The notes under the pieces are model-generated. The model was not told where the DNA came from. It saw only the letters and a program-made list of their open reading frames with translations, and ran no database searches. A program made the position numbers and the translations under genes. A stretch of DNA of 64,000 nucleotides from Halorussus pelagicus (GTDB lineage: Archaea > Halobacteriota > Halobacteria > Halobacteriales > Haladaptataceae): the NCBI RefSeq assembly GCF_004087835.1, contig NZ_CP035119.1, positions 1,984,001 to 2,048,000 of the forward strand. Reading direction: 5' to 3'. Shown piece by piece: positions 1 to 64,000 of the stretch (position 1 is the first letter of the stretch; each line of letters starts with the position of its first letter).

Positions 1-42
1 GATAGCCGCCCGCGACAAATTTCCGAACCCTCTCCTGCAAAA

Positions 43-49
43 TTATTAA
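43..49 (+). promoter_or_regulatory. TATA box of lanM
   Basis: The heptamer TTATTAA lies about 33 bases upstream of the lanM ATG, in the usual place for a haloarchaeal leaderless or near-leaderless transcript. No ribosome binding site is visible before the ATG, which fits a leaderless message. The exact transcription start is inferred. Confidence 0.5.
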
Positions 50-78
50 CCTCCGGCGGAACCACTGTCCGCTCACGC

Positions 79-3000
79 ATGCGCCGGACGTTCCTCACCG
101 ACTGCGCGGCCCGGTCTCGACCGCTGGCCGAACTCTTCGACTCGACGGCGAACGCCTCGCTCCCACCCGAATACGCCCCCGAAGACCTGCTCGCGGACTG
201 GCGAGACGTATTCGACGCCGACGAGGAGTTCCGGGAACGCCTCGAACTCGCGGACCTCACAGTCGAGCGCGTCGGCGAGCGACTTCGAGACGGGGCGGAC
301 GCCTCCGAATCGCGTCCCGAGTCGCTTCCCGAGCCAATCGAAATCGCCGGGCGAATCGTGGACCGCGCAACCGAGTCCGACCGCGGCGAGGCGCTCGCCG
401 AGCGCCACGCCGACTCGCCGTTCGTGGATTTGCTCGCGCCCCTCGCCGCGGCCGTCAGCGAACCAGTCGCGCTCGACGCCGACCGCGCTCCGGCGGCCTT
501 CGAATCGCTGGAAGACTGGCTGTTCGAGCGACTGACGGCGGCGTTCCAGCATCCGCTGTTCATCCTGTTCAAGGCCTATCAGAAGGGGGAGTATCCCGAC
601 CGCGATTTCGCGGACGCGACCGATTCGACCGCGGTCTACGACGAGTTCGTCGCGGCCCACCGCGACTACGAACCCGTCTTCGAGCAGTACCCGGTCTTGG
701 CGAAACTGCTCGGCGTCGTCGCCGAGCAGTGGCGCGAGATGGTCCGCCGACTGGACGACCGAATCGCGGCCGACCGGTCCGACCTCGCGCGACGGTTCAA
801 CGACGGCGAAAAGTTGGGTCGGTTGCGCGACGTGGCGACGCTCTCGGACGACCCCCACGGCGAGGGCGAAATCGTCCTGCGACTCGACTTCGAGCGCGAC
901 TGCTCGGTCGTCTACAAGCCGCGGTCGGTCGGCGGCGAGGCGGCGTTCGGCGCGGTCATCGACTGGACGAACGCCAACGCGGCGGTGCCGGACCTGTACG
1001 TTCCGGCAGTTCTGGACCGCGGGGAGTACGGCTGGATGGAGGTCGTCTCTCACCGACCCTGCGACTCCGCGGCGGGCGTCGGGCGCTTCTACGAGCGAAT
1101 GGGCGCGCTGACCGCGCTGGCGTTCGTTCTCGGTTCGACCGACCTGCACCACGAGAACATCGTGGCGATGGGCGACCATCCCGTCATCGTGGACCAAGAG
1201 ACCGCCCTCTCCCCGCAGGTCGGCACCTCGAACAAGCCGGTCTCGCCCGCGATGGACTCGCTACTGGAAGACTCCGTGTTGAACACGGTGTTGATTCCGT
1301 TTGCGAAGGACTCGGGCGGACCGGACGCCGACCGGACGAGCAACGGACTGACCGACCTCGCGGGCGAACAGCGCCGCGAGAAGCGCCCGAACTTCCGACA
1401 CCCGAACACCGACGCGATGGAGATGGGCTTCGACAAGCCCTACCGACTCGACGGGGAGAACCTGCCCCGATTCGACGGCGAGGTCCGGGGCGTTTCGTCG
1501 CATCTCGACGAACTGAAGCGGGGATTCCGGGCCGTGACTGACGCGATACTCGCCGACCGAGAGGGATTCGCCGGGCCGTCGGGAGCGCTCGCCGCGTTCG
1601 AGGGGACCGACGTGCGATACTTACCGCGCCCGACGAGTCACTACGCCTCGAAGCTTTCCGAAAGCCTCTATTCGTCGCAACTCCGGTCGGGGGTCGGCCG
1701 GTCGCTCGCGCTGGAGTCGCTCTACACGGTGTTCGTGCCGCGGGCCGACGGCGACGCCGACCTCTGGAAACTCGTCTCGACGGAGCAGGCGACGCTCCGG
1801 CGACTCACGATTCCCCGGTTCACGGTCGAAGCGGACGGCCGCGAACTGGCGGACGGCCGCGGGAACCGACCGGGCGTCGCCGTCGAGGAGTCGCCGCTCG
1901 ACCACGCTCGCCGCCGCGTTTCGAACCTCGACGACCACCGGGTCGAGACCCAACTCCGACTGGTGGACCTCGCGTTCACCGGGTCGTCGGTCTCGGACCC
2001 GGTGGCCGCGCCTTCGGACGCGGGGTCGAACTCGATACCGACCGCCGACTCGCCGCGGGAGGTCGTCTCGAACGTCGTGGCGCTGATAGACGAGGCGACG
2101 ACGCGCTACCCCGACGGAACGCTCCGCTGGGCGGAACTGGCCCGGTCGTCGCCGACCGGCCAGTTTCGGGTGCGAGAGCCGACGTTCGACCTCTATCAGG
2201 GGCACGTCGGCGTCGGCCTGTTCCTCGCCGCGGTCGCCGCGGTTCGCGGGGACGACGAACTCGCAGATCGGAGTCGGCGACTCCTGAAACCGGTCCAGTC
2301 GGCCTTCGAGAACGACGAGGAAGACGCCGCCGAGTTGGCTCTCGGCGGGATGGACGGCCACGGGTCAGTCGTCTACGGACTCCTGACTGCGGGCGACCTG
2401 CTCGGGGACGACGACCTCGTGGAGAGCGCGCGAACCATCGCGCGTCGGACGACCGCCGCAGACATCGCCGCCGACGAGAACCTCGACGTGATGGCCGGGT
2501 CAGCGGGCCAACTGCTCGCCCAACTGGCGGTGTACGAGCGGACCGGCGACGAGGCCGCGCTCGAACGCGCGCGGCGGTGCGGCGACCGCCTCCTCGACGC
2601 GACGACGGAGACCGAAGCCGGGTATCGAATCCCGACGGGCGAGGACGGCGACCGGCGGTTCGCCTTCGCGCACGGGGTCGGGGGCATCGGCTACGCGCTC
2701 GTGAGACTCGGGGCGGTCACGGGCGAGGAGACCTACGCCAGCGTCGGCCGCGACGCGCTCCGGTTCGACGCCGAACTCTGGCGGCGCGACGGCGTGTTAC
2801 CGGAGCGCGCAGGCGAGGCGGGCAACGACGATGCGCGCGATGATGGCGCGGACGACGCGGACGAGACAGCGAACGTCTGGGGCTGGTGTAACGGCGTCGC
2901 TGGCGTCGGCACCAGTCGCGTCGCCGTGGCCGACTCGATGGACGACGAGCGCGTCGGGGACCTCTCGGTCCTCCGCGAGGACCTGCGACCGGAACCGAGT

Positions 3001-3282
3001 CTGGAGGACTCACTCTGTTGCGGGTCGGTCGGTCGCGCGCTGTTCCTGCTGGACGCGGGCGAGGTGTTCGAAGACCCCTCGCTGGCCGAGCGCGGCGAGG
3101 CGCTGTTCCAGCGGACCCTCGACCGGGCCGAGCGCGAGGGTCGGGTCCGACTGTCGAACCACCTCCCGATGCTCCCTCGACTCGGCCTGTTCACCGGCGT
3201 CGCGGGCGTGGGCTACGTCGCGCTCCGGTTGGAGGCGCGCGGAACCGGCGTCGAACTCCCGAACGTGACGCGACTGGAGTGA
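79..3282 (+). CDS. lanM: class II lanthipeptide synthetase LanM
   Basis: Bifunctional enzyme that would phosphorylate and dehydrate Ser/Thr in a precursor peptide and then form thioether rings with Cys. The 1067 residues match the usual LanM length. The N-terminal DUF4135 dehydratase shows VVYKPRS (Lys280), DLHHEN (355-360) and VDQE (Asp372), all typical kinase-like motifs. The C-terminal third is a LanC-like cyclase with WCNG (Cys937) and CCG (Cys980-Cys981), giving a probable three-Cys zinc site as in ProcM-type enzymes. The ATG at 79 follows a TATA box by 33 bases. Two likely substrates lie convergently just downstream. No peptidase or transporter is visible, but the cluster may continue to the left of the window. 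The family call is secure; the product is inferred. Confidence 0.95.
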   Translation: MRRTFLTDCAARSRPLAELFDSTANASLPPEYAPEDLLADWRDVFDADEEFRERLELADLTVERVGERLRDGADASESRPESLPEPIEIAGRIVDRATESDRGEALAERHADSPFVDLLAPLAAAVSEPVALDADRAPAAFESLEDWLFERLTAAFQHPLFILFKAYQKGEYPDRDFADATDSTAVYDEFVAAHRDYEPVFEQYPVLAKLLGVVAEQWREMVRRLDDRIAADRSDLARRFNDGEKLGRLRDVATLSDDPHGEGEIVLRLDFERDCSVVYKPRSVGGEAAFGAVIDWTNANAAVPDLYVPAVLDRGEYGWMEVVSHRPCDSAAGVGRFYERMGALTALAFVLGSTDLHHENIVAMGDHPVIVDQETALSPQVGTSNKPVSPAMDSLLEDSVLNTVLIPFAKDSGGPDADRTSNGLTDLAGEQRREKRPNFRHPNTDAMEMGFDKPYRLDGENLPRFDGEVRGVSSHLDELKRGFRAVTDAILADREGFAGPSGALAAFEGTDVRYLPRPTSHYASKLSESLYSSQLRSGVGRSLALESLYTVFVPRADGDADLWKLVSTEQATLRRLTIPRFTVEADGRELADGRGNRPGVAVEESPLDHARRRVSNLDDHRVETQLRLVDLAFTGSSVSDPVAAPSDAGSNSIPTADSPREVVSNVVALIDEATTRYPDGTLRWAELARSSPTGQFRVREPTFDLYQGHVGVGLFLAAVAAVRGDDELADRSRRLLKPVQSAFENDEEDAAELALGGMDGHGSVVYGLLTAGDLLGDDDLVESARTIARRTTAADIAADENLDVMAGSAGQLLAQLAVYERTGDEAALERARRCGDRLLDATTETEAGYRIPTGEDGDRRFAFAHGVGGIGYALVRLGAVTGEETYASVGRDALRFDAELWRRDGVLPERAGEAGNDDARDDGADDADETANVWGWCNGVAGVGTSRVAVADSMDDERVGDLSVLREDLRPEPSLEDSLCCGSVGRALFLLDAGEVFEDPSLAERGEALFQRTLDRAEREGRVRLSNHLPMLPRLGLFTGVAGVGYVALRLEARGTGVELPNVTRLE

Positions 3283-3290
3283 GGAACCGT

Positions 3291-3332
3291 CGCTCGCGCT
3301 ACCGAATAGAGCGCGGGAGCGCCCCGAAAAAA
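3291..3332. terminator. shared terminator region between lanM and precursor A
   Basis: An imperfect hairpin (CGCTCGCGCT at 3291-3300 pairing with 3310-3321, with a two-base bulge) is followed by A6 at 3327-3332. Read on the minus strand this is a T6 run 26 bases after the stop of precursor A. Archaeal termination usually needs only a T run, so the run probably ends the leftward transcript and the hairpin may serve the rightward one. Confidence 0.35.
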
Positions 3333-3357
3333 GACTGGCGACGAGTCCGTCCGGCGT

Positions 3358-3510
3358 TCAGAACTCCATCTCGTCGTCCTTGCCCGAACCGATACAGACG
3401 GGTTTGTCCGAGATGTAACAGCCAGTGGAGCCGATGACGGCGCGGTCGTCGGTCTCATCGTGGGACGGTTCGTACTCCGCTTCGAGTGAAGTGGTGATGC
3501 TTCGTGACAT
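3358..3510 (-). CDS. putative lanthipeptide precursor A (50 aa)
   Basis: A 50-codon gene on the strand opposite lanM, ATG at 3510 and TGA at 3358-3360. The leader is acidic and includes EYEPSHDETDDRAVIGS; the core reads TGCYISDKPVCIGSGK and the peptide ends DDEMEF. Ser28, Thr29, Ser34, Cys31, Cys39 and Ser42 could form lanthionine-type rings. It matches precursor B at 35 of 50 positions: the leader and tail are nearly identical while the core differs, which is the usual sign of a RiPP precursor pair. There is no double-glycine cleavage motif. It has its own TATA box. The role is inferred from the neighbouring LanM and this conservation pattern. Confidence 0.85.
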   Translation of the reverse strand: MSRSITTSLEAEYEPSHDETDDRAVIGSTGCYISDKPVCIGSGKDDEMEF

Positions 3511-3539
3511 TGCATATCAAACTCATGCCCTACATGGAC

Positions 3540-3545
3540 ATAAAA
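3540..3545 (-). promoter_or_regulatory. TATA box of precursor A
   Basis: TTTTAT on the minus strand (ATAAAA on plus), 30-35 bases upstream of the precursor A ATG. The same hexamer occurs at almost the same distance (29 bases) before precursor B, which supports both as real and separately transcribed genes. The surroundings are clearly AT-richer than the rest of the window. Confidence 0.55.
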
Positions 3546-3604
3546 CTAGGGTAATTATTTACGAAATTATACATCCGGGACACTGCTGTCGCAGGGACGG
3601 AGCT

Positions 3605-3621
3605 GTCGAGCGTCGCTCGAC
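3605..3621. terminator. hairpin between the two precursor genes
   Basis: GTCGAGCG, one base, then CGCTCGAC form a perfect 8-bp stem, 49 bases downstream of the precursor B stop. It could end or stabilise the precursor B transcript. No T run follows directly, so a terminator role is only suggested. Confidence 0.3.
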
Positions 3622-3669
3622 GGTCCGAAGCGAGGGCGACTGAGACCGTCCCCGTGGAGAACTCCGCGG

Positions 3670-3822
3670 TTAAAATTCCATCTCGTCGTCTTCGCCCGGA
3701 CTACCGCAAATCGGGTCCATCGAGGCACCACAGATCGAACTACCGATGACGGCGCGGTCGTCAGTCTCGTCGTGGGACGGTTCGTACTCCGATTCGAGTG
3801 AGGCGGTTGAGTCTCGTGACAT
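3670..3822 (-). CDS. putative lanthipeptide precursor B (50 aa)
   Basis: Second 50-codon gene, ATG at 3822 and TAA at 3670-3672. It has the same leader block as precursor A (EYEPSHDETDDRAVIGS) and the same DDEMEF end, around a different core, SICGASMDPICGSPGE. Cys31 and Cys39, and Ser28 and Ser34, fall at the same positions as in precursor A, so a common ring topology is likely. Cys and Ser are otherwise scarce in the peptide. It is transcribed leftward from its own promoter, separately from lanM. The peptide modification is inferred, not seen. Confidence 0.85.
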   Translation of the reverse strand: MSRDSTASLESEYEPSHDETDDRAVIGSSICGASMDPICGSPGEDDEMEF

Positions 3823-3850
3823 ACCGTATCATGATTGTGAATACACCTCA

Positions 3851-3857
3851 ATAAAAA
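3851..3857 (-). promoter_or_regulatory. TATA box of precursor B
   Basis: TTTTTAT on the minus strand, 29-35 bases before the precursor B ATG, matching the position of the TATA box of precursor A. It lies in the 216-base AT-rich region divergent to hyuA. Confidence 0.55.
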
Positions 3858-4038
3858 CTTTCCGATAGTTAGAAACAAGCAATTATCTATAGCGGTGGTT
3901 CACTGTGCGATTTGCTCGTTCGCCGTCGCTTGCTCGGAGTGCCTCGACTACCGCAATCATCACTTACTATGGTCTGTAACCACATCCCAACCGCATGAAC
4001 GACCAACGAGCGCACCGACACCGCGGAGGGTCCTGATC

Positions 4039-6141
4039 GTGACAGACCGGACCGCAAACGACCAGACTCGGACCGTAAACGACCGAATCCGCGTCGGCGC
4101 GGACGTGGGCGGCACGTTCACCGATGTCGTCTTGCTCACCGCCGAGGACGAACTCGTCACCGCGAAGGTCCCGACCACGGACGACCAGAGCGAGGGGGTC
4201 CTCGACGGTATCCGAAAGGCCTGCGAGAAGGCCGACGTGGACCCCGAGGAAATCGACGCCTTCTCCCACGCGATGACGGTCTCGACGAACGCGCTCCTCG
4301 AAGGAACCGGGGCTAGAACCGCGCTCGTCACGACCGAGGGCTTTTGCGACGTGCTGGAAATCGGCCGACAGGACCGCCCCGCGCTCTACGACTTGGACGC
4401 CGAGCGACCCGACCCGCTGGTGCCCCGCCACAGGCGCTTCGAAATCGCGGAGCGCGCCACGCCCGAGGGTGTCGAAGTCGAACCCGACGCGAATTCGGTC
4501 CGGAACCTCGCGGACCGAATCCGCGACTCGGACGCAGAGAGCGTGGCGGTCTCGCTGCTCCACGCCTACGCCCACCCCGAGAACGAGCGACGCGTGGCCC
4601 GAATCCTCCGCGAGGAACTCGACGCGCCGGTCTCGGTCTCCCACGAAGTTCTCGCGGCGTTCCGGGAGTACGAGCGCACCGCGACGACCGCCGTGGACGC
4701 CTACGTGACGCCGAAAATCGACGCCTACCTCGGCCGACTGGTCGAGCGCGCGGCGGCGGCCGGACTTCCCGCACCGCTCGTGATGCAGTCGAACGGCGGC
4801 ATCGCCGACGCCGCGACCGTCCGCGAACACGCCGTCACGACCTGTCTCTCCGGTCCCGCCGCGGGGGTGGTTGGCGCGGACGCGACCGCGAAGGGAGTGG
4901 CCGCGGAAGATGGAGGCGCGGACGCGACTGCAAAGAGAGCGGCCGCGGAGTCCGTTTCGGACTCCGCGGGCCTCGTCACGTTCGACATGGGCGGCACCTC
5001 CAGCGACGTGAGTCTCGTCCGGGACGGCGAAGTCGAGCGCACGACCGAGGCCGAAATCGGCGACCGGCCGGTCGGCGTCCCGATGGTGGACGTGACGACG
5101 GTCGGCGCGGGCGGCGGGAGCGTCGCGCGAGTGGACGCGGGCGGCGCGCTCCGGGTCGGTCCCGAGTCGGCGGGCGCGGACCCCGGCCCGGCCTGCTACG
5201 GGAAGGGCGGGATTGAACCGACCGTCACCGACGCGAACGCCGTGTTGGGCTACCTCGGCGGCGACACCGCGCTCGGCGGGGAACTCTCGCTGGACCTCGA
5301 CGCCGCCCGCGACGCGCTGGCAGACCTCGCCGACGAGGCCGACCTCTCTGGGCCTGTCGAGGCGGCCCGCGGCGTCTATCGCGTAGCGAACGCCAACATG
5401 ACTCGCGCAGTCCGGGCGGTGACGGTCGAGCGCGGCCGGGACCCCCGGAACTTCGCGCTGGCGGCGTTCGGCGGCGCGGGACCGATGCACGCCGCGGCGC
5501 TCGCCGAGCGCCTCAACGTGGGCCGAGTCGTGATTCCGCGGGCCTGCGGCGTCCTCTCGGCGTTCGGCCTGCTCGCGGCCGACGAGACCCGCGACGCGGT
5601 CCGGACCTACCGGACGACGCTGGCGGAGGCCGATTCGGACACCATCGAGGGCGTCCTCGCGGACCTCGCCGACGAGGCGCGGGCCGACCTCCGGGGCCCC
5701 GACACCGCCACCGTCTTGCGGGAGGCCGACCTCCGCTACGCGGGCCAGAGCTTCGAGTTGGCGGTCGAAGTCGGCGATGCCTTCGACCCCGAAATCGTGG
5801 CCGAGCAGTTCCACGAGACCCACGAGTCCGCTTCGGGCTACCGGATGGACGAGGCGGTCGAACTCGTCGGCCTGCGCGCGCAGGCGACCGTCGCGCGCGA
5901 GACGCCCGCGGTGGCCTACGAAGGCGCGGGCGAGGCGCGCGTCGGCGAGCGCGAGGCCCACTTCGGCGGGCAACGCCGCGAAACGCCGATTTACCGCCGG
6001 GAAGCGCTTCCGGCCGGGCGAGAGTTTGCTGGTCCCGCAATCTGCGAGCAGGCCGACAGCACGGTGGTCGTGCCGCCAGCGTGGCGGGCCGCGGTCCGCG
6101 ACGACGGAACGCTGGTGCTGGAACGGGAGGCCGGAGAATGA
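4039..6141 (+). CDS. hyuA: hydantoinase/oxoprolinase subunit A (HyuA)
   Basis: ATP-dependent hydantoinase or 5-oxoprolinase alpha subunit, acting with HyuB. The N-terminal actin-like ATP-binding motif is GADVGGTFTDVV, and FDMGGTSSDVS is the second phosphate motif; the C-terminal hydantoinase A region ends near residue 680. I chose the GTG at 4039 because GGAGGG lies 8 bases upstream and the product then starts close to the family N-terminus; the frame stays open back to 3895. Residues about 275-310 hold a non-family insertion with two ADATAK repeats and a perfect palindrome in the DNA. The stop overlaps the hyuB ATG. The substrate (oxoproline, hydantoin or other) cannot be told. Confidence 0.9.
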   Translation: MTDRTANDQTRTVNDRIRVGADVGGTFTDVVLLTAEDELVTAKVPTTDDQSEGVLDGIRKACEKADVDPEEIDAFSHAMTVSTNALLEGTGARTALVTTEGFCDVLEIGRQDRPALYDLDAERPDPLVPRHRRFEIAERATPEGVEVEPDANSVRNLADRIRDSDAESVAVSLLHAYAHPENERRVARILREELDAPVSVSHEVLAAFREYERTATTAVDAYVTPKIDAYLGRLVERAAAAGLPAPLVMQSNGGIADAATVREHAVTTCLSGPAAGVVGADATAKGVAAEDGGADATAKRAAAESVSDSAGLVTFDMGGTSSDVSLVRDGEVERTTEAEIGDRPVGVPMVDVTTVGAGGGSVARVDAGGALRVGPESAGADPGPACYGKGGIEPTVTDANAVLGYLGGDTALGGELSLDLDAARDALADLADEADLSGPVEAARGVYRVANANMTRAVRAVTVERGRDPRNFALAAFGGAGPMHAAALAERLNVGRVVIPRACGVLSAFGLLAADETRDAVRTYRTTLAEADSDTIEGVLADLADEARADLRGPDTATVLREADLRYAGQSFELAVEVGDAFDPEIVAEQFHETHESASGYRMDEAVELVGLRAQATVARETPAVAYEGAGEARVGEREAHFGGQRRETPIYRREALPAGREFAGPAICEQADSTVVVPPAWRAAVRDDGTLVLEREAGE
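4943..4969. repeat. perfect palindrome inside hyuA
   Basis: A 12-bp arm (CCGCGGAGTCCG), a 3-base TTT loop and a perfect 12-bp complement. It encodes a Ser/Ala/Asp-rich stretch (ESVSDSAG) in a linker that interrupts the conserved HyuA sequence. Two similar elements lie in hyuB. Confidence 0.7.
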
Positions 6142-7853
6142 CCGACGCGGACCTCGACCCGGTGGAACTCGAAATCCTCCGGAACCAACTGGAGAGCGTC
6201 GCCGAGGAGATGGGGAAGGTCCTGATTCGGGGAGCGTACTCGCCGAACATCAAGGAGCGGCGGGACTGCTCGACGGCGCTGTTCGACGCCGAGGGGCGAC
6301 TGGTCGCGCAGGCCGAACACATCCCGGTCCACCTCGGCGCGATGCCCGAAGCGGTCCGAGCGGTGCTGGAACTGGACCCCGAACCCGGCGACACGTTCGT
6401 GGTCAACGACCCCTTCGATGGCGGGACACACCTGCCCGACGTGACGCTGGTCTCGCCGCTCGCGCCCGAATCGGCAGTTGCCGATTCGGGTGCCGAAAGC
6501 GACGACGCGCACGAAGCGACCGACGCGAGTCGGGAAATCGTCGGCTACGCCGTCTCGCGCGCCCACCACGCCGACGTTGGCGGAATGTCTCCGGGGAGCA
6601 TGCCCGCGGGCGCTCGGGAGATTTATCAGGAGGGCCTGCGCCTGCCGCCGGTCCGCCTCGTCGCGGGCGGCGAACTCGTCGAGGACGTACGCGACCTCAT
6701 TCTGGCCAACGTCCGGACGCCCGAGGAGCGCCGCGCGGACCTCCGCGCCCAGATGGCCGCCAACGACCGCGCCGAGGAGCGCGTCGGCGAACTGCTGGCC
6801 GACCACGGCGACCGCCTGCTGGCCGCCTTCGACGCGGTGATAGACTACTCCCGCGAGCGCGTCGAGACGGAACTGGCTGACCTGCCCGATGGCGAATACA
6901 CCGCGCGCGACTTCTTGGAGGGCGACGGGGTCTCCGAGAGTGAAGCGAACGGAGGCTCGTCAGACCGTAGGTCTGACGGTGTGAGCGACGACGACGTGCC
7001 AATCGAAGTGACGGTCGAAATCGACGGCCCCTCGCTTTCGGTCGATTTCTCGGGCACCGCGGGACAGGTGCCGGGCAACCTCAACGCACCGCTCGCGGTC
7101 GCCAAGAGTGCGGTCTACTTCGTCGTCCGGTGCGTGACCGACCCGGATATTCCGCCGAACCACGGGTGCTACGCGCCGGTCTCGGTCAGCGCGCCCGAGG
7201 GGAGTCTGTTGAACCCCGGCGCGCCCGCCGCGGTGGTCGGCGGCAACGTCGAGACCAGTCAGCGCGTGACCGACGTGGTGTTCCGGGCGCTCGCCGAGGC
7301 GGTGCCTGAGCGCGTTCCGGCGGCCGGGCAGGGGACGATGAACAACCTGATTATCGGGAGTCGCGCGGGCGACTTCACCTACTACGAAACCATCGGCGGC
7401 GGGGCGGGCGCGCGCCCGACGGGCGACGGCACCGACGGCGTGCAGGTCGGAATGACCAACACGCTGAACACGCCGGTCGAGGCACTGGAAGCGGAGTACC
7501 CGCTCCGAGTCGAACGCTACGCGCTCCGCCCCGACACCGGGGGCGAGGGCCGCCACCGCGGCGGTCTCGGACTGGAGCGAAGTGTCACCGTCGAGGAGCG
7601 CGCAACCGTCTCGCTTCTGACGGAGCGCCGCCGCCACGCGCCGCAGGGTCTCGACGGCGGCGGCGCGGGCGCGCTCGGCGAGAACCGCATCGACGGCGAG
7701 CGCGTCGGCGCGAAGACGACCCGCGAAGTCGAATCCGGAACGACCGTCACGGTGCTGACGCCCGGCGGCGGCGGTTACGGCGACCCGAGCGAGCGGGCCG
7801 ACGAGGCCCGCGAGTGTGACCGGAGGGAGGGGAAAGTGACGGACGAGGAGTGA
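6138..7853 (+). CDS. hyuB: hydantoinase/oxoprolinase subunit B (HyuB)
   Basis: Beta subunit of the HyuAB ATP-dependent hydantoinase/oxoprolinase, 571 residues, near the family length. The family N-terminus ELEILRNQLESVAEEMG and the C-terminal LTPGGGGYGDP block are clear. The ATG at 6138 overlaps the hyuA TGA by four bases, so translation is coupled and the two subunits should be made together. Two Ser/Asp-rich inserts (about residues 109-130 and 270-290) each coincide with a perfect inverted repeat in the DNA, and they interrupt otherwise conserved sequence. No other pathway gene sits nearby, so the substrate is open. Confidence 0.92.
   Translation: MTDADLDPVELEILRNQLESVAEEMGKVLIRGAYSPNIKERRDCSTALFDAEGRLVAQAEHIPVHLGAMPEAVRAVLELDPEPGDTFVVNDPFDGGTHLPDVTLVSPLAPESAVADSGAESDDAHEATDASREIVGYAVSRAHHADVGGMSPGSMPAGAREIYQEGLRLPPVRLVAGGELVEDVRDLILANVRTPEERRADLRAQMAANDRAEERVGELLADHGDRLLAAFDAVIDYSRERVETELADLPDGEYTARDFLEGDGVSESEANGGSSDRRSDGVSDDDVPIEVTVEIDGPSLSVDFSGTAGQVPGNLNAPLAVAKSAVYFVVRCVTDPDIPPNHGCYAPVSVSAPEGSLLNPGAPAAVVGGNVETSQRVTDVVFRALAEAVPERVPAAGQGTMNNLIIGSRAGDFTYYETIGGGAGARPTGDGTDGVQVGMTNTLNTPVEALEAEYPLRVERYALRPDTGGEGRHRGGLGLERSVTVEERATVSLLTERRRHAPQGLDGGGAGALGENRIDGERVGAKTTREVESGTTVTVLTPGGGGYGDPSERADEARECDRREGKVTDEE
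6465..6490. repeat. perfect palindrome inside hyuB (first)
   Basis: CCCGAATCGGCA, a 2-base GT loop and a perfect 12-bp complement. It encodes PESAVADSG at the start of an acidic insertion in HyuB. Confidence 0.7.
6958..6978. repeat. perfect palindrome inside hyuB (second)
   Basis: CGTCAGACC, a GTA loop and a perfect 9-bp complement. It encodes part of the hydrophilic insert SSDRRSDGVSDDD in HyuB. The arm CGTCAGACC also occurs at 31530 and in the dcd gene near 40287. Confidence 0.65.
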
Positions 7854-8167
7854 GATAGAGCAGGAATAGATTCTCGAACAATTGCATTTCGTTCTCTTGG
7901 GTTTCTATAGATGTCTTTTCCACAGGTAGAGAAGTCTCGACGGGCTATTGGCGTGCGCTCCCCGTGACCGACCACCGGAACGCGCTCGACTGCCCTGACC
8001 ACCGGCAGACGCCCGGTGAATCGACCGACGCGGCGGGGGCTTTCGAAACCGTCACCTCCGACTCCGCGGACAGCAACCGTACAAACGACGACCGAAACGA
8101 CTCAGCGACACCCCAACATCCACTACAAGGCAGAACCTCTAAGTTATCAATCCTGCTACCTACCTCC
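7854..8167. other. intergenic region before the DUF4129 operon
   Basis: No gene is recognised. The DUF4129 frame stays open back to a GTG at 7964, but the extra 68 codons encode a hydrophilic low-complexity sequence with no signal or family resemblance. A weak TATA-like CTAAGTTATC at 8139-8148 sits 20-29 bases before the preferred GTG at 8168. Confidence 0.5.
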
Positions 8168-9112
8168 GTGGACCGTGATACCGCACGCCCTGTCGTACTC
8201 GCGCTGTTGGCGGTCGTCGCTATCGGGGTCGCGGCCGCGACGCTGAACTCCGCCGTCGTCACCGACTCGGGCGGGTTCGGTCTCGGCCAGCCGAGTTCGG
8301 ACGCGGGCGCGCAGAACGGCAGTCAGCCCAGTTTGAAACTCGGCAACCAGTCGTCCGACGGCGACGCCGGGCCGCCGTTGAACCTCCCGTGCTACCCCGT
8401 CTTCGACCAGTGGTGGGCAGTCACGCTCCTGTTCGCCGGATTCGCCAGCGGCGCGTACGTCGCCTACCGGCGACTCGGAGGTCTCGGCGTCGTCGCCTAC
8501 GCCGGGCCGGTGGGCATCCCGCTCCTGTTCGCCCACGCCCTGCTCACGGCCTGTACCAAACCGTTGCCCGACGCCCGAAGTTCCCTCTTCGAGAAGGGGA
8601 ACCTCTCGCTCGTCCCCGAGGGCGGGAGCGGCGCGCCCGGCGGTTCGACCGGGACGAGCATCACCGACCCCTCGGTTCTCCTACTGGCGGGACTGGGCGT
8701 CGCGCTCGTCGCGGCCGTCGCGCTCCTGTTCGTCTCCTCCAGCGGCGAGGACCCCGAGGAAGACGAGGCGTTCACGGAACCCGACGACACGACCGACGTG
8801 AACGCGGTCGGCCGGGCCGCGGGCGAGGCCGCCGACCGCATCGAGACAGCGACCGACGTGGACAACGAGGTGTTCCGCGCGTGGCACGAGATGACCGACC
8901 ACCTCGACGTGGCCAACCCTCAGTCTAGCACGCCCTCGGAGTTCGCGGCCGCTGCGGTCGATGCGGGCATGGCCCGCGAGGACGTGGACCGACTCACCAC
9001 GCTGTTTGAGGAGGTGCGCTACGGCGGCGAGTCGCCGACCGAAGAGCGAGAACAGCAGGCGCTTGATGCCCTCCGGCGCATCGAACGCGAGTACGCGGGT
9101 GAGAACCGATGA
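8168..9112 (+). CDS. DUF4129 domain membrane protein
   Basis: First gene of a four-gene coupled operon. With the GTG at 8168 the protein is 314 residues: an N-terminal membrane segment (VVLALLAVVAIGVAAATL), an extracytoplasmic Ser/Gly/Gln-rich stretch, two or three further membrane helices, and a C-terminal DUF4129 domain (VFRAWHEMTDHL to about residue 305). DUF4129 proteins are typically linked to DUF58, transglutaminase-like and MoxR proteins at the cell envelope, as here. The stop overlaps the next ATG. An upstream GTG at 7964 would add 68 poorly coding residues. The biochemical role is unknown. Confidence 0.85.
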   Translation: MDRDTARPVVLALLAVVAIGVAAATLNSAVVTDSGGFGLGQPSSDAGAQNGSQPSLKLGNQSSDGDAGPPLNLPCYPVFDQWWAVTLLFAGFASGAYVAYRRLGGLGVVAYAGPVGIPLLFAHALLTACTKPLPDARSSLFEKGNLSLVPEGGSGAPGGSTGTSITDPSVLLLAGLGVALVAAVALLFVSSSGEDPEEDEAFTEPDDTTDVNAVGRAAGEAADRIETATDVDNEVFRAWHEMTDHLDVANPQSSTPSEFAAAAVDAGMAREDVDRLTTLFEEVRYGGESPTEEREQQALDALRRIEREYAGENR

Positions 9113-9804
9113 CCGGCGACGACGACGGCCACCCGATTCTGACGACCGTCGGCGTCGTCGCGGTCGCGGTCGGCCTGCTGCTGATGTTCGTCCCCGGATT
9201 CGCGGCCGCCATCGGCACCGGCTACGCCGCCGTCACCGTCGTCGGCCTGCTCGCGCTGGTGCAGGCGGTGCGGGTCGCTCGCTCCCGGATGGCGACCGAA
9301 CTGCGCGCCGCCGAGACCGACGACGTGGAGACCGTCGAAGCGATGCCCACGCCCGGCGAGGAGTTCGACCGGACTGTCGCCGAGTTGCGGTCGGGTCCCC
9401 GACGCAACCTCATCCGCGAGCGGTCGGACCTCCGGGACACCCTCGAAACCGCGGCGCTGACCGCCGTCGCCGACCGAGAGAACTGCTCGCGCGACCAGGC
9501 CCGCGACCGCATCGAGACCGGCGCGTGGACCGACGACCCCCACGCCGCGACGTTCCTCGGCGGTCCCGACGCTCCCTCGCCGCCGCTGGCCGACCGGGTG
9601 AAAATCGCGGCCAGCACCCAGTCGCCGTTCCAGTACCGGATTCGCCGGACCGCCGACGCGGTGGCCCGGACGGCGGGCGTCGAAGACGAAGACGACTCCC
9701 AAAATAATGTGCAAGAAACTGCCGGGCGCGCTCGCGCGTCCGAGACCGACGAGCCGACTCACTCTCGCGCCGACGAATCGAGTCGAATGGAGACCGAAGC
9801 GTGA
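9109..9804 (+). CDS. haloarchaeal membrane protein of the DUF58 operon
   Basis: 231 residues with two adjacent N-terminal membrane helices (about 10-30 and 35-53), followed by a soluble charged domain. It is the kind of small membrane protein (I believe the DUF7269 group) that sits between DUF4129 and DUF58 in haloarchaea. The last 45 residues are acidic, Ser/Thr-rich and probably disordered. ATG overlaps the DUF4129 stop and its own stop overlaps the DUF58 start, so all four genes are translationally coupled. It probably anchors or scaffolds the DUF58 protein; this is inference. Confidence 0.8.
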   Translation: MTGDDDGHPILTTVGVVAVAVGLLLMFVPGFAAAIGTGYAAVTVVGLLALVQAVRVARSRMATELRAAETDDVETVEAMPTPGEEFDRTVAELRSGPRRNLIRERSDLRDTLETAALTAVADRENCSRDQARDRIETGAWTDDPHAATFLGGPDAPSPPLADRVKIAASTQSPFQYRIRRTADAVARTAGVEDEDDSQNNVQETAGRARASETDEPTHSRADESSRMETEA

Positions 9805-11078
9805 AGTCGATTCGACAGACGAACCGCTGGCGCGGCATCAGCGGCGTGGCCCTGCTGGCGGGCGCGCTCGGCGTGCTGTTCAGCCGACCGCTGGTCCTGC
9901 TGTCGGGCGTCGTCGGCGTCGCGTTCGCGGCCTACGCCCGGACCGCGGGCACGCCCGACCCCGACCTCGACGTGACCCGGACCGTCAGCGACGACGAACC
10001 CCTGCCGGGCGAGGAGGTGCAGGTCCGACTCACCGTCGAGAACGTCGGCGACTCGATGGTCCCGGACCTTCGAGTCGTAGACGGCGTGCCAGAGGCCCTG
10101 CCGGTCGTCTCCGGCTCTGCGCGCCTCGGCACCGCGCTCCGTCCCGGCAAGTCGGCGACGCTGGCCTACACGGTGGAGACCGAGCGCGGCGACCACGAGT
10201 TCGACCCCGCGACGGCCATCGTCCGGGACTTCAGTGGTGCCATCGAGGTTGAGCAGGGAATCGAGTGCGAGACGACGCTCCGGTGCGTCCCAAAACTCGG
10301 AACCACCGTGGACGTGCCCTTGCGCGCCCAGACCACCCGGTACACCGGTCGGGTCACGACCGACACGGGCGGGTCGGGCGTCGAGTTCCACGCGACCCGC
10401 GAGTATCGGACCAGCGACCCCCTCTCGCGGGTGGACTGGAACCGCCTCGCGCGCACGGGCGAACTCACGACCATCGACTTCCGCGAGGAGCGCGCCGCGA
10501 GCGTGGTCGTCCTCGTGGACACCCGCGAGAAGGCGTATCTGGCCCGCGACGAGGAGGCGCGCAACGCGGTCCAGTACGGCGTGGACGCCGCGGGAAAAAT
10601 CGTCACGCAACTGCTCGACGCGGGCGACCGCGTGGGAGTGGCCTCGCTCGGACCGAAGACCTGCTGGCTCGCGCCCGGCGCTGGCCACGACCATCAGGCC
10701 CGCGCTCGGGACCTGCTGGCGACTCATCCCGCGTTCGCGCCGACGCCCCCTGAGGGGATGTTCTACCCGACGACGCGGCTCAAACAACTGCGAAAGCGCC
10801 TGCCCGCCTCGACGCAGGTCGTCTTCGTCACGCCGCTCTGTGACGACTTCGGGCCTGAGGTCGCCCGCAGACTCGACGCCGAGGGCCACCTCGTGACCGT
10901 CGTTAGCCCGGACCCCACCGCGACGGACACCGCAGGCCAGCGGTTCGCGCGGACCCAGCGCAAGCACCGCGTCTCGGAGCTTCGGCAGGCGGGTCTCCGG
11001 GTCGTGGACTGGGACACCGACGAGCAGTTGGGCGTCGCGCTGTCACGGATGGCCAGAGTGACAGGAGGTGGCGCGTGA
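9801..11078 (+). CDS. DUF58 domain protein
   Basis: 425 residues: two N-terminal membrane helices, a CARDB-like beta region (about 55-150) with LTVENVGDSMVPDL, then the DUF58 core with the family signature YRTSDPLSRVDWNRLARTGEL near residue 205 and a von Willebrand A-like fold behind it (VVLVDTREKAYLARDEE). DUF58 proteins work with MoxR AAA ATPases in envelope or complex maturation; a MoxR gene lies 1.3 kb away on the other strand. GTG start overlaps the preceding stop. Confidence 0.9.
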   Translation: MKSIRQTNRWRGISGVALLAGALGVLFSRPLVLLSGVVGVAFAAYARTAGTPDPDLDVTRTVSDDEPLPGEEVQVRLTVENVGDSMVPDLRVVDGVPEALPVVSGSARLGTALRPGKSATLAYTVETERGDHEFDPATAIVRDFSGAIEVEQGIECETTLRCVPKLGTTVDVPLRAQTTRYTGRVTTDTGGSGVEFHATREYRTSDPLSRVDWNRLARTGELTTIDFREERAASVVVLVDTREKAYLARDEEARNAVQYGVDAAGKIVTQLLDAGDRVGVASLGPKTCWLAPGAGHDHQARARDLLATHPAFAPTPPEGMFYPTTRLKQLRKRLPASTQVVFVTPLCDDFGPEVARRLDAEGHLVTVVSPDPTATDTAGQRFARTQRKHRVSELRQAGLRVVDWDTDEQLGVALSRMARVTGGGA

Positions 11079-11575
11079 CCCGCGAAATCGACCGCTCGCC
11101 AGCGCGCCTCTCGTCGGCGCTCGCGGTGAGCGCGGCGGCGCTCGCGGCGGGCACCAGCGCGCTCACGACGAGCGCCGGACTCGCGCTCGGCGTGGCCGGA
11201 TTCGTCGTCGTCGCGGTCGGCGTCGTTCGCGGTTCCCGGCGCGGCGTCACGCTCGGCGCGAGCGCCCTGCTCGTGGGCGCGCTGGTCGGCGGCCTGCTCG
11301 TCGGCGCGCCGTACGTCCTTCTGCCGGGGGTCATCGCCACGGTGTTAGCGTGGGACTTCGCCGAGCAGGCCATCAACGTCGGCGAGCAGTTGGGCCGCGA
11401 GACCGACACGACGCAACTGGAAGTGACCCACGCCGCGGGCAGTACCGTGGTCGGCGTCGGCGCTGGCGCGCTCGGCTACGGCATCTATCTGGCCGCGTCG
11501 GGCGGTCAGCCAGTGTCCGCGCTCGTCTTCCTGCTGTTGGCCGCCGTGGTTCTCACGTCGGCGCTCCGGAACTGA
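11075..11575 (+). CDS. multi-pass membrane protein of the DUF58 operon
   Basis: 166 residues with five likely membrane helices and almost no soluble part. GTG start overlaps the DUF58 stop (GTGA), making it the last gene of the coupled operon. It resembles the DUF7519 type of haloarchaeal membrane protein that closes such operons. No catalytic motif is visible, so a scaffold or channel role is only a guess. A small GGCTT-TTCG-AAGCC hairpin (11597-11610) lies just after the stop. Confidence 0.8.
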   Translation: MTREIDRSPARLSSALAVSAAALAAGTSALTTSAGLALGVAGFVVVAVGVVRGSRRGVTLGASALLVGALVGGLLVGAPYVLLPGVIATVLAWDFAEQAINVGEQLGRETDTTQLEVTHAAGSTVVGVGAGALGYGIYLAASGGQPVSALVFLLLAAVVLTSALRN

Positions 11576-11690
11576 GACCGGGGTTCCGCGCCCGGTGGCT
11601 TTTCGAAGCCATCGCTCGATGCTTCGAACGACCGGAAAATCCCGCAGGACGTTCGCTCCGGGGCGCGCTAGTCATCGCGGACGGGAAAAT

Positions 11691-12299
11691 TCAGCCCTCA
11701 CTCCGCTCGGCGGCATCGGCTAAGGCCCGCTGGAGGTCTCTAAACAGGTCCTCGTACTCATCGGCCGCCATCTCGCTCTCGATTGCGGCCAGTTGGTCCT
11801 GCACGTCTCGTAACTCCGCCTCGATTCGGGCGCGTGCTTCGGCGCTCGACTCGTCCTCGCGTATTACCGGATTCGTCTGACAGATAGCGAGTCGGTAGTA
11901 CCGCCGGAGCAGTCGGTTGTACGTCTGTCGCTTGATGAGTCGCCGGAGTACCGTCTCGATTTTACGCTCGGTGAGCGGCCGACAGACGTAGTCGTCGAAC
12001 CCGAGTTCGAGCACGTCGGCGTCGGAGGCTTCGGGGAGGACCACCGCCGCGGGTGCTTCGACGCCACGGTCGCGGAGTTTCGAGACGAGTTCGTCGCCCG
12101 AGAGGTCCGGACAGCGTTGGGGTATCAGCATTGCGTCCACGTCGGCGTCGGCGACCGCGAGCGCAATTTCGCCGTCGCTGGCGGTCGTTACGTTCAGTCT
12201 CGGTAGCCACTCCGTACACAAGTTCGCCGCCTCTCCGACCAGCAGAACGTTCGACGCGCGAGTGCGGGTTTCGCTCTCCGTCCACGGTTCGACGCCCAT
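11691..12299 (-). CDS. HalX-domain protein with degenerate receiver
   Basis: 202 residues: a CheY-like fold (about 16-120) followed by a HalX domain (about 125-195, with the family's coiled RLIKRQTYNRLLRRYYRLA segment). All key receiver residues are gone: the paired acids are Gly-Glu (VLLVGEAAN), the phosphoacceptor Asp is Pro60 (MLIPQRCPDLSG), the Thr is Pro, and the conserved Lys is Arg (CRPL). So it should not be phosphorylated in the normal way. It sits alone between the DUF58 operon and moxR. A protein-interaction or redox-type signalling role is possible but not shown. Confidence 0.85.
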   Translation of the reverse strand: MGVEPWTESETRTRASNVLLVGEAANLCTEWLPRLNVTTASDGEIALAVADADVDAMLIPQRCPDLSGDELVSKLRDRGVEAPAAVVLPEASDADVLELGFDDYVCRPLTERKIETVLRRLIKRQTYNRLLRRYYRLAICQTNPVIREDESSAEARARIEAELRDVQDQLAAIESEMAADEYEDLFRDLQRALADAAERSEG

Positions 12300-12421
12300 T
12301 TTCTGTCCGAATTATCAGAGTATCTTCGTATATAGATTGTGATGGTTTTCCAACTTTAACTGTATTGTTTTATATCGTAGGGGGAAGGTAATCCGAACTA
12401 ACCGTTTCGTGCGAATCGTGT

Positions 12422-13372
12422 TCACTCTACGGTCGGAACGGGAACGTCGTCCAGCACGCGGTCCACGACCGAGGACTTCGAGACGTTGTTGACCTGCGCG
12501 TCGGGCGTGAGAACGACCCTGTGGGCCAGCACGGGGTGAGCCACGCGCTTCACGTCGTCGGGGGTGACGAACTCCCGACCGTTCATCGCGGCGTAGGCGC
12601 GGGTGGTCTCGAAGAGTCGCTGGGTCCCGCGCGGGGAGACGCCGACCTGCACGCGGCGGTCCTCGCGGGTCTCGCGCGCGATGTTGGCCATGTACTCCAA
12701 CAGGTCGTCGTCCACCCGAACCGTCTCGGGCACTTCCCGAAGTTCGGTCACGAGTTGCTCGTCCAGCACGGTCCCGACCGACGGACTCTGGGCCGAGCGC
12801 CCGGCGCGTCGGCGCAGGAGTTCGTACTCGCCCTCGATTTCGGGGTAGCCGATAGAGGACTTGACCGCGAAGCGGTCAACCTGCGCCTCGGGCAAGGGGA
12901 ACGTGCCCTCCTGCTCGACGGGGTTCTGCGTGGCGATGACGAAAAACGGCTTGGGGAGGTCGTGAGTGTCGCCGTCCACCGTGACCTGCCCTTCCTCCAT
13001 CGCTTCCAGCAGGGCGGCTTGGGTCTTGGGCGGCGCGCGGTTGATCTCGTCGGCGAGGACGACGTTTGCGAAGATCGGTCCCTCGTTGAACTCGAACTCG
13101 CGGTCCTGCTCGTTGAAGACGTGCGTTCCGGTCACGTCCGCGGGAAGCAGGTCGGGGGTGAACTGAACCCGCGAGAACGACAGGCCGAGCGCCGACGCGA
13201 AACTCCGCGCAGTCAGGGTCTTGCCCGTTCCCGGAACGTCCTCCAGCAGGGCGTGCCCGCCCGCCATCGCGCCCAAGAGTACGGTTTCGAGGAACTCCCG
13301 GTCGGCGATGACGGCGTTGCCGATAGCGTCGAGGACGGCGTCGCACTGCTCGTTGGCCTCGGTTACGTCCAT
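12422..13372 (-). CDS. MoxR-family AAA ATPase
   Basis: 316 residues, the full MoxR length. Walker A is DVPGTGKTL, Walker B is VVLADEINRAPPKTQ, followed by sensor motif ATQNPVEQEGTFPLPEAQ and the lid domain from about residue 220. MoxR ATPases act as chaperones in the assembly of envelope or metal-containing complexes with DUF58/VWA partners; the nearest partners are the DUF58 operon at 8.2-11.6 kb, which is convergent. It is a single-gene unit. Confidence 0.93.
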   Translation of the reverse strand: MDVTEANEQCDAVLDAIGNAVIADREFLETVLLGAMAGGHALLEDVPGTGKTLTARSFASALGLSFSRVQFTPDLLPADVTGTHVFNEQDREFEFNEGPIFANVVLADEINRAPPKTQAALLEAMEEGQVTVDGDTHDLPKPFFVIATQNPVEQEGTFPLPEAQVDRFAVKSSIGYPEIEGEYELLRRRAGRSAQSPSVGTVLDEQLVTELREVPETVRVDDDLLEYMANIARETREDRRVQVGVSPRGTQRLFETTRAYAAMNGREFVTPDDVKRVAHPVLAHRVVLTPDAQVNNVSKSSVVDRVLDDVPVPTVE

Positions 13373-13474
13373 ACCCTACCCGGTGGCGGGCCGTCCGCTT
13401 GAAGGTGACGGTCTACTGACTGAAGCGCGCGGAATCGAAATCCCTAAGTCGAAGAGGGCAGAAAGATAGAGTGA

Positions 13475-13560
13475 GCCGAGATAGCCTAGCCCGGCCAAGG
13501 CGGTTGCTTCGAGAGCAACTGTCCTCTACGGACACAGGAGTTCGAATCTCCTTCTCGGCG
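13475..13560 (+). tRNA. tRNA-Ser (CGA)
   Basis: 86 bases folding as a class II tRNA. Acceptor arm GCCGAGA pairs with TCTCGGC and the discriminator is G, as expected for Ser. Anticodon stem GTTGC/GCAAC encloses loop TTCGAGA, so the anticodon is CGA (reads UCG). A long variable arm (GTCC/GGAC) and T arm AGGAG-TTCGAAT-CTCCT are present. No intron and no encoded CCA. A TATA-like CCTAAGTC lies about 28 bases upstream. Confidence 0.97.
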
Positions 13561-13565
13561 TTTTT
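13561..13565 (+). terminator. T5 run after tRNA-Ser
   Basis: Five T immediately after the discriminator base, a typical archaeal tRNA terminator. Confidence 0.55.
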
Positions 13566-13660
13566 CCGACTTTCAGCCTTCTTAGCTACGGGCATCTCTT
13601 GCTTTTGGTTTCAGGGCCACTGAATCGAGACATCCATGTATACTAACTTTCGACGTTCGC

Positions 13661-14056
13661 TCAGAACAGAAACGAGACGTTGTGGACGCCCAGACAGCCG
13701 TACCAGACGCCAGCCGAGCAGTAGGTCACGACGCGGAACACGGCGGGATACCGGTCCGGTGCCCACTCGTCGGGGACCAGTCGGGCGACGACCGCGCCGC
13801 TCTCGGCCAGCAGGACCACCCCGACGACGGCAAGAACGACGGTGACGAGGACGCCCTCGACCATGCCGAACTCGCCCATCAGCGTTCGAGTCAGCCACAT
13901 CGACTCGTACACGTCGTCGCGGAGCGAGAGGACGGTCACGGTGCTGACGGCGTCGAGCAGTTTGCCGACGACCAGCACCGCGAGCAGGGTGAGGCGGTCC
14001 GCGCCGACCGCGAAGCGGCCGCCGCCGACGGCGTAGGTGGACGCGTCGTTCGACAC
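13661..14056 (-). CDS. small integral membrane protein (DUF5658-like)
   Basis: 131 residues from the GTG at 14056, with three to four hydrophobic segments (TLLAVLVVGKLLDAVSTV, a central VLVTVVLAVVGVVLLAE and a C-terminal helix) and family-like residues resembling the DUF5658 haloarchaeal group. I prefer this start because TCTATAAC lies about 30 bases upstream, inside the alternative extension to 14122; the longer form would add 22 residues. No function is known. Confidence 0.7.
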   Translation of the reverse strand: MSNDASTYAVGGGRFAVGADRLTLLAVLVVGKLLDAVSTVTVLSLRDDVYESMWLTRTLMGEFGMVEGVLVTVVLAVVGVVLLAESGAVVARLVPDEWAPDRYPAVFRVVTYCSAGVWYGCLGVHNVSFLF

Positions 14057-14180
14057 GACACCGCCGACGCCGTGCGAATCCTTTGTTATAGACCGCGAAT
14101 AGTCGGCGTAATCGCGGCCCAATCGGGCGTCAGGCGTGGTTGGTCCGTGCGATTCGGCGGTAACGACCTGCTACTCGGGG

Positions 14181-14690
14181 TCAGTTGAGTCGCCAAATCT
14201 GGAGGTTCAGCGCGGTGGCGAACCCGACCCAGAGCAGGTACGGCACGAGCAGTGCGGCCGCCCGGCGGTCGATTCGGGCGAACGCGCCGATGGTCGCCAG
14301 AATCGTCGCCAGTAGGACGAGGATGACGACCAGTCCGCCGAAGATGGCCTGCGCGCCGAAGAAGACCATCGTCCACGCGGCGTTCAGAACGAGTTGTGCG
14401 CCGAACAGCGCCAGCGCGACCGTCCGGGGTCGCCCGTCGTCGCTCCGCCAGACCAGATACAGCGCGACGCCCATCAGCAGGTAGAGCGTCGTCCAGACCG
14501 GGCCGAACAGCCAACTCGGCGGCGTGAACGCGGGTTTGGCGAGCGTCGGGTACCACGTCGCTACCTCGTCGGCGGTCAACAGCGACGGGACGATACCGGC
14601 GAGTTCGCAGACGAGGACGCTGGCGACGAGCGCAACCCACGAGACGCCCTCTCCGTCGTTGCCTCGGGTCAGTGTCTCAGTAATGGTCAT
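14181..14690 (-). CDS. tspO: TspO/MBR family tryptophan-rich sensory protein
   Basis: 169 residues with five membrane helices. The family block WYPTLAKPAFTPPSWLFGPVW and the LNAAWTMVFFG motif (both Trp-rich) are present. TspO proteins bind tetrapyrroles and steroids/carotenoid-like ligands in the cytoplasmic membrane, and in some bacteria influence pigment genes in response to oxygen or light. The start at 14690 fits the family N-terminus; no upstream operon partner is present. Confidence 0.92.
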   Translation of the reverse strand: MTITETLTRGNDGEGVSWVALVASVLVCELAGIVPSLLTADEVATWYPTLAKPAFTPPSWLFGPVWTTLYLLMGVALYLVWRSDDGRPRTVALALFGAQLVLNAAWTMVFFGAQAIFGGLVVILVLLATILATIGAFARIDRRAAALLVPYLLWVGFATALNLQIWRLN

Positions 14691-14794
14691 GCGCCTCTGT
14701 AGGTCGGGAAGCGGGAAAGAGATGGAGGGTCCATTTCGAGCGTTTCCGTCGCTAGACCGCAACTTACAGGACCGGTCTCTCCGTCTCTGTCCGT

Positions 14795-15073
14795 ATGTCA
14801 CCGACCGTGGACGACCTCCGGAACGAAATCCGGACGGCCGTAGGCAGGTACGAACGCGTCGAATCGACCGGGTTCACGAAGGAGGCGCTGGCGGCAATCT
14901 GTGACGCTGTGGGCTACGACATCGACGAGAATCGGCTCCCGTCGAAGCCACAGATGCGCGCGGGCATTCTGTGGACACTCGGCGAGTTGAACGACGACGA
15001 CCCGGAGGAGGCTCCGAACTCGTTCCGGAAGGCGGAACTGGAAGCGGTGGCGGCGGCGCTTCGGGACGAATAG
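14795..15073 (+). CDS. conserved haloarchaeal small protein, function unknown
   Basis: 92 residues, acidic and soluble, predicted mostly helical. It reads MSPTVDDLRNEIRTAVGRYE at the start, with no membrane segment or metal motif. Codon use and high GC match the neighbours. It may bind protein or DNA through helices, but I do not recognise the family. Confidence 0.7.
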   Translation: MSPTVDDLRNEIRTAVGRYERVESTGFTKEALAAICDAVGYDIDENRLPSKPQMRAGILWTLGELNDDDPEEAPNSFRKAELEAVAAALRDE

Positions 15074-15097
15074 AGCAGAGCGCGCCCGCCGTACTTC

Positions 15098-16723
15098 TCA
15101 GTCGTCCGCGCTCGCGCGCTCGGTCTCGTCGTCCACGACGAGCAGTCGGTCCAGCGCGTCCACCATCGCGGTGACGCTGGCGCGGGTGATGTCGCCGTCG
15201 CTCGCCCGGACCGTCACCGAGCGGTCGCCCCGCGACATCTCGACTTCGACCGTCACCACCGCGTCTGTCCCGCCCGTGATGGCGTCAACATGGTACGAAT
15301 CGAGCGCGGCGTCGGCCGCCACGGCGGCCGACTCGCGCGACCCGGAGACCGCCTCGCGGACCGCGCTGACCGCGGCGTCCACCGGTCCGTCGCCGGTGCC
15401 GCTGGCGACCTGCTCGTCGCCATCAACTTCGAGGCGGACGCTCGCGGTGGGTTGTGGCCCGCCGCTGGTCGCGGTGAGTTCGAGCAGGGCGATACGGCGG
15501 TCCCGCTCGCGGTCCCGCACGTCGTCGGCGATGGCGAGCAGGTCGGCGTCGGTCACGCGCTTTTCCTGCTCGGCGAGTCGCTGGACGCGCGCGACGACCT
15601 CGGCCAGTTCGTCGTCGCTGACCTCGACGCCGTGTTCGGCGAGCGCCGCCTTCGCGCCCGCCCGGCCGGTGTGCTTGCCGAGGACGAGTCGGCGCTCCCG
15701 ACCCACCTTTTCGGGCGGGTAGGGTTCGTACATCCGCTCGTCCTTCAGCGTGCCGTCGGTATGGATACCCGACTCGTGGGCGAATGCGTTCTCGCCGACG
15801 ACGGCCTTGTTCGGCGCGAGGGGTACGTCGGTCGCGTCCGCGACCGCTCGCGCGAGGTCGTAGAGTTTGGTCGTCTCGGCCGTCTCGACGCCGTAGCAGT
15901 GGTCGAGAGCGATGGCGACCTCTTCGAGCGCGACGTTGCCCGCACGCTCGCCGACGCCGTTGACCGTGGCGTGGACGAGGTCCGCGCCCGCGGCCACGCT
16001 GGCGAGGGCGTTCGTCACTGCCAGTCCGAGGTCGTCGTGGGTGTGCGTACTGGTCGGTCCGAGTTCCGAGAGCCGCGAGACCGCCTTGTAGGCGCTCTCC
16101 GGGCCGGTGTGGCCCACCGTGTCCGCGAAGCAGAACCGGTCCGCTCCGGCGTCGTGGGCGGCCGCGGCGAGGCGTTCCAAGAATTCGAAATCCGCCCGAG
16201 AGCCGTCCTCGCCGATGACTTCGACCCAGAGACCGTGGTCGCGGGCGTACGCCACAAGATCGGCCGTCGTCTCGACTACTTCGTCGCGGGAGGTGCCGAC
16301 CTTGCCTTCGACGTGGCGGTCGCTTGCGGGCACGACGAGGTTCACGCCGTCCACGCCGCAGTCGAGCGCGAGGTCGATGTCGTCGCGGACGCCGCGCGCG
16401 AAACTGGTGACGCGGGCGTCCAAGCCGCGGTCGGCCACGCGACGGATGGTCTCGCGCTCGCCCTCGCCCGTGCAGGCGCTCCCGGCCTCCACGACCGAGA
16501 CGCCCGCGCGGTCGAGCGCGGTCGCTATCTCGGCTTTCTCCTCGGGAGTCAGCGAGACGCCCGGCGCCTGCTCGCCGTCTCGGAGCGTGGTGTCCAGAAG
16601 TTGCACGTCGCGCCCCGAGAGTCGTCGGTCGCGGTCGGCGCGTCGTTCGGTGCGTTCGTCGCTCTGTCCGTCGCCGTCTGCGGGGGATGTGTTATTCGGG
16701 GAACCCCCGAATAAATCGTTCAC
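15098..16723 (-). CDS. citramalate or 2-isopropylmalate synthase (LeuA/CimA family)
   Basis: 541 residues of an alpha-keto acid/acetyl-CoA condensing enzyme. The catalytic TIM barrel has LLDTTLRDGEQAPGVSLT, THTHDDLGLAVTNALA and NGVGERAGNVALEE; GENAFAHESGIHTDG precedes the C-terminal LeuA allosteric domain (about 410-530). Both LeuA (leucine) and CimA (isoleucine via citramalate) share this outline. The lack of other leucine genes nearby slightly favours CimA. The ORF starts at a GTG at 16723; the first 39 residues are hydrophilic and non-family, so a GTG at 16606 (MQLLDTTLRDGEQ) is the alternative. Stand-alone gene. Confidence 0.88.
   Translation of the reverse strand: MNDLFGGSPNNTSPADGDGQSDERTERRADRDRRLSGRDVQLLDTTLRDGEQAPGVSLTPEEKAEIATALDRAGVSVVEAGSACTGEGERETIRRVADRGLDARVTSFARGVRDDIDLALDCGVDGVNLVVPASDRHVEGKVGTSRDEVVETTADLVAYARDHGLWVEVIGEDGSRADFEFLERLAAAAHDAGADRFCFADTVGHTGPESAYKAVSRLSELGPTSTHTHDDLGLAVTNALASVAAGADLVHATVNGVGERAGNVALEEVAIALDHCYGVETAETTKLYDLARAVADATDVPLAPNKAVVGENAFAHESGIHTDGTLKDERMYEPYPPEKVGRERRLVLGKHTGRAGAKAALAEHGVEVSDDELAEVVARVQRLAEQEKRVTDADLLAIADDVRDRERDRRIALLELTATSGGPQPTASVRLEVDGDEQVASGTGDGPVDAAVSAVREAVSGSRESAAVAADAALDSYHVDAITGGTDAVVTVEVEMSRGDRSVTVRASDGDITRASVTAMVDALDRLLVVDDETERASADD
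16692..16714. repeat. palindrome at the 5' end of the LeuA/CimA gene
   Basis: TTATTCGGGG, an AAC loop and CCCCGAATAA make a perfect 10-bp stem. It overlaps the first codons of the long form of the gene, and includes a TATA-like TTTATTC on the minus strand, so it could be an operator or RNA hairpin if the true start lies downstream. Confidence 0.45.
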
Positions 16724-16823
16724 TGGCCATGATTGACCACGCTCTCGCTTTCACCGGGGAGTAGTTAAGGGGGCCTTTGTGACAGGCCGGTCTGTCGGAC
16801 CGGTTTCGCTCCGCCAAGAATAA

Positions 16824-16842
16824 TACGTTGCATTGCAATGTA
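16824..16842. promoter_or_regulatory. palindromic operator of the toxin-antitoxin pair
   Basis: TACGTTGCA-T-TGCAATGTA, arms matching at 8 of 9 positions, 6 bases before the antitoxin ATG and directly after a TATA-like AATAATAC. Position and symmetry are those of an autoregulatory operator bound by a ribbon-helix-helix antitoxin. Confidence 0.55.
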
Positions 16843-16848
16843 TTTCAC

Positions 16849-17145
16849 ATGGAGAACGTCACGACTCGCATGAGCGACGAGGAACTCGATCTGGTGGACC
16901 GACTCGCCGATCAGCACGACGGGAGTCGGAGCGATGCGATTCGGGCCGCAATTCGGAGCGGAGCGCGCGAACAGCTCGTCCGCGTCGCGTTGGAGAAGTA
17001 CCGACACGGCGAGGTCGGTATGCGCGGGGCCGCCGACATTGCGGGTCTCACCGTTGCGGAAATGATGGCCGAAGCCAATGAGCGCGGCGTCCTGAGTAAC
17101 TACGACGAGACTGACCTCGAATCCGACGTGGAGAACCTGCTCTGA
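16849..17145 (+). CDS. antitoxin, UPF0175 family with ribbon-helix-helix N-terminus
   Basis: 98 residues. The N-terminal part (VTTRMSDEELDLVDRLADQ, then SRSDAIRAAIRSGAREQL) fits a ribbon-helix-helix DNA-binding domain; the C-terminal LEKYRHGEVGMRGAADIAG block is the UPF0175 signature. It should bind the palindrome just upstream, repress its own operon and neutralise the PIN protein encoded 9 bases downstream. The ATG at 16849 is leaderless-type, 27 bases from a TATA-like element. Stop is TGA. Confidence 0.85.
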   Translation: MENVTTRMSDEELDLVDRLADQHDGSRSDAIRAAIRSGAREQLVRVALEKYRHGEVGMRGAADIAGLTVAEMMAEANERGVLSNYDETDLESDVENLL

Positions 17146-17154
17146 GGCCCGAAG

Positions 17155-17724
17155 ATGAGCGACGAACTCCCGCCGAAACAGTTGTTCGTGGACGCTAGCG
17201 TCTTCATCACTCTCGCGGAAATTGACCACCTTAATCTACTCGCTGGACTCGACGGGGAGGTGGTCGTACCGTGGGCCGTGGCCGACGAAATCTCCGACGA
17301 ACCGGCCGCTTCACATCTCGATTCGGCCAGTGACGACTGGCTTCGAATCGTGGACGCCGTCGAAACTGCTGGAGCCGAGACTGTCAACCATGCGGCGTCA
17401 CATCTCGACGCAACGCCTGTCAGTAGAAACGCCGACCGGGACGACGCCCCCGAGTTCGAAGGAGACGTTGCACTCCTTGCTCTCGGTATGGTTGTAGAAA
17501 ATCCGGTCGTCGTGACTGACGACAAACCGCTACGGAAGGCCTGCAAGGCGCTCGGCGTCTCTCTGTCCGGGTCCATCGGTGTACTGGTCGCAGCAGTCGA
17601 GACGGGAGTCCTTGACCCGGACGCCGCCAAGGATGCACTCGTCACCATGGACGAGGTAGGGGCGAGATTGAGCGCCCGTCTGCTCCGGCGCGCCGAGAAG
17701 CTAGTCGACAGCGCGGCCGAGTGA
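17155..17724 (+). CDS. PIN-domain toxin (DUF3368-like)
   Basis: 189 residues of a PIN-fold RNase-like protein. VDASVFITLAEI carries the first catalytic Asp, EGDVALLALG the second acidic site and VVTDDKPLRKAC the third and fourth. This is the DUF3368 outline usually paired with UPF0175 antitoxins. It would act as an endoribonuclease in the cytoplasm. It starts 9 bases after the antitoxin gene, so the pair is one operon. The target RNA is unknown. Confidence 0.85.
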   Translation: MSDELPPKQLFVDASVFITLAEIDHLNLLAGLDGEVVVPWAVADEISDEPAASHLDSASDDWLRIVDAVETAGAETVNHAASHLDATPVSRNADRDDAPEFEGDVALLALGMVVENPVVVTDDKPLRKACKALGVSLSGSIGVLVAAVETGVLDPDAAKDALVTMDEVGARLSARLLRRAEKLVDSAAE

Positions 17725-17735
17725 CTGCACTCGCG

Positions 17736-18977
17736 CTACAATTCGCGGATTTTGGCTCTCTGCTCGGCGGCTACCGGAACCTCCCACGCGACGACCGCCA
17801 GCGACCCGACTATCAGGACGCCCCCGGCTATCGCCAGCGCCAGTAGCGGCGACGAGAAGTCCGACACCGCGCCGCTCGCCAACTGGAACGGAATCACGGT
17901 CAGGCCGCTGACCATCGCCATCGAGCTCAGGACCGTCGCCCGGCCGAGCGACTCGGTGCGGTCGTTGACGTACTGGCTGGCGAGCGCGCGGGTCGCGTCC
18001 GCGATGCCGCGGGCAAGCAGAAGAACGGGGAGCGCCAGCACCGGGACGGCGTACATCCCGACCAGCGCCGCGCCGACGGCGAACGGCAGGACGAGAAACC
18101 ACGTCCGGAGTCCGATTCGGTCCCTGATGGCTCCGGCGTAGTAGCTGACGCCAGCGCCGACGAGACTTATTGCGGCGTAGTACCACCCGAGAAGCGACTC
18201 GACGCGGCCTGACGCGACGCCGAGGTCCACGACGACCGACTCGAAGACGGGTTGGACGAACATGAAGACGAGATAGAGGACCGCGGCGAACAGGACGTAG
18301 TAGTAGACAACGAACGCGCGAATCCGGCGGTTCGTCACCGTTTCGCGCACGATGCCCACGCTCCGCCGGAGCGAGAGGTCGTCTCGGTCGGTCTCCTCGT
18401 AGGTGTCGGATTCGGAGACCGAGAGCAAGACCGGAAGCCCGAGCGCGGTGACTCCGGCGGCGACGAAGAAGGGGTACGCGAGGTCAAGGTTTCCGAGGTA
18501 GCCGCCGACGACGGCCGCGCCGACGCCCGTCAACAGAGAGACTGACTCGCCGCGCCCGCGGACCCGCGAAAACTCGTCGGCCGAGCGGTCGTCGGTCAGG
18601 GTATCGTAGAGCCACGCGTCCTCGCTCCCCGACCGGAAGTTGTAGCCCATCGACCAGCAGACGTAGAGAGCGACGAGCGCCGGAAATGACCCCGCGAAGC
18701 CGATGGCGACGAGCGTCGCCGCGATGAGTCCGGTCCCGACCAGCAGGCTGTTTCGGCGGCCGATTCGGTCTCCGATGTAGCCCGTCGGCACCTCGCCCAG
18801 AACCGTCGTGACGTTGTAGGTCGCTTCGAGCAGGGCGATTTGGGTGAACGATAGCCCCTGCGAGAGGAAGTAGAGGTACATCACGGGCCGGTAGAACTCG
18901 ACCGCTTTCGTCGCCTTGTAGAGGTAGTACCTGACCACGGCCGAGTCCGGTAGACGAGACCACTCGCGCTCTGTCAT
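17736..18977 (-). CDS. major facilitator superfamily transporter
   Basis: 413 residues with about 12 membrane helices in two halves and the MFS loop motif GYIGDRIGRRNSLLVG after helix 2. The N-terminus is short and cytoplasmic (MTEREWSRLPDSAVVRYYLYKA). It is an exporter-like MFS of unknown substrate. Convergent with the toxin gene (12 bases between stops). Confidence 0.9.
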   Translation of the reverse strand: MTEREWSRLPDSAVVRYYLYKATKAVEFYRPVMYLYFLSQGLSFTQIALLEATYNVTTVLGEVPTGYIGDRIGRRNSLLVGTGLIAATLVAIGFAGSFPALVALYVCWSMGYNFRSGSEDAWLYDTLTDDRSADEFSRVRGRGESVSLLTGVGAAVVGGYLGNLDLAYPFFVAAGVTALGLPVLLSVSESDTYEETDRDDLSLRRSVGIVRETVTNRRIRAFVVYYYVLFAAVLYLVFMFVQPVFESVVVDLGVASGRVESLLGWYYAAISLVGAGVSYYAGAIRDRIGLRTWFLVLPFAVGAALVGMYAVPVLALPVLLLARGIADATRALASQYVNDRTESLGRATVLSSMAMVSGLTVIPFQLASGAVSDFSSPLLALAIAGGVLIVGSLAVVAWEVPVAAEQRAKIREL

Positions 18978-19113
18978 CGACAGCGACGATACTCCCGAAC
19001 CTCGGAAACGTCTTGTTATGACCGAATCGGGCGAAGCGTAATAAAACGGCCGAGGCGGGCGAAACTACTGCCGAAATCGGCCGACTACTTCACCCGACGA
19101 CCCTCGTCGGTGA

Positions 19114-19461
19114 CTACTCCACCAGTCGCACGTCGTCGCCGACCGCCACCTCGTCCGCACTGCCCGCCGGGAGTTCGATTAGCTGGTCGGCCTCGGCCTC
19201 CGCCAGTCCGGTCCACGCCGAGAGGCGCTCTTTGTGCTGGACTTCGCCGTCCTGCAACCACAGCACGTCAAGCGGGAAGGGGACGAACACCATATGTACG
19301 TCGCGGGCGTCCACGCCGTCGAATCGAAACACGAGCGCGTAGTCGTCGGGAATCGACCGCCGGAACATCAGGCCGCGGGCCTGCGAGAGGAACGAGTCGG
19401 CGGTCTCGACCTCGGTGGCGAGGACCTGCTCGGTCCGGCCGTCGTCGCGTACCAGTCGCAC
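19114..19461 (-). CDS. DUF192 family protein
   Basis: 115 residues of the DUF192 fold, with QARGLMFRRS and DVHMVFVPFPLDVLWL, its two most conserved blocks. Proposed functions of the family are unsettled. I chose GTG at 19461 because it gives the usual short N-terminus (MRLVRDDGRTEQVLATEVE); the frame stays open to 19569 with 36 Pro/Arg-rich residues unlike the family. Confidence 0.85.
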   Translation of the reverse strand: MRLVRDDGRTEQVLATEVETADSFLSQARGLMFRRSIPDDYALVFRFDGVDARDVHMVFVPFPLDVLWLQDGEVQHKERLSAWTGLAEAEADQLIELPAGSADEVAVGDDVRLVE

Positions 19462-19601
19462 GACCGAAAGTGTTCGCGGCGGCACGAAAAACGTTTCCGT
19501 CCGCGACAGGGGCCGAATCGGTGGTTTCCGCGCCACGCTCGGCCGCGGTGGAGACGCCCATCGCCGCACCCTTATTACCGACGCCGACCAACGACCGTGC
19601 G

Positions 19602-20222
19602 ATGAAGGAGACGCCCACCGGGACCCCGGTCGGCGTGGACGACCCCTACGACCACGCGGGACGCTGCGACCATCTCACCGACGAGGGCAAGTGCCGGTTC
19701 GCCTTCGACCATCCCGAGCAGGACCCGGAGTTCGCCCGCGAGCGCAGGCGCGAGGACCTGCGGTGCCCCGCCGCCGACCCTGACGGCGAGGCGTCGTGCG
19801 CCTCGAAAAAGAGCGGTGGAACCGCGAGCGGCGACTGGGACTGGGCGTCCTGTCCGCACTACCGCTGTCGAAAGCGCGACCGCAAGTGCGTCCGGTGCGG
19901 TCTCGAAGAGCGCCGGATGGCCCACTCCGACGAGCGCCCGCTCCTCGAAGAGCATCACCTCTCGTACCCCGGTGAACGGGGTTCACAGAGCAATCCGACG
20001 CCGTCCGATGACGCGGGCGAGGGCGAGACGCTCGGCCACGAAATCACGGTCTACCTCTGTCGGTGGTGCCACGCGAAGGTCCACAAGTCGTGGGCGCGCA
20101 TCGACGACGACGCGAACCCGGACCCCGAGGCAATCGCCGAGACGGAGGACCGCCGGTCGCGCGAGCAGTCGGAGACCGGGTTCGAGTCGGCCGCCGAGCG
20201 ATTCCACGCAGACGACGAGTGA
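19602..20222 (+). CDS. HNH-nuclease-like zinc protein
   Basis: 206 residues. The core has a Cys-pair CVRCGLEERRMAHSDERPL followed by EEHHLSYPGE and YLCRWCHAKVHKSW, matching an HNH fold with CxxC zinc ligands and a His-His catalytic region. An N-terminal Cys/His-rich part (residues 20-85) adds several more ligands. It may be a DNA-cutting or DNA-binding haloarchaeal protein; the family function is not established. Start ATG 19602 follows CTTATTACC by about 25 bases. A linker (SQSNPTPSDDAGEGE) interrupts the HNH part. Confidence 0.8.
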   Translation: MKETPTGTPVGVDDPYDHAGRCDHLTDEGKCRFAFDHPEQDPEFARERRREDLRCPAADPDGEASCASKKSGGTASGDWDWASCPHYRCRKRDRKCVRCGLEERRMAHSDERPLLEEHHLSYPGERGSQSNPTPSDDAGEGETLGHEITVYLCRWCHAKVHKSWARIDDDANPDPEAIAETEDRRSREQSETGFESAAERFHADDE

Positions 20223-20274
20223 CAGAATCGGCCGCGAACCGCCGGTTTTTGCTCGGTCGCCTCGAAACGCCGAT

Positions 20275-20715
20275 ATGGACCATCCGACAGAACTCGGTCA
20301 CGTCCACCTGAAGGTCCGCGACGTGGACCGCTCCGTGGCGTTCTACCGCGACGTGTTGGGTCTCGACGTGACCGAGCGAATCGGCGACTACGCGTTCCTC
20401 TCGTGGGGCGAGAAGCATCACGACGTTGCCTTGCAGGGCCGTGGCCCGGACGCCGAGGGTCCCGGTCCCGGCGTCGGGATGTACCACGTCGCCTTCGAAG
20501 TGCCGGACGCCGACGCGCTCCGGGCGACCTACCGCCGACTCCGCGAGCGCGGCGTCGAAGTCGCGCCCGTGGACCACGGCATCAGCAAGGCGCTGTACTT
20601 CGACGACCCCGACGGAAACGGCGTGGAGGTGTATCTCGACACGCGCGAGGAACGCGACCGAGAGGAGTGGCGCGGCGAGAACGCGCGGTTCGACCCCGAA
20701 TCGCTCGGAGCGTGA
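20275..20715 (+). CDS. VOC family (glyoxalase/dioxygenase fold) protein
   Basis: 146 residues of one complete VOC unit: ELGHVHLKVRDVDRSVAFYRDVLGL, then YHVAFEVPDADALRATY and KALYFDDPDGNGVEVYLDT. The metal-binding His and Glu (HVHLK, YHVAFE, VEVYLD) are visible. It may be a glyoxalase, epoxide or dioxygenase-type enzyme, or a resistance protein; the substrate is not decidable. Monocistronic. Confidence 0.88.
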   Translation: MDHPTELGHVHLKVRDVDRSVAFYRDVLGLDVTERIGDYAFLSWGEKHHDVALQGRGPDAEGPGPGVGMYHVAFEVPDADALRATYRRLRERGVEVAPVDHGISKALYFDDPDGNGVEVYLDTREERDREEWRGENARFDPESLGA

Positions 20716-20830
20716 TACGGGTCCGGCGAGCCTCTGGGTGGTCGATTCGACGTGGTTTCGTTCGATTCGACTCGACTCGATTTTCCCGTCATCGAACTGC
20801 TTTAGTAGGGCTACTAACTACGATTCGTCA

Positions 20831-21379
20831 ATGACTCGTATCGTCGTAGTTGACAACCACGGGCAGTTCACGCACTTGGAACACCGCGCGCTCCGCGACA
20901 TGGGCGTCGAGACCGAAATCATCGATAACACGACGCCGCCGGAAGAAATCGATGCCGACGGACTCGTCCTCTCGGGCGGTCCCGACATCGAGAACATCGG
21001 CAACTGCGCCGACTACTTCGACCTCGACGTGCCCGTGCTGGGCATCTGTCTCGGCATGCAGATAATCGCCGACGAACTGGGCGGCCGGGTCGGCGAGGGC
21101 GAGTACGGTGGTTACGCCGACGTGAGCGTCGAGGTTCTGGCCGACGACGACCCGCTCGTCGGGTCGCTCGCGCCCGAGACGCGCGTCTGGGCGAGTCACG
21201 CCGACGAGGTCAAGGAAGTTCCTGAGGGCTTTTCCCGGACCGCGACCAGCGACGTGTGCGGCGTCGAAGCGATGGCCGACGCCGACCGGGACCTCTACGG
21301 CGTCCAGTGGCACCCCGAGGTTGCCCACACCGAGGAGGGCGAGGAAGTGTTCGAGAACTTCCGGGCAATCTGCGAGTAA
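20831..21379 (+). CDS. guaAA: GMP synthase glutamine amidotransferase subunit
   Basis: 182 residues, the class I glutaminase subunit that supplies ammonia to the separate archaeal GMP synthase ATP-pyrophosphatase subunit. The catalytic triad is visible: Cys73 in LGICLGMQ and the His/Glu pair in VQWHPEVAH. In archaea GuaA is split into two genes, and this is the small one; the partner is not in this window. TTTAGTA lies about 26 bases upstream of the ATG. Confidence 0.95.
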   Translation: MTRIVVVDNHGQFTHLEHRALRDMGVETEIIDNTTPPEEIDADGLVLSGGPDIENIGNCADYFDLDVPVLGICLGMQIIADELGGRVGEGEYGGYADVSVEVLADDDPLVGSLAPETRVWASHADEVKEVPEGFSRTATSDVCGVEAMADADRDLYGVQWHPEVAHTEEGEEVFENFRAICE

Positions 21380-21424
21380 GCAGAGAGTAGCACCTTTTAT
21401 TTTCCGCGGCAGAAAATCTCGAGT

Positions 21425-23359
21425 ATGACAGCGACGCAGGGCGACCTCGCCAATCTGTCGCGGTATATCTTTCGCGCGCCGCGATGGTACGCCAGCGTGA
21501 CGTTCGCGCTCCTCATCGCCGCCGTCGCTGGCGTCGGCGCGTTCGACTCCCAGTTCGTGCTGGAAGACGCGTGGCAGGGCGTCTTCTTTATCGGCGTCCC
21601 GACCGTCGCCGCCAGCCTCCTGACCACGCCGGTTGACCGCTGGCTGGGCGGCCAGTTGACCTACAGTCGGTCGTCGCTACTGGCGCTGACCTGCGAAGTC
21701 GTCATCGTCGCCATCATGGCGGCGGCGGGAGCGATAGCTGAACTCACGTCGCATCTCGGCCAGCAGTTCGTCTTCGACGCGCTCATCGTGGGCGTCGCCT
21801 CGGTGTTCGCGCTCCGCCTGCTGGTCGTCATGGCGGTCTCGCGGCGGTCGGTTCTCATCGCGGTGATTCCGGCCAGCATCCAGACGGCCGCGGCCGCCCT
21901 CCTGTTTTTCATCTACAGCGGCACGATGAAGTATCTCTACGTCGGGGGCGGCCCGCTGATCGAGATTCTGTTCATGCGGGCCGACGAGGCACCGCCGGAA
22001 CTCGGGGTTATCGTCCCCGTGGACTTCGCCCTGCTCGCCATCATGTGCCTTATCTACGGGTTCGCGGTCTGGGCGTTCGTCCAGTTCATCGACCGGCCGT
22101 GGAAGCGAAGCCTCGGCGTGAGCGTGCTGGACTTTGTCCGTGGATTCATCGGCCACATCGCGGAGGGGACCAACGAACTGGAAGGATTCTTCGAGGACAT
22201 CGGCGAGGAAGCCGTGGTGCCCGTGACGGTCCTCGCGTTCCGGAGCGCAGACAGCGGAACCGAGAAGGCCCGGTTCGTCCTCCCGATGATTCACCCCGGC
22301 CCGATGGGGGAAATCGGCGGCGGCAACCTGCCCAAGCGCGTCGCCGAGTCGGCCGAGGGCATCGCCTTCCCGCCACACGCCACCGCGGGACACGACTTCA
22401 ACCTCGTCACCGAACACGAGGTCGAGACCCTCATCGAGACGGCCGACGAGGCCTTCGAGAACATCGAATATCACGACACCGCGACACCCGCGATTCGCGT
22501 CCAAGAGGGCGATGCCAAACTCGTCGGGCAGGCGTTCGGCGGCGACGCCCTGCTGGTGGCGACCTACTCGCCGGAGTTCGCCGACGACGTGGAGTACGCG
22601 GTCGGTCTCTCGGCCGCCGCGGAGGCCCGGTCGGCGGGCGTCGAGGACGTGATGCTCGTGGACGCGCACAACTGTAACAACGGACTGCAAGGGCCGGACC
22701 TCGGCCACGTCTACCCCGGTAGCGAGCGCTCGTTCGACATGATGCAGGCCGCGGGCGAGACCGGAGACAGACTGGCCGAGACCGAACAGGCCCCCGTCAG
22801 GATGGGCGTCGCGTGGGACGCGACCGACTGGACTCCCCTCGACGGCATCGGTCCGCTCGGGGTCCGCGTCTCGATTCTGGAGGTCGGCGACCACCGCACG
22901 GCCTACGTCCTCGTGGACGGCAACAACATGGAACCCGGCCTGCGCGACCGCATCGTCGCGCGACTGACCGGCGAGCAAGAGGGCGTCGGCGAGACCGACT
23001 CCGCCGCCGCGGCCGACGGCGCACCGCTCCCGGCCATCGACGAGGCCGAAGTGATGACCACGGACACCCACATCGTCAATCAGGTCGAGGCCTCGAATCA
23101 GGTCGGCGAGTCCATCGACCAAGACGAACTCGTCGCCGTCATCGACCGCCTCGTCGGCAAGGCGGCCGACGACCTCGAACCGGTCGAGGCGGGCATGGCA
23201 ACCGAGCGCGCCGAGGTGACGGTGTTCGGCAACGACCGGACCGAGACGCTGGCCAGTCACGCCAACGCGCTCATCTCGATGGGCGCGGCGCTGGCCGCGA
23301 CGGTCATCATGGCCGCGATGGCCCTGAGCCTGCTCATCTTCTTCCTCGCGGGGTCATGA
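21425..23359 (+). CDS. DUF2070 family archaeal membrane protein
   Basis: 644 residues: about seven membrane helices in the first 230 residues, a large soluble domain (about 240-590) with MIHPGPMGEIGGGNLPK and VDAHNCNNGLQGPDLGH, and a terminal membrane helix (AALAATVIMAAMALSLLIFF). DUF2070 is a widespread archaeal family without a defined function. The His/Asp/Asn-rich conserved motifs suggest a metal- or nucleotide-dependent activity on the cytoplasmic or outer face. Start ATG 21425 follows guaA by 45 bases. Confidence 0.9.
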   Translation: MTATQGDLANLSRYIFRAPRWYASVTFALLIAAVAGVGAFDSQFVLEDAWQGVFFIGVPTVAASLLTTPVDRWLGGQLTYSRSSLLALTCEVVIVAIMAAAGAIAELTSHLGQQFVFDALIVGVASVFALRLLVVMAVSRRSVLIAVIPASIQTAAAALLFFIYSGTMKYLYVGGGPLIEILFMRADEAPPELGVIVPVDFALLAIMCLIYGFAVWAFVQFIDRPWKRSLGVSVLDFVRGFIGHIAEGTNELEGFFEDIGEEAVVPVTVLAFRSADSGTEKARFVLPMIHPGPMGEIGGGNLPKRVAESAEGIAFPPHATAGHDFNLVTEHEVETLIETADEAFENIEYHDTATPAIRVQEGDAKLVGQAFGGDALLVATYSPEFADDVEYAVGLSAAAEARSAGVEDVMLVDAHNCNNGLQGPDLGHVYPGSERSFDMMQAAGETGDRLAETEQAPVRMGVAWDATDWTPLDGIGPLGVRVSILEVGDHRTAYVLVDGNNMEPGLRDRIVARLTGEQEGVGETDSAAAADGAPLPAIDEAEVMTTDTHIVNQVEASNQVGESIDQDELVAVIDRLVGKAADDLEPVEAGMATERAEVTVFGNDRTETLASHANALISMGAALAATVIMAAMALSLLIFFLAGS

Positions 23360-23511
23360 GTCGGGATTCGGTTTCGAATAGTCTCTCGTCGCTGGTAGAC
23401 ATCGCACGTTGAATCGGCGACTCGCATCTCCAAACTATTATATATAAATTTGTGGAGGTAGTCGCTACCCAGGGTGCCAACTTTTCTGCCGTGGGTTGCT
23501 CTCTGCCTGTC

Positions 23512-23928
23512 TCAACGGGATTCGGTTCTGGACGGTGGCTGAGTGTACCAGAGCGCCCAGAGAATTAACACGCCCTGCAGTGGGAGTCGGCCCCAGCGAA
23601 CGAGGTCGGAGGGGTCGCCACCGCCCGACAACCCCTCGATGACGACCCCGTGGGTCGCCATGTAGACGTTTGCAGGAAAGATTGCAACGAGTAACGCGAC
23701 CGTCGCCCAGGCTGCGCGTTGTCGAGTTCGGGGAATCAATAGCCCGACCCCGACGGCTATTTCGGCGAGGCCGGACAGATAGACGAGTACGAGCGCTGCC
23801 GGAAACACCGGCGGGACGATCTGGACGTACAACTCCGGCACGACGAAATGCAGAACGCCTGCGACGACGTACGCCGGACCCATTAAATAAAGTAACGGGC
23901 GCTTGAGCCGGTGTAGAATCTCGTTCAT
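23512..23928 (-). CDS. DoxX-like small membrane protein
   Basis: 138 residues, four membrane helices, with GPAYVVAGVLHFVVPELY and SGLAEIAVGVGLLIPRTR matching the DoxX/MauE helix-bundle layout. Such proteins are redox- or quinone-linked, but this specific role is unknown. ATG at 23928; single gene. Confidence 0.8.
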   Translation of the reverse strand: MNEILHRLKRPLLYLMGPAYVVAGVLHFVVPELYVQIVPPVFPAALVLVYLSGLAEIAVGVGLLIPRTRQRAAWATVALLVAIFPANVYMATHGVVIEGLSGGGDPSDLVRWGRLPLQGVLILWALWYTQPPSRTESR

Positions 23929-24012
23929 ACTCGATGGATACCTCTCACGGAGGTGAAACAGTTTCGCTCTCTGGCCGAGGACTGCGCTCCCCGGCCGTGA
24001 CCTGCTACTCTC

Positions 24013-24663
24013 TCACAGAATGTCGTGAATCAGGGCGTTCTCCACGAGGTTGGAGTAGCCTCGGTGGAGGCGGGCCGAGGCGGCGTTCTTCGAGATGCCG
24101 AGTTCGTCGGCCAACTCGCCGAGCGACGCTTCTCCCGGCACCTCGAAATACCCCATTCGGTAGGCGGTCACGAGCGCCTCGCGCTGTTCGTCGGTGACGC
24201 CGTACCGGCCGAACGCCTCGGGGTGGGCCGAGTTGTGAAGCCACCGGAGTTCGAAAGAGAGGTCGTGGGTCGCGGCGTACTCTTGGAACTCCGAGACCAT
24301 CTCGTCGTCGGGAAAGAGCAGTTCGACCGACCAGTCGGTACCGTCGCTGGTGGCCTGAAGCACCGTCGCGTCAACCTCCGAGACGGCGTAGACGATTCCC
24401 TTCGAGTCGCGCTTCCACGCGACCCGATAGAGGCGCTGGTCGCCGTGGTCCTCCAGCGTGGTGACGCCCTCGACGCTCGGGTCGTCTTCTAGCACCGCCT
24501 CGAAAGTCTCGAAGTCGCCGCCCGCGGCCCAGAAGTACGGCGTCACGTCCTCGTCCTCGACGGCGACCCGTTCGATTTCGATCTGCATCTCGGGGACGCG
24601 TTCGAGCGTCCACCCCAATAGGAAGTCGTTTCCCGGAACGGTAAACGCGGCTACTACGCTCAT
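24013..24663 (-). CDS. HTH-10 (bacterio-opsin activator type) transcription regulator
   Basis: 216 residues. A sensor-like region (about 1-150) precedes a C-terminal HTH-10 domain, ASLGELADELGISKNAASARLHRGYSNLV. These regulators are common in haloarchaea and respond to redox or energy cues in the better known cases. Start MSVVAAFTVPG at 24663 gives the family N-terminus, with AATTAATACG about 30 bases upstream. An extension to 24768 reads poorly coding. Target genes unknown. Confidence 0.88.
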   Translation of the reverse strand: MSVVAAFTVPGNDFLLGWTLERVPEMQIEIERVAVEDEDVTPYFWAAGGDFETFEAVLEDDPSVEGVTTLEDHGDQRLYRVAWKRDSKGIVYAVSEVDATVLQATSDGTDWSVELLFPDDEMVSEFQEYAATHDLSFELRWLHNSAHPEAFGRYGVTDEQREALVTAYRMGYFEVPGEASLGELADELGISKNAASARLHRGYSNLVENALIHDIL

Positions 24664-24759
24664 TACTACCCACTCCGCGGTATCACGTATTAATTGTGAT
24701 TTTTCTTTGAACTGTCCCGCTCGCTCGGTCCGGGCGATGCGACGCTCCGAACCGGATCG

Positions 24760-24794
24760 AAAAAACACCGCAAGGTACCCCTACCCGCGGTGTT
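24760..24794 (-). terminator. hairpin with T-run on the minus strand
   Basis: AACACCGC at 24764-24771 pairs perfectly with GCGGTGTT at 24787-24794, and the plus-strand A-run at 24760-24765 gives a T6 tail on the minus strand. It lies 158 bases beyond the DUF3194 stop, so it may end the L37Ae-to-DUF3194 transcripts before the HTH-10 gene promoter. Confidence 0.5.
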
Positions 24795-24951
24795 CACGGC
24801 ATTTCGGGCGTTATAAATAGGTCTTGTGATGCCTGAATAGGTTGCGCGCCGCCGGATTTCGAAATTATTCGCTTCGCGCTCGGCCGGGTCAACGACTCTC
24901 GATAGCATCCGCTCCCGGCAAGAAATATCCGCGAGAACGGTGAGTCCGAAG

Positions 24952-25194
24952 TCAGTCCTCGGCGTCGGCGAACAGTTCGTCAACCGCCGACCGGGCCGCC
25001 AGCGCGGCGTCCTCGGCGATTTCGTCTTCCTCGTCGGCTTCGGGCGCGTTGAGATACACGTCCACGTCGAGGACGCCATCTTCGAACTCGACAGTTACGT
25101 CGAGGTCCTTGACCGTCGAGTTCTGCAACCGAGCGAATATCAGGCCCTCGGCTGCCTCGGCGGCCGTCTGGACGACTTCGTCGTCAGTCGGCAT
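24952..25194 (-). CDS. DUF3194 protein
   Basis: 80 residues, acidic, of a small archaeal family (DUF3194) typically placed next to prefoldin beta. TVEFEDGVLDVDVYLNAPE is the core. Its ATG immediately abuts the prefoldin stop (no gap), so it is translated as part of the same operon. Function unknown; a link to protein folding or KEOPS is only contextual. Confidence 0.9.
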   Translation of the reverse strand: MPTDDEVVQTAAEAAEGLIFARLQNSTVKDLDVTVEFEDGVLDVDVYLNAPEADEEDEIAEDAALAARSAVDELFADAED

Positions 25195-25596
25195 TTATGC
25201 GCCGCCAGCGCCGCCGCCCATTCCCGGTCCCTGCGGGCCGCCGGGACCGCCACCGCCGCCGAGCATGTTCTGAAGCTCGGACTGGAGGCTCTCGAACTGC
25301 TCCTGCACGCGCTCTTCCTGCTTCTGGAGGGTCTCGACGCGGATTTCGAGGCTGTCTACCTTCTCGTCGAGGTCGTCCTGCGCCTCGTCGTAGCCGGTCT
25401 TGACGAGCAGTTCGCCGACCTCTCGGTACATCGTGGTGTCCTCGTCGATGTCGTCGAGTTCGTCGAGGGCGGTCTGGGCCTCGTTGAGCTGGGTCTCAGC
25501 CTGATTCTTCTGGGCAGCGACCTGCTGTGCGGTCTCCTGTAGGTCCTGTAGCTCTTCGAGTTTCTCTTGTGCTTCCGGTGGTAGATTACCCTGCAT
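25195..25596 (-). CDS. pfdB: prefoldin subunit beta
   Basis: 133 residues of the archaeal prefoldin beta subunit: two coiled-coil arms (about 5-50 and 70-110) joined by the [19 protein letters not shown] beta-hairpin region, then a Gly/Pro/Met-rich tail ([20 protein letters not shown]). Prefoldin captures unfolded proteins and hands them to the thermosome. Its partner alpha subunit is not in the window. ATG 25596 and coupled DUF3194 stop. Confidence 0.95.
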
Positions 25597-25857
25597 ACCT
25601 ACGGAAATGCGACCCGGACAGAAAAACCCCCGCTTTCGGTTTTGTCGGTCCAAGCGAGGGCGTCGGATTCGGCGGTTCGCGGTCGGCTGATGGGTCGCTC
25701 GACGGGTGTGAGCCGAACGGACGCTGTCGAGTCGGAGGTGTCTCCGCCGAGCCGCAGTGCTGTGCGGTCCCGACTGGCGTCGGCAGCCACTCGCTTTTCC
25801 AGACCTCGCCGAGAAAGTAACAGCTACCGCCGACGCCATCGTTGCCCGCCCGCACCG

Positions 25858-26157
25858 CTACGCGAGACTCGACGTGCGCTCCGCGACTTCGACCAGCGAC
25901 CCCCACGTATTACACCCCGCGCGGAGCGCCACGAGGTCGTCCGCGACGACGCGGACGACCACCGCTACCTCCTCGCGCGATACCGTCGCGGCCGAGCGCT
26001 CGCCGTCGATTTCGCCGACCTCTTGGGCGACGGCGCGGGCGATTGCGCGAGCGCGCGCGGGCGACTCGTACTCGAACCGAAGCGTCGCGTCGTGCGGTCG
26101 GCGTTTCGACTCATCGGCGTCGTACGACCGCGCGCTCGCGTCAGAAGAGTCGCCCAT
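25858..26157 (-). CDS. pcc1: KEOPS complex subunit Pcc1
   Basis: 99 residues, the small dimerising subunit of KEOPS, which makes the t6A modification at position 37 of tRNAs reading ANN codons. The beta-alpha fold shows LRFEYESPARARAIARAVAQEV and VRVVADDLVALRAGCNTWGSLVEVAER. It lies 13 bases after the rpoP stop in the same direction, so probably one operon. A 261-base gap separates it from prefoldin. Confidence 0.93.
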   Translation of the reverse strand: MGDSSDASARSYDADESKRRPHDATLRFEYESPARARAIARAVAQEVGEIDGERSAATVSREEVAVVVRVVADDLVALRAGCNTWGSLVEVAERTSSLA

Positions 26158-26170
26158 GAAGAGCGGCGAG

Positions 26171-26305
26171 TTAGTGGACTTCGACCGTCTTCACGTCGCG
26201 GCTCCGCTCCTTCAGGAGGACGCGGTGCCCGCAGTACGGACAGCGAACGCCGCCGTACTCGTCGAGTTCCACGTCGCGCTTACACCGCGAACACTTGTAG
26301 CTCAT
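26171..26305 (-). CDS. rpoP: DNA-directed RNA polymerase subunit P
   Basis: 44 residues with one zinc ribbon: [22 protein letters not shown] (split CxxC pairs). It is the Rpb12/RpoP subunit of archaeal RNA polymerase. The ATG at 26305 overlaps the L37Ae stop (ATGA), so translation is coupled. Confidence 0.95.
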
Positions 26306-26583
26306 TCTTCGTCTTCGCCGAGCGCGGCACGGATGGAACGCGTGACCGTCCGGCCCGCGGGCGTCTCGGGGCGGTAGGTACCGCCCGCGTACTTGTAGCC
26401 GCAACTGCTGCACTGCCAGATACCGGTCCCCTGACGGTCAACGTCGTCGGTACCGCACTCGGGACAGGTGTGGTCGGCGTTCATGTCGCTCTCGATGTCG
26501 GCGACGCGCTTGCGGGAGACGCGGCCGTATCGCGCGCCGAAGCGACCGGCGCTTCCGGTTCGACTCTTCGTGTTTTCGGCCAT
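26302..26583 (-). CDS. rpl37ae: 50S ribosomal protein L37Ae
   Basis: 93 residues, zinc ribbon in [21 protein letters not shown] followed by [17 protein letters not shown], typical of eL43/L37Ae. First gene of the L37Ae-rpoP-pcc1-pfdB-DUF3194 run. A start at 26595 would add MRST; 26583 gives the family [12 protein letters not shown]-terminus. Confidence 0.95.
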
Positions 26584-26637
26584 AGTACTGCGCATTTGCC
26601 CCGGCGCGCTGATAAAGCCTTTGAGTCGAGGCGGCGC

Positions 26638-29600
26638 TCAGGCCGCCGTCGTGGTTGCGGGCGCGTCCTCGTCGGGGTCGTCGGCGGGCACGCTCGGGTC
26701 CGTCGGGTCGGAGTCCTCGCCGTCGGGCACGCCGTCGCCGTCGGAATCGGCGTTCGTCGGGTCGCTCCCGCGCTCGACTTCCTCGCCGTCTTCGAGTCCG
26801 TCCTCGTCAGTATCTGGAGCGGTCGGGTCGGTGCCGTACTCGTTCACCTCCTCGCCGTCTTCGAGTCCGTCCTCGTCTGAATCAGCGTTCGTCGGGTCGG
26901 TGCCTGCCTCGATTTCTTCGCCGTCGGTTAGCCCGTCGTCGTCGGTATCTGGCACGGTCGGGTCGGTTCCGTACTCGTTCACCTCCTCGCCGTCGGTCAG
27001 TGCATCCTCATCGGTGTCTGCCGCGGTCGGGTCGGTTCCTGCCTCGATTTCTTCGCCGTCGAGCAGGCCATCGTCGTCGGTATCTGGGACGGTCGGGTCG
27101 GTGCCGTACTCGTTCACTTCCTCGCCGTCGAGCAGGCCATCGTCGTCCGAGTCCGGACTTGTCGGGTCAGTACCTGTCTCAACCTCTTCGCCGTCGGCGA
27201 GTCCATCCTCATCGGTGTCTGCCGCGGTCGGGTCGGTACCTGCCTCAATTTCTTCGCCGTCGGCAAGTCCATCCTCATCGGTGTCCGCCGCGGTCGGGTC
27301 GGTGTCGAGTTCCTTGATTTCGCGGGCGTCGTCTAACCCGTCGCCGTCGGTGTCGGCGCTCTCGGGGTCGGTGCCCGCTTCCTCCTCCTCGGCGTCGGTC
27401 AGACCGTCCTCGTCGGAGTCTGCTGGCGTCGTCGTGGTCGTGGTTGTCGCAGTAGTGGTTGTCGTTGCAGTAGTCGTTGTGGTCGTCGTGGTCGTAGTTG
27501 TCGTGGTCGTAGTCGTCGTGGTCGTGGTTGTCGCAGTAGTGGTTGTCGTAGTCGTCTCGGTAGTTGTGGAAGTGGTCTCAGTCGTCGCGGTCGTCTCGGT
27601 TGTACCAGTCGTCGTGGTTGCAGTCGTGGTAGTCGTTTCGGTGGTAGTCGTTTCGGTGGTAGTCGTCTCCGTGGTAGTCGTTTCGGTGGTAGTCGTCTCC
27701 GTGGTAGTCGTTTCGGTGGTCGTCGGTTCCGCCGTGGTGGTCGTCTTAGTCGTCGTTGCCGTCGTTTCTGTTGTCGGTGCGTCCTCTCCGGAGGGACCTG
27801 TGTCCCCTGTCGTCGTTTCCGTTGTTGTCGTCTCCGTGGTGGTCGTGGCTCCGTCTTCTGTCGTCGTCGTGGTCGTCGTCTCGGTCGCTGTTTCCGTCGT
27901 CGTCTCGATCGTGGTCGTCTCGTTCTCGTCCGCCGTATCCTGCGCGGACGTACTCGACGGGTCGAGGGGGTCGCTCCCTCGTTCGACTTCCTCACCGTCG
28001 GTGAAGCCGTCGTCGTCGGTGTCCGCGAGCGTCGCGTTCGTCCCGACTTCGTTTATCTCTCGCCCGTCGTCCAGTCCGTCATCGTCGGTATCGGCCATGC
28101 TCGGGTCGCTGAGCGGTTCCTCCAGTAACTCCTCGCCGTCGGTGAGTCCGTCGCCGTCGGTATCGGAGTCGGTTGGGTCGGTCGGTTCCAAATCGTAGTT
28201 CGGGAGACCAGCCACCTCGAAGCCGTCTTCGAGTCCATCGCCGTCGGTGTCCGGGTCTTGGGGGTCGGTACCGAGTTCGCGCTCGCGGCCATCGGTCAGG
28301 TTGTCCTCGTCGGAATCGGGACCATCGACGGTCGTCACCGGCGTTCGCCTCTCAGTTGTTGTGGTAGTCGTCGTTTCAGTGGTTGTCTCGGTTGTCGTCG
28401 GTTCCTCCGTGGTCGTTGCAGTCGTCGTGGTCGTAGTGTCGATGGTCGAAGTCGTGGTTTCAGTGGTCGTAGTGTCGATGGTCGAAGTCGTGGTTTCAGT
28501 GGTCGTAGTGTCGATGGTCGAAGTCGTGGTTTCAGTGGTCGTAGTGTCGATGGTCGAAGTCGTGGTTTCAGTGGTCGTGGTGTCGGTCATCCTCGTGGTC
28601 GTTGTCGTGCCCGGACTCGCCGAGTCCAGCGGGTCGGTCCCCTCTCGAACCTCCTCGCCGTCCCAGTAGCCGTCGCCGTCGGTGTCAGGATTCTCGGGGT
28701 CGGTGCCGAGTTCGCGCTCGCGGTCGTCGGTGAGGCCGTCGCTGTCGCTGTCGGTCGGTTCGGGGTCGTTGGGGTTGGTCGGGTCGCTTCCTTGCCGGAC
28801 TTCCTCGAAGTCGGCCAGTCCGTCACTGTCGGTGTCCGAGTCGGTCGGGTCCGTGTTGAAGTCGTAAATCTCCTCGAAGTCGTCGAGTCCGTCGCCGTCG
28901 GTGTCGGGATTCTCGGGGTCGGTGCCGAGTTCGCGCTCCTGTGGGTCGGCGAGACCGTCGCCGTCGGCGTCCTGCGAGGCCGGGTCGCCAGCGTCCAGCG
29001 GGTCGCTATCTCGCTCGATTTCCTCGCCGTCGGTGAGACCGTCACCGTCCGAGTCCGGTCCCGTCGGGTCAGTGTTGTAGCGGTCTACCTCCTCGCCGTC
29101 GGTGAGACCGTCGTCGTCCGTGTCGGGGTCGGTCGGGTCGGTTCCCAGCCCACGGAACTCCTCACCGTCGGGCACGCCGTCGCCGTCGCTGTCGGGATTT
29201 CGCGGGTCGGAGCCGAGTTCGCGCTCCTGTTCTCTGGCGAGTCCGTCGCCGTCGGCGTCGGTCTCGCTGGGGTCGTTGGGGTCGAGGGGGTCGCTCCCGC
29301 GCTCGACTTCCTCGCCGTCTTCGAGTCCGTCGCCGTCGGTGTCTCCGTCGGTCGGGATGGTGTTCCACTGATTGAGTTCCGCACCATCGCTGAGACCGTC
29401 GGTGTCCGTGTCCGCGCTGGTCGGTTCGGTCCGCAGGACGAACACCTCGTCGCCGTCGGTGAGACCGTCGCCGTCCGTGTCGGGGTCTGTCGGGTCGGTT
29501 CCGATGCGGCGCTCGCGGTCGTCGCGGAGACCGTCGCCGTCGGAATCGGCCACTCGGGTCCCCTCGCCGTCTCCGCCGTTACCGCCGTCGCCGTCACCGC

Positions 29601-30966
29601 CAGCACCTCCATCGCCGTAGTGGTGATGGACCTCGACGCGCTTGTTCACGACGGTCTGGGTCTGCTCGACGATGACCGTCGGCTTGACCACCTGTCGCTC
29701 GACGGAATCCCGGACGACGATTGCGGCGCTCTGACGGAGGACGAGCAGAATCTGGCTCAGTTCGAGGTTCACGACGGTTCGCCGTTCGTTCGCGCACGTC
29801 GGACAGGCCGACAGCGCGTTTCGGCAGGTCCCCTGCGCGGCGAACTGCACTTGCTCGACTGTCGCCCGCTGGGACTGCGAGACGGACCCGGACGCGGACG
29901 CTTGGGCCGCGACCTGCTGTTGCTCGATGGTTACCTGCTGGCTCCGGGCGGCCGCGCCCTTCGCGGCCCCCGCGGCCGCGGCCTGCACCTGCTCGACGCG
30001 GGCGCGCTGGCTCTGGGAGAGCGCGCCGGAACTCCCGCCGAGCGCCGACACCTGCACTTGCTTGACGTTGTTCTCTTGGCTCCCCTCGATGGCCCCCTTC
30101 GCCGCCCCGAGCGCCGCGTACTTCGACTTCTCGGTGCCGGAGACGCGATACTGCTCCAGCGTCCCGTAGGAAGCCCCCTGTGCGGCCTCGCGTATCTTGC
30201 CGACGCGGTCGCTTTCGGTCCCGACCGCTCCGCGGGTCGCGCCCGCCGCGGCTCCTTCGGCGGCCTTCTGCAACTGCTCGACCTCGACTTGCTGGTGCTG
30301 TGCGACCGCGCCGTGGGTCGCGCCGTAACTCGCCGACTGCAACTGCTCGACGCTGGCGTTCTGGCGCTGAGAGAGACTTCCCTTGGTCCCGCCGCCGACG
30401 CCCGCCGCGATTTGCGATTGGTTCACCGCGGCCCCTTGGGCCTGCATCAGCGCGCCGTAGGAGGCCCCTTTGACGGACGCCTGAATCTGCTCGACCGAGG
30501 CGTTCTGCACCTGCGAGACCGCCGTCAGCGCCCCGTCTCTCGCCGACGCCAGTTGCTCTTGGGTTACGTTCACGCCCTGTTCGCTGGCGAGCGCGGCCGC
30601 CTCTTTCACGCCGGTCGAGACGGCCGACTGCTGGGTCGCCGAGAGTCCGTGCGTCTCTTCGGCGGGCGCGAGCGCCGGAAGGTCGCGCTTCGGGGCGTTC
30701 GCTTCGTTCGGAATCCCCGCGAGCGTCGGCACCGCTCCCGACAGTTTCGCCAAGCCGAGACGCTCGCGCACCGCCGAGAGCGACTGGGCGCTCGAAAGCG
30801 ATGCTTGTGATATCTGCGCGGTCCCGGCGGCCGCTCTCTGCGATGTCGATTCTCGGCCGTCGTCGCGCCCGGCGAGCGCGGTCGATGCGCCCGCCGTCGC
30901 AACGAAGAGGACGACAACCAGCACGGCCAATTTCTCCCGTCCGGTGGTCGAGTCGTCAGTGGACAT
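26638..30966 (-). CDS. large secreted repeat protein, Thr-rich with Asp-rich calcium-type repeats
   Basis: 1442 residues. A Sec-type signal ([21 protein letters not shown], here shortened; about 13-32) is followed by a 23-residue repeat region (about 130-380) built on VEQxQxAAxGAxxGA, a small Cys cluster (Cys381, Cys388, Cys391), HHHYGDGG, then many [12 protein letters not shown] thrombospondin type 3-like calcium repeats in three blocks, separated by long Thr/Ser-rich runs that are likely heavily glycosylated. It ends at PATTTAA with no membrane anchor or sorting motif, so it is probably released or non-covalently held at the S-layer. Adhesion or surface-coat role is inferred. Four perfect 36-bp tandem repeats lie inside. 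Confidence 0.9.
28436..28579. repeat. four 36-bp tandem repeats in the secreted protein gene
   Basis: Four copies of a 36-bp unit beginning GTGTCGATGGTCGAAGTC, at 28436, 28472, 28508 and 28544, nearly identical in DNA (only the end of the last copy differs) and encoding a [12 protein letters not shown]-type unit on the minus strand. Base identity beyond protein need indicates recent expansion. Confidence 0.85.
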
Positions 30967-31264
30967 GCTCGCTCGCCGTGTCGAGAGACCGAACTAAAAC
31001 CACGGAAGAACGTTTTGGCAGATTTACGCGCCGAACGTCCGCTTGAACGGACCTATCCGTTTCGTGACGGGAATCTCGTCGCGGCCGCGACGGACGGTCC
31101 GAACGACAATCGTCACGGTCGGCGACGGCGACACGAGCGATTACTCCGTCGTCTGCGAGGACGGAGAGCGGACCTCGCTCAGCTATCGTGACCGTAAACG
31201 GTCATGTACCGCGCGTGAAAACCGTAATCGCTCACGACGCCTGCGAAATCCGGATGTAAACGGG
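30967..31264. other. intergenic region between the secreted protein and a small membrane protein
   Basis: 298 bases with no gene I can support. A plus-strand open frame runs through it (about 31043-31462), carrying a short stretch resembling haloarchaeal protein sequence (TIVTVGDGDTSDYSVV) before losing any recognisable character. It could be a gene relic. The promoter for the leftward giant gene should lie just right of 30966, but no clear TATA box stands out. Confidence 0.4.
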
Positions 31265-31432
31265 TCACTCCCCGTCGTCGGTCGGCGGATTGACCAACTC
31301 GTGGGCGATGACCGCGAGCGAAGCCACCAACCCCGCGATTGCGCCCGGAATCCCCGTGAACTGTCCGACCAGAAACCCGCCCCCGGAAAGCAGCGGAATG
31401 GCCGCGAGGACCGCGTCGTAGTAGCTGAGCAT
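31265..31432 (-). CDS. small membrane protein (55 aa)
   Basis: 55 residues, ATG at 31432 and TGA at 31265-31267. It reads MLSYYDAVLAAIPLLSGGGF, followed by a second hydrophobic stretch (GAIAGLVASLAVIAHELV) and an acidic end, NPPTDDGE, so two membrane helices. A TATA box (AATTATATC) inside an inverted repeat (31436-31453) lies 5-20 bases upstream, which is close but fits a short leader. High GC and codon bias match the neighbours. Function unknown; similar small two-helix proteins are frequent in haloarchaea. Confidence 0.65.
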   Translation of the reverse strand: MLSYYDAVLAAIPLLSGGGFLVGQFTGIPGAIAGLVASLAVIAHELVNPPTDDGE

Positions 31433-31435
31433 TAC

Positions 31436-31453
31436 GTAATTAGATATAATTAC
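31436..31453. promoter_or_regulatory. palindrome in the promoter of the 55-aa membrane protein
   Basis: GTAATTA-GATA-TAATTAC: perfect 7-bp arms around 4 bases, just upstream of the ATG and overlapping the AT-rich promoter. Could be an operator; regulator unknown. Confidence 0.35.
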
Positions 31454-31626
31454 GAACCCTAAGAAGCTTGGGGCCTCCGGTCGTCGGCCATCCGGTCGAA
31501 CGGGGTCGTCTGACTCGTCGGGCCGTCAGACCATCGAACACGCCATATCCGCCGGAGTCGTCAGCCCTGCCGGACCCGCGACACCCGCCGCTACGAGGGG
31601 GTTTGCTCGCTTCAGAAACGCCGCGC

Positions 31627-32361
31627 TCACCCGGACTGGAGACCGGCCTCGGCGAGCGCGTCGTTGAGGTCCGCCCGGACTCGCTCGCCGCGCTCGCGGT
31701 CCATCGCGGTCGTGACGACGCGGTTCTCCTGCACGCTGGAGCCGTCCCGGATGAGCATCCGGACGTTGCCGTTCTCGTCGGCGCGGGTCGCCTTCGCCCG
31801 GACGCCGGTCCGACTGCCCGACCCGCCCGCGTCGATGGGACCGGGGATTATCTTCTTGACGTGCGGGTGGCCCGCGACCGTCTCGATTGCGGTCCGGCCC
31901 GCGCGGTCGCCGATGAGCGTCGAGTGACTCCCGCCTAGCTTCTCGGCCGGACTCGCCTCCACGACTTCCAGCGCGCGGTCCCCCCGGCGCGCGAGGACGC
32001 TCTCGACGGCTCCGTCCTCACCGCTATCGCCGATGCGGTAGAACGAGTGGTGGAGTTGGCTCCGAGTCGCCCGAAGCACGTCCCGGTCGCCCGCGGCGTA
32101 CACCTCCTCGGGGCGCTTGCGCCGCACCTCGTCGGCGACCCGCCCCGCGAAGTTCCGGAGTTCCACGACACCCGCCTCGCCGCCGTCCTCGGGCGTGGTC
32201 GTGACGTGAGTCTCGCCGACGATGTCCTCGTCGTCCAACATCGTCAGCGTCGCGCGGTCGCGGTCGAGTTCCAGCACCACGGCGTCGGCGTTGGGCGTCC
32301 GACAGACCAGACAGTAGTCGCCCGGTCGTTCGAGGGGGGACGCACACTGCCGACAGTCCAT
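31627..32361 (-). CDS. DUF2103 predicted metal-binding protein
   Basis: 244 residues. An N-terminal zinc ribbon (CRQCASPLERPGDYCLVC) precedes the DUF2103 domain (GGSHSTLIGDRAGRTAIETV and HPHVKKIIPGPI are the conserved parts, about 145-190). This archaeal family is predicted to bind metal or nucleic acid; the job is not known. ATG 32361 is chosen over an adjacent TTG. It follows bioD by 51 bases on the same strand, possibly in the same transcript, but the link to biotin is not established. Confidence 0.85.
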   Translation of the reverse strand: MDCRQCASPLERPGDYCLVCRTPNADAVVLELDRDRATLTMLDDEDIVGETHVTTTPEDGGEAGVVELRNFAGRVADEVRRKRPEEVYAAGDRDVLRATRSQLHHSFYRIGDSGEDGAVESVLARRGDRALEVVEASPAEKLGGSHSTLIGDRAGRTAIETVAGHPHVKKIIPGPIDAGGSGSRTGVRAKATRADENGNVRMLIRDGSSVQENRVVTTAMDRERGERVRADLNDALAEAGLQSG

Positions 32362-32412
32362 ACCCAATCCTAGCTCTGGCGTCGGTTTAACCCCGGTGCT
32401 TTCGGTTGGCAG

Positions 32413-33105
32413 TCAGCGGTCGTCGGTCGTGGAGTCGTCAGGAAACACCGAGTTCGGCAGTTCCACTTCGAGTTCGGCCGCCGCCTCAGCGGGCGAATCA
32501 AACTCGACTGGGGGAAGCGTCGCCACGGTCGCATCGGTCGTCTCGGCGAGGACTTCGGGGTTGGTCCGCTCGGCGGTCGTCGCCCCCTCGTACTCGTTGA
32601 GGACGATACCCGTGACCGAAACCCCGCGACGCCGGAGCGCCTCGACCGTCAGCGCGGTGTGATTCAACGTCCCGAGGCCCGACCGGGCGACGACGAGCGC
32701 CGGGAGTCCGAGGTCGGCCACGAGGTCCACGACCTCCCGGCCGTCGGCCAACGGGACCCGCAGACCGCCGATACCTTCGACCACGCCGACCTCGCTCTCG
32801 GCCAGCGCCTGCTGGCAGTCCGACAGAATTTCGGCGTAGGCCAGCGACTCGCCTGACTCCTCGGCCGCCACCGCGGGAGCCAGCGGCGGTTCGAGTCGTC
32901 GGAGACAGGTGGCGGCGTCGTCGGTGCCGCACGCCTCGGCGACGAATCCCGCGTCGTCGTCGGGCGGATAGCCGGTCTGAGCTGGTTTCACGGCTCGGGC
33001 GTCGAGGTCCGATTCGCGGAGTCGCGCGACTACCGCGGCCGTCACTATCGTCTTGCCGACGCCGGTATCGGTGCCGACGACGGCGAAGTGTTGGTGGTCG
33101 GTCAT
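32413..33105 (-). CDS. bioD: dethiobiotin synthase
   Basis: 230 residues. BioD closes the ureido ring of DAPA with CO2 and ATP to make dethiobiotin. P-loop GTDTGVGKTIVTAAV, VKPAQTGYP and VEGIGGLRVPLADGREVVDLV (split here) are clear family motifs. The ATG overlaps the bioF stop by four bases. Last gene of the bioB-bioU-bioF-bioD operon. Confidence 0.95.
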   Translation of the reverse strand: MTDHQHFAVVGTDTGVGKTIVTAAVVARLRESDLDARAVKPAQTGYPPDDDAGFVAEACGTDDAATCLRRLEPPLAPAVAAEESGESLAYAEILSDCQQALAESEVGVVEGIGGLRVPLADGREVVDLVADLGLPALVVARSGLGTLNHTALTVEALRRRGVSVTGIVLNEYEGATTAERTNPEVLAETTDATVATLPPVEFDSPAEAAAELEVELPNSVFPDDSTTDDR

Positions 33106-34325
33106 ACGATGTCGAGTTGCGTCGCTTCTCTCTCGAAGGCGTCGAGACAGGCGTCTATGTCCGCTTCGGTGTGGGTCGCCATCGGTGCAACCCGGATGCG
33201 ACTCGTGCCGTCCGGGACCGTCGGCGGCCGGATGGCCGGAGCAACAACATCTGAGTCGCGGAGGCGGTCGGCGAGCGCCAGCGCGTCGGACCGGTCGCCG
33301 ACCAGCACCGGGAGAATGTGCGAGTCGCCGAGGATTTCGAAGCCCAGCGACGCCAGTCCATCCCGGAGGTATTCGACGTTGGCCCAGAATCCGTCTCGAA
33401 CGTCGCCCTCGCTGGCGATTCTGAGGGCCTCGCGGGCCGCCCCGACGGCTGGTGGCGCGAGACCGGTCGAGTAGACGAACGACCGCGCCTCGTTGACCAG
33501 CAGTTCCACGAGCGGTTCGTCACCGGCGACGTAGCCGCCCTGACTGGCGAGCGCTTTCGAGAGCGTTCCCATCTGGATGTCCACGCGGTCCGAGAGACCT
33601 TCGCGCTGGACGATACCCCCGCCGTTTTCGTGGAGACCGGTGGCGTGGGCCTCGTCCACCATCACCCACGCGCCGTGTCGCTCGGCGGCGTCGCAGATAG
33701 CTTCAAGCGGCGCGACCGTCCCGTCCATGCTGAACACGCTATCGGTCACGACCAGCCACCGCTCGTCGGCCGCCGGGTCGGACTCGGCCCGCTCGGCCAT
33801 CCGGTCGGCGAGCGCGTCGGCGTCGCAGTGGTCGTAAACGACGGTTTTCGCCCCGGAGAGCCGACAGCCGTCCACGATGCTGGCGTGGTTCAACTCGTCG
33901 GAGAAGATAACGTCCGGGTCGAGCGCCCCGACAGTGCCGACGTTTGCGGCGTAGCCCGACGAGAAGACCAGCGCGCGCTCGGCGTCTTTGGTCTCTGCGA
34001 GGTCGCGTTCGAGTGCCCGGTGGAGAGCGGTGTCACCCGTGACGAGTCGGCTCGCGCCAGCGCCGGTCCCGATATCGCTGGCGGCGTCGGCGGCCGCCCG
34101 CTCGACTCGTGGGTCGTCGGCGAGACCGAGGTAGTTGTTCGCGGCGAACACAAGTCGCTCCTCGTCGGCGAACGCCGGTTCGTCACCCTTCGGGTCGGGC
34201 GCGAACCGGGTCCGGGCGGTGACGCCTTCGGCGGGTTCGAGGACCCGCCGGAGGTCCCGAGACTCACGGTCGGCCAGCGGTTTCTCGGGGTCGAACCCCC
34301 TATCGGGGGCGTCTCGGTCGGCCAT
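33102..34325 (-). CDS. bioF: 8-amino-7-oxononanoate synthase (KAPA synthase)
   Basis: 407 residues of a PLP-dependent alpha-oxoamine synthase joining pimeloyl thioester with alanine. PLP lysine is Lys257 in GTLSKALASQGGYV; DEAHATGLHENGGG and DELNHASIVDG are the other cofactor-site motifs. It starts 6 bases after bioU. The source of the pimeloyl substrate in this organism is not visible in the window. Confidence 0.95.
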   Translation of the reverse strand: MADRDAPDRGFDPEKPLADRESRDLRRVLEPAEGVTARTRFAPDPKGDEPAFADEERLVFAANNYLGLADDPRVERAAADAASDIGTGAGASRLVTGDTALHRALERDLAETKDAERALVFSSGYAANVGTVGALDPDVIFSDELNHASIVDGCRLSGAKTVVYDHCDADALADRMAERAESDPAADERWLVVTDSVFSMDGTVAPLEAICDAAERHGAWVMVDEAHATGLHENGGGIVQREGLSDRVDIQMGTLSKALASQGGYVAGDEPLVELLVNEARSFVYSTGLAPPAVGAAREALRIASEGDVRDGFWANVEYLRDGLASLGFEILGDSHILPVLVGDRSDALALADRLRDSDVVAPAIRPPTVPDGTSRIRVAPMATHTEADIDACLDAFEREATQLDIV

Positions 34326-34331
34326 GACAGA

Positions 34332-35390
34332 TTAGAAGCCCGGCATCAGTTCCGCCGGGCCGAACACGCCGTAGTCGCCAGCCCGGTTGCGCCGGACAGC
34401 GGACTTCAGGTAGCCGAGCGCGGGACCGTTGACGTTCGCGGCCATGCTGGTCGCGTCGTCCAGTTGGAACGTGTTCGTCCCGCGCTCGCCGTCGAAGGTC
34501 CGGCCGGTGACGCGGACCGTCGTGGTCGTCGGCTTCTCGTCGTTGCGCACGTCGAGGACGCCGCCGACCGTCACGTCCTCGGCGTCACAGATGCCCGCCC
34601 GTTCGAGAAGCACGTCGTCGGCGTGTTCCATATCCTCGAACTCGATGACGCCGTCGTGTTCCGCGACGACCGCCTCGATTTCGTCCTCGCTCATCTCGCG
34701 GGCGGTCTCCATGTCGTAGTCGTCGAGGTGGGCGATGTCTTCCCGGACCGTCCCCCGGTTGTCCTCGTAGCCCGACTTGAGACCGACGCCCCACCGGATT
34801 TCGACCTCCTCGACCTCGACGAACGATTGGGCGGCAAGGGCGGCCGCGCCGGTGAGGACGCCGGGAGTCGCTCCCGCACCGCAGACGAAGGTGATACCCG
34901 AGTCTCGGAAGGACTCCTCGCGGTCTTCGAGTTCCCCGATGACCCGCGAGCGTTTCAACACGTCCACGAGGACTCCCTCGTAGTCGGCGTCGGCAAACTG
35001 CTCGGCGATTCGGGGGATGAAGTCGTGTTCGAGGTTCGGGAGCGCCATCACCACCGCGTCGATGGCGTCGCTCTCGGCGATGACGTCTTCGATGGGCGTC
35101 TCGGTCGGTTCGCCCTGCTCGGAGGCGACGACGCCCGCGTCCTCGCCGCGCTGTTTGACGGCCGCACCGCCGTCGGTTCGGGCCGGGTCGGTGTCGCCGG
35201 TCCCGTCGCCCGCGATGTTGCCCTCCGTCGCGTCGAGGAGTTCGTCGGCGTCGAGACCGTCGTGGTCGATTGCGACCCCGTGGCGGTCACAGGCCGCGAC
35301 GGGGGTGAGACCGTCCTTGTCCGTACTCACTTCGAGCGTTCGTCTGCCGATACCGCCGGTGCCGAGTACCGCGAAGTTGATGTCGTCCAT
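34332..35390 (-). CDS. bioU: probable BioU, KAPA-to-DAPA converting suicide enzyme
   Basis: 352 residues with a Rossmann start (NFAVLGTGGIGRRTLEV) and a dehydrogenase-like C-terminal part. It sits between bioB and bioF in the operon, where bioA would be expected, and no BioA-type aminotransferase is present. BioU, described in cyanobacteria and also found in haloarchaea, uses its own lysine as amino donor to turn KAPA into DAPA, working with NAD(P)H and CO2. A likely candidate lysine is Lys146 (VLVDVLKRSRVIGEL), which I infer only. Internal residues 60-80 are an acidic, low-complexity insertion. An ordinary NAD-dependent oxidoreductase is the alternative. Confidence 0.8.
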   Translation of the reverse strand: MDDINFAVLGTGGIGRRTLEVSTDKDGLTPVAACDRHGVAIDHDGLDADELLDATEGNIAGDGTGDTDPARTDGGAAVKQRGEDAGVVASEQGEPTETPIEDVIAESDAIDAVVMALPNLEHDFIPRIAEQFADADYEGVLVDVLKRSRVIGELEDREESFRDSGITFVCGAGATPGVLTGAAALAAQSFVEVEEVEIRWGVGLKSGYEDNRGTVREDIAHLDDYDMETAREMSEDEIEAVVAEHDGVIEFEDMEHADDVLLERAGICDAEDVTVGGVLDVRNDEKPTTTTVRVTGRTFDGERGTNTFQLDDATSMAANVNGPALGYLKSAVRRNRAGDYGVFGPAELMPGF

Positions 35391-35405
35391 GATGAATGAA
35401 GATTC

Positions 35406-36530
35406 TCAGTCGTCCGTCGCGTTCGGTTCGCTGGCGTTGCTGGTCGCGGACCCCGCGGCGGTCTCGACGGCCGCTCCGTCGTCGCTCGACCGGGCCTTGA
35501 CCGCCTCGGGGTCGAACTCGTTTTGGTCCGTGTTGGGTTCGAGTCCGGCGCGTTCGACCACTTCGATGTCGTCGCCGGGCGACTGGCCCTCTGTCGTGAG
35601 GTAGTCGCCGGTGAGCATCCCGTCGGCACCTGCCTCGAATGGCAGGTGTTGCTCGTCGGCGTCGAGGTTGACCTCGCGGCCGCCGGTGAGTCGGACCCGC
35701 GCCTCCGGGTGGAGGAGTCGGTACACCGCGATGGTCTCGATAATCTCCTCGGTCGAGATGTCGGCGGTTCCGTCCTCGCCCATCGGCGTCCCCTCGACCG
35801 GATTGAGGATGTTGACCGGGAGCGACGAGACCCCGATATCCCGGAGCGCCAGCGCGGCGTCCACTCGGTCGGTCGGGGCCTCGCCCATGCCGAGGATGAC
35901 GCCCGCACAGAGGTCCATCCCGGCGGCTTTCGCGCGTTCGAGGGTCTTCACTCGGTCCTCGAACTCGTGCGTCGAGACGACCTCCGGGAAGTAGTTCGGT
36001 GAGGTCTCGATGTTGTGATTGTAATGGTTGATACCCTCGTCGGCGAGAATTTCGGCTTCCTCCTCGGTCAGGATGCCGAGGCTGGCGTCTACCTCCACGT
36101 CGGTCTCGTCGCGGACGAGTCGAATCGCTTGGATGACCTCGTCCCACTCGTCAGGGCGCTTCTCCTTGCTGACGCCCTTCTCCGCGACGACGATGCCGAA
36201 CCGCTGTGCGCCGTCGCGCTCGGCCCGCTTGGCCGCTTCGAGTATCTCCTCGGGACCGAGAAAGCCGTAGTTGTCGATGCCCGTGTCGAAGTGGACAGAC
36301 TGTGCGCAGAACCCGCAGTCCTCCGCGCAGTTGCCCGCCTTCGCGTTTACGATACTACACGCGTCTACCGTGTCGTCGCCGTAGTAGGCCCGCACGTAGT
36401 CGGCGGCGGGCGCAAGGTCCTCGACGGGTTGCGCCAGCAACGCGAGCGCGTCGCGCCGGTCGAGGCGCTCGCCGTCGATGACTCTGGCGACCGCGTCGTC
36501 TACCGTCCGATTGCCTGTCCTGTCAACCAC
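35406..36530 (-). CDS. bioB: biotin synthase
   Basis: 374 residues. Radical SAM enzyme inserting sulfur into dethiobiotin. The 4Fe-4S motif is NCAEDCGFCAQS (CxxxCxxC), and family motifs GMGEAPTDRVD and NILNPVEGTPMGE follow. The last 40 residues form an acidic Ala/Ser/Thr-rich tail unlike most BioB and typical of halophilic additions. GTG start at 36530; a TATA-like TACTATGAC lies 30 bases upstream. First gene of the bio operon. Confidence 0.95.
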   Translation of the reverse strand: MVDRTGNRTVDDAVARVIDGERLDRRDALALLAQPVEDLAPAADYVRAYYGDDTVDACSIVNAKAGNCAEDCGFCAQSVHFDTGIDNYGFLGPEEILEAAKRAERDGAQRFGIVVAEKGVSKEKRPDEWDEVIQAIRLVRDETDVEVDASLGILTEEEAEILADEGINHYNHNIETSPNYFPEVVSTHEFEDRVKTLERAKAAGMDLCAGVILGMGEAPTDRVDAALALRDIGVSSLPVNILNPVEGTPMGEDGTADISTEEIIETIAVYRLLHPEARVRLTGGREVNLDADEQHLPFEAGADGMLTGDYLTTEGQSPGDDIEVVERAGLEPNTDQNEFDPEAVKARSSDDGAAVETAAGSATSNASEPNATDD

Positions 36531-36551
36531 GTCAGCTAGTTGAGTTTACGA
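36521..36551. promoter_or_regulatory. candidate biotin-repressor operator at bioB
   Basis: TGTCAAC on plus and GTTTACG form an imperfect inverted pair (core GTCAAC / GTTTAC, 5 of 6 matching) 16 bases apart, between the TATA-like element and the bioB start. It resembles the BirA operator (TTGTAAACC spaced from GGTTTACAA) but is two bases shorter. Suggestive only. Confidence 0.3.
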
Positions 36552-36633
36552 GCGTCATAGTAGTTTGGAAAGCCAAGGAGAGTAATATGAAAATTGAAAC
36601 GAGCGGGATTGCAGGCGGGTCGGATTCGGCTTC

Positions 36634-36819
36634 TCAGGAGGCCGACTCGACCTCGTTGGCGAGGTCGGTCCCGCAGTTCCGACAGCAGGTCGCGCCCAAT
36701 GGGACCGACGTGCCACACTCAGAACGAGCCTTGCAGTCCCGGAGGACCCGCCGCTGAGAGGCGTTTCGGTACTTGTACGGGCCGTGGACGAAGGTTTTGA
36801 AATTCTGGGTGTCTGTACT
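36634..36819 (-). pseudogene. zinc-ribbon gene remnant downstream of truD
   Basis: A 61-codon frame with no possible ATG, GTG, TTG or CTG start. It contains ECGTSVPLGATCCRNCGTDL, the layout of a zinc ribbon (CG..VP.GA..C..CGT.L), but the first Cys of the CxxC is replaced by Arg (a CGT codon where TGT would be needed). Lying 27 bases after the truD stop on the same strand, it looks like a decayed cotranscribed gene. The rest of the 316-base gap to bioB shows nothing else. Confidence 0.4.
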
Positions 36820-36846
36820 CTAAATACGGCCGCTAACTCTCAGAGA

Positions 36847-38184
36847 TTACTCCTCGGCGGGGTCGTTCTTCATGAACTCCCGGAGGACCACCGTCGCGTA
36901 CGACCCCTTCGGGAGCGCGAACTCGAAGGTCAAGGGGTCGCGCTCGATTGCGAGGTCGGTCCGGACCAGTATCGCGCGCCGGGTGCCAGTCGAGTGGAAC
37001 TCGCCCGGCAGGTCGAAGTCCTCGGGAGCGAGGTCCAACTCGTCCAGGACCTCGCGCTCGATGTCGCCGTGCTCGCCCTCGGCGAGTTCCGTCTCGGTCC
37101 CGACCAGCGGCGCGGTCACGAACGCCCGACCGCGCTCGCAGTGGCGTGCGACGGTTTCGACCCGGCGCTCGGTCACGCGCTGTTCGCGGTCGGGGTCCGG
37201 CAGGGCGAGACCGTCAACCTCCTCGGCGAAACAGACAACGTCGCCTTCGACCGGGCGGTGGAAGGGCAGGTCTCGCTCCAGTCGCTCGCTCAGAATCTTG
37301 TTGAAGGCGTACGACTGGGCCGCGTTGACGAACAGTCGCTGGAGGTTCGAGGGGACGGCTTCCAGCGCCGCCCGGAAGTCCTCGGGGTCGTCGCCGCCCG
37401 ACTCGACCAACTGATTCGCCATCGCGCGCTCGAAGCCGAGGCGCGGGGGGATGGCGTCGAGCGCGGCCTGCCAGTCGCGTTCCTCGAAGGCGTCTTCGGC
37501 CTCGCGGCGGGCGCGCTGGCTCCCCTCGGGTTCGGTCTCGTAGGGGTTGGCGACGTAGGCCCGGACGGCCTCCTCCCACTCGCCGCGGACGACGTGGAGA
37601 CCGACATCGTGAGTAACGGGGCGGCGACTCCCGAACCGCTGTTGGCCGAAGAAGTTGGGGACGCCGACCGCGCCCGCCGACTCGTCGGCCCAGTCGGCCA
37701 GTTGCCCGCGAATCTCCTCAGCGTTCTCGGGGCGTTCGGTGTCCCGGAGCGTAATCTCGAACTCGTTGCCCGCGAGGTCGCCGAACTGGATTCCGCGGCC
37801 CGAGCGACCCAACACTTCGATGTCGGCGTCGTAGATGGAGACTTCGGCGAGGTCCGACTTGTCGATTTTCCGGAGGCTGAACAGTTGGGTCGTGACGGCG
37901 TACTTGTCCTTGGTTCCGGCCCACGAGACGCGCTCGCGGCTGATTCCCAGCGCGTCGGCGAGTCGCTTGGCGAAGTCGTTGGTGTCCCACTCCCGGAGCG
38001 TCGCCCGGACGACGAGGTGGGGGTACGCGCCGGGGTCGGCGTCGGCGGGTTCGGCGTCGAACCGCTCTATCTCCCGGACGCGGAAGTCCTCGGGAGAGTC
38101 CCTGAGTCGCCCGCCCACGCCGTCGCCGTCGCTGACGAAATATTCGATGCCGACCGCCCGCTCGACTGGGTACGCCTCGCGCAT
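36847..38184 (-). CDS. truD: tRNA pseudouridine(13) synthase
   Basis: 445 residues. TruD makes pseudouridine at position 13 of tRNAs. The catalytic Asp is Asp93 in [12 protein letters not shown], and [20 protein letters not shown] (NFFGxQRFG) is the family hallmark, with the insertion TRUD domain in the middle of the protein. ATG 38184. It stands on the same strand as pth2 with a 417-base gap containing only a small opposite-strand frame. Confidence 0.95.
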
Positions 38185-38452
38185 TCGCTCGGTCTTGGTG
38201 GTCGGTGGGCTTGTATCTGGCTTCCTGCGACGAGGGGGTACCGAGATGTTGCGAGCCGAGCGGGAGCGAGCGACCCGACTACAGAGGCGGTTCTTGCGGT
38301 TCCTCGAACCTGTTTAGCTCGTCGCGTCGGTGGGTATCGGTCGTCGGTAGTGCGGTTCGCTCGTTCGGTTTCGGAGTCGAAGCGGCCGAACCGCTCGTCC
38401 GACATCCTCGCAGACCGATACTTGTTTCAGGATGAAATGAGTCCGCTCTCAT

Positions 38453-38557
38453 ATGAAGCCGATACCGTTCGCAGTTGCCGTTTCCGTCGCATTCGCCCTC
38501 GCGTACTCGTTCGTTCGGTTGCTCTGGGACGACGACATGCCCAACATCATCGGGTAA
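38453..38557 (+). CDS. possible 34-aa membrane peptide
   Basis: 34 residues, MKPIPFAVAVSVAFALAYSF followed by VRLLWDDDMPNIIG, one membrane helix and a charged end. ATG 38453, TAA 38555-38557. A TATA-like GATACTTG lies about 30 bases upstream. It lies in the 417-base gap between pth2 and truD, on the other strand. Codon bias is only partly haloarchaeal and nothing is known about it, so it may be chance. Confidence 0.35.
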   Translation: MKPIPFAVAVSVAFALAYSFVRLLWDDDMPNIIG

Positions 38558-38601
38558 GTCCCGGTACGAGTCGGCGACCGTTTTCGACCGAATCCGGTCG
38601 G

Positions 38602-38940
38602 TCAGTACAGCGAGAGGTGGCCCGTCACTTTGTCCACGAGGTCGTCGTCCGCCGGGCCGACCGCCAGCGCCGTGACCGTGCCGGGGTCGAGTTGGGTGTG
38701 GCCCGCATCACGGATAATCGCGTGGGGAATGCCCTCTGCGCGGGCCTTCTCGGCGAGTTCGAAGAGTTCGCTCTCGCCGTTGCCTTTCACGACGACTTTC
38801 TTCTGGCCGCCGCCCTTCCACTCTTTTCGGGTCTTCGTGCCAGTGTCCTCGTAGGCCGACAGCGAGGCGTGAGCGACCTGTGCGGCGAGTTTTCCCTGCC
38901 CCATGCCGAGGTCGGCACGGGCGACGATGGTCTGTTTCAT
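38602..38940 (-). CDS. pth2: peptidyl-tRNA hydrolase 2
   Basis: 112 residues, the archaeal/eukaryotic Pth2 fold: [43 protein letters not shown] and [21 protein letters not shown]. It releases peptides from dropped tRNAs. ATG 38940. Same strand as truD, as in other haloarchaea. Confidence 0.95.
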
Positions 38941-39014
38941 GGGGAGTCGAACGATTCGGGGCGTTAAATCGGTGGCTACTCCGGGCGCGAAAACGACACC
39001 GAATCGACAAAATC

Positions 39015-39767
39015 ATGTGGTCCGGTTCTCCACCGTTTCGCATGGTCCTCGACGCCCTCCTCCGACCGGACGACTTCTTCGCCGAGCGCGCGCCGGAGTT
39101 GAGTCTCGGCCGCGCCGCGGCAGTCGTCCTCGTCGTCGCCCTCGTCACGACCCTCGCCGTCGGCGCGTTCGGGTGGACGCTCGGCCAGCAACTCACCGCC
39201 ACGACCGAGATACCCAACGAGGAGCGCCCGCCAGACTGGATCTGCGAGAACGAGGCCGACAGCGACGCCGAGGAGATGATACAGGAAGACTGTGACGAAC
39301 CGAAGCAGAAGACGGTCGTAGTCGGCGACCTCCTCTGGGACACCTTCAGCGAGTTCCTTCCGTTGGTGTTCGTCAGCGGCCTTGTCGTGTGGCCGCTGAC
39401 GGCGGTCGGTCTTCACGTCGCCTCCGCGATGGTCGGCGGACAGGGGTCGTTTACCGACACGCTCGCGGTCACGGCGTGGGGCATGATTCCGAGCGCGATA
39501 CAGGTGATAGTCGGGGTCGCCTTCCTCTACGCCGCGTTCGGTAGCATCGACCTCGCGGCGTCGAACCCCGAGGCGCTCGCGCCCCAAATACAGTCGATGG
39601 TCGAGCGCGCACGGGGCGACACCGTGCTCCTGTCGCTGGCCGGAGCGGTCTGGCAGGGGTACGTCTGGTCGTTCGGGCTGAAACACACCCGAGACCTCTC
39701 GACCGGCGGGGCGGCGTTCGCTGGCGGCGGCGTCGCGCTCGTCGTCTTCCTTCTGGGTCTCGCTTGA
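39015..39767 (+). CDS. Yip1-domain membrane protein
   Basis: 250 residues with five likely membrane helices (first at about 35-55). After a hydrophilic loop with CENEADSDAEEMIQEDC it has the YIP1-like core (FLPLVFVSGLVVWPLTAVG, TLAVTAWGMIPSAIQVIVGVAF, split). Archaeal members have unknown function. ATG 39015 (MWSGSPPFRM) or the downstream ATG 39042 (MVLDALLRPDDFF); the second gives the more usual family start, so the first 9 residues are uncertain. Confidence 0.8.
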   Translation: MWSGSPPFRMVLDALLRPDDFFAERAPELSLGRAAAVVLVVALVTTLAVGAFGWTLGQQLTATTEIPNEERPPDWICENEADSDAEEMIQEDCDEPKQKTVVVGDLLWDTFSEFLPLVFVSGLVVWPLTAVGLHVASAMVGGQGSFTDTLAVTAWGMIPSAIQVIVGVAFLYAAFGSIDLAASNPEALAPQIQSMVERARGDTVLLSLAGAVWQGYVWSFGLKHTRDLSTGGAAFAGGGVALVVFLLGLA

Positions 39768-39808
39768 GAGACCGGTTCATTTAGGCCCCTCGGGGCTAAC
39801 TCCCGAGT

Positions 39809-40414
39809 ATGATACTCTCGGACGCCGACATTCTCGACCGGATGGAGGCAGGCGACCTCGTGGTCGAACCGTTGGACGACCCCGACCTCCAGATTCAGCC
39901 CGCGAGCGTGGACCTGCGTCTCGGCCGCGAATTTCTGGAGTTCCAGCGCACGAACATTCCCTGCATCCACCCCGACAGCGAACAGGAGGTCTCGGAGTAC
40001 GTCACCGAGACCTACGTCGATGAGGGCGACGAGTTCATCCTCCACCCCGGCGACTTCGTGCTGGGAACGACCAAAGAGCGCGTCGAGATTCCGCCGGACC
40101 TGCTGGCCCACGTCGAAGGCCGGTCGTCGTTCGGCCGTCTCGCGGTCGTCATCCACGCGACGGCGGGGGTCGTGGACCCCGGCTACTCCGGCCAGATAAC
40201 CCTCGAACTGTCGAATCTCGGGACCGCCCCGGTCGCGCTCCGGCCCGACACCCGAATCTCGCAACTCATCTTCACCGAACTCAAGAGTCCGTCAGACCGA
40301 CCGTACGGTGCCGAACGGGGTTCGAAGTATCAGGACCAGTCCGGCCCGCAGGCGTCGAAAATCGGCGGCGACGAGGAGTTCGGCGGCGAGCAAAAATCGG
40401 GTGATTCGGCGTGA
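39809..40414 (+). CDS. dcd: dCTP deaminase
   Basis: 201 residues. Trimeric dCTP deaminase, giving dUTP for dTMP synthesis, possibly bifunctional with dUTPase. Conserved blocks are [32 protein letters not shown] and [15 protein letters not shown]. The last 30 residues are Lys/Gly/Asp-rich and variable. The stop overlaps the next gene by four bases (GTGA). Confidence 0.93.
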
Positions 40415-41310
40415 GGTTCGCCGAGGAGATCGTCGTCGAGGAGTTCCTCCCGACGGTGCGCTCGATGCTGGCCGAGGACCTGCGCGACCGCGGCCTGACC
40501 CAGAGCGAGGTTGCGGACCTGCTCGGCATCAGCCAGAGCGCGGTGTCGAAGTACGCCAACGGCGAGGTCGAGCGCAACGAGCGCGTCCTCGCCGACGAGC
40601 GCGTGGGGAACCTCGTCGGCCGACTCGGCGAGGGACTGGCCGAGGGGACCATGAGCAGGGTCGAAGCCCTCGTGGAAATCGAGATTCTGATTCGGCGACT
40701 CGAAAACCGGGACCTCATCGCCGAGATTCACGAGACCGAGATGCCCGAACTCGCGGGCCACGGCGGCGACTTCCACGTTCACGACCCCGAGGGCGACCTC
40801 CGGACGACCGAGCGCGTCCGGTCGTCGCTCCGTCGGGGCCTGACCATCGTCGAGAGCGCCAGCGGATTCGCGTCGCTCATCCCCGCGGTTGGTTCGAACC
40901 TCTGTGAATGCACGCCCGACGCCGACGGCATCGACGACGTGGCGGGCGTGCCCGGCCGCATCTTCGACGTGAAAGGTCAGGCGACAATCCCCTCCGAACC
41001 CGAGTTCGGCGTGAGCGAACACGTCGCCTCGCTGTTGCTGGCCGCGCGCCAGGCCGGGAACGATGCCCGCGCCGCGCTGAACATCCGCTACGACGCGGAC
41101 CTCGTGGCCGCGCTGGAGGACGCGGGCCACGCGACCGTCGAGTTCGAGGCCGAGTACGACGACCTCGATTCGGTGGTCGGCGCGGCGCTCCGCGACAGTC
41201 CGGACGCGACGGTGCTGTACCACACCGGCGGCTACGGCGTCGAACCAATCGTCTACCTGCTGGGCGAGGACGCCGAGGCAGTCGCGGAAATGGCCAGAAA
41301 TCTGCTCTGA
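40411..41310 (+). CDS. thiR: thiamine-responsive regulator ThiR (HTH-ThiN)
   Basis: 299 residues. An N-terminal Xre-like helix-turn-helix ([23 protein letters not shown]) and a C-terminal ThiN-type thiamine-phosphate-binding domain (about 125-295). Fused HTH-ThiN proteins are archaeal repressors of thiamine genes, binding thiamine phosphates as co-effectors; a separate ThiN enzyme is not in this window. The thi4 gene 8.5 kb away is a likely target. Coupled to dcd by a GTGA overlap. I see no direct evidence for or against retained synthase activity. Confidence 0.88.
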
Positions 41311-41343
41311 GTCGCCGTCCGCTCCGTCTCCCTCGCCGCGGTG

Positions 41344-41592
41344 CTACTTCTCCGGACGAGTTCGCAGTAGAATCTCGCTGTCCTCGACGGCTTCGACCCA
41401 ATCGCCCTTCAGCGCGAAAGCCTCCTCGTCGGCCTCGTGGCTCCCCCAGTCGAGTTTTGCCTTCATCTCCTCGGTCAGGGTCGGGTCAGGTTCGACGTAG
41501 GCGGTGCCGTCCCGCACCTCGGTCACGACGCCGAACTTCTCGCGGTCGGCGTCGAACACGGACGCGCCCTCGTCGGCTTCGGTGAACTCCAT
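41344..41592 (-). CDS. small acidic PRC-barrel-like protein
   Basis: 82 residues, beta-rich, MEFTEADEGASVFDADREKF onward with GVVTEVRDGTAYVEPDPTL. The short beta repeats fit a PRC-barrel-type domain. It is convergent with thiR (33 bases between stops) and does not show enzymatic motifs. Cytosolic; function unknown. Confidence 0.7.
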   Translation of the reverse strand: MEFTEADEGASVFDADREKFGVVTEVRDGTAYVEPDPTLTEEMKAKLDWGSHEADEEAFALKGDWVEAVEDSEILLRTRPEK

Positions 41593-41747
41593 GAGCGAAA
41601 TTCGACGCCCTCAGGCAAGACGACTGTGGCCATTCCGGACGGGCCACCCGAGTGGTTGCGGTCACGGGTCGCTTTCTTCTCCGTCGAAAAACGCGCTTCG
41701 CGTACCTCGACAGTGCCGACACGCCGCCGAAAAGCGGCGGGAGTCAC

Positions 41748-44294
41748 TCACGGTGGCGTGACCAGTTCGTCCTCGGATTCGTCGTCAGCGCCCTCGGTGG
41801 CCGTCGCGTCGTCAGCGTCGAATTCGTCGTCAGTCTCACCGTCACTCGTCGCACCCGACTCTCCGTCCACGGCCGCGTCCCCGGCGACGATTTCTCGGGG
41901 TTCGATTTCGTCCGACTCGCCGTCGTCCGTCCCTTCGTCAGTCGCGTCCGCCGCCGTCTCGAACGATTCGAGGAGTCTACTCAGTTCGTCGGCGCTGTCG
42001 GCCAACTCGGCGACGCCCTCGGCGGTCTCGCCGAGCGCGGCGGTCTGCTCCTCGGCGGCGGCCGCGACGGTCTGGGTCTCGGCGGTCGTCTCCTCGCTGA
42101 TGTCCGAGACCTCCTCGACCATCGAGACGACCTCGCGGGCCGACTCGGCCTGTCGCTCGGTCTGGCGACTCATCGCTTGGATGTCCTGGTTCGTCTCGGC
42201 GACGCCGTCCACGACTGCCTCGAAGGCTTCGACCGCTTCCGTCACCGTCTCCGCGCCGTTCGAGACCTTCCGGCGAGTCTCGTGGATGCCCGCGGCGGCG
42301 TCGTCGGTCTGGTCGCGGACGCGGTCGATGGAGTCTTCGATGTCCTCGGTCGCGTCGCGGGTCTGCTCGGCGAGTTCCTTCACCTCCTCGGCAACCACGG
42401 CGAATCCGCTTCCGGCCTCGCCAGCGCGAGCGGCCTCGATGGAGGCGTTGAGCGCGAGCAAATTAGTCTGCTCGGCGATGTCGGTGATGAACTCCGTCAC
42501 GTCCTCGATGTCGGCCACGAGGTCGCGCAACTCCTCGACCGCTTCGACAGTCTCCTCGGTCTGCGTCTCGATGGCGTCGAGTTCTCGGACCGCCGAGGCG
42601 GCCGACTCCCGGCCGTGCTGGCCGCGCTCGGCGACGCGCTCGGCCCGGTCGGCCGCGTCGTCGGCGGCCGCCGACACCCGCTCGGCCGTCGAAGTCAGGT
42701 CGTTCATCTCGCCGACGACCGACTGGAGGTGGTCGCTCTGCTCGGCCGCGCCGTCGGAAATCTGCTGGACCGACTCGCTCACGTCCGCGCTGGTCGCGGT
42801 CACCTCCGAGACGGTCTCGTCCACGAGTTCGCTCTCGTCGGTGACCGTCTCGCCGAACGCCCGGACCGACCGCAGGGTCGCCTCCCACTCGTCTACCATC
42901 TCGTTGAACGCCTGCGCGACTTCGGCCATCGCCTCGCTGTCGGCGTCCTCGTCGAGTCTGCGCGTCAGGTCGCCGTCGGCGCAGTCGGCCATCGTCTCGC
43001 CGAACGCCGCGGCGGTCGCTTCGAGGCGGTCGCCGAGTCGCTCGGCCTCCGCGCGGGCGCGCTCGGCCTCGCGGCGCTCGCGTTCGACTTCTTCGCGGGC
43101 CTGCTCGGTCTCGCTCATGGCCTGCTCGGCCTTCTCGCGGGCGGTTTCGGCTTCCCGAATCTGGTCGCGCAGCGAGTCGCGCATCGCGCCGAAGGCCTCG
43201 TAGAGACGACCGAACTCGTCGATGCGACCGGTTTCGAGGGTCACGTCGAGGTTGCCCCGTTCCATCTCCTCGGCGGACTCGGTGAGCGATTCGAGCGTCG
43301 CGGTCTGTCGGCGACCGAATCCGACCGCCGCGACCCCCAACACTGCGATGGTCGCCAGTATCATCGCCCCGAGACTCCGCCCGACGCTGTCGCGCATCGC
43401 GTACGCGACCCCCTTCGGCGTGTGACTTAGCACCACCCAGTCGGTGCCATCGACGGGCGCGTAACCGACGATTGACGACTTCGTGGACGCGAACCCGGAC
43501 GCGGTGGTGTTGGCGGTGTCGCCCGCGGAATCGGCCGACTCGCCGGTCTCGGCGCGCTCGGCCAGCGCGGCCGCGTCGAAGGACTCGGAGGTGTTCCCGC
43601 TGGTGTCCAGCACCGTCTCGCCCGCGCCGTCCACGACCAGCGTCTCGCCGCCGTCGATAGTCTGGTGGAAGTTGTTCGCCCGCACGCTCAGGCTGGCGAC
43701 CACGACGACGGCGTGCTCGGTGTTTTTGGGCGGCGAACTCACGAACGCGATGGCCTTCTCCTCCGAGACCGGACTCACGTACGGGTCGCTCGTGACGTGG
43801 ACGTTGGACGGCTCGTTCGTCTTCGCGTCCAACGTCGCTACGTCCCACGTCGCACCGAGGTCGGACATGTTCTCGTCCACAACTTCGCGGGAAGTGCTAG
43901 CTAGTACCTCTCCAGAACTCACTTCGACGTAGTGGACCCCGACGATGCTCTCGCCGAGCGACCGCTGTTGGCCCAGCAGGTAGAGACCGATCTCCTCGAC
44001 GTTCCCGTTCTGGAACTGCTTGGCCTGCGAGAGCGTCCGCGTCTGGCGTTCGAGTCCGCGAATCCACCCGTTCAGCCCGTCGGCCTGTAACTCCGCGGTC
44101 GAGGTGAGTTGGTTGCGAACCCCCGACTCCAGTTCCGCTTGGGTACTCGCGTAACTGAACGCACCGACGGTCCCGGTGACCAGCATGACGACCAGCACGC
44201 CGACGAAGAACTTGCGTGCATATCGTTTCCGTATCGAGTTAGGGACGAAATCTGATATCCCGAGTCGCTGGTACCACCTGTCGGTATCCTTCAT
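41748..44294 (-). CDS. methyl-accepting chemotaxis (halobacterial transducer) protein
   Basis: 848 residues. An N-terminal membrane helix ([19 protein letters not shown]) and a second ([18 protein letters not shown]) flank a dCache-like extracellular sensor (about 50-305), followed by HAMP domains and a long cytoplasmic signalling helix bundle. The core signature is [20 protein letters not shown] and [15 protein letters not shown]. It would relay a small-molecule signal through CheA/CheW to the archaellum motor; the ligand is unknown. No che genes are nearby. Two Ser/Ala/Asp-rich stretches mark the C-terminus. Confidence 0.93.
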
Positions 44295-44450
44295 CGGTCT
44301 GAACTCTCCACCCGCCCTTCTTAAAACCTAAGACTATATAGGTAACGTAAGAGAATATATCTTAAATTTGGCCGTTTCGTCTGCATATCTGCCACCGAAG
44401 TTCGGGATTTGGCCTCAGACGTTTACTTGTCGGCCGTCGTCTACTCCGAC

Positions 44451-45128
44451 ATGTCACGCGATGCGACCGCGGCGGCACAGCAGTTCTACGGCCGGTGGGC
44501 CGACTTCTACGACCTCCTCGCGCGTTCGACGCCCGGTCTCGGGCACCTCCGGGCGCGCGCGGCCGACGCCCTCGCGCTCGCACCCGGCGACACCGTGGTC
44601 GAGATGGGCTGTGGCACCGGCGCGAACTTCCCGCACCTCCGCGAGCGCGTCGGGCCGACCGGCCGGGTCGTCGGCGTGGACTTCACGCAGGGGATGCTCG
44701 CGCGCGCCCGTGAGCGCATCGAGCGCGAGGGCTGGCGGAACGTCCACTGCGTCCGCGCCGACGCCACCGAAACCGAGTTTTGCGAAGCCCCGGACGCCAT
44801 CTTGGCCACCTTCGTCGTCGGAATGGTCGCCGACCCCGCCGCCGAGGTCGAGCGGTGGACCGACCAACTCGCGCCCGGCGGGCGACTCGCGCTTCTGGAT
44901 GCCGCCCAGACGACGCGCTGGTTCGGGTGGCCGGTGAACCGGGCGTTTCGGGGTCTCGTCGTCGCCTCGTCGCCGACCGGAACGGACGCCTACGACGCCG
45001 CGCCGTGGACGGTACTGGACGGTCGGGTCGCGGCGGCTCGGCGGGCGCTCAGAGCGCGCGCCGACGAGACGACCCACAGCGAACACGCGCTTGGCGTCGT
45101 GCGGATTACGGGCGGGCGAGTGGCTTGA
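44451..45128 (+). CDS. class I SAM-dependent methyltransferase
   Basis: 225 residues. Motif I is VVEMGCGTGANFPHL and the acidic SAM-ribose site is VGVDFTQGMLARAR; the fold ends with VRITGG. It resembles UbiE/Coq5-like or small-molecule methyltransferases, but the substrate cannot be told. ATG 44451 is supported by GTTTACTTG 25 bases upstream, a leaderless layout; a longer ORF start at 44409 adds 14 residues. Divergent to the MCP gene. Confidence 0.9.
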   Translation: MSRDATAAAQQFYGRWADFYDLLARSTPGLGHLRARAADALALAPGDTVVEMGCGTGANFPHLRERVGPTGRVVGVDFTQGMLARARERIEREGWRNVHCVRADATETEFCEAPDAILATFVVGMVADPAAEVERWTDQLAPGGRLALLDAAQTTRWFGWPVNRAFRGLVVASSPTGTDAYDAAPWTVLDGRVAAARRALRARADETTHSEHALGVVRITGGRVA

Positions 45129-45313
45129 CGAGTGGTCTCGCGCCAGAAGGGTCCAGTTTGGGGAGCGGTAGGCGATACCACTCCCGGATGACGGACACTG
45201 ACTGGCAGAGTCGCGTGTCGTCACTTCGATAGTGGTGCGCCGATAGAATAAACAGAGTCCATCAGACAGTGCGGTCTGTCAGACCGGCGGCCCGGAGACT
45301 CGGCGAACCGGTC
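45129..45313. other. short gap between the methyltransferase and the RND gene
   Basis: 185 bases without a supported gene. A 7-bp palindrome, CGGTCTG-T-CAGACCG (45272-45286), lies 27 bases after the RND gene stop (45314) on the minus strand and could act as a terminator hairpin. Confidence 0.4.
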
Positions 45314-47893
45314 TCACCCGGCGAACCGCCGGACCAACTGCTCGCGCACGACGAGGAGGCTCGGCAACACCGTCACGCAGGCGACGAACGCGAAGACGAT
45401 GCTCAGTCCGGTCACGAGACCGAACCGCCGGAGCGGGGGCGACAGCGCGAGCGCGAGGACGCCGAAGCCCGCGGCCGTGGTCGTCGCACTGCCGAGGAGC
45501 GCGCCGCCGGTTCCAGTCACCGCCGCCGAGAGGGCTTCGTCCAGCGAGTTTCGACGCCGCCGCTCGTCCACGAACCGCTCGCCGAGGTGGACGCTGTAGT
45601 CCACGCCCAGCCCGATGGCCAAGCTGGTGATGACGACGGTCTCGCTGTTGAACGGGATATCGAGCAGCGCCATCGCACCGAGGAGCCACGCGAGCGCAAG
45701 GACGACCGGCAGGAGCATCGTGACCGCGAGTCCCGGTGCGCGGTACCGCCACCAGTACACGCCCGCGAGGAACGCGAGGATGACGACCAAGGTGACGGCG
45801 AAGCCCTGTACGAGCGTCTCGAACAGGGCGCTCTGAACGACCGCGGTGATGACGGGACCGCCGGTGGCGACGGCCGTCACCGGGGCACTCGCTTCGATGC
45901 TCGCCGCGACTGTCCGCACGTCGCCAGCGACCGACTGGACGGACGCGTCGCTTTCGACGCCAACGACCAGTCGAGCCGACGCATAGGACCCGCCGTCGGT
46001 CCGGTGGAGAACCGAAGACGCCCGTTCGGGGGCAACCTCGAACAGCACGTCGTACACCGCCCCGACCTCCTCGTCCGGAAGTCCGTCGCCGTCGGCGTCT
46101 CGCCGTTCGACGGCTCGCGCGAGCGTCCGGTTCTCGGCGGCGACCGACCGGAGGACCGTCACGGGACTCTCCATCGCTACGGTACCGTCCGCGTCGAGAG
46201 CGACGGTTCCGTCGGGGTCCGCGTTCCGGTCGGCCCGGTCGATTGCGGTGAGCGCGCTCGGCGCGGTCACCTCCTCGCGTATCAGTATCTGGGCTTGCGA
46301 TCCCTGACCGCGCTGGCGAAAGGTGTCCGAGATGTACTCGAAGTTCTCGCGCACGTCGTACTCGCCGGGCGCGAACGGCTCGGGGAGCGATTCCATCCAC
46401 TCAGGGGCCTCCTCGGGCAGGAAGTCGGCGCGGTTGAACTCCGTGTCGAGACCGGTCGCGCCGTAGGCTCCCGCCGAGGAGACGACCAGCGCCGCGAACA
46501 CGACTGCGAGGGGCGCCCGCCGGGAGACGCTCGTCGCCCGTTCAAGCAGCCGCCGAACCGGTCCCGACTGCCCCCCGACTGGGGGTTTCCGGCGTTCCCG
46601 ACCGCGCCGGTCGAGGAGCGACTCGACTTCGAGTTTGACCGCCGGGACGAACGCTGCGAAGACCAGAAACATAGCGACGATACCGCTCGCGCTGAGGAGC
46701 GCGAAGTCCCGAATCGACGCCAACGGGCTGACGTAGTTCGAGAAGAACCCGATACCCGTGGTGAACGCCGCCACCGCCAGCGCGACGACGACGCCAGCGA
46801 CGGCGGTCCGCATCGCGTCGGCCGGGGCGTCGCCTCCTCGGCCCGACTCGGCGTCGCTCCCGGTTCGGGCCTCCCGGTAGCGCATGACGACGTGGAGCGA
46901 GTAGTCGATGGACAGTCCGACGAGGAGGAACGGGACGGCGATGAGTATCGAACTCGACGGGATGGCGAGCCAGCCCTGTACGCCCGCGAACCACGCCATG
47001 ACGACGGCGACGCCGAGGACGCTCACGAGCACGTCAAGGAGGTCGCGGTAGGCGAACGTCAACGCCGCGAGCAGGAGAGCGACCGCGACGGGCGTGATGA
47101 CGAGGAAACTGTCGCCGATGGCTCGCGACGAGGCCTCGTCCACGACGCCCTGTCCGAAGACGAACGCGTCCGCGAAGCGCGCCTCGACCAGCGAGTCGAG
47201 CGCGACCTGCGCGTCGTACGCCTCTTGGGACCCACCGGAGTCACGGTCCCCGCCGTTCTGGAAGACCAGCGTCACTCGCGCGTCCGCCGTCGTCGCGCCC
47301 GCTTCGTGGTCCGATGGAAGGAACGCTGCGGGGTCGCGGCCGCTCGCCGTCGATTCCGAGCCAAGGACCTCCTCGACGAGGGTCTCGACCTCGGCGGGCG
47401 AGCGCGATTCGAGCGCCGTTATCTGGCGGTCGAGCGTCGGCGGGCGGCCCGCGTCCGGCCCGGCTGCCGCCGTCCCGTTGGTCCCGCTCGCAGCGGGGCG
47501 CTCCTCGGCGGAGGCAGCAGCGGCCACGAGGTTCTCGACGCCGACGATTCCCGCGTTCGGTCGGAGGGTCGCGTTCACGGTCGCGTTCTCGCGCATCGCC
47601 CGTTGGAGTCGTAGGCTCCGCAGTAACGACTCGCGGGTGAGAACGTCCCTGCCCTCGTCTCTGACGACGACTTGCGCGACCACCGCGTCGTCGGCTTCGT
47701 ACGTCGATTCGATGCGGTCGAGCGCGGCCTGCTCGGGCGAGTCGATGGCTGCACCGCCGGTCTCGCCGCTCGCGTCGGGACCGAGAATCGCGCCAGCGCC
47801 GACGACCGCGGAGAGAACGAGGACGACCGCGACGAAGAGTTTGCTGTGCGATGCGAGCGCGTCGGCGTATCGGGCGGGCAACCGCGATTTCAT
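45314..47893 (-). CDS. RND (MMPL-type) exporter
   Basis: 859 residues. Two halves, each with a membrane helix, a large extracytoplasmic loop and five clustered helices. GLSIDYSLHVVMRYREA and GLGVDYSVHLGERFVDERR are the two sterol-sensing-like motifs of MMPL transporters. Likely exports lipids or hydrophobic compounds. The ATG at 47893 (MKSRLPARYADALASHSKLF) gives the expected N-terminus; the frame is open 47 residues further upstream but that stretch is hydrophilic and Arg-rich. It may be controlled by the HTH gene at 48.4 kb, though no direct evidence shows this. Confidence 0.9.
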   Translation of the reverse strand: MKSRLPARYADALASHSKLFVAVVLVLSAVVGAGAILGPDASGETGGAAIDSPEQAALDRIESTYEADDAVVAQVVVRDEGRDVLTRESLLRSLRLQRAMRENATVNATLRPNAGIVGVENLVAAAASAEERPAASGTNGTAAAGPDAGRPPTLDRQITALESRSPAEVETLVEEVLGSESTASGRDPAAFLPSDHEAGATTADARVTLVFQNGGDRDSGGSQEAYDAQVALDSLVEARFADAFVFGQGVVDEASSRAIGDSFLVITPVAVALLLAALTFAYRDLLDVLVSVLGVAVVMAWFAGVQGWLAIPSSSILIAVPFLLVGLSIDYSLHVVMRYREARTGSDAESGRGGDAPADAMRTAVAGVVVALAVAAFTTGIGFFSNYVSPLASIRDFALLSASGIVAMFLVFAAFVPAVKLEVESLLDRRGRERRKPPVGGQSGPVRRLLERATSVSRRAPLAVVFAALVVSSAGAYGATGLDTEFNRADFLPEEAPEWMESLPEPFAPGEYDVRENFEYISDTFRQRGQGSQAQILIREEVTAPSALTAIDRADRNADPDGTVALDADGTVAMESPVTVLRSVAAENRTLARAVERRDADGDGLPDEEVGAVYDVLFEVAPERASSVLHRTDGGSYASARLVVGVESDASVQSVAGDVRTVAASIEASAPVTAVATGGPVITAVVQSALFETLVQGFAVTLVVILAFLAGVYWWRYRAPGLAVTMLLPVVLALAWLLGAMALLDIPFNSETVVITSLAIGLGVDYSVHLGERFVDERRRRNSLDEALSAAVTGTGGALLGSATTTAAGFGVLALALSPPLRRFGLVTGLSIVFAFVACVTVLPSLLVVREQLVRRFAG

Positions 47894-48130
47894 CGGTACC
47901 GCCACCTCCCGAGCGTTCGGGCGGTCTGTCTCGGCGAGTCGGGGCGACCGGTCGCTGCGTCGGGACTTCTCATCACTCCCTTCTCGGTCGTACGGTGATA
48001 AAGAAGACCGGAGCGTTCCCGCGGCGTGGGACAACCGGAACGGCCGCCCGGAGCGGGACGACTGGAGTGGTCGGACCGAAACGACCGAAACGCGACGAGA
48101 CGACCTGAACCGGTCGAAGCGCGCTCCGGG

Positions 48131-48409
48131 TCAGTAGCCGTAGAGACCGTATATCATCACGAGGAAGCCAAGGCAGGCGATGACGCTCTCGAAGAGCATC
48201 CCCTGTACGCTCGGGACACCGAAGACGTGGTGGAGAATTCCGACGAGGAACGTCCCCACGGTGATGACCAGCAGTCCGACCGCGAAGTACTGGAGTCCGT
48301 CGATCTTGGTCCGCTGGTAGGCCCGGTACGCCAGCAGGGTGACGATGCTCCCGAGGAGCAACGCGGCGATCTTGACGACGCCGAGCAACAGTATCAGACG
48401 GTCGGTCAT
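48131..48409 (-). CDS. small membrane protein (DUF7521-like)
   Basis: 92 residues with three membrane helices (LLGVVKIAALLLGSIVTLL and two more). Its ATG overlaps the stop of the upstream HTH gene (ATGA), and similar HTH plus three-helix pairs recur in haloarchaea. Probably a membrane partner or sensor of the HTH protein; inference only. Confidence 0.8.
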   Translation of the reverse strand: MTDRLILLLGVVKIAALLLGSIVTLLAYRAYQRTKIDGLQYFAVGLLVITVGTFLVGILHHVFGVPSVQGMLFESVIACLGFLVMIYGLYGY

Positions 48410-48855
48410 GATTCTCGCTTCATCTCGGACCAGAACGTCGCCATCCGGTCCTCCGGATCGTCGCCGGGTCTGTCGATGGAGACCGAGAACTCGTCGTCGT
48501 CGTCGATAGTGACGGCGACTTCCGTGAAGTCGCGCTCGTACAGCGTGGCGTTCGGACCGTCTCGCCGAACCTCGGTGTACTCTCTGACGAGCGCCGCCTC
48601 ACGGAGCCGGTCAAGTTTTCGATACGCCGTCGAACTCGCCAGTCCACACTCCTCGCAGAGTTCGTTCGCGGACTTCGGCTCGTCGAGCGCCACGAGTAGC
48701 TCTCGACACTTGTCGTCTTCGAGCGACTGTAAGACCGTCGAGACCGGCGGGTCGCCGTCTCCCGAACGCTCCGCAGTCGTCTCGGCTGTTCGCGCCGAGT
48801 TCGAGCGCGTCGGGACGAGTGAGAGCCGACTCGGGTCGATGTAGTTCCCTGCCAT
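48406..48855 (-). CDS. ArsR-like winged-helix regulator
   Basis: 149 residues. The winged helix (LQSLEDDKCRELLVALDEPK, SANELCEECGLASSTAYRKLDRL split) lies at about residues 40-105. A Cys pair (LCEECG) could sense metal or redox. A TATA element (CCACTATAC on minus) and an 11-bp palindrome lie upstream. Coupled to the DUF7521-like gene. Confidence 0.88.
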   Translation of the reverse strand: MAGNYIDPSRLSLVPTRSNSARTAETTAERSGDGDPPVSTVLQSLEDDKCRELLVALDEPKSANELCEECGLASSTAYRKLDRLREAALVREYTEVRRDGPNATLYERDFTEVAVTIDDDDEFSVSIDRPGDDPEDRMATFWSEMKRES

Positions 48856-48908
48856 CCGATGACGTACTCCTGTGCCTCGACTCTACGGCCGATTCGTCGG
48901 TAGTGAGT

Positions 48909-48919
48909 CACGTTACGTG
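48909..48919. promoter_or_regulatory. palindrome at the winged-helix gene promoter
   Basis: CACGTTACGTG is an 11-bp odd-centred palindrome (arms CACGT/ACGTG), 10 bases downstream of the TATA box at 48929-48937 and close to the predicted transcription start. Candidate operator for autoregulation. Confidence 0.4.
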
Positions 48920-49018
48920 CCGAGGACGGTATAGTGGTACCGAATCTTCCCGGAGTTTTGGAGTGCATGGAGAGCCGATAGGTCGGGGGTCGAGAGCCGT
49001 CGCGCGTCGGCGGTCGGG

Positions 49019-49804
49019 CTACTCGTACAGTTCGGCGTGAGTCTCGCAGAACTCGGGGTCTCGGAGTTGAGCCTCGATGACGCCCGGTTGGCGATGCGGG
49101 TTCGAGAGCCGACAGCGCTCGTCGTCACAGAACCCCTCGCCGGTCCGCCAGCAGTGGACCGCCTGTAGGACGTAGCCTTTCAGCGCCTCGGTCGTCCGAG
49201 GGTCCTCGGCGACCAGAAACTCGCCCTCGACTTCGCTCTCAAGCACCTCGCGGGGCGGCGCGTCGCCCGACAGCAACGCCGTCTTCTGCTTGGCCTGATA
49301 GTACGCCTCGGGCTTGGCGGGCGCTTCGTAGAGACCCGGCACCGACACGAGCGCCGGTTGCCCGAGGACGTTCACGCGCTTGTGCCACCTCCCGTCGTGG
49401 TCGCCCCACGTTCCGACCGGACGGTCCAGCAGGGCGACGTGGAGGTGGTCGAGGGTTCGCTTGCGCTCGGGAATGGCGGCGTTGAGCGCGCGCTGGACGC
49501 CCAGACCGTCGTAGAGGACGCCGCCAGCGCGCTCGGGGTGGTCGAGCGCGCGCTCCTCGTACCGGACGATTCCGAGCATCGTGTTGCCCGTTTCGCGCTC
49601 GTACGGCGAGGAGACCCGCGTCTCGGCGAACTGCTCGGGCAGGGCTTCGTCGCGGTGAACGTCCAAAAATCGGTCGCGGACCTCGACGGCGATGGTCTCG
49701 CCGTCGTCATCCTCGACACCGGCGACTCGCTCGCGGAGCCAGTCGGCTATCTCCTCGGCGTCCGCGACGGTCGTCGGCGCGCGATACAGCGTGACCTCGG
49801 TCAT
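49019..49804 (-). CDS. archaemetzincin-related protein (DUF6775-like)
   Basis: 261 residues, soluble. The central block (DHLHVALLDRPVGTWGDHDGR) and a C-terminal Cys/His cluster (CDDERCRLSN then CETHAELYE) resemble the archaemetzincin zinc region, where HExxHxxGx3Cx4CxM is the norm. Here the Cx4C and downstream Cys are visible but the HExxH has become AVHCW, so metallopeptidase activity is doubtful. It could be a haloarchaeal pseudo-enzyme or bind metal in another way. ATG 49804 lies 17 bases after the thi4 stop, same strand. Confidence 0.65.
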   Translation of the reverse strand: MTEVTLYRAPTTVADAEEIADWLRERVAGVEDDDGETIAVEVRDRFLDVHRDEALPEQFAETRVSSPYERETGNTMLGIVRYEERALDHPERAGGVLYDGLGVQRALNAAIPERKRTLDHLHVALLDRPVGTWGDHDGRWHKRVNVLGQPALVSVPGLYEAPAKPEAYYQAKQKTALLSGDAPPREVLESEVEGEFLVAEDPRTTEALKGYVLQAVHCWRTGEGFCDDERCRLSNPHRQPGVIEAQLRDPEFCETHAELYE

Positions 49805-49821
49805 GGGTCTGGTTGGAGTCC

Positions 49822-50946
<1,125 letters not shown>

Positions 50947-50959
50947 CTATGTAATTGTA

Positions 50960-51154
50960 ATGGCAAACGGAACTGTTGATTTCTTCAACGACACAGGCGG
51001 CTACGGTTTCATCTCTACTGAAGACGAGGACGACGACGTATTCTTCCACATGGAGGACGTTGGCGGTCCCGATCTCGAAGAGGGAACGGACATCGAATTC
51101 GACATCGAACAGGCCCCCAAAGGCCCGCGCGCGACGAACGTCGTCCGCGCATAA
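50960..51154 (+). CDS. cold shock domain protein
   Basis: 64 residues with the RNA-binding motifs GYGFIST and DVFFHMEDV. Acidic, as expected for a haloarchaeal Csp, which probably acts as an RNA chaperone. GGTTATCGG about 30 bases upstream of the ATG may be the TATA box. Confidence 0.93.
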   Translation: MANGTVDFFNDTGGYGFISTEDEDDDVFFHMEDVGGPDLEEGTDIEFDIEQAPKGPRATNVVRA

Positions 51155-51229
51155 ATCGGACGGTACGTCGCGTAACGCGACGCCAGCACTACGATTTTTG
51201 CGACAATCACCTACCTAACAGCGCAACGC

Positions 51230-53836
51230 TTAGAGCGCGTTCCGCAGGTCCGAGCCGTACTCGCTGTCGGCGTAGCGACCGCGCTCGTTCCAGTCGGCGA
51301 CGCTCCGGCCGACAGTCTCCAGCGCCGAGCGCAGGCGGTCGGTATCGACCGCCTCGTCCTCGCGGAGCGCCGCGCGCGCCGCGCTCTCGGCGACCAAGCG
51401 GAGGTCCCCGACGGTGTCGCCCGCCGAGGCTTCGACCGCGGCGTCCCAGTCCACGTCGCCGAGCAGTCGGTCGTCGAGCGTCGCCCGGAGGACCGCCTCG
51501 CGGGTGTCGGCGTCCGGAAGCGGCACCTCGATTCGTTCGGCGAAACATCCGGTGTGGAGTACCGAGTCGGTCACGTCCTCCACGAGGTGGGTCGCGCCGA
51601 CGACGAACACGTCCGGGGGCGTCGCGGCGAGTTCGGCGACGAGTCGATGGGTCAGCGCGCGGTCGGCCGCGGCCGAACTACCGGGAGTGAGCGCGTCGAG
51701 GTCGTCCACGAACAGCACGCAGGGCGCGTTCGCCCGCGCGACCTCGAAGGCGTCGGCGACGTTCTCGGTCGGCGACCCCTCCCATTCGACGGCCAACTTC
51801 GTCGGCGTCACTCGGAGGTACGGCCGGTCGAGTTCGCCAGCGACGGCGCGACTCAGGTACGTCTTGCCGCACTCGGGCGGACCGTAGAGCAGGACGCCGC
51901 CCGGCGAGTCGAGACCGTAGTCGGCGTACTGCTCGGGGTTTTGGAGTTGGTCGAGCGCGCGCTCGCGGAGCGCTGTCGTCGCTTCCGCCATGCCGGGCAC
52001 CGTCGAGAAGTCACGCTCCGGCACGGGTTCGAGCAGTTCGCTCGCGTCCAGCGAGACGCCCGGCGGTTGCCGAACGCCGTCCTCGCAGTCCCCGCCACTC
52101 GTTGTCACGTCGTACTCGTCCAACCACGCGGGGATGCTCGTCTCGACCTCCTCGGCGGCCGCCAGCAGGTGGTTTTCGCGGATGTCCGCCTCATCGGCGA
52201 GCGCCGCCCGCGCCGCTCGCTCGGCGACGAGTTCCACGTCGCTGGAGGCATATCCCGACGTTCGTTCGACCGTCTCCACCAGCGAGAGGTCCGCGGCGGT
52301 TGGTCGGCCGTCGAGGTGGACCCGGAGGATAGCCTCGCGCGCCGCGGCGTCGGGCGGCGAGACTTCGACGCGCTCGTCGAACCGGCCCGAGCGCAGTACC
52401 GCGTCGTCCACGTCCTCGACGAGATTCGTCGCGGCTAGCACCACCACATCTTCGTCGCTCGCGCCCTCCAACTCCGCGAGCAGTTGGTTGACCATCTGCT
52501 GTTCGGTGTTGGTCATCTCGCCGCTCCGGTCGCTCGCCACGGCGTCTATCTCGTCGATGAAGACAAGACAGGGCGCGTTCGCCCGCGCGACGGCGAACAC
52601 GTCGGCGACGTTGTCCGCGGCCTCGCCGACCCACTTGCTCGTCAGGTCGCTCGGCGAAATCGAGAGGAAGTGGCGGTCGAGTTCCCCGGCCAGCGCGCCC
52701 GCCATGTGGGTCTTGCCACACCCCGGCGGGCCGTAGAGTAGGACGCCGTCGGTCACGCCGAGTCCGTAGCGTTCGTACTTCTCGGGGTCTTCCAGGGGGT
52801 CCACGACCAACTCCTGTAGCGTCCTCTTGAGGTCGGCCATCCCGCCAACGTCGCCGAAGTCCCGGTCCGGATTCGTCTCCGCGATGGACTGAACCGACAG
52901 TTCCACGTCGTCGGGGACGGTTATCTCGTCGGCCGACTCGTCGGAATCTTCGCCCGCCTCTGTGGCGGACTCCCCGTCGGGTCGCGCCTCGCCGGACGAG
53001 TCGTCCGGCGAGAGCGCGCCGCGAATCGCGTTCTCCGCGTCGTTGCCGGTCCTCGAATCGTTGCCCACCACTGAATCGTCGCCGACCTCCGACTCGTCGC
53101 GGTTCTCCCGCGCGTCCGAACCGTCCACGCGCGCCACGTCTCGAATCCGGGATAGGAGCGTCGGCGCGCTAGCGACGTGGTCCGAGAGCCACGCGCCCCG
53201 ACGAGTCGCGTCGTCGTCTATCCACTTCGTGTCGCGGAACGCGACCAGTCGCTCGCCGCCCGAGTCGTCGCCGAACTCCGCGAGCCAGAAGGGGAGGTAG
53301 AGCCGAGTCACGTCCTCGATTTCGACGACTCTCTCCGGGTCAAACTCCGCGGGCAGGCCGTAGCGCTCGCGGAGTCGCTCGGCCGAGTCGGCGTCGGTCT
53401 CTCGAAGCGTCTCGGCGAGTTCGGCCCGGCCCGCCCGCTTGTCGCGGTTGAAATCGAGCGGAAGGACCGACTCCGGCCCGGCGTGAGTGCCGAGTCGGTA
53501 CCGACCAACCAGCGAGACCGGGACCGGCGACCCGGACTTCTCGGCGAACGGCGCGAGCGCCGCCTCGTGGCCCGCATCGCGCCCGTCCAACAGCACGTCA
53601 GCGCGTCCGGCGACCGCGTCGGGGTCGCCGGGCGGCGTGTACGCGATGCGGACCCTGAGAACCGGGTAGAGAACGCGACAGAGCCTGACGAGTCGCTGGT
53701 CGGCGAGCGCGTCGTCCACCGCTCCGAGCGCGTCCCGGACGGTCTCGGCGTCGGGCAGCGTCCGGTCAACGTAGCGCACTTCGTACTCGTTCACGGCGTC
53801 GTCCCCCGTGCGAGTGAACTCCGAGAACTCATGCAA
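51230..53836 (-). CDS. two-domain AAA ATPase with a novel N-terminal domain
   Basis: 868 residues. An N-terminal region (about 1-310), not the CDC48 N-domain, is followed by an acidic linker and two AAA modules. D1: GPPGCGKTHMAGALAGEL with Walker B CLVFIDEIDAVASD. D2: GPPECGKTYLSRAVAGEL with Walker B PCVLFVDDLDALTPG, so the Walker B Glu is Asp in D2, which may lower hydrolysis. CDC48-like unfoldase or remodelling role is likely; the partner is unknown. ATG 53836, alternative GTG 53794. Genes on the same strand next to it belong to CoA synthesis. Confidence 0.88.
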   Translation of the reverse strand: MHEFSEFTRTGDDAVNEYEVRYVDRTLPDAETVRDALGAVDDALADQRLVRLCRVLYPVLRVRIAYTPPGDPDAVAGRADVLLDGRDAGHEAALAPFAEKSGSPVPVSLVGRYRLGTHAGPESVLPLDFNRDKRAGRAELAETLRETDADSAERLRERYGLPAEFDPERVVEIEDVTRLYLPFWLAEFGDDSGGERLVAFRDTKWIDDDATRRGAWLSDHVASAPTLLSRIRDVARVDGSDARENRDESEVGDDSVVGNDSRTGNDAENAIRGALSPDDSSGEARPDGESATEAGEDSDESADEITVPDDVELSVQSIAETNPDRDFGDVGGMADLKRTLQELVVDPLEDPEKYERYGLGVTDGVLLYGPPGCGKTHMAGALAGELDRHFLSISPSDLTSKWVGEAADNVADVFAVARANAPCLVFIDEIDAVASDRSGEMTNTEQQMVNQLLAELEGASDEDVVVLAATNLVEDVDDAVLRSGRFDERVEVSPPDAAAREAILRVHLDGRPTAADLSLVETVERTSGYASSDVELVAERAARAALADEADIRENHLLAAAEEVETSIPAWLDEYDVTTSGGDCEDGVRQPPGVSLDASELLEPVPERDFSTVPGMAEATTALRERALDQLQNPEQYADYGLDSPGGVLLYGPPECGKTYLSRAVAGELDRPYLRVTPTKLAVEWEGSPTENVADAFEVARANAPCVLFVDDLDALTPGSSAAADRALTHRLVAELAATPPDVFVVGATHLVEDVTDSVLHTGCFAERIEVPLPDADTREAVLRATLDDRLLGDVDWDAAVEASAGDTVGDLRLVAESAARAALREDEAVDTDRLRSALETVGRSVADWNERGRYADSEYGSDLRNAL

Positions 53837-53892
53837 TCGTCGCGTAGTTCTGTCGGAGCGACAAAAAGATGCCGGGAAGCGAGCGCGGGCGG

Positions 53893-54642
53893 TCAGTCCA
53901 ACTCACCGCTTCGAATCGCCTCCTCGGCTTCCTCAAGCGCGGCCTCGCGGTCGAAAGTCGCCACGATTTCTGCCAGTTCCTCGCGGGAAGCGTCTCGCTC
54001 CTGCAACTCGCGGGCGTGTCTCGTCATATTCGGCACGGCCCGGACGATGTTGTCGATAATCGGAATCGCGGCGGTCTGGGCCGACCGGGACAGCGGATTC
54101 AGGTCGATGACGATTTCGGTCTTGCCCATCTCGGCTAGCGCCTCCGCTCGGTCGCCGTCCTCCAGCGGGACGACCACCGCGTCGGCGTCGTAGATGCCGT
54201 CCTCGTCCACCTTCGCGCGCTCGTGGTCGAGACCCGGAATCCGGGCGTCCGCGGCGAGTCCCTTCACACTTTCCGCGCCGTGGTCGCGCAGGTGGTCGGC
54301 GATAGCCCGCACGCGCTCTTCGGTCCGGTTGAAGAGGTTCACCTCGATGTCGGCGTCCACGGCCGCGGCCAACTCGACCATCGCCTCGGGCGCGAGCGCG
54401 GCGACGTTCCCGTTCACCGAGAGGACAGGGTGGTCCGCCAGCAGGAGTTTCGCGGCGGCCGCTCGCTCGGCCGCGTCGGCGCTCGGGATGGTCTCCTCGC
54501 CGAGCAGGTAGTCGTAGGTCTCGCCGCGACCCTGCGCGATGAGTCCCTGCTTGCTCGTGATGCCCTTCTCGACGCCCGCCTCGATTCGGTGGCGGGTCCG
54601 GAGCGATTGGGCGCGCGGGTGGTCGTCGGGAATCTCGGTCAT
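53893..54642 (-). CDS. 4-phosphopantoate--beta-alanine ligase (phosphopantothenate synthetase)
   Basis: 249 residues, the archaeal enzyme that replaces bacterial PanC in CoA synthesis, joining 4-phosphopantoate to beta-alanine. HPRAQSLRTRHRIEAGVEKG and VNGNVAALAPEAMVELA are typical. It is next to pantoate kinase, as in other archaea, forming the pathway's two successive steps. ATG 54642. Confidence 0.93.
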   Translation of the reverse strand: MTEIPDDHPRAQSLRTRHRIEAGVEKGITSKQGLIAQGRGETYDYLLGEETIPSADAAERAAAAKLLLADHPVLSVNGNVAALAPEAMVELAAAVDADIEVNLFNRTEERVRAIADHLRDHGAESVKGLAADARIPGLDHERAKVDEDGIYDADAVVVPLEDGDRAEALAEMGKTEIVIDLNPLSRSAQTAAIPIIDNIVRAVPNMTRHARELQERDASREELAEIVATFDREAALEEAEEAIRSGELD

Positions 54643-54672
54643 ATTTCCCTCTCGGCACCCGGCGGGGAAAAA

Positions 54673-55509
54673 TCAGTCCATCTTCAGCGTCGCGCCCGCG
54701 GGATGGGTCTCGCAGGTCTCGGGTTCGTAGCCCGCCCGCGAGAGACTGTTGCCCAGCGCGAAGACGGTCTCGCCGAGCATCGCCATCGCGGCCTCGCCGC
54801 CTTCTTCCTCGACCGCGGCCAAGACCTCCTCGACCTCGGGCGTGAGCAGGTCGGCCTCGCGGGCGAACTCCCGCGAAGCGGCCATCAGCGTCGGCAGCGT
54901 CGGTTCCTCGACCAATCGGACGAGTTTATCGACGCCGACCTCCGAGAGGCGGTCGGTGTTGCCAGCGAGGACTTCCGAGGTCGAACGCTCGCCGAGCGTC
55001 AGGTACTCGACCCGACTCCGGGCGGGCACGCCGTCCATCCGGCCGTACTCGGGCGCGCCGGGGTCGAGTCGAATCGGGACCCCGCCGCGGGCTTGGGCCA
55101 CCACATCGCCGAGTCCGGTCCCGGACTCGACCTCCGCGGCGTGGGCGATGGCGACCAGTTCGTTCTCCGAGCGCCCGCAGTCGAAACTCCGGTTGGCCGC
55201 CAACGCGGTCCCGAGCGCGGCCGCGCCCGAGACGCCGAATCCCGCGCCGATGGGCAAGTCCGTCGTCGCGGTCACGCGCGCATCTACGTCGAGCGCGTCG
55301 AGGACGCGCGTCACCGCTTCGACGGCGGCCGGTTCGTCGTTCAGTTGCATCGAGGTCTCGGCGGCGGGTTCGACGGAGACGGTCACGCCCTCCGAGAGGG
55401 TCAGCCCCGCGCCTCGGGACCCCGCCTGTTCGGGGTCGTCGGCCTCGTGAACGCTGAAGAAGCCGGTGACGTGGCCCGGCACGAACGCCCGCGACGAGTC
55501 GTCGGTCAT
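54673..55509 (-). CDS. pantoate kinase
   Basis: 278 residues, GHMP-family kinase giving 4-phosphopantoate. PIGAGFGVSGAAALGTAL is the GHMP phosphate loop and AFVPGHVTGFF is the family N-terminal block. ATG 55509 is the start; a TTG six bases upstream is less likely. The ligase gene follows by 30 bases. Confidence 0.93.
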   Translation of the reverse strand: MTDDSSRAFVPGHVTGFFSVHEADDPEQAGSRGAGLTLSEGVTVSVEPAAETSMQLNDEPAAVEAVTRVLDALDVDARVTATTDLPIGAGFGVSGAAALGTALAANRSFDCGRSENELVAIAHAAEVESGTGLGDVVAQARGGVPIRLDPGAPEYGRMDGVPARSRVEYLTLGERSTSEVLAGNTDRLSEVGVDKLVRLVEEPTLPTLMAASREFAREADLLTPEVEEVLAAVEEEGGEAAMAMLGETVFALGNSLSRAGYEPETCETHPAGATLKMD

Positions 55510-55577
55510 GTGCAAGTCTTGCGAGTCGGGCCGTATAACGTTTATAATCCTCGGCGGCGGGGGACGTTCGGGATATC

Positions 55578-55625
55578 TTACGGCGACAGGCGTTGCCTGT
55601 CTCGCGGGAACACCGTCACTTCGCG
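55578..55625 (-). repeat. partial copy of the aspS 3' end
   Basis: In the intergenic DNA just after aspS, the minus strand reads [15 protein letters not shown] and stop, against [15 protein letters not shown] and stop at the true aspS end. The two copies share 12 of 15 residues, and the DNA is alike. This is a duplicated terminal fragment or recombination scar. A hairpin (GACAGGC-GTT-GCCTGTC, 55584-55600) lies in this copy. Confidence 0.7.
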
Positions 55626-55641
55626 TTGCTCGTGACGAGCA

Positions 55642-55684
55642 CCCGCGAGACCGTCAGGGCGACAGCCGCTGACGGTCTCGCGGG
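55642..55684. repeat. perfect 16-bp inverted repeat across the aspS stop codon
   Basis: CCCGCGAGACCGTCAG (55642-55657) and its perfect complement (55669-55684) flank an 11-base loop. The aspS stop codon lies in the left arm. It is strong enough to form a stable RNA hairpin and may serve as a terminator or be a mobile-repeat trace. Confidence 0.75.
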
Positions 55685-56955
55685 AACAACACCGCTTCGC
55701 GGATGTTCTCCAGTCCGAGCATCGTCATGACGAGGCGTTCGCCGCCGAGTCCCCACCCGGCGTGGGGCGGCATGCCGTACTTGAACATCGTGGTGTAGTA
55801 GTCGAACGCCGTGGGGTCCAAGCCCTGCTGTTCGAAGCCTTCGACCAATTTCTCGTAGCGGTGTTCGCGCTGGCCGCCCGAGACGAGTTCCATGCTCGGA
55901 GCCATCAGGTCGAACCCCGTCGAGAGGTCGGATTCGTCGTCGTGGTCCTTGATGTAGAAGGGCTTGCTGTCGCTCGGCCAGTCGGTGACGAAGTAGTGAC
56001 TTCCAACGTCGTCGCCCAGCGCCTTCTCGCCCTCGGTAGGGAGGTCGTCGCCCCAGACCAACTGGGCGTCGAGTTCGCCGGTGGCGTTGATGCGCTCGAT
56101 GGCCTCCTCGTAGGCGAGGCGGGGGAACTCGCCGTCGGGAACCTCGAAGTCGTCGTAACCGAGCGCTTCGAGTTGGGACTCGCAGTGCTGTGCGACGCCT
56201 TCGTAGGCCGCTTTCACGACGTGTTCGCAGGCGTCCATCGCGTCGTGGTGGTCGAAGAAGGCGCTCTCGAAGTCGATGGAGGTCGCCTCGTTGAGGTGGC
56301 GAGGCGTGTTGTGCTCCTCGGCCCGGAAGATGGGACCGATTTCGAAGACGCGCTCCAACCCGGAGCCGACCATCAGTTGCTTGAACAGTTGGGGCGACTG
56401 GTTCATGAACGCCTCCTCACCGAAGTAGGTGATGGGGAACAGTTCGGTGCCGCCTTCGGTGCCCGTGGCGACGATTTTGGGCGTGTTGATTTCGGTACCG
56501 CCGAGGTCGCGTAACGCTTCGCGGACCGACCGCAGGACCTCGGCGCGAATCTCGAAGACGGCCTTCGACTCGTCTCGCCGGAGGTCGAGCGTGCGGTTGT
56601 CCAGTCGGGTCGAGAGGTCAGCCTCGACCTTCCCCGAGGGGTCCAGCGGGAGTTCGGGGTCGGCCTCGGCGACGACCTTGACCGACTCGGGGACGATTTC
56701 GACCCCAGTAGGCGCGCGTTCCTCTGCCTCCACGTCGCCGGTGACGCGCACGACGCTCTCGCGGTTGACCTCCGTGCCGGTCGCCACGAGGTCGTCGTCC
56801 ATCTCCCCTTTCTCGAACTTGACCTGAATCTTCCCGGACGCGTCCCGGACGATGAGGAACGCGATGCCCCCGAGGTCCCGAATCTCGTGTGCCCATCCGG
56901 CGACGGTCGCGGTCTCGCCCGGTTCGGCGTCCGCGGCGTAAGTGCGGTCTCGCAT
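55654..56955 (-). CDS. aspS: aspartyl-tRNA synthetase (archaeal type)
   Basis: 433 residues. Class II synthetase for Asp, probably non-discriminating if an Asn-tRNA amidotransferase is present. The N-terminal OB fold ([20 protein letters not shown]) binds the anticodon; motif 2 ([14 protein letters not shown]) and motif 3 ([13 protein letters not shown]) are in the catalytic part. ATG 56955 is chosen over 56994 because GATTTTAAGTC lies about 25-30 bases upstream, a leaderless layout. The C-terminus [15 protein letters not shown] is duplicated just downstream. Confidence 0.95.
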
Positions 56956-57021
56956 GCACCCGAATTGCGCCGGGACAGACTTAAAATCGCTCACTTATTT
57001 GAACTACCTGTCCGATTCGAG

Positions 57022-57234
57022 TCACGTCTTGGCCCGCTCCTCGCGCAGAATCTCGTCGTAGAGTTCGGCCTTCGAGTCGTAGAACCGGTAGAACGTCCCG
57101 TTGGCGACGCCCGCCGGGTCGGTGAGGTCCGCGATTGTGGTCCCGTCGAGTCCGCGGCGAGCGAACAGGTCCCGGCCGGTCTCTCGGAGCGAGTCGCGGA
57201 TGCGCCCGCGCTCGTCGGCGTCGAAGCCCCGCAT
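57022..57234 (-). CDS. truncated TetR-type regulator
   Basis: 70 residues, consisting only of the N-terminal helix-turn-helix (LRETGRDLFARRGLDG then TTIADLTDPAGVANGTFYRFY). TetR proteins normally run to about 190 residues with a ligand-binding domain, which is missing here; the aspS promoter begins just after the stop. The ATG at 57234 overlaps the permease stop, so it is translated with the exporter. It may still bind DNA, or be a decaying gene. Confidence 0.75.
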   Translation of the reverse strand: MRGFDADERGRIRDSLRETGRDLFARRGLDGTTIADLTDPAGVANGTFYRFYDSKAELYDEILREERAKT

Positions 57235-58031
57235 CAGATGTCCCTCCGGCGGAACCACCACGCGCTGACCGCGACGAGCGCGGCGGTCCCCGCCAGCAGG
57301 ACGAGCGCGCCCGCCCAGTCGTACTCGCCGCCGACCAGAATCGCGGTCGGGTCGTAGTACCGGGTCGGGCTTATCGCGCCGAGCCAGCCCGCGTCGGCCG
57401 ACTGGCTGACCGTCTCCAGCAGGAAGAGCGCGAAGATGGCACCGAGACTGCCGCGCTTGGCCACGTCCGAGTCGTCCACGACGACCGAGAGGAGCAGGCC
57501 GATAGCGCCACAGGCCAACAGATACGGAATCGACAGCAGGTGGACCGCGACGAGGTCGGCGACCGGAATCGTCTCGCCGATGGCGGCGACAGCGGCGTAC
57601 ACCGCGACGCCGACGACGAGGTTGACCGCGACCACCACCGGCACCAGCGAGACGAACTTCTCGACCACGACGCGCCGCCGGGAGACGGGGGCGGCGAGCA
57701 ACACGTCCATCCGGCCGCGCTCCACGTCGCCAGCGACGAGGCCGCCCGCGACGTACGCGGTGTAGATGCCCAGCAGGAGCAACCAGAAGAACTGGTAGAG
57801 TTCGACCGCCAGAAAGCCCTCGATGGTGGTGATGGAGAACGCGCCCGTCGCGCCGAACGCGGTCTGCATCGCGGGCGGCAGACTCTCCATGTACGCGTCC
57901 AAGTCCGCGCCAGAGGTGGCGATAGAGGGAAAGAGCGCGACGAACAGGACCGACATCACGGCCAGCAGGAGTGCCAGCACGAGCGCGCCCCGAATCCTCC
58001 GCTCGGACTCGTAGGTCGCCACCTCAAGCAT
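57234..58031 (-). CDS. ABC-2 type exporter permease
   Basis: 265 residues with six membrane helices and a short first loop. It works with the ATPase encoded upstream and overlaps it in reading (start 58031, ATPase stop 58024). It ends TRYYDPTAILVGGEYD-type plus C-terminal helix. The exported substrate is unknown (lipid, drug or peptide). Confidence 0.88.
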   Translation of the reverse strand: MLEVATYESERRIRGALVLALLLAVMSVLFVALFPSIATSGADLDAYMESLPPAMQTAFGATGAFSITTIEGFLAVELYQFFWLLLLGIYTAYVAGGLVAGDVERGRMDVLLAAPVSRRRVVVEKFVSLVPVVVAVNLVVGVAVYAAVAAIGETIPVADLVAVHLLSIPYLLACGAIGLLLSVVVDDSDVAKRGSLGAIFALFLLETVSQSADAGWLGAISPTRYYDPTAILVGGEYDWAGALVLLAGTAALVAVSAWWFRRRDI

Positions 58032-58965
58032 CGGTCTCACCGCCCGCGGACGCGGCGGCGGTCGAACCGTTCGGGGTGCTCCGGTCGGCCGAGTCGTCGT
58101 AGAACTTCATGAACACGTCTTCGAGCGGAGCCTCCTCGATTTCTACGTCCACCACGCGATAGTTTCGGAGGTGGTCGAGCAGGGCGTCGTACTCGCCGGT
58201 GAACATGAACGAGGCGTCGCCGTCGCTCGCCTCGAAGTCGTGGACGCCCGGCAGGTCGAAGTCGGCGGCGTCGAGGGTCGATTCGACGCTGACGGAGACG
58301 TGTTTGCCTGACCGGTCCAGTAGCTCTTCGACGCCCTCCATCGCCACGAGGCGGCCGTCGCGGATGATTCCCACGCGGTCACAGACCTTCCGGACCTCGC
58401 TGAGGATGTGACTGGAGAAGAAGAACGTCGTCCCGCGGGCCTGTTCGTCCTCGATGAACTCGTAGAGGCGTTCCTGCATCAGGGGGTCCAACCCCGAGGT
58501 CGGTTCGTCCATGATGACGAGGTCCGGGTCGTGCATGAACGCCAGCACGAGCGCGAGTTTCTGCTTGTTGCCGGTCGAATACTCGCCGACCTCGCGTTCG
58601 ACCGGCGGGTCGAAGCGGTCAAGCAGGTCGTCGCTCCGCTCGTCGCCCTTGAGCGCGGCGTGGTAGCGAATCAGTCGTCGGCCGGTCACGCCCTCGTCCA
58701 AGCCGGGACTGCTCGGCAGGTAGCCGATTCGGCGCTTGGCGTCCACGAGCGCGCTCTCGTCGGTCACGTCGCGGCCGAGAACGGTCGCGGACCCGCCGGT
58801 CGGCGCGACGAACCCGAGCAGGGTCCGGATGGTCGTGGTCTTGCCCGCGCCGTTCGGGCCGAGGAAGCCAAACACCTCGCCGGACTCGACCTCGATGGAG
58901 AGGTCATCGATGCCGCGGGTGTCGCCGTAGTATTTCGTCAACCCGGTCGTTTCGATGGCGGTCAT
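58024..58965 (-). CDS. ABC exporter ATP-binding protein
   Basis: 313 residues. Walker A GPNGAGKTTTIRTL, signature YSTGNKQKLALVLAFM, and Walker B LVIMDEPTSGLDP. The signature is STGNK rather than LSGGQ, a variation seen in ABC-2 exporters. A C-terminal extension (about 215-300) is typical of the group. ATG 58965 was preferred to 59007. First gene of the exporter-TetR operon. Confidence 0.92.
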   Translation of the reverse strand: MTAIETTGLTKYYGDTRGIDDLSIEVESGEVFGFLGPNGAGKTTTIRTLLGFVAPTGGSATVLGRDVTDESALVDAKRRIGYLPSSPGLDEGVTGRRLIRYHAALKGDERSDDLLDRFDPPVEREVGEYSTGNKQKLALVLAFMHDPDLVIMDEPTSGLDPLMQERLYEFIEDEQARGTTFFFSSHILSEVRKVCDRVGIIRDGRLVAMEGVEELLDRSGKHVSVSVESTLDAADFDLPGVHDFEASDGDASFMFTGEYDALLDHLRNYRVVDVEIEEAPLEDVFMKFYDDSADRSTPNGSTAAASAGGETDA

Positions 58966-59093
58966 TCCCGATAGGTCACCGCGTGAATCGATTAACGTTT
59001 TGGTCACCTATTCACGAAGTCGGAACTGTCGATTGTCGCGGGACCGCGCCCGAAGTGGAACAATTCTTTCACCCTCGGGTCCCACGGAGGTGT

Positions 59094-59573
59094 ATGAGCG
59101 ACGACCGACTCGACGACCTCGACAAACACATCATCTACTCCCTCCAGAAGAACGCTCGCAAGGCCTCTACGAGTACCATCGCCGAACAGGCCGACGTGTC
59201 GGCCAGCACGGTCCGCCACCGGATTCGGCAACTCGAAGAGTCGGGCATCATTCACGGTTACTGCCCGTCCATCGACTACGAGGCGGCCGGGTTCCAACTC
59301 CTGACGCTCATCATCTGTACCGCGCCGATACCCGAGCGCGAGACGCTAGCCCAAAAAGCCAAGAAGGTCGAGGGCGTCGTCGCGGTCCGCGAAGTGATGA
59401 CCGGCCACGAGAACATCCACGTCGAGGTGCTGGGAACCGACGGCGACGACCTGAGCCGAATCGGTCAAGAACTCGACGGTCTCGGTCTCGAAATCGAGGA
59501 CGAGGACCTGATACGCAACGACTACGACAATCCCTACGAGGGATTCCGGACGTTCGACGCCGACGAGTCCTGA
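59094..59573 (+). CDS. Lrp/AsnC family regulator
   Basis: 159 residues: winged helix (LDKHIIYSLQKNARKASTST and IAEQADVSASTVRHRIRQLE) and a RAM ligand domain (about 70-145). The ATG is preceded by GGAGGTG at 4 bases, an unusually strong ribosome binding site for this window. Divergent from the ABC ATPase gene, so it may regulate the exporter. Ligand unknown. Confidence 0.92.
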   Translation: MSDDRLDDLDKHIIYSLQKNARKASTSTIAEQADVSASTVRHRIRQLEESGIIHGYCPSIDYEAAGFQLLTLIICTAPIPERETLAQKAKKVEGVVAVREVMTGHENIHVEVLGTDGDDLSRIGQELDGLGLEIEDEDLIRNDYDNPYEGFRTFDADES

Positions 59574-59747
59574 GTTTTCTCTTCCGTTCTGCAACCGGTT
59601 TCGGTAGTGTAACGCGACAGTCTCCGGTTCCGTCTCGACACGCCCGTCTTTTGACGGAGCGTTAATATAGAAGGCACATCTCCCCGAACCGTCGAAAAAT
59701 CCGATGATTTTATGCCTTCTCGGGGGCAACGGTCGGTTGATGGAACC

Positions 59748-59882
59748 ATGAGTTTACAACGTTCCCAGTCACCAGTAGCGGATTGCGGAATCGAGAGACC
59801 TGCCACGCGGCGGCGAACTGCACCGGTTCAGACCTACGGAGGTGAGTTCGGATGTCCCGCGAAAGACCGACCGCCGGGATAG
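59748..59882 (+). CDS. short upstream frame overlapping the trkA-like gene
   Basis: 44 residues (MSLQRSQSPVADCGIERPAT to end GCPAKDRPPG). It starts about 35 bases after GATTTTATGC, so it could be the first translated frame, and it ends 30 bases inside the next gene in another frame. It may be a leader whose translation feeds ribosomes onto the strong GGAGGTGA site at 59836-59843. No family match; could be chance. Confidence 0.3.
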   Translation: MSLQRSQSPVADCGIERPATRRRTAPVQTYGGEFGCPAKDRPPG

Positions 59883-60337
59883 CGTCCGCCGTCGGATTCG
59901 GGGGGAACGCCCGCGGAGGTAATCGCGCTCTCGTCGCCGGTGGGGGTCACATCGGTCGGACGGTGGCGTCACACCTGAGCGATGACTACGACGTTGCGTT
60001 CGTCAGTCGAAATCGGCGGGCGGTCGAACGCACCGAACGCGACGGTATCGATTCCCGACACGTCGAAGAGATGGACGCGGCCGCGTTGGGCGAGATAGGT
60101 GTCGAAAACGTTTCGGTCGCCATCGTCGCCTCGCCGGACGAAGCCGTCAATTTCCTCGTCGCGCAGTTGCTCCGCACGAGATTCGGCGTCGAGAACGTCG
60201 TCCTTCGGGTTGACGACTGCGAGAAAATGGACTCCTTCGACGACCTCGACGTGGAAGCCGTCTGTATTCCCGACCTGCTCGTTGAGGAACTGGCCGCTCG
60301 ACTCGAATCGTTCGCCGATGATGTCGCCGAACCCTGA
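59852..60337 (+). CDS. TrkA-N domain NAD-binding protein
   Basis: 161 residues, one Rossmann domain (RALVAGGGHIGRTVASHLSD) and no TrkA-C ligand domain. Usually it gates K+ or other transporters from the cytoplasmic side. It is followed after 6 bases by the amino acid transporter gene, so it is likely a regulatory subunit of that transporter. A GGAGGTGA site lies 8 bases before the ATG. Confidence 0.88.
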   Translation: MSRERPTAGIASAVGFGGNARGGNRALVAGGGHIGRTVASHLSDDYDVAFVSRNRRAVERTERDGIDSRHVEEMDAAALGEIGVENVSVAIVASPDEAVNFLVAQLLRTRFGVENVVLRVDDCEKMDSFDDLDVEAVCIPDLLVEELAARLESFADDVAEP

Positions 60338-60343
60338 CTACAA

Positions 60344-62557
60344 ATGCCGAAAGAACTCGAACGAGACCTCGGACTGTTCGCGGTAATTGCGATTAGTATC
60401 GGTGCGATGATCGGAAGCGGCATCTTCATTCTGCCCGCACTCGCACTGAAGTTAGCGGGACCCGCCGTCATACTGGCGTACTTCGTCGCGGGCTTGCTCG
60501 TCGTTCCCGCGGCGCTGAGCAAGGCCGAGATGGCGACCGCGATGCCCGAAGCCGGTGGCACGTACATCTACATCGAGCGCGGTATGGGACCGCTCCTCGG
60601 AACCGTCGCCGGACTGGGGACGTGGTTCTCGCTGTCGTTCAAGGGCGCGCTCGCGCTGGTCGGCGGCGTCCCCTATCTCGTTGTGCTATTCGACCTGCCG
60701 ATAAAGCCCGTGGCGCTCGGTCTCGCGGTCGTCCTCATCGCCGTCAACATGCTCGGAGCCAAGCAGACCGGCCGCCTGCAGGTCGGTATCGTCGTCGCCA
60801 TGCTCGCCGCGCTGGTCTGGTTCGTCGGCGGCGGGGCGGGGTCGATAGCGGCGGTCCAGTACGACGGCTTCTTCGATAAGGGCGCTGGCGGCGTGTTCGC
60901 GGCGACGGGACTGGTGTTCGTCTCCTACGCGGGGGTGACGAAGATAGCCAGCGTCGCCGAGGAGGTCGAAGACCCCAGCAGGAACATCCCGCTGGGCATC
61001 CTCGGGTCGCTCGGATTCACCACGCTCCTGTACGTCCTCATCGTCACCGTGGTCGTCGGCATCGTCCCCGGCGAGGAGTTGGCGGGGTCGCTGACCCCGA
61101 TGGCTGACGCCGCGCAGGTCGCGCTCGACCGACCCGGCGTCGTCGTCGTGGTCGTCGCGGCGATACTCGCGCTCGTCAGTACCGCCAACGCGGGGATACT
61201 CTCGTCGTCGCGCTACCCGCTGGCGATGAGCCGCGACAAACTGATGCCGCCCTCGCTCAGCACGATCAGCGAGCGATTCAACACGCCGACGCTCGCCATC
61301 TCGCTGACCGGCGGCGTGATGCTCGCGCTCATCGCGTTCGTCCCTGTCCTCGACATCGCAAAGCTCGCCAGCGCGTTCCAGATTCTCGTGTTCGTACTCA
61401 TCAACATCGCCCTCGTCGCGTTCCGAGAGGGTGACGTGGAGAGCTACGACCCCGACTTCGAGTCGCCACTCTACCCGTGGATGCAGGTCGTCGGCGCGGT
61501 CGGCGGTCTCGCGCTCCTCACCCAGATGGGGACCATCGCGCTCGTCGGCGCGGCGGTCATCATCGCCGCGTCCGTCGTCTGGTACTTCGCGTACGTCCGC
61601 GGGCGCATCGAGCGCGAGGGCGTCGCCAGAGACGCGGTCCGTCGGTCGGTCGGTCGCCGCGCCGTCGAAGAGACTCGCTCGACCCTCTCTGACGCGACCG
61701 GGTACGAGGTGCTGGTGCCCGTCACCGAGGAAACCAGCGAGGAGCGCGAGGCGTCGCTGTTGAGCATCGCGGCCGACCTCGTCCGACAGAGGGGCGGGAC
61801 GGTCCGGGTCGTCCAGTTCGACGAGGTGCCCGACCAGACGCCCCTCGAACGGGCGTCCGCCGAACAGTCGGCGGCCGACATCGAGTTCGAGGAGCGAACC
61901 GACCGACTCGCGGCCGACGTGGACGCGTCGGTCAAGTACGGCGAAATCGTGAGCCACGACACCAAGCACGCGATAGTCAACTTCGCGTCCCACCACGACT
62001 CAAACCTCATCGTCCTCGAACGCGACTCGCCCGAGGTGCCCCAGACGCTGTTCGCCGACGACTTCGAGTGGATACTCGACCACGCGCCCTGCGACGTGCT
62101 GGCGGTCGGCGGCCACGACCTCGGGTCGGTGAAGACGCTCGGCATCGTGACCGACAGAGGGCCGTACGACTCGCTGAAAGTCGGAGTCGCCAACGCGCTC
62201 GCCAGCGAGACGGGCGCGATCATCGAACTGCTCTACCCCGTCTCGCCGGACGCCAGTCCGAAGCGCCGCGAAACGCTCCGGGATTACCACGACGAAATCG
62301 CGTCGGTGTGTTCCGTGCCGGTCGAGTCCACGCTCGTGGAGTCGGACGGCGACACGCTGACCGACCTCACGAACGCGACCCGAGCGGTCGATCTCGTCGT
62401 GGTCGGCGACGACGGCGGTCGAACCCGTCGGTCGCTGTTCCGGCGCGACCGCGACCAAATCGCCGACGAGACGGCGACGCCGTCGATTCAGATTCACGCT
62501 CACGACTCCCGTCGACCGGGACTGTTCGGTCGATTGCTGGAACGGGTCGCGTTCTAA
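60344..62557 (+). CDS. APC amino acid transporter fused to universal-stress domains
   Basis: 737 residues. The first 420 are an APC permease with about 12 helices: GSGIFILPA start, EMATAMPEAGGTYIYIERGMG, and later helices. The last 300 are two USP-like domains (YEVLVPVTEETSEEREASLL, then VKTLGIVTDRGPYDSLKVG). The fusion, together with the TrkA-N neighbour, suggests nucleotide control of uptake. Substrate unknown, but cationic amino acids are common in this group. Confidence 0.9.
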   Translation: MPKELERDLGLFAVIAISIGAMIGSGIFILPALALKLAGPAVILAYFVAGLLVVPAALSKAEMATAMPEAGGTYIYIERGMGPLLGTVAGLGTWFSLSFKGALALVGGVPYLVVLFDLPIKPVALGLAVVLIAVNMLGAKQTGRLQVGIVVAMLAALVWFVGGGAGSIAAVQYDGFFDKGAGGVFAATGLVFVSYAGVTKIASVAEEVEDPSRNIPLGILGSLGFTTLLYVLIVTVVVGIVPGEELAGSLTPMADAAQVALDRPGVVVVVVAAILALVSTANAGILSSSRYPLAMSRDKLMPPSLSTISERFNTPTLAISLTGGVMLALIAFVPVLDIAKLASAFQILVFVLINIALVAFREGDVESYDPDFESPLYPWMQVVGAVGGLALLTQMGTIALVGAAVIIAASVVWYFAYVRGRIEREGVARDAVRRSVGRRAVEETRSTLSDATGYEVLVPVTEETSEEREASLLSIAADLVRQRGGTVRVVQFDEVPDQTPLERASAEQSAADIEFEERTDRLAADVDASVKYGEIVSHDTKHAIVNFASHHDSNLIVLERDSPEVPQTLFADDFEWILDHAPCDVLAVGGHDLGSVKTLGIVTDRGPYDSLKVGVANALASETGAIIELLYPVSPDASPKRRETLRDYHDEIASVCSVPVESTLVESDGDTLTDLTNATRAVDLVVVGDDGGRTRRSLFRRDRDQIADETATPSIQIHAHDSRRPGLFGRLLERVAF

Positions 62558-62593
62558 ACTCCGAAGAGAACGAAACTGCCGTCGCCCGCCGAT

Positions 62594-63316
62594 TCAGACC
62601 GACTCGGCGGTCGTCTTCTTGGCGTCCTTCGCGCCCTCGACGGTCTCGCGGACGGCCTCACAGCCCTCCTCGTGGACGAGATCGCCGACGACCACGGTAT
62701 CCGCGTGTTCGGCCATCGTGCGGGCCGACTCGTAGTCGTGGATGCCGCCGCCGTAGAACAGCGTCGCCTCTTCGAGCGCGTCCGCGGCGGCCGCGACGAC
62801 CTCGGGGTCGCCGAAGGTGCCCGAATACTCGATGTAGACGATTTCCTGCCCGAACATCTCCTCGGCGACTTCGGCGTAGGCCGCCACGTCCTCGGGGGTC
62901 TGGTTGCAGTCGGCCTCGGTGAGTTCCGCGACGCTGGCGTCGGGGTTCATGATGATGTACGCCTCCGTCGTGGTGCGGTCCCAGTTCACCTCGTCCATCC
63001 GGACCCACTCTTTGTGCGCGCCGGTAATCCACGACACCGCCCCGGCGTTCAACACGACCGGCACGAGATAGCCGTCCAGCGCGTCGTCCTCGACGACGAC
63101 GGCGGGGTTGCTCGGTTCCTGATACAGCGGCACGTCGTACTTCGCGCAGGCGTCGATGACTCGCTGCATCTTCTCGGTGGTCATGTCGAGGGTGCCACCG
63201 ATTTCGAGGGCGTCGGTGCCGGTTCGGCATACGTCCTCGAAGGTTTCGCCCTCCACGAGCGTCTTGTCCGGGTCCAGTTTGACGATGTGGTCCCAGTCGG
63301 TCCACGAACTACTCAT
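62594..63316 (-). CDS. (S)-3-O-geranylgeranylglyceryl phosphate synthase
   Basis: 240 residues of a TIM-barrel prenyltransferase. It makes the first ether bond of archaeal lipids from glycerol-1-phosphate and geranylgeranyl-PP. [23 protein letters not shown] and [10 protein letters not shown] are characteristic. Convergent with the transporter gene. Confidence 0.95.
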
Positions 63317-63532
63317 TGTTGGTGTAAACCGTACTGGGTGCTAAAACCTCTTCGGAACCGACTCTCAAAGCAGACTAAATCGAGCAGGTCCGGCAGTCAA
63401 TACCTCGATAACCGCAGTAACGTTCGATGATCTGATGACCGAGCAAAGTGGAAATGGCGAACTCACAACTCGTCAACATATGATAGATATTATAACATGC
63501 GTTTTATTAGTCTGTAGTATGGATTAATTGAC

Positions 63533-63907
63533 ATGGGAAATGAGAAAATATCCCGTCGAGCAGTGTTGAACAATGCGGCGAAAGCAGGCGGAGTCGGAGC
63601 CGCAGTGTCGTTCGGAGCCATCGGGAGCGTTTCTGCGACTGGTGAAATAGAGAACGATTCTGTCGAGACACAGTGTGCTGACGGAGACTATACGGTTATC
63701 GACGAGTGTACCTGTGTGGACCTCAACAATCAGTGCGAGGACCCGCCAAACAGTCCAGCCCTTTACTATCAAGTCAACTGGGAAAAGCGCGAGTACTGCG
63801 ACGGTCAGACCGTCTGGTACGCCGCCAGTGCTAACTGTGGCTACACGGCCGACTGTTCGCTTCCCAAATGTAACTCAGACCAGAGTCGCCCCTGCGACGG
63901 CGTCTGA
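63533..63907 (+). CDS. Tat-exported Cys-rich small protein
   Basis: 124 residues. Twin-arginine signal ISRRAVLNNAAKAGG plus hydrophobic GVGAAVSFG, then an acidic mature part of about 90 residues with nine Cys. No enzymatic motif. The gene and upstream region are AT-richer than the window average, with AT-rich promoter sequence around 63485-63530, which suggests recent transfer. It may be a halocin-like or adhesive peptide; no immunity gene is seen. The count of Cys is odd, so one may be free. Confidence 0.7.
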   Translation: MGNEKISRRAVLNNAAKAGGVGAAVSFGAIGSVSATGEIENDSVETQCADGDYTVIDECTCVDLNNQCEDPPNSPALYYQVNWEKREYCDGQTVWYAASANCGYTADCSLPKCNSDQSRPCDGV

Positions 63908-64000
63908 GAACGGTCTGGACGCAGTATTTTGCCGAAGAGAGTGAGACGTGACGAGCTCTCGGCTTTCCGATTATCTATTAGTCCGCCTTCGCCTGCCAGC

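Follow-up and report, generated by a model that had tools for sequence, protein, structure and literature searches.

A pel lanthipeptide locus in Halorussus pelagicus: the pellan precursor and a probable second substrate of the same LanM

Our analysis showed that the archaeal LanM locus opening a 64,000-nucleotide stretch of the Halorussus pelagicus genome (the whole stretch analysed, hereafter the window) is almost certainly the pel lanthipeptide cluster of H. pelagicus RC-68, or that of a near-identical strain, and that its second precursor gene probably codes for another substrate of the same enzyme. The pel cluster of RC-68 was described by Song et al. in 2025 as the source of pellan, with the PelA core STGCYISDKPVCI (PMC12144867). 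Expression of the cluster in Haloferax volcanii yielded pellan, which has intertwined thioether rings and two dehydrations within Thr2, Cys4, Ser7 and Cys12; the recombinant cells carrying pel showed increased motility, a larger share of rods and a raised level of the archaellin transcript flgA1 (PMC12144867). In the window, residues 28-40 of the product of the ORF at 3358-3510 are identical to this core over all 13 residues, and PMC12144867 is the only item in the literature searched that contains this string. The locus shares with the published cluster the core, a class II LanM and the genus, and we found no difference for the first peptide. The lanthipeptide system here is already known through the published pellan. 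The initial annotation, made from the sequence alone, correctly recognized class II lanthipeptide precursors beside a LanM, the first of them being the experimentally demonstrated pellan precursor, but erred in calling that peptide overlooked (PMC12144867). Its description of the peptides as unusual is only partly right because, as regards shortness and acidity, they follow the norm of haloarchaeal lanthipeptide precursors, which have a median length of 51 aa (PMC12144867).

The gene at 79-3282 on the plus strand (a pelM-type lanM) codes for a 1067-aa protein that is, judging by its domains, kinase-like site and predicted zinc ligands, a class II lanthipeptide synthetase (LanM). The product scores 621 bits against TIGR03897, twice the cut-off of 304, and matches PF13575 (E 1.3e-97) and PF05147 (E 7.6e-40) with the domains in order (NCBIfam, Pfam): a dehydratase domain (DUF4135, residues 204-583) is fused to a LanC-like cyclase domain (residues 703-1054). 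It aligns with LicM2 (6st5) over 865 residues and, in the dehydratase domain, with CylM (5dzt). The LicM2 alignment places kinase-like residues at K280, D355, H357, N360 and D372, in motifs corresponding to those of the kinase-like active site studied in CylM (Lys274, Asp347, His349, Asn352 and Asp364). For the cyclase domain, the same alignment gives three zinc ligands, C937, C980 and C981, in the motifs WC(937)NG and C(980)C(981)G, where C981 replaces the His of LicM2. This CCG variant is a mark of the ProcM-like LanMs and has been proposed to accompany a broad substrate range. Since it was present in all seven of the LanMs aligned, including three paralogs from the same genome, it is not peculiar to the pel locus. 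The ProcM-like LanMs of the prochlorosins resemble the pel LanM both in this three-cysteine motif and in having more than one substrate gene per enzyme, but they serve dozens of precursors with a Nif11-type leader, whereas pel combines a short haloarchaeal leader with two precursors.

Convergent to lanM on the minus strand, as originally annotated, lie two 50-codon genes whose starts are 312 bases apart: pelA at 3358-3510, coding for a leader (residues 1-27), the pellan core (28-40) and a follower tail (41-50), and a second precursor gene at 3670-3822, identified by its likeness to PelA, with the peptide MSRDSTASLESEYEPSHDETDDRAVIGSSICGASMDPICGSPGEDDEMEF and the predicted core SSICGASMDPICG (residues 28-40). 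As in LanA precursors, these are short ORFs beside lanM with a conserved leader and a variable core containing Ser/Thr and Cys. Other particulars of the initial annotation hold equally: 35 of the 50 residues are the same in both peptides, among them the block EYEPSHDETDDRAVIGS at residues 12-28 and the DDEMEF tail, both have Cys31 and Cys39 in the alignment, and their genes have matching TATA boxes. The pelA box (TTTTAT, 3540-3545) and that of the second gene (TTTTTAT, 3851-3857), both on the minus strand, start 35 bases 5' of the ATG, so that TTTTAT stands at -35/-34 in both; among random positions of the window, only about 0.1% have a TATA-like box in that slot. In other genomes, the homologs carry a similar box at -31 to -34, with a weaker version, CTTATG, in the genome G022. 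A search of the same genome with the second peptide retrieved PelA with an E-value of 2.3e-17. The DNA of the two genes is 73% identical within the ORFs as against 30-37% in the 60-base flanks, which is near random; hence, it is the precursor frames that are conserved and not the region. The small frames matched no family model, as might be expected of chance ORFs or of some other small-protein family that the LanM does not modify. However, pellan has been published from the very same core, which refutes such a reading for pelA, and the frames are conserved beside orthologous LanMs, leaving it a negligible probability for the locus. Next to the precursors, we also observed a hydantoinase/oxoprolinase A and B pair (window 4039-7853, plus strand), with hyuA likewise kept as a neighbor in the genome G024 and in H. 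halobius.

We found orthologous LanMs, 60-77% identical and accompanied by convergent precursors, in four other Halorussus genomes: H. halobius (G015) has two precursors, while G024, G022 and G011 have one each, that of G011 being tailless. Across seven precursors C31 and C39 are invariant, with S34 and P37 kept in six. No full-length relative outside Halorussus was detected among 392 genomes of the order; in a collection of genome contigs, a scan with the single peptide gave no match and one with the alignment recovered only H. halobius. Weak precursor matches off the orthologous loci (E 5e-4 to 6e-3) extended over just 18-29 residues and for the most part lay in long frames; we took them as chance, the exception being the G011 sequence, which is a real, tailless precursor.

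The identity between the two window peptides is unevenly spread, with 23 of 27 residues shared in the leader and 5 of 13 in the core. Nevertheless, the predicted second core keeps Ser/Thr29, Cys31, Ser34 and Cys39, all of the ring-forming positions, and also Pro37. The replacement rate between the two copies peaks in the core, and both leader (pS 0.25 versus pN 0.10) and tail (pS 0.64 versus pN 0.12) show fewer replacement than synonymous changes. With the ring positions kept and leader and tail apparently under selection, the second peptide probably serves the same LanM as a further substrate, with the same ring pattern, and we infer that the pel enzyme processes it. The second precursor goes unmentioned in the main text of PMC12144867, SSICGASMDPICG is absent from the main texts searched, and those texts name no product of the gene.

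These patterns bear on whether the second gene might instead be a duplicate in decay, without a mature product, and pelA the only working precursor. Such a situation would fit pellan being the sole pel product reported in the text of PMC12144867, as well as the single precursors of G024 and G022. Yet the frame is intact and its TATA-like box equally placed, the leader and tail are constrained with every ring-forming position kept, and H. halobius also has two precursors; we accordingly regard decay as unlikely, at perhaps the level of a minor contender. A different arrangement is known from haloduracin, a two-component lanthipeptide whose two peptides act jointly, and roseocin is likewise described as two-component. 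One LanM with two precursors that share a leader and differ in their cores, recurring in two species, is what such a pair would look like. Both window cores, however, space their Ser/Thr and Cys residues identically, and thus look like variants of one shape rather than an alpha/beta pair, and G024 and G022 make do with a single precursor, so that joint action appears quite improbable.

The published core starts after Gly27 and ends at Ile40 of PelA, which puts Ser28 within the core and means that the tail, residues 41-50, is cut off. Glu47 and Phe50 of this tail are invariant in six homologs. In contrast, the G011 precursor (L065:3151-3267, MSRDTITAVEAEYEPETDEPKPESSSHRGTCVHGSLACM) lacks it and ends one residue past the last Cys, like pellan itself. 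Given its absence from both pellan and the G011 precursor, the tail is best seen as a removed follower with which at least one relative has dispensed, its follower role being suggested by this comparison. More tentatively, and with somewhat less than even confidence in the combination, we propose that 3670-3822 yields a second, undescribed lanthipeptide and that the tail is a true follower, either aiding the enzyme or blocking activity until it is trimmed. If true, this would represent a precursor design, with leader, core and follower, that departs from what is usual among class II lanthipeptides.

Upstream of lanM, the window genome and G024 share an ABC transporter pair (an ATPase and an ABC-2 permease, 84% and 73% identical between the two), which might export the product. 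No peptidase domain was matched in this pair, and in G022 and H. halobius the 16-kb stretch surrounding the locus showed no copy of it. We identified no protease gene among the scanned neighbors of lanM, which accords with the suggestion, published for other archaeal lanthipeptides, that trimming involves proteases encoded beyond the cluster (PMC12144867). A T2SSE/T2SSF neighborhood of pel is common to several Halorussus, and was considered because the cluster affects motility; since gene position by itself gives no indication of function, we set aside a functional link to these pilus/secretion genes. The pel genes of G022 are flanked by a T2SSE ATPase gene on one side and a T2SSF gene on the other; the orthologs of these two genes sit side by side in the window genome, upstream of the ABC transporter (L024:5714-14445 and L019:2118-6827). 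G022 further contains the start of T2SSF in a 42-aa copy (L024:11648-11773), perhaps an insertion or rearrangement scar, and, adjoining pel, a 90-aa ORF (L024:12109-12381, minus strand) with a signal-like start, a Cys-rich end CCVYDCSDCPYDCYDGCRCAG and no Pfam match. The T2SSE beside pel in H. halobius appears cut, its N-terminal part continuing into a frame that bears a phage integrase domain (L025:12542-14488, plus strand).

Besides pel, the window genome has three further LanM loci. Beside one of these LanMs is a 49-aa ORF (L022:10144-10293, plus strand; G000:C1 about 2,913,100) ending in GCGFTCSPFSSW, identical to the archalan alpha core of H. salinus; by this match, the window strain may also be a producer of the anti-archaeal archalan alpha. 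Candidate precursors are also seen beside the two other LanMs of this genome, namely MSANNNVKAQFENQYSRDDPDEQTAEYIPPTLTMGCGSY (L020:9516-9635, minus strand) and a 62-aa ORF ending in CHSNPVCTFCGPEDSDA (L021:9059-9247, minus strand). The archalans alpha, beta and gamma of Halorussus salinus (PMC10105419, PMC12144867) are, like pellan, class II lanthipeptides of haloarchaea that LanMs produce from precursors of short length, but their cores differ from those of pel, with the alpha core encoded elsewhere in the window genome.

Taken together, we envisage that PelM would bind the acidic N-terminal leader of PelA and phosphorylate and eliminate Thr29 and Ser34 (Thr2 and Ser7 of the core), after which its zinc cyclase would add Cys31 and Cys39 to the dehydro residues to form the two thioether rings. 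Cleavage behind Gly27 and behind residue 40, by proteases whose genes probably lie outside the cluster, would next remove the leader and the tail ending in DDEMEF to give pellan. A sister peptide from the second gene, its ring-forming positions unchanged, would pass through this LanM as well. A reading of the sequence alone had thus found a real biosynthetic cluster; its product is known by now and seems to influence the motility of archaea.
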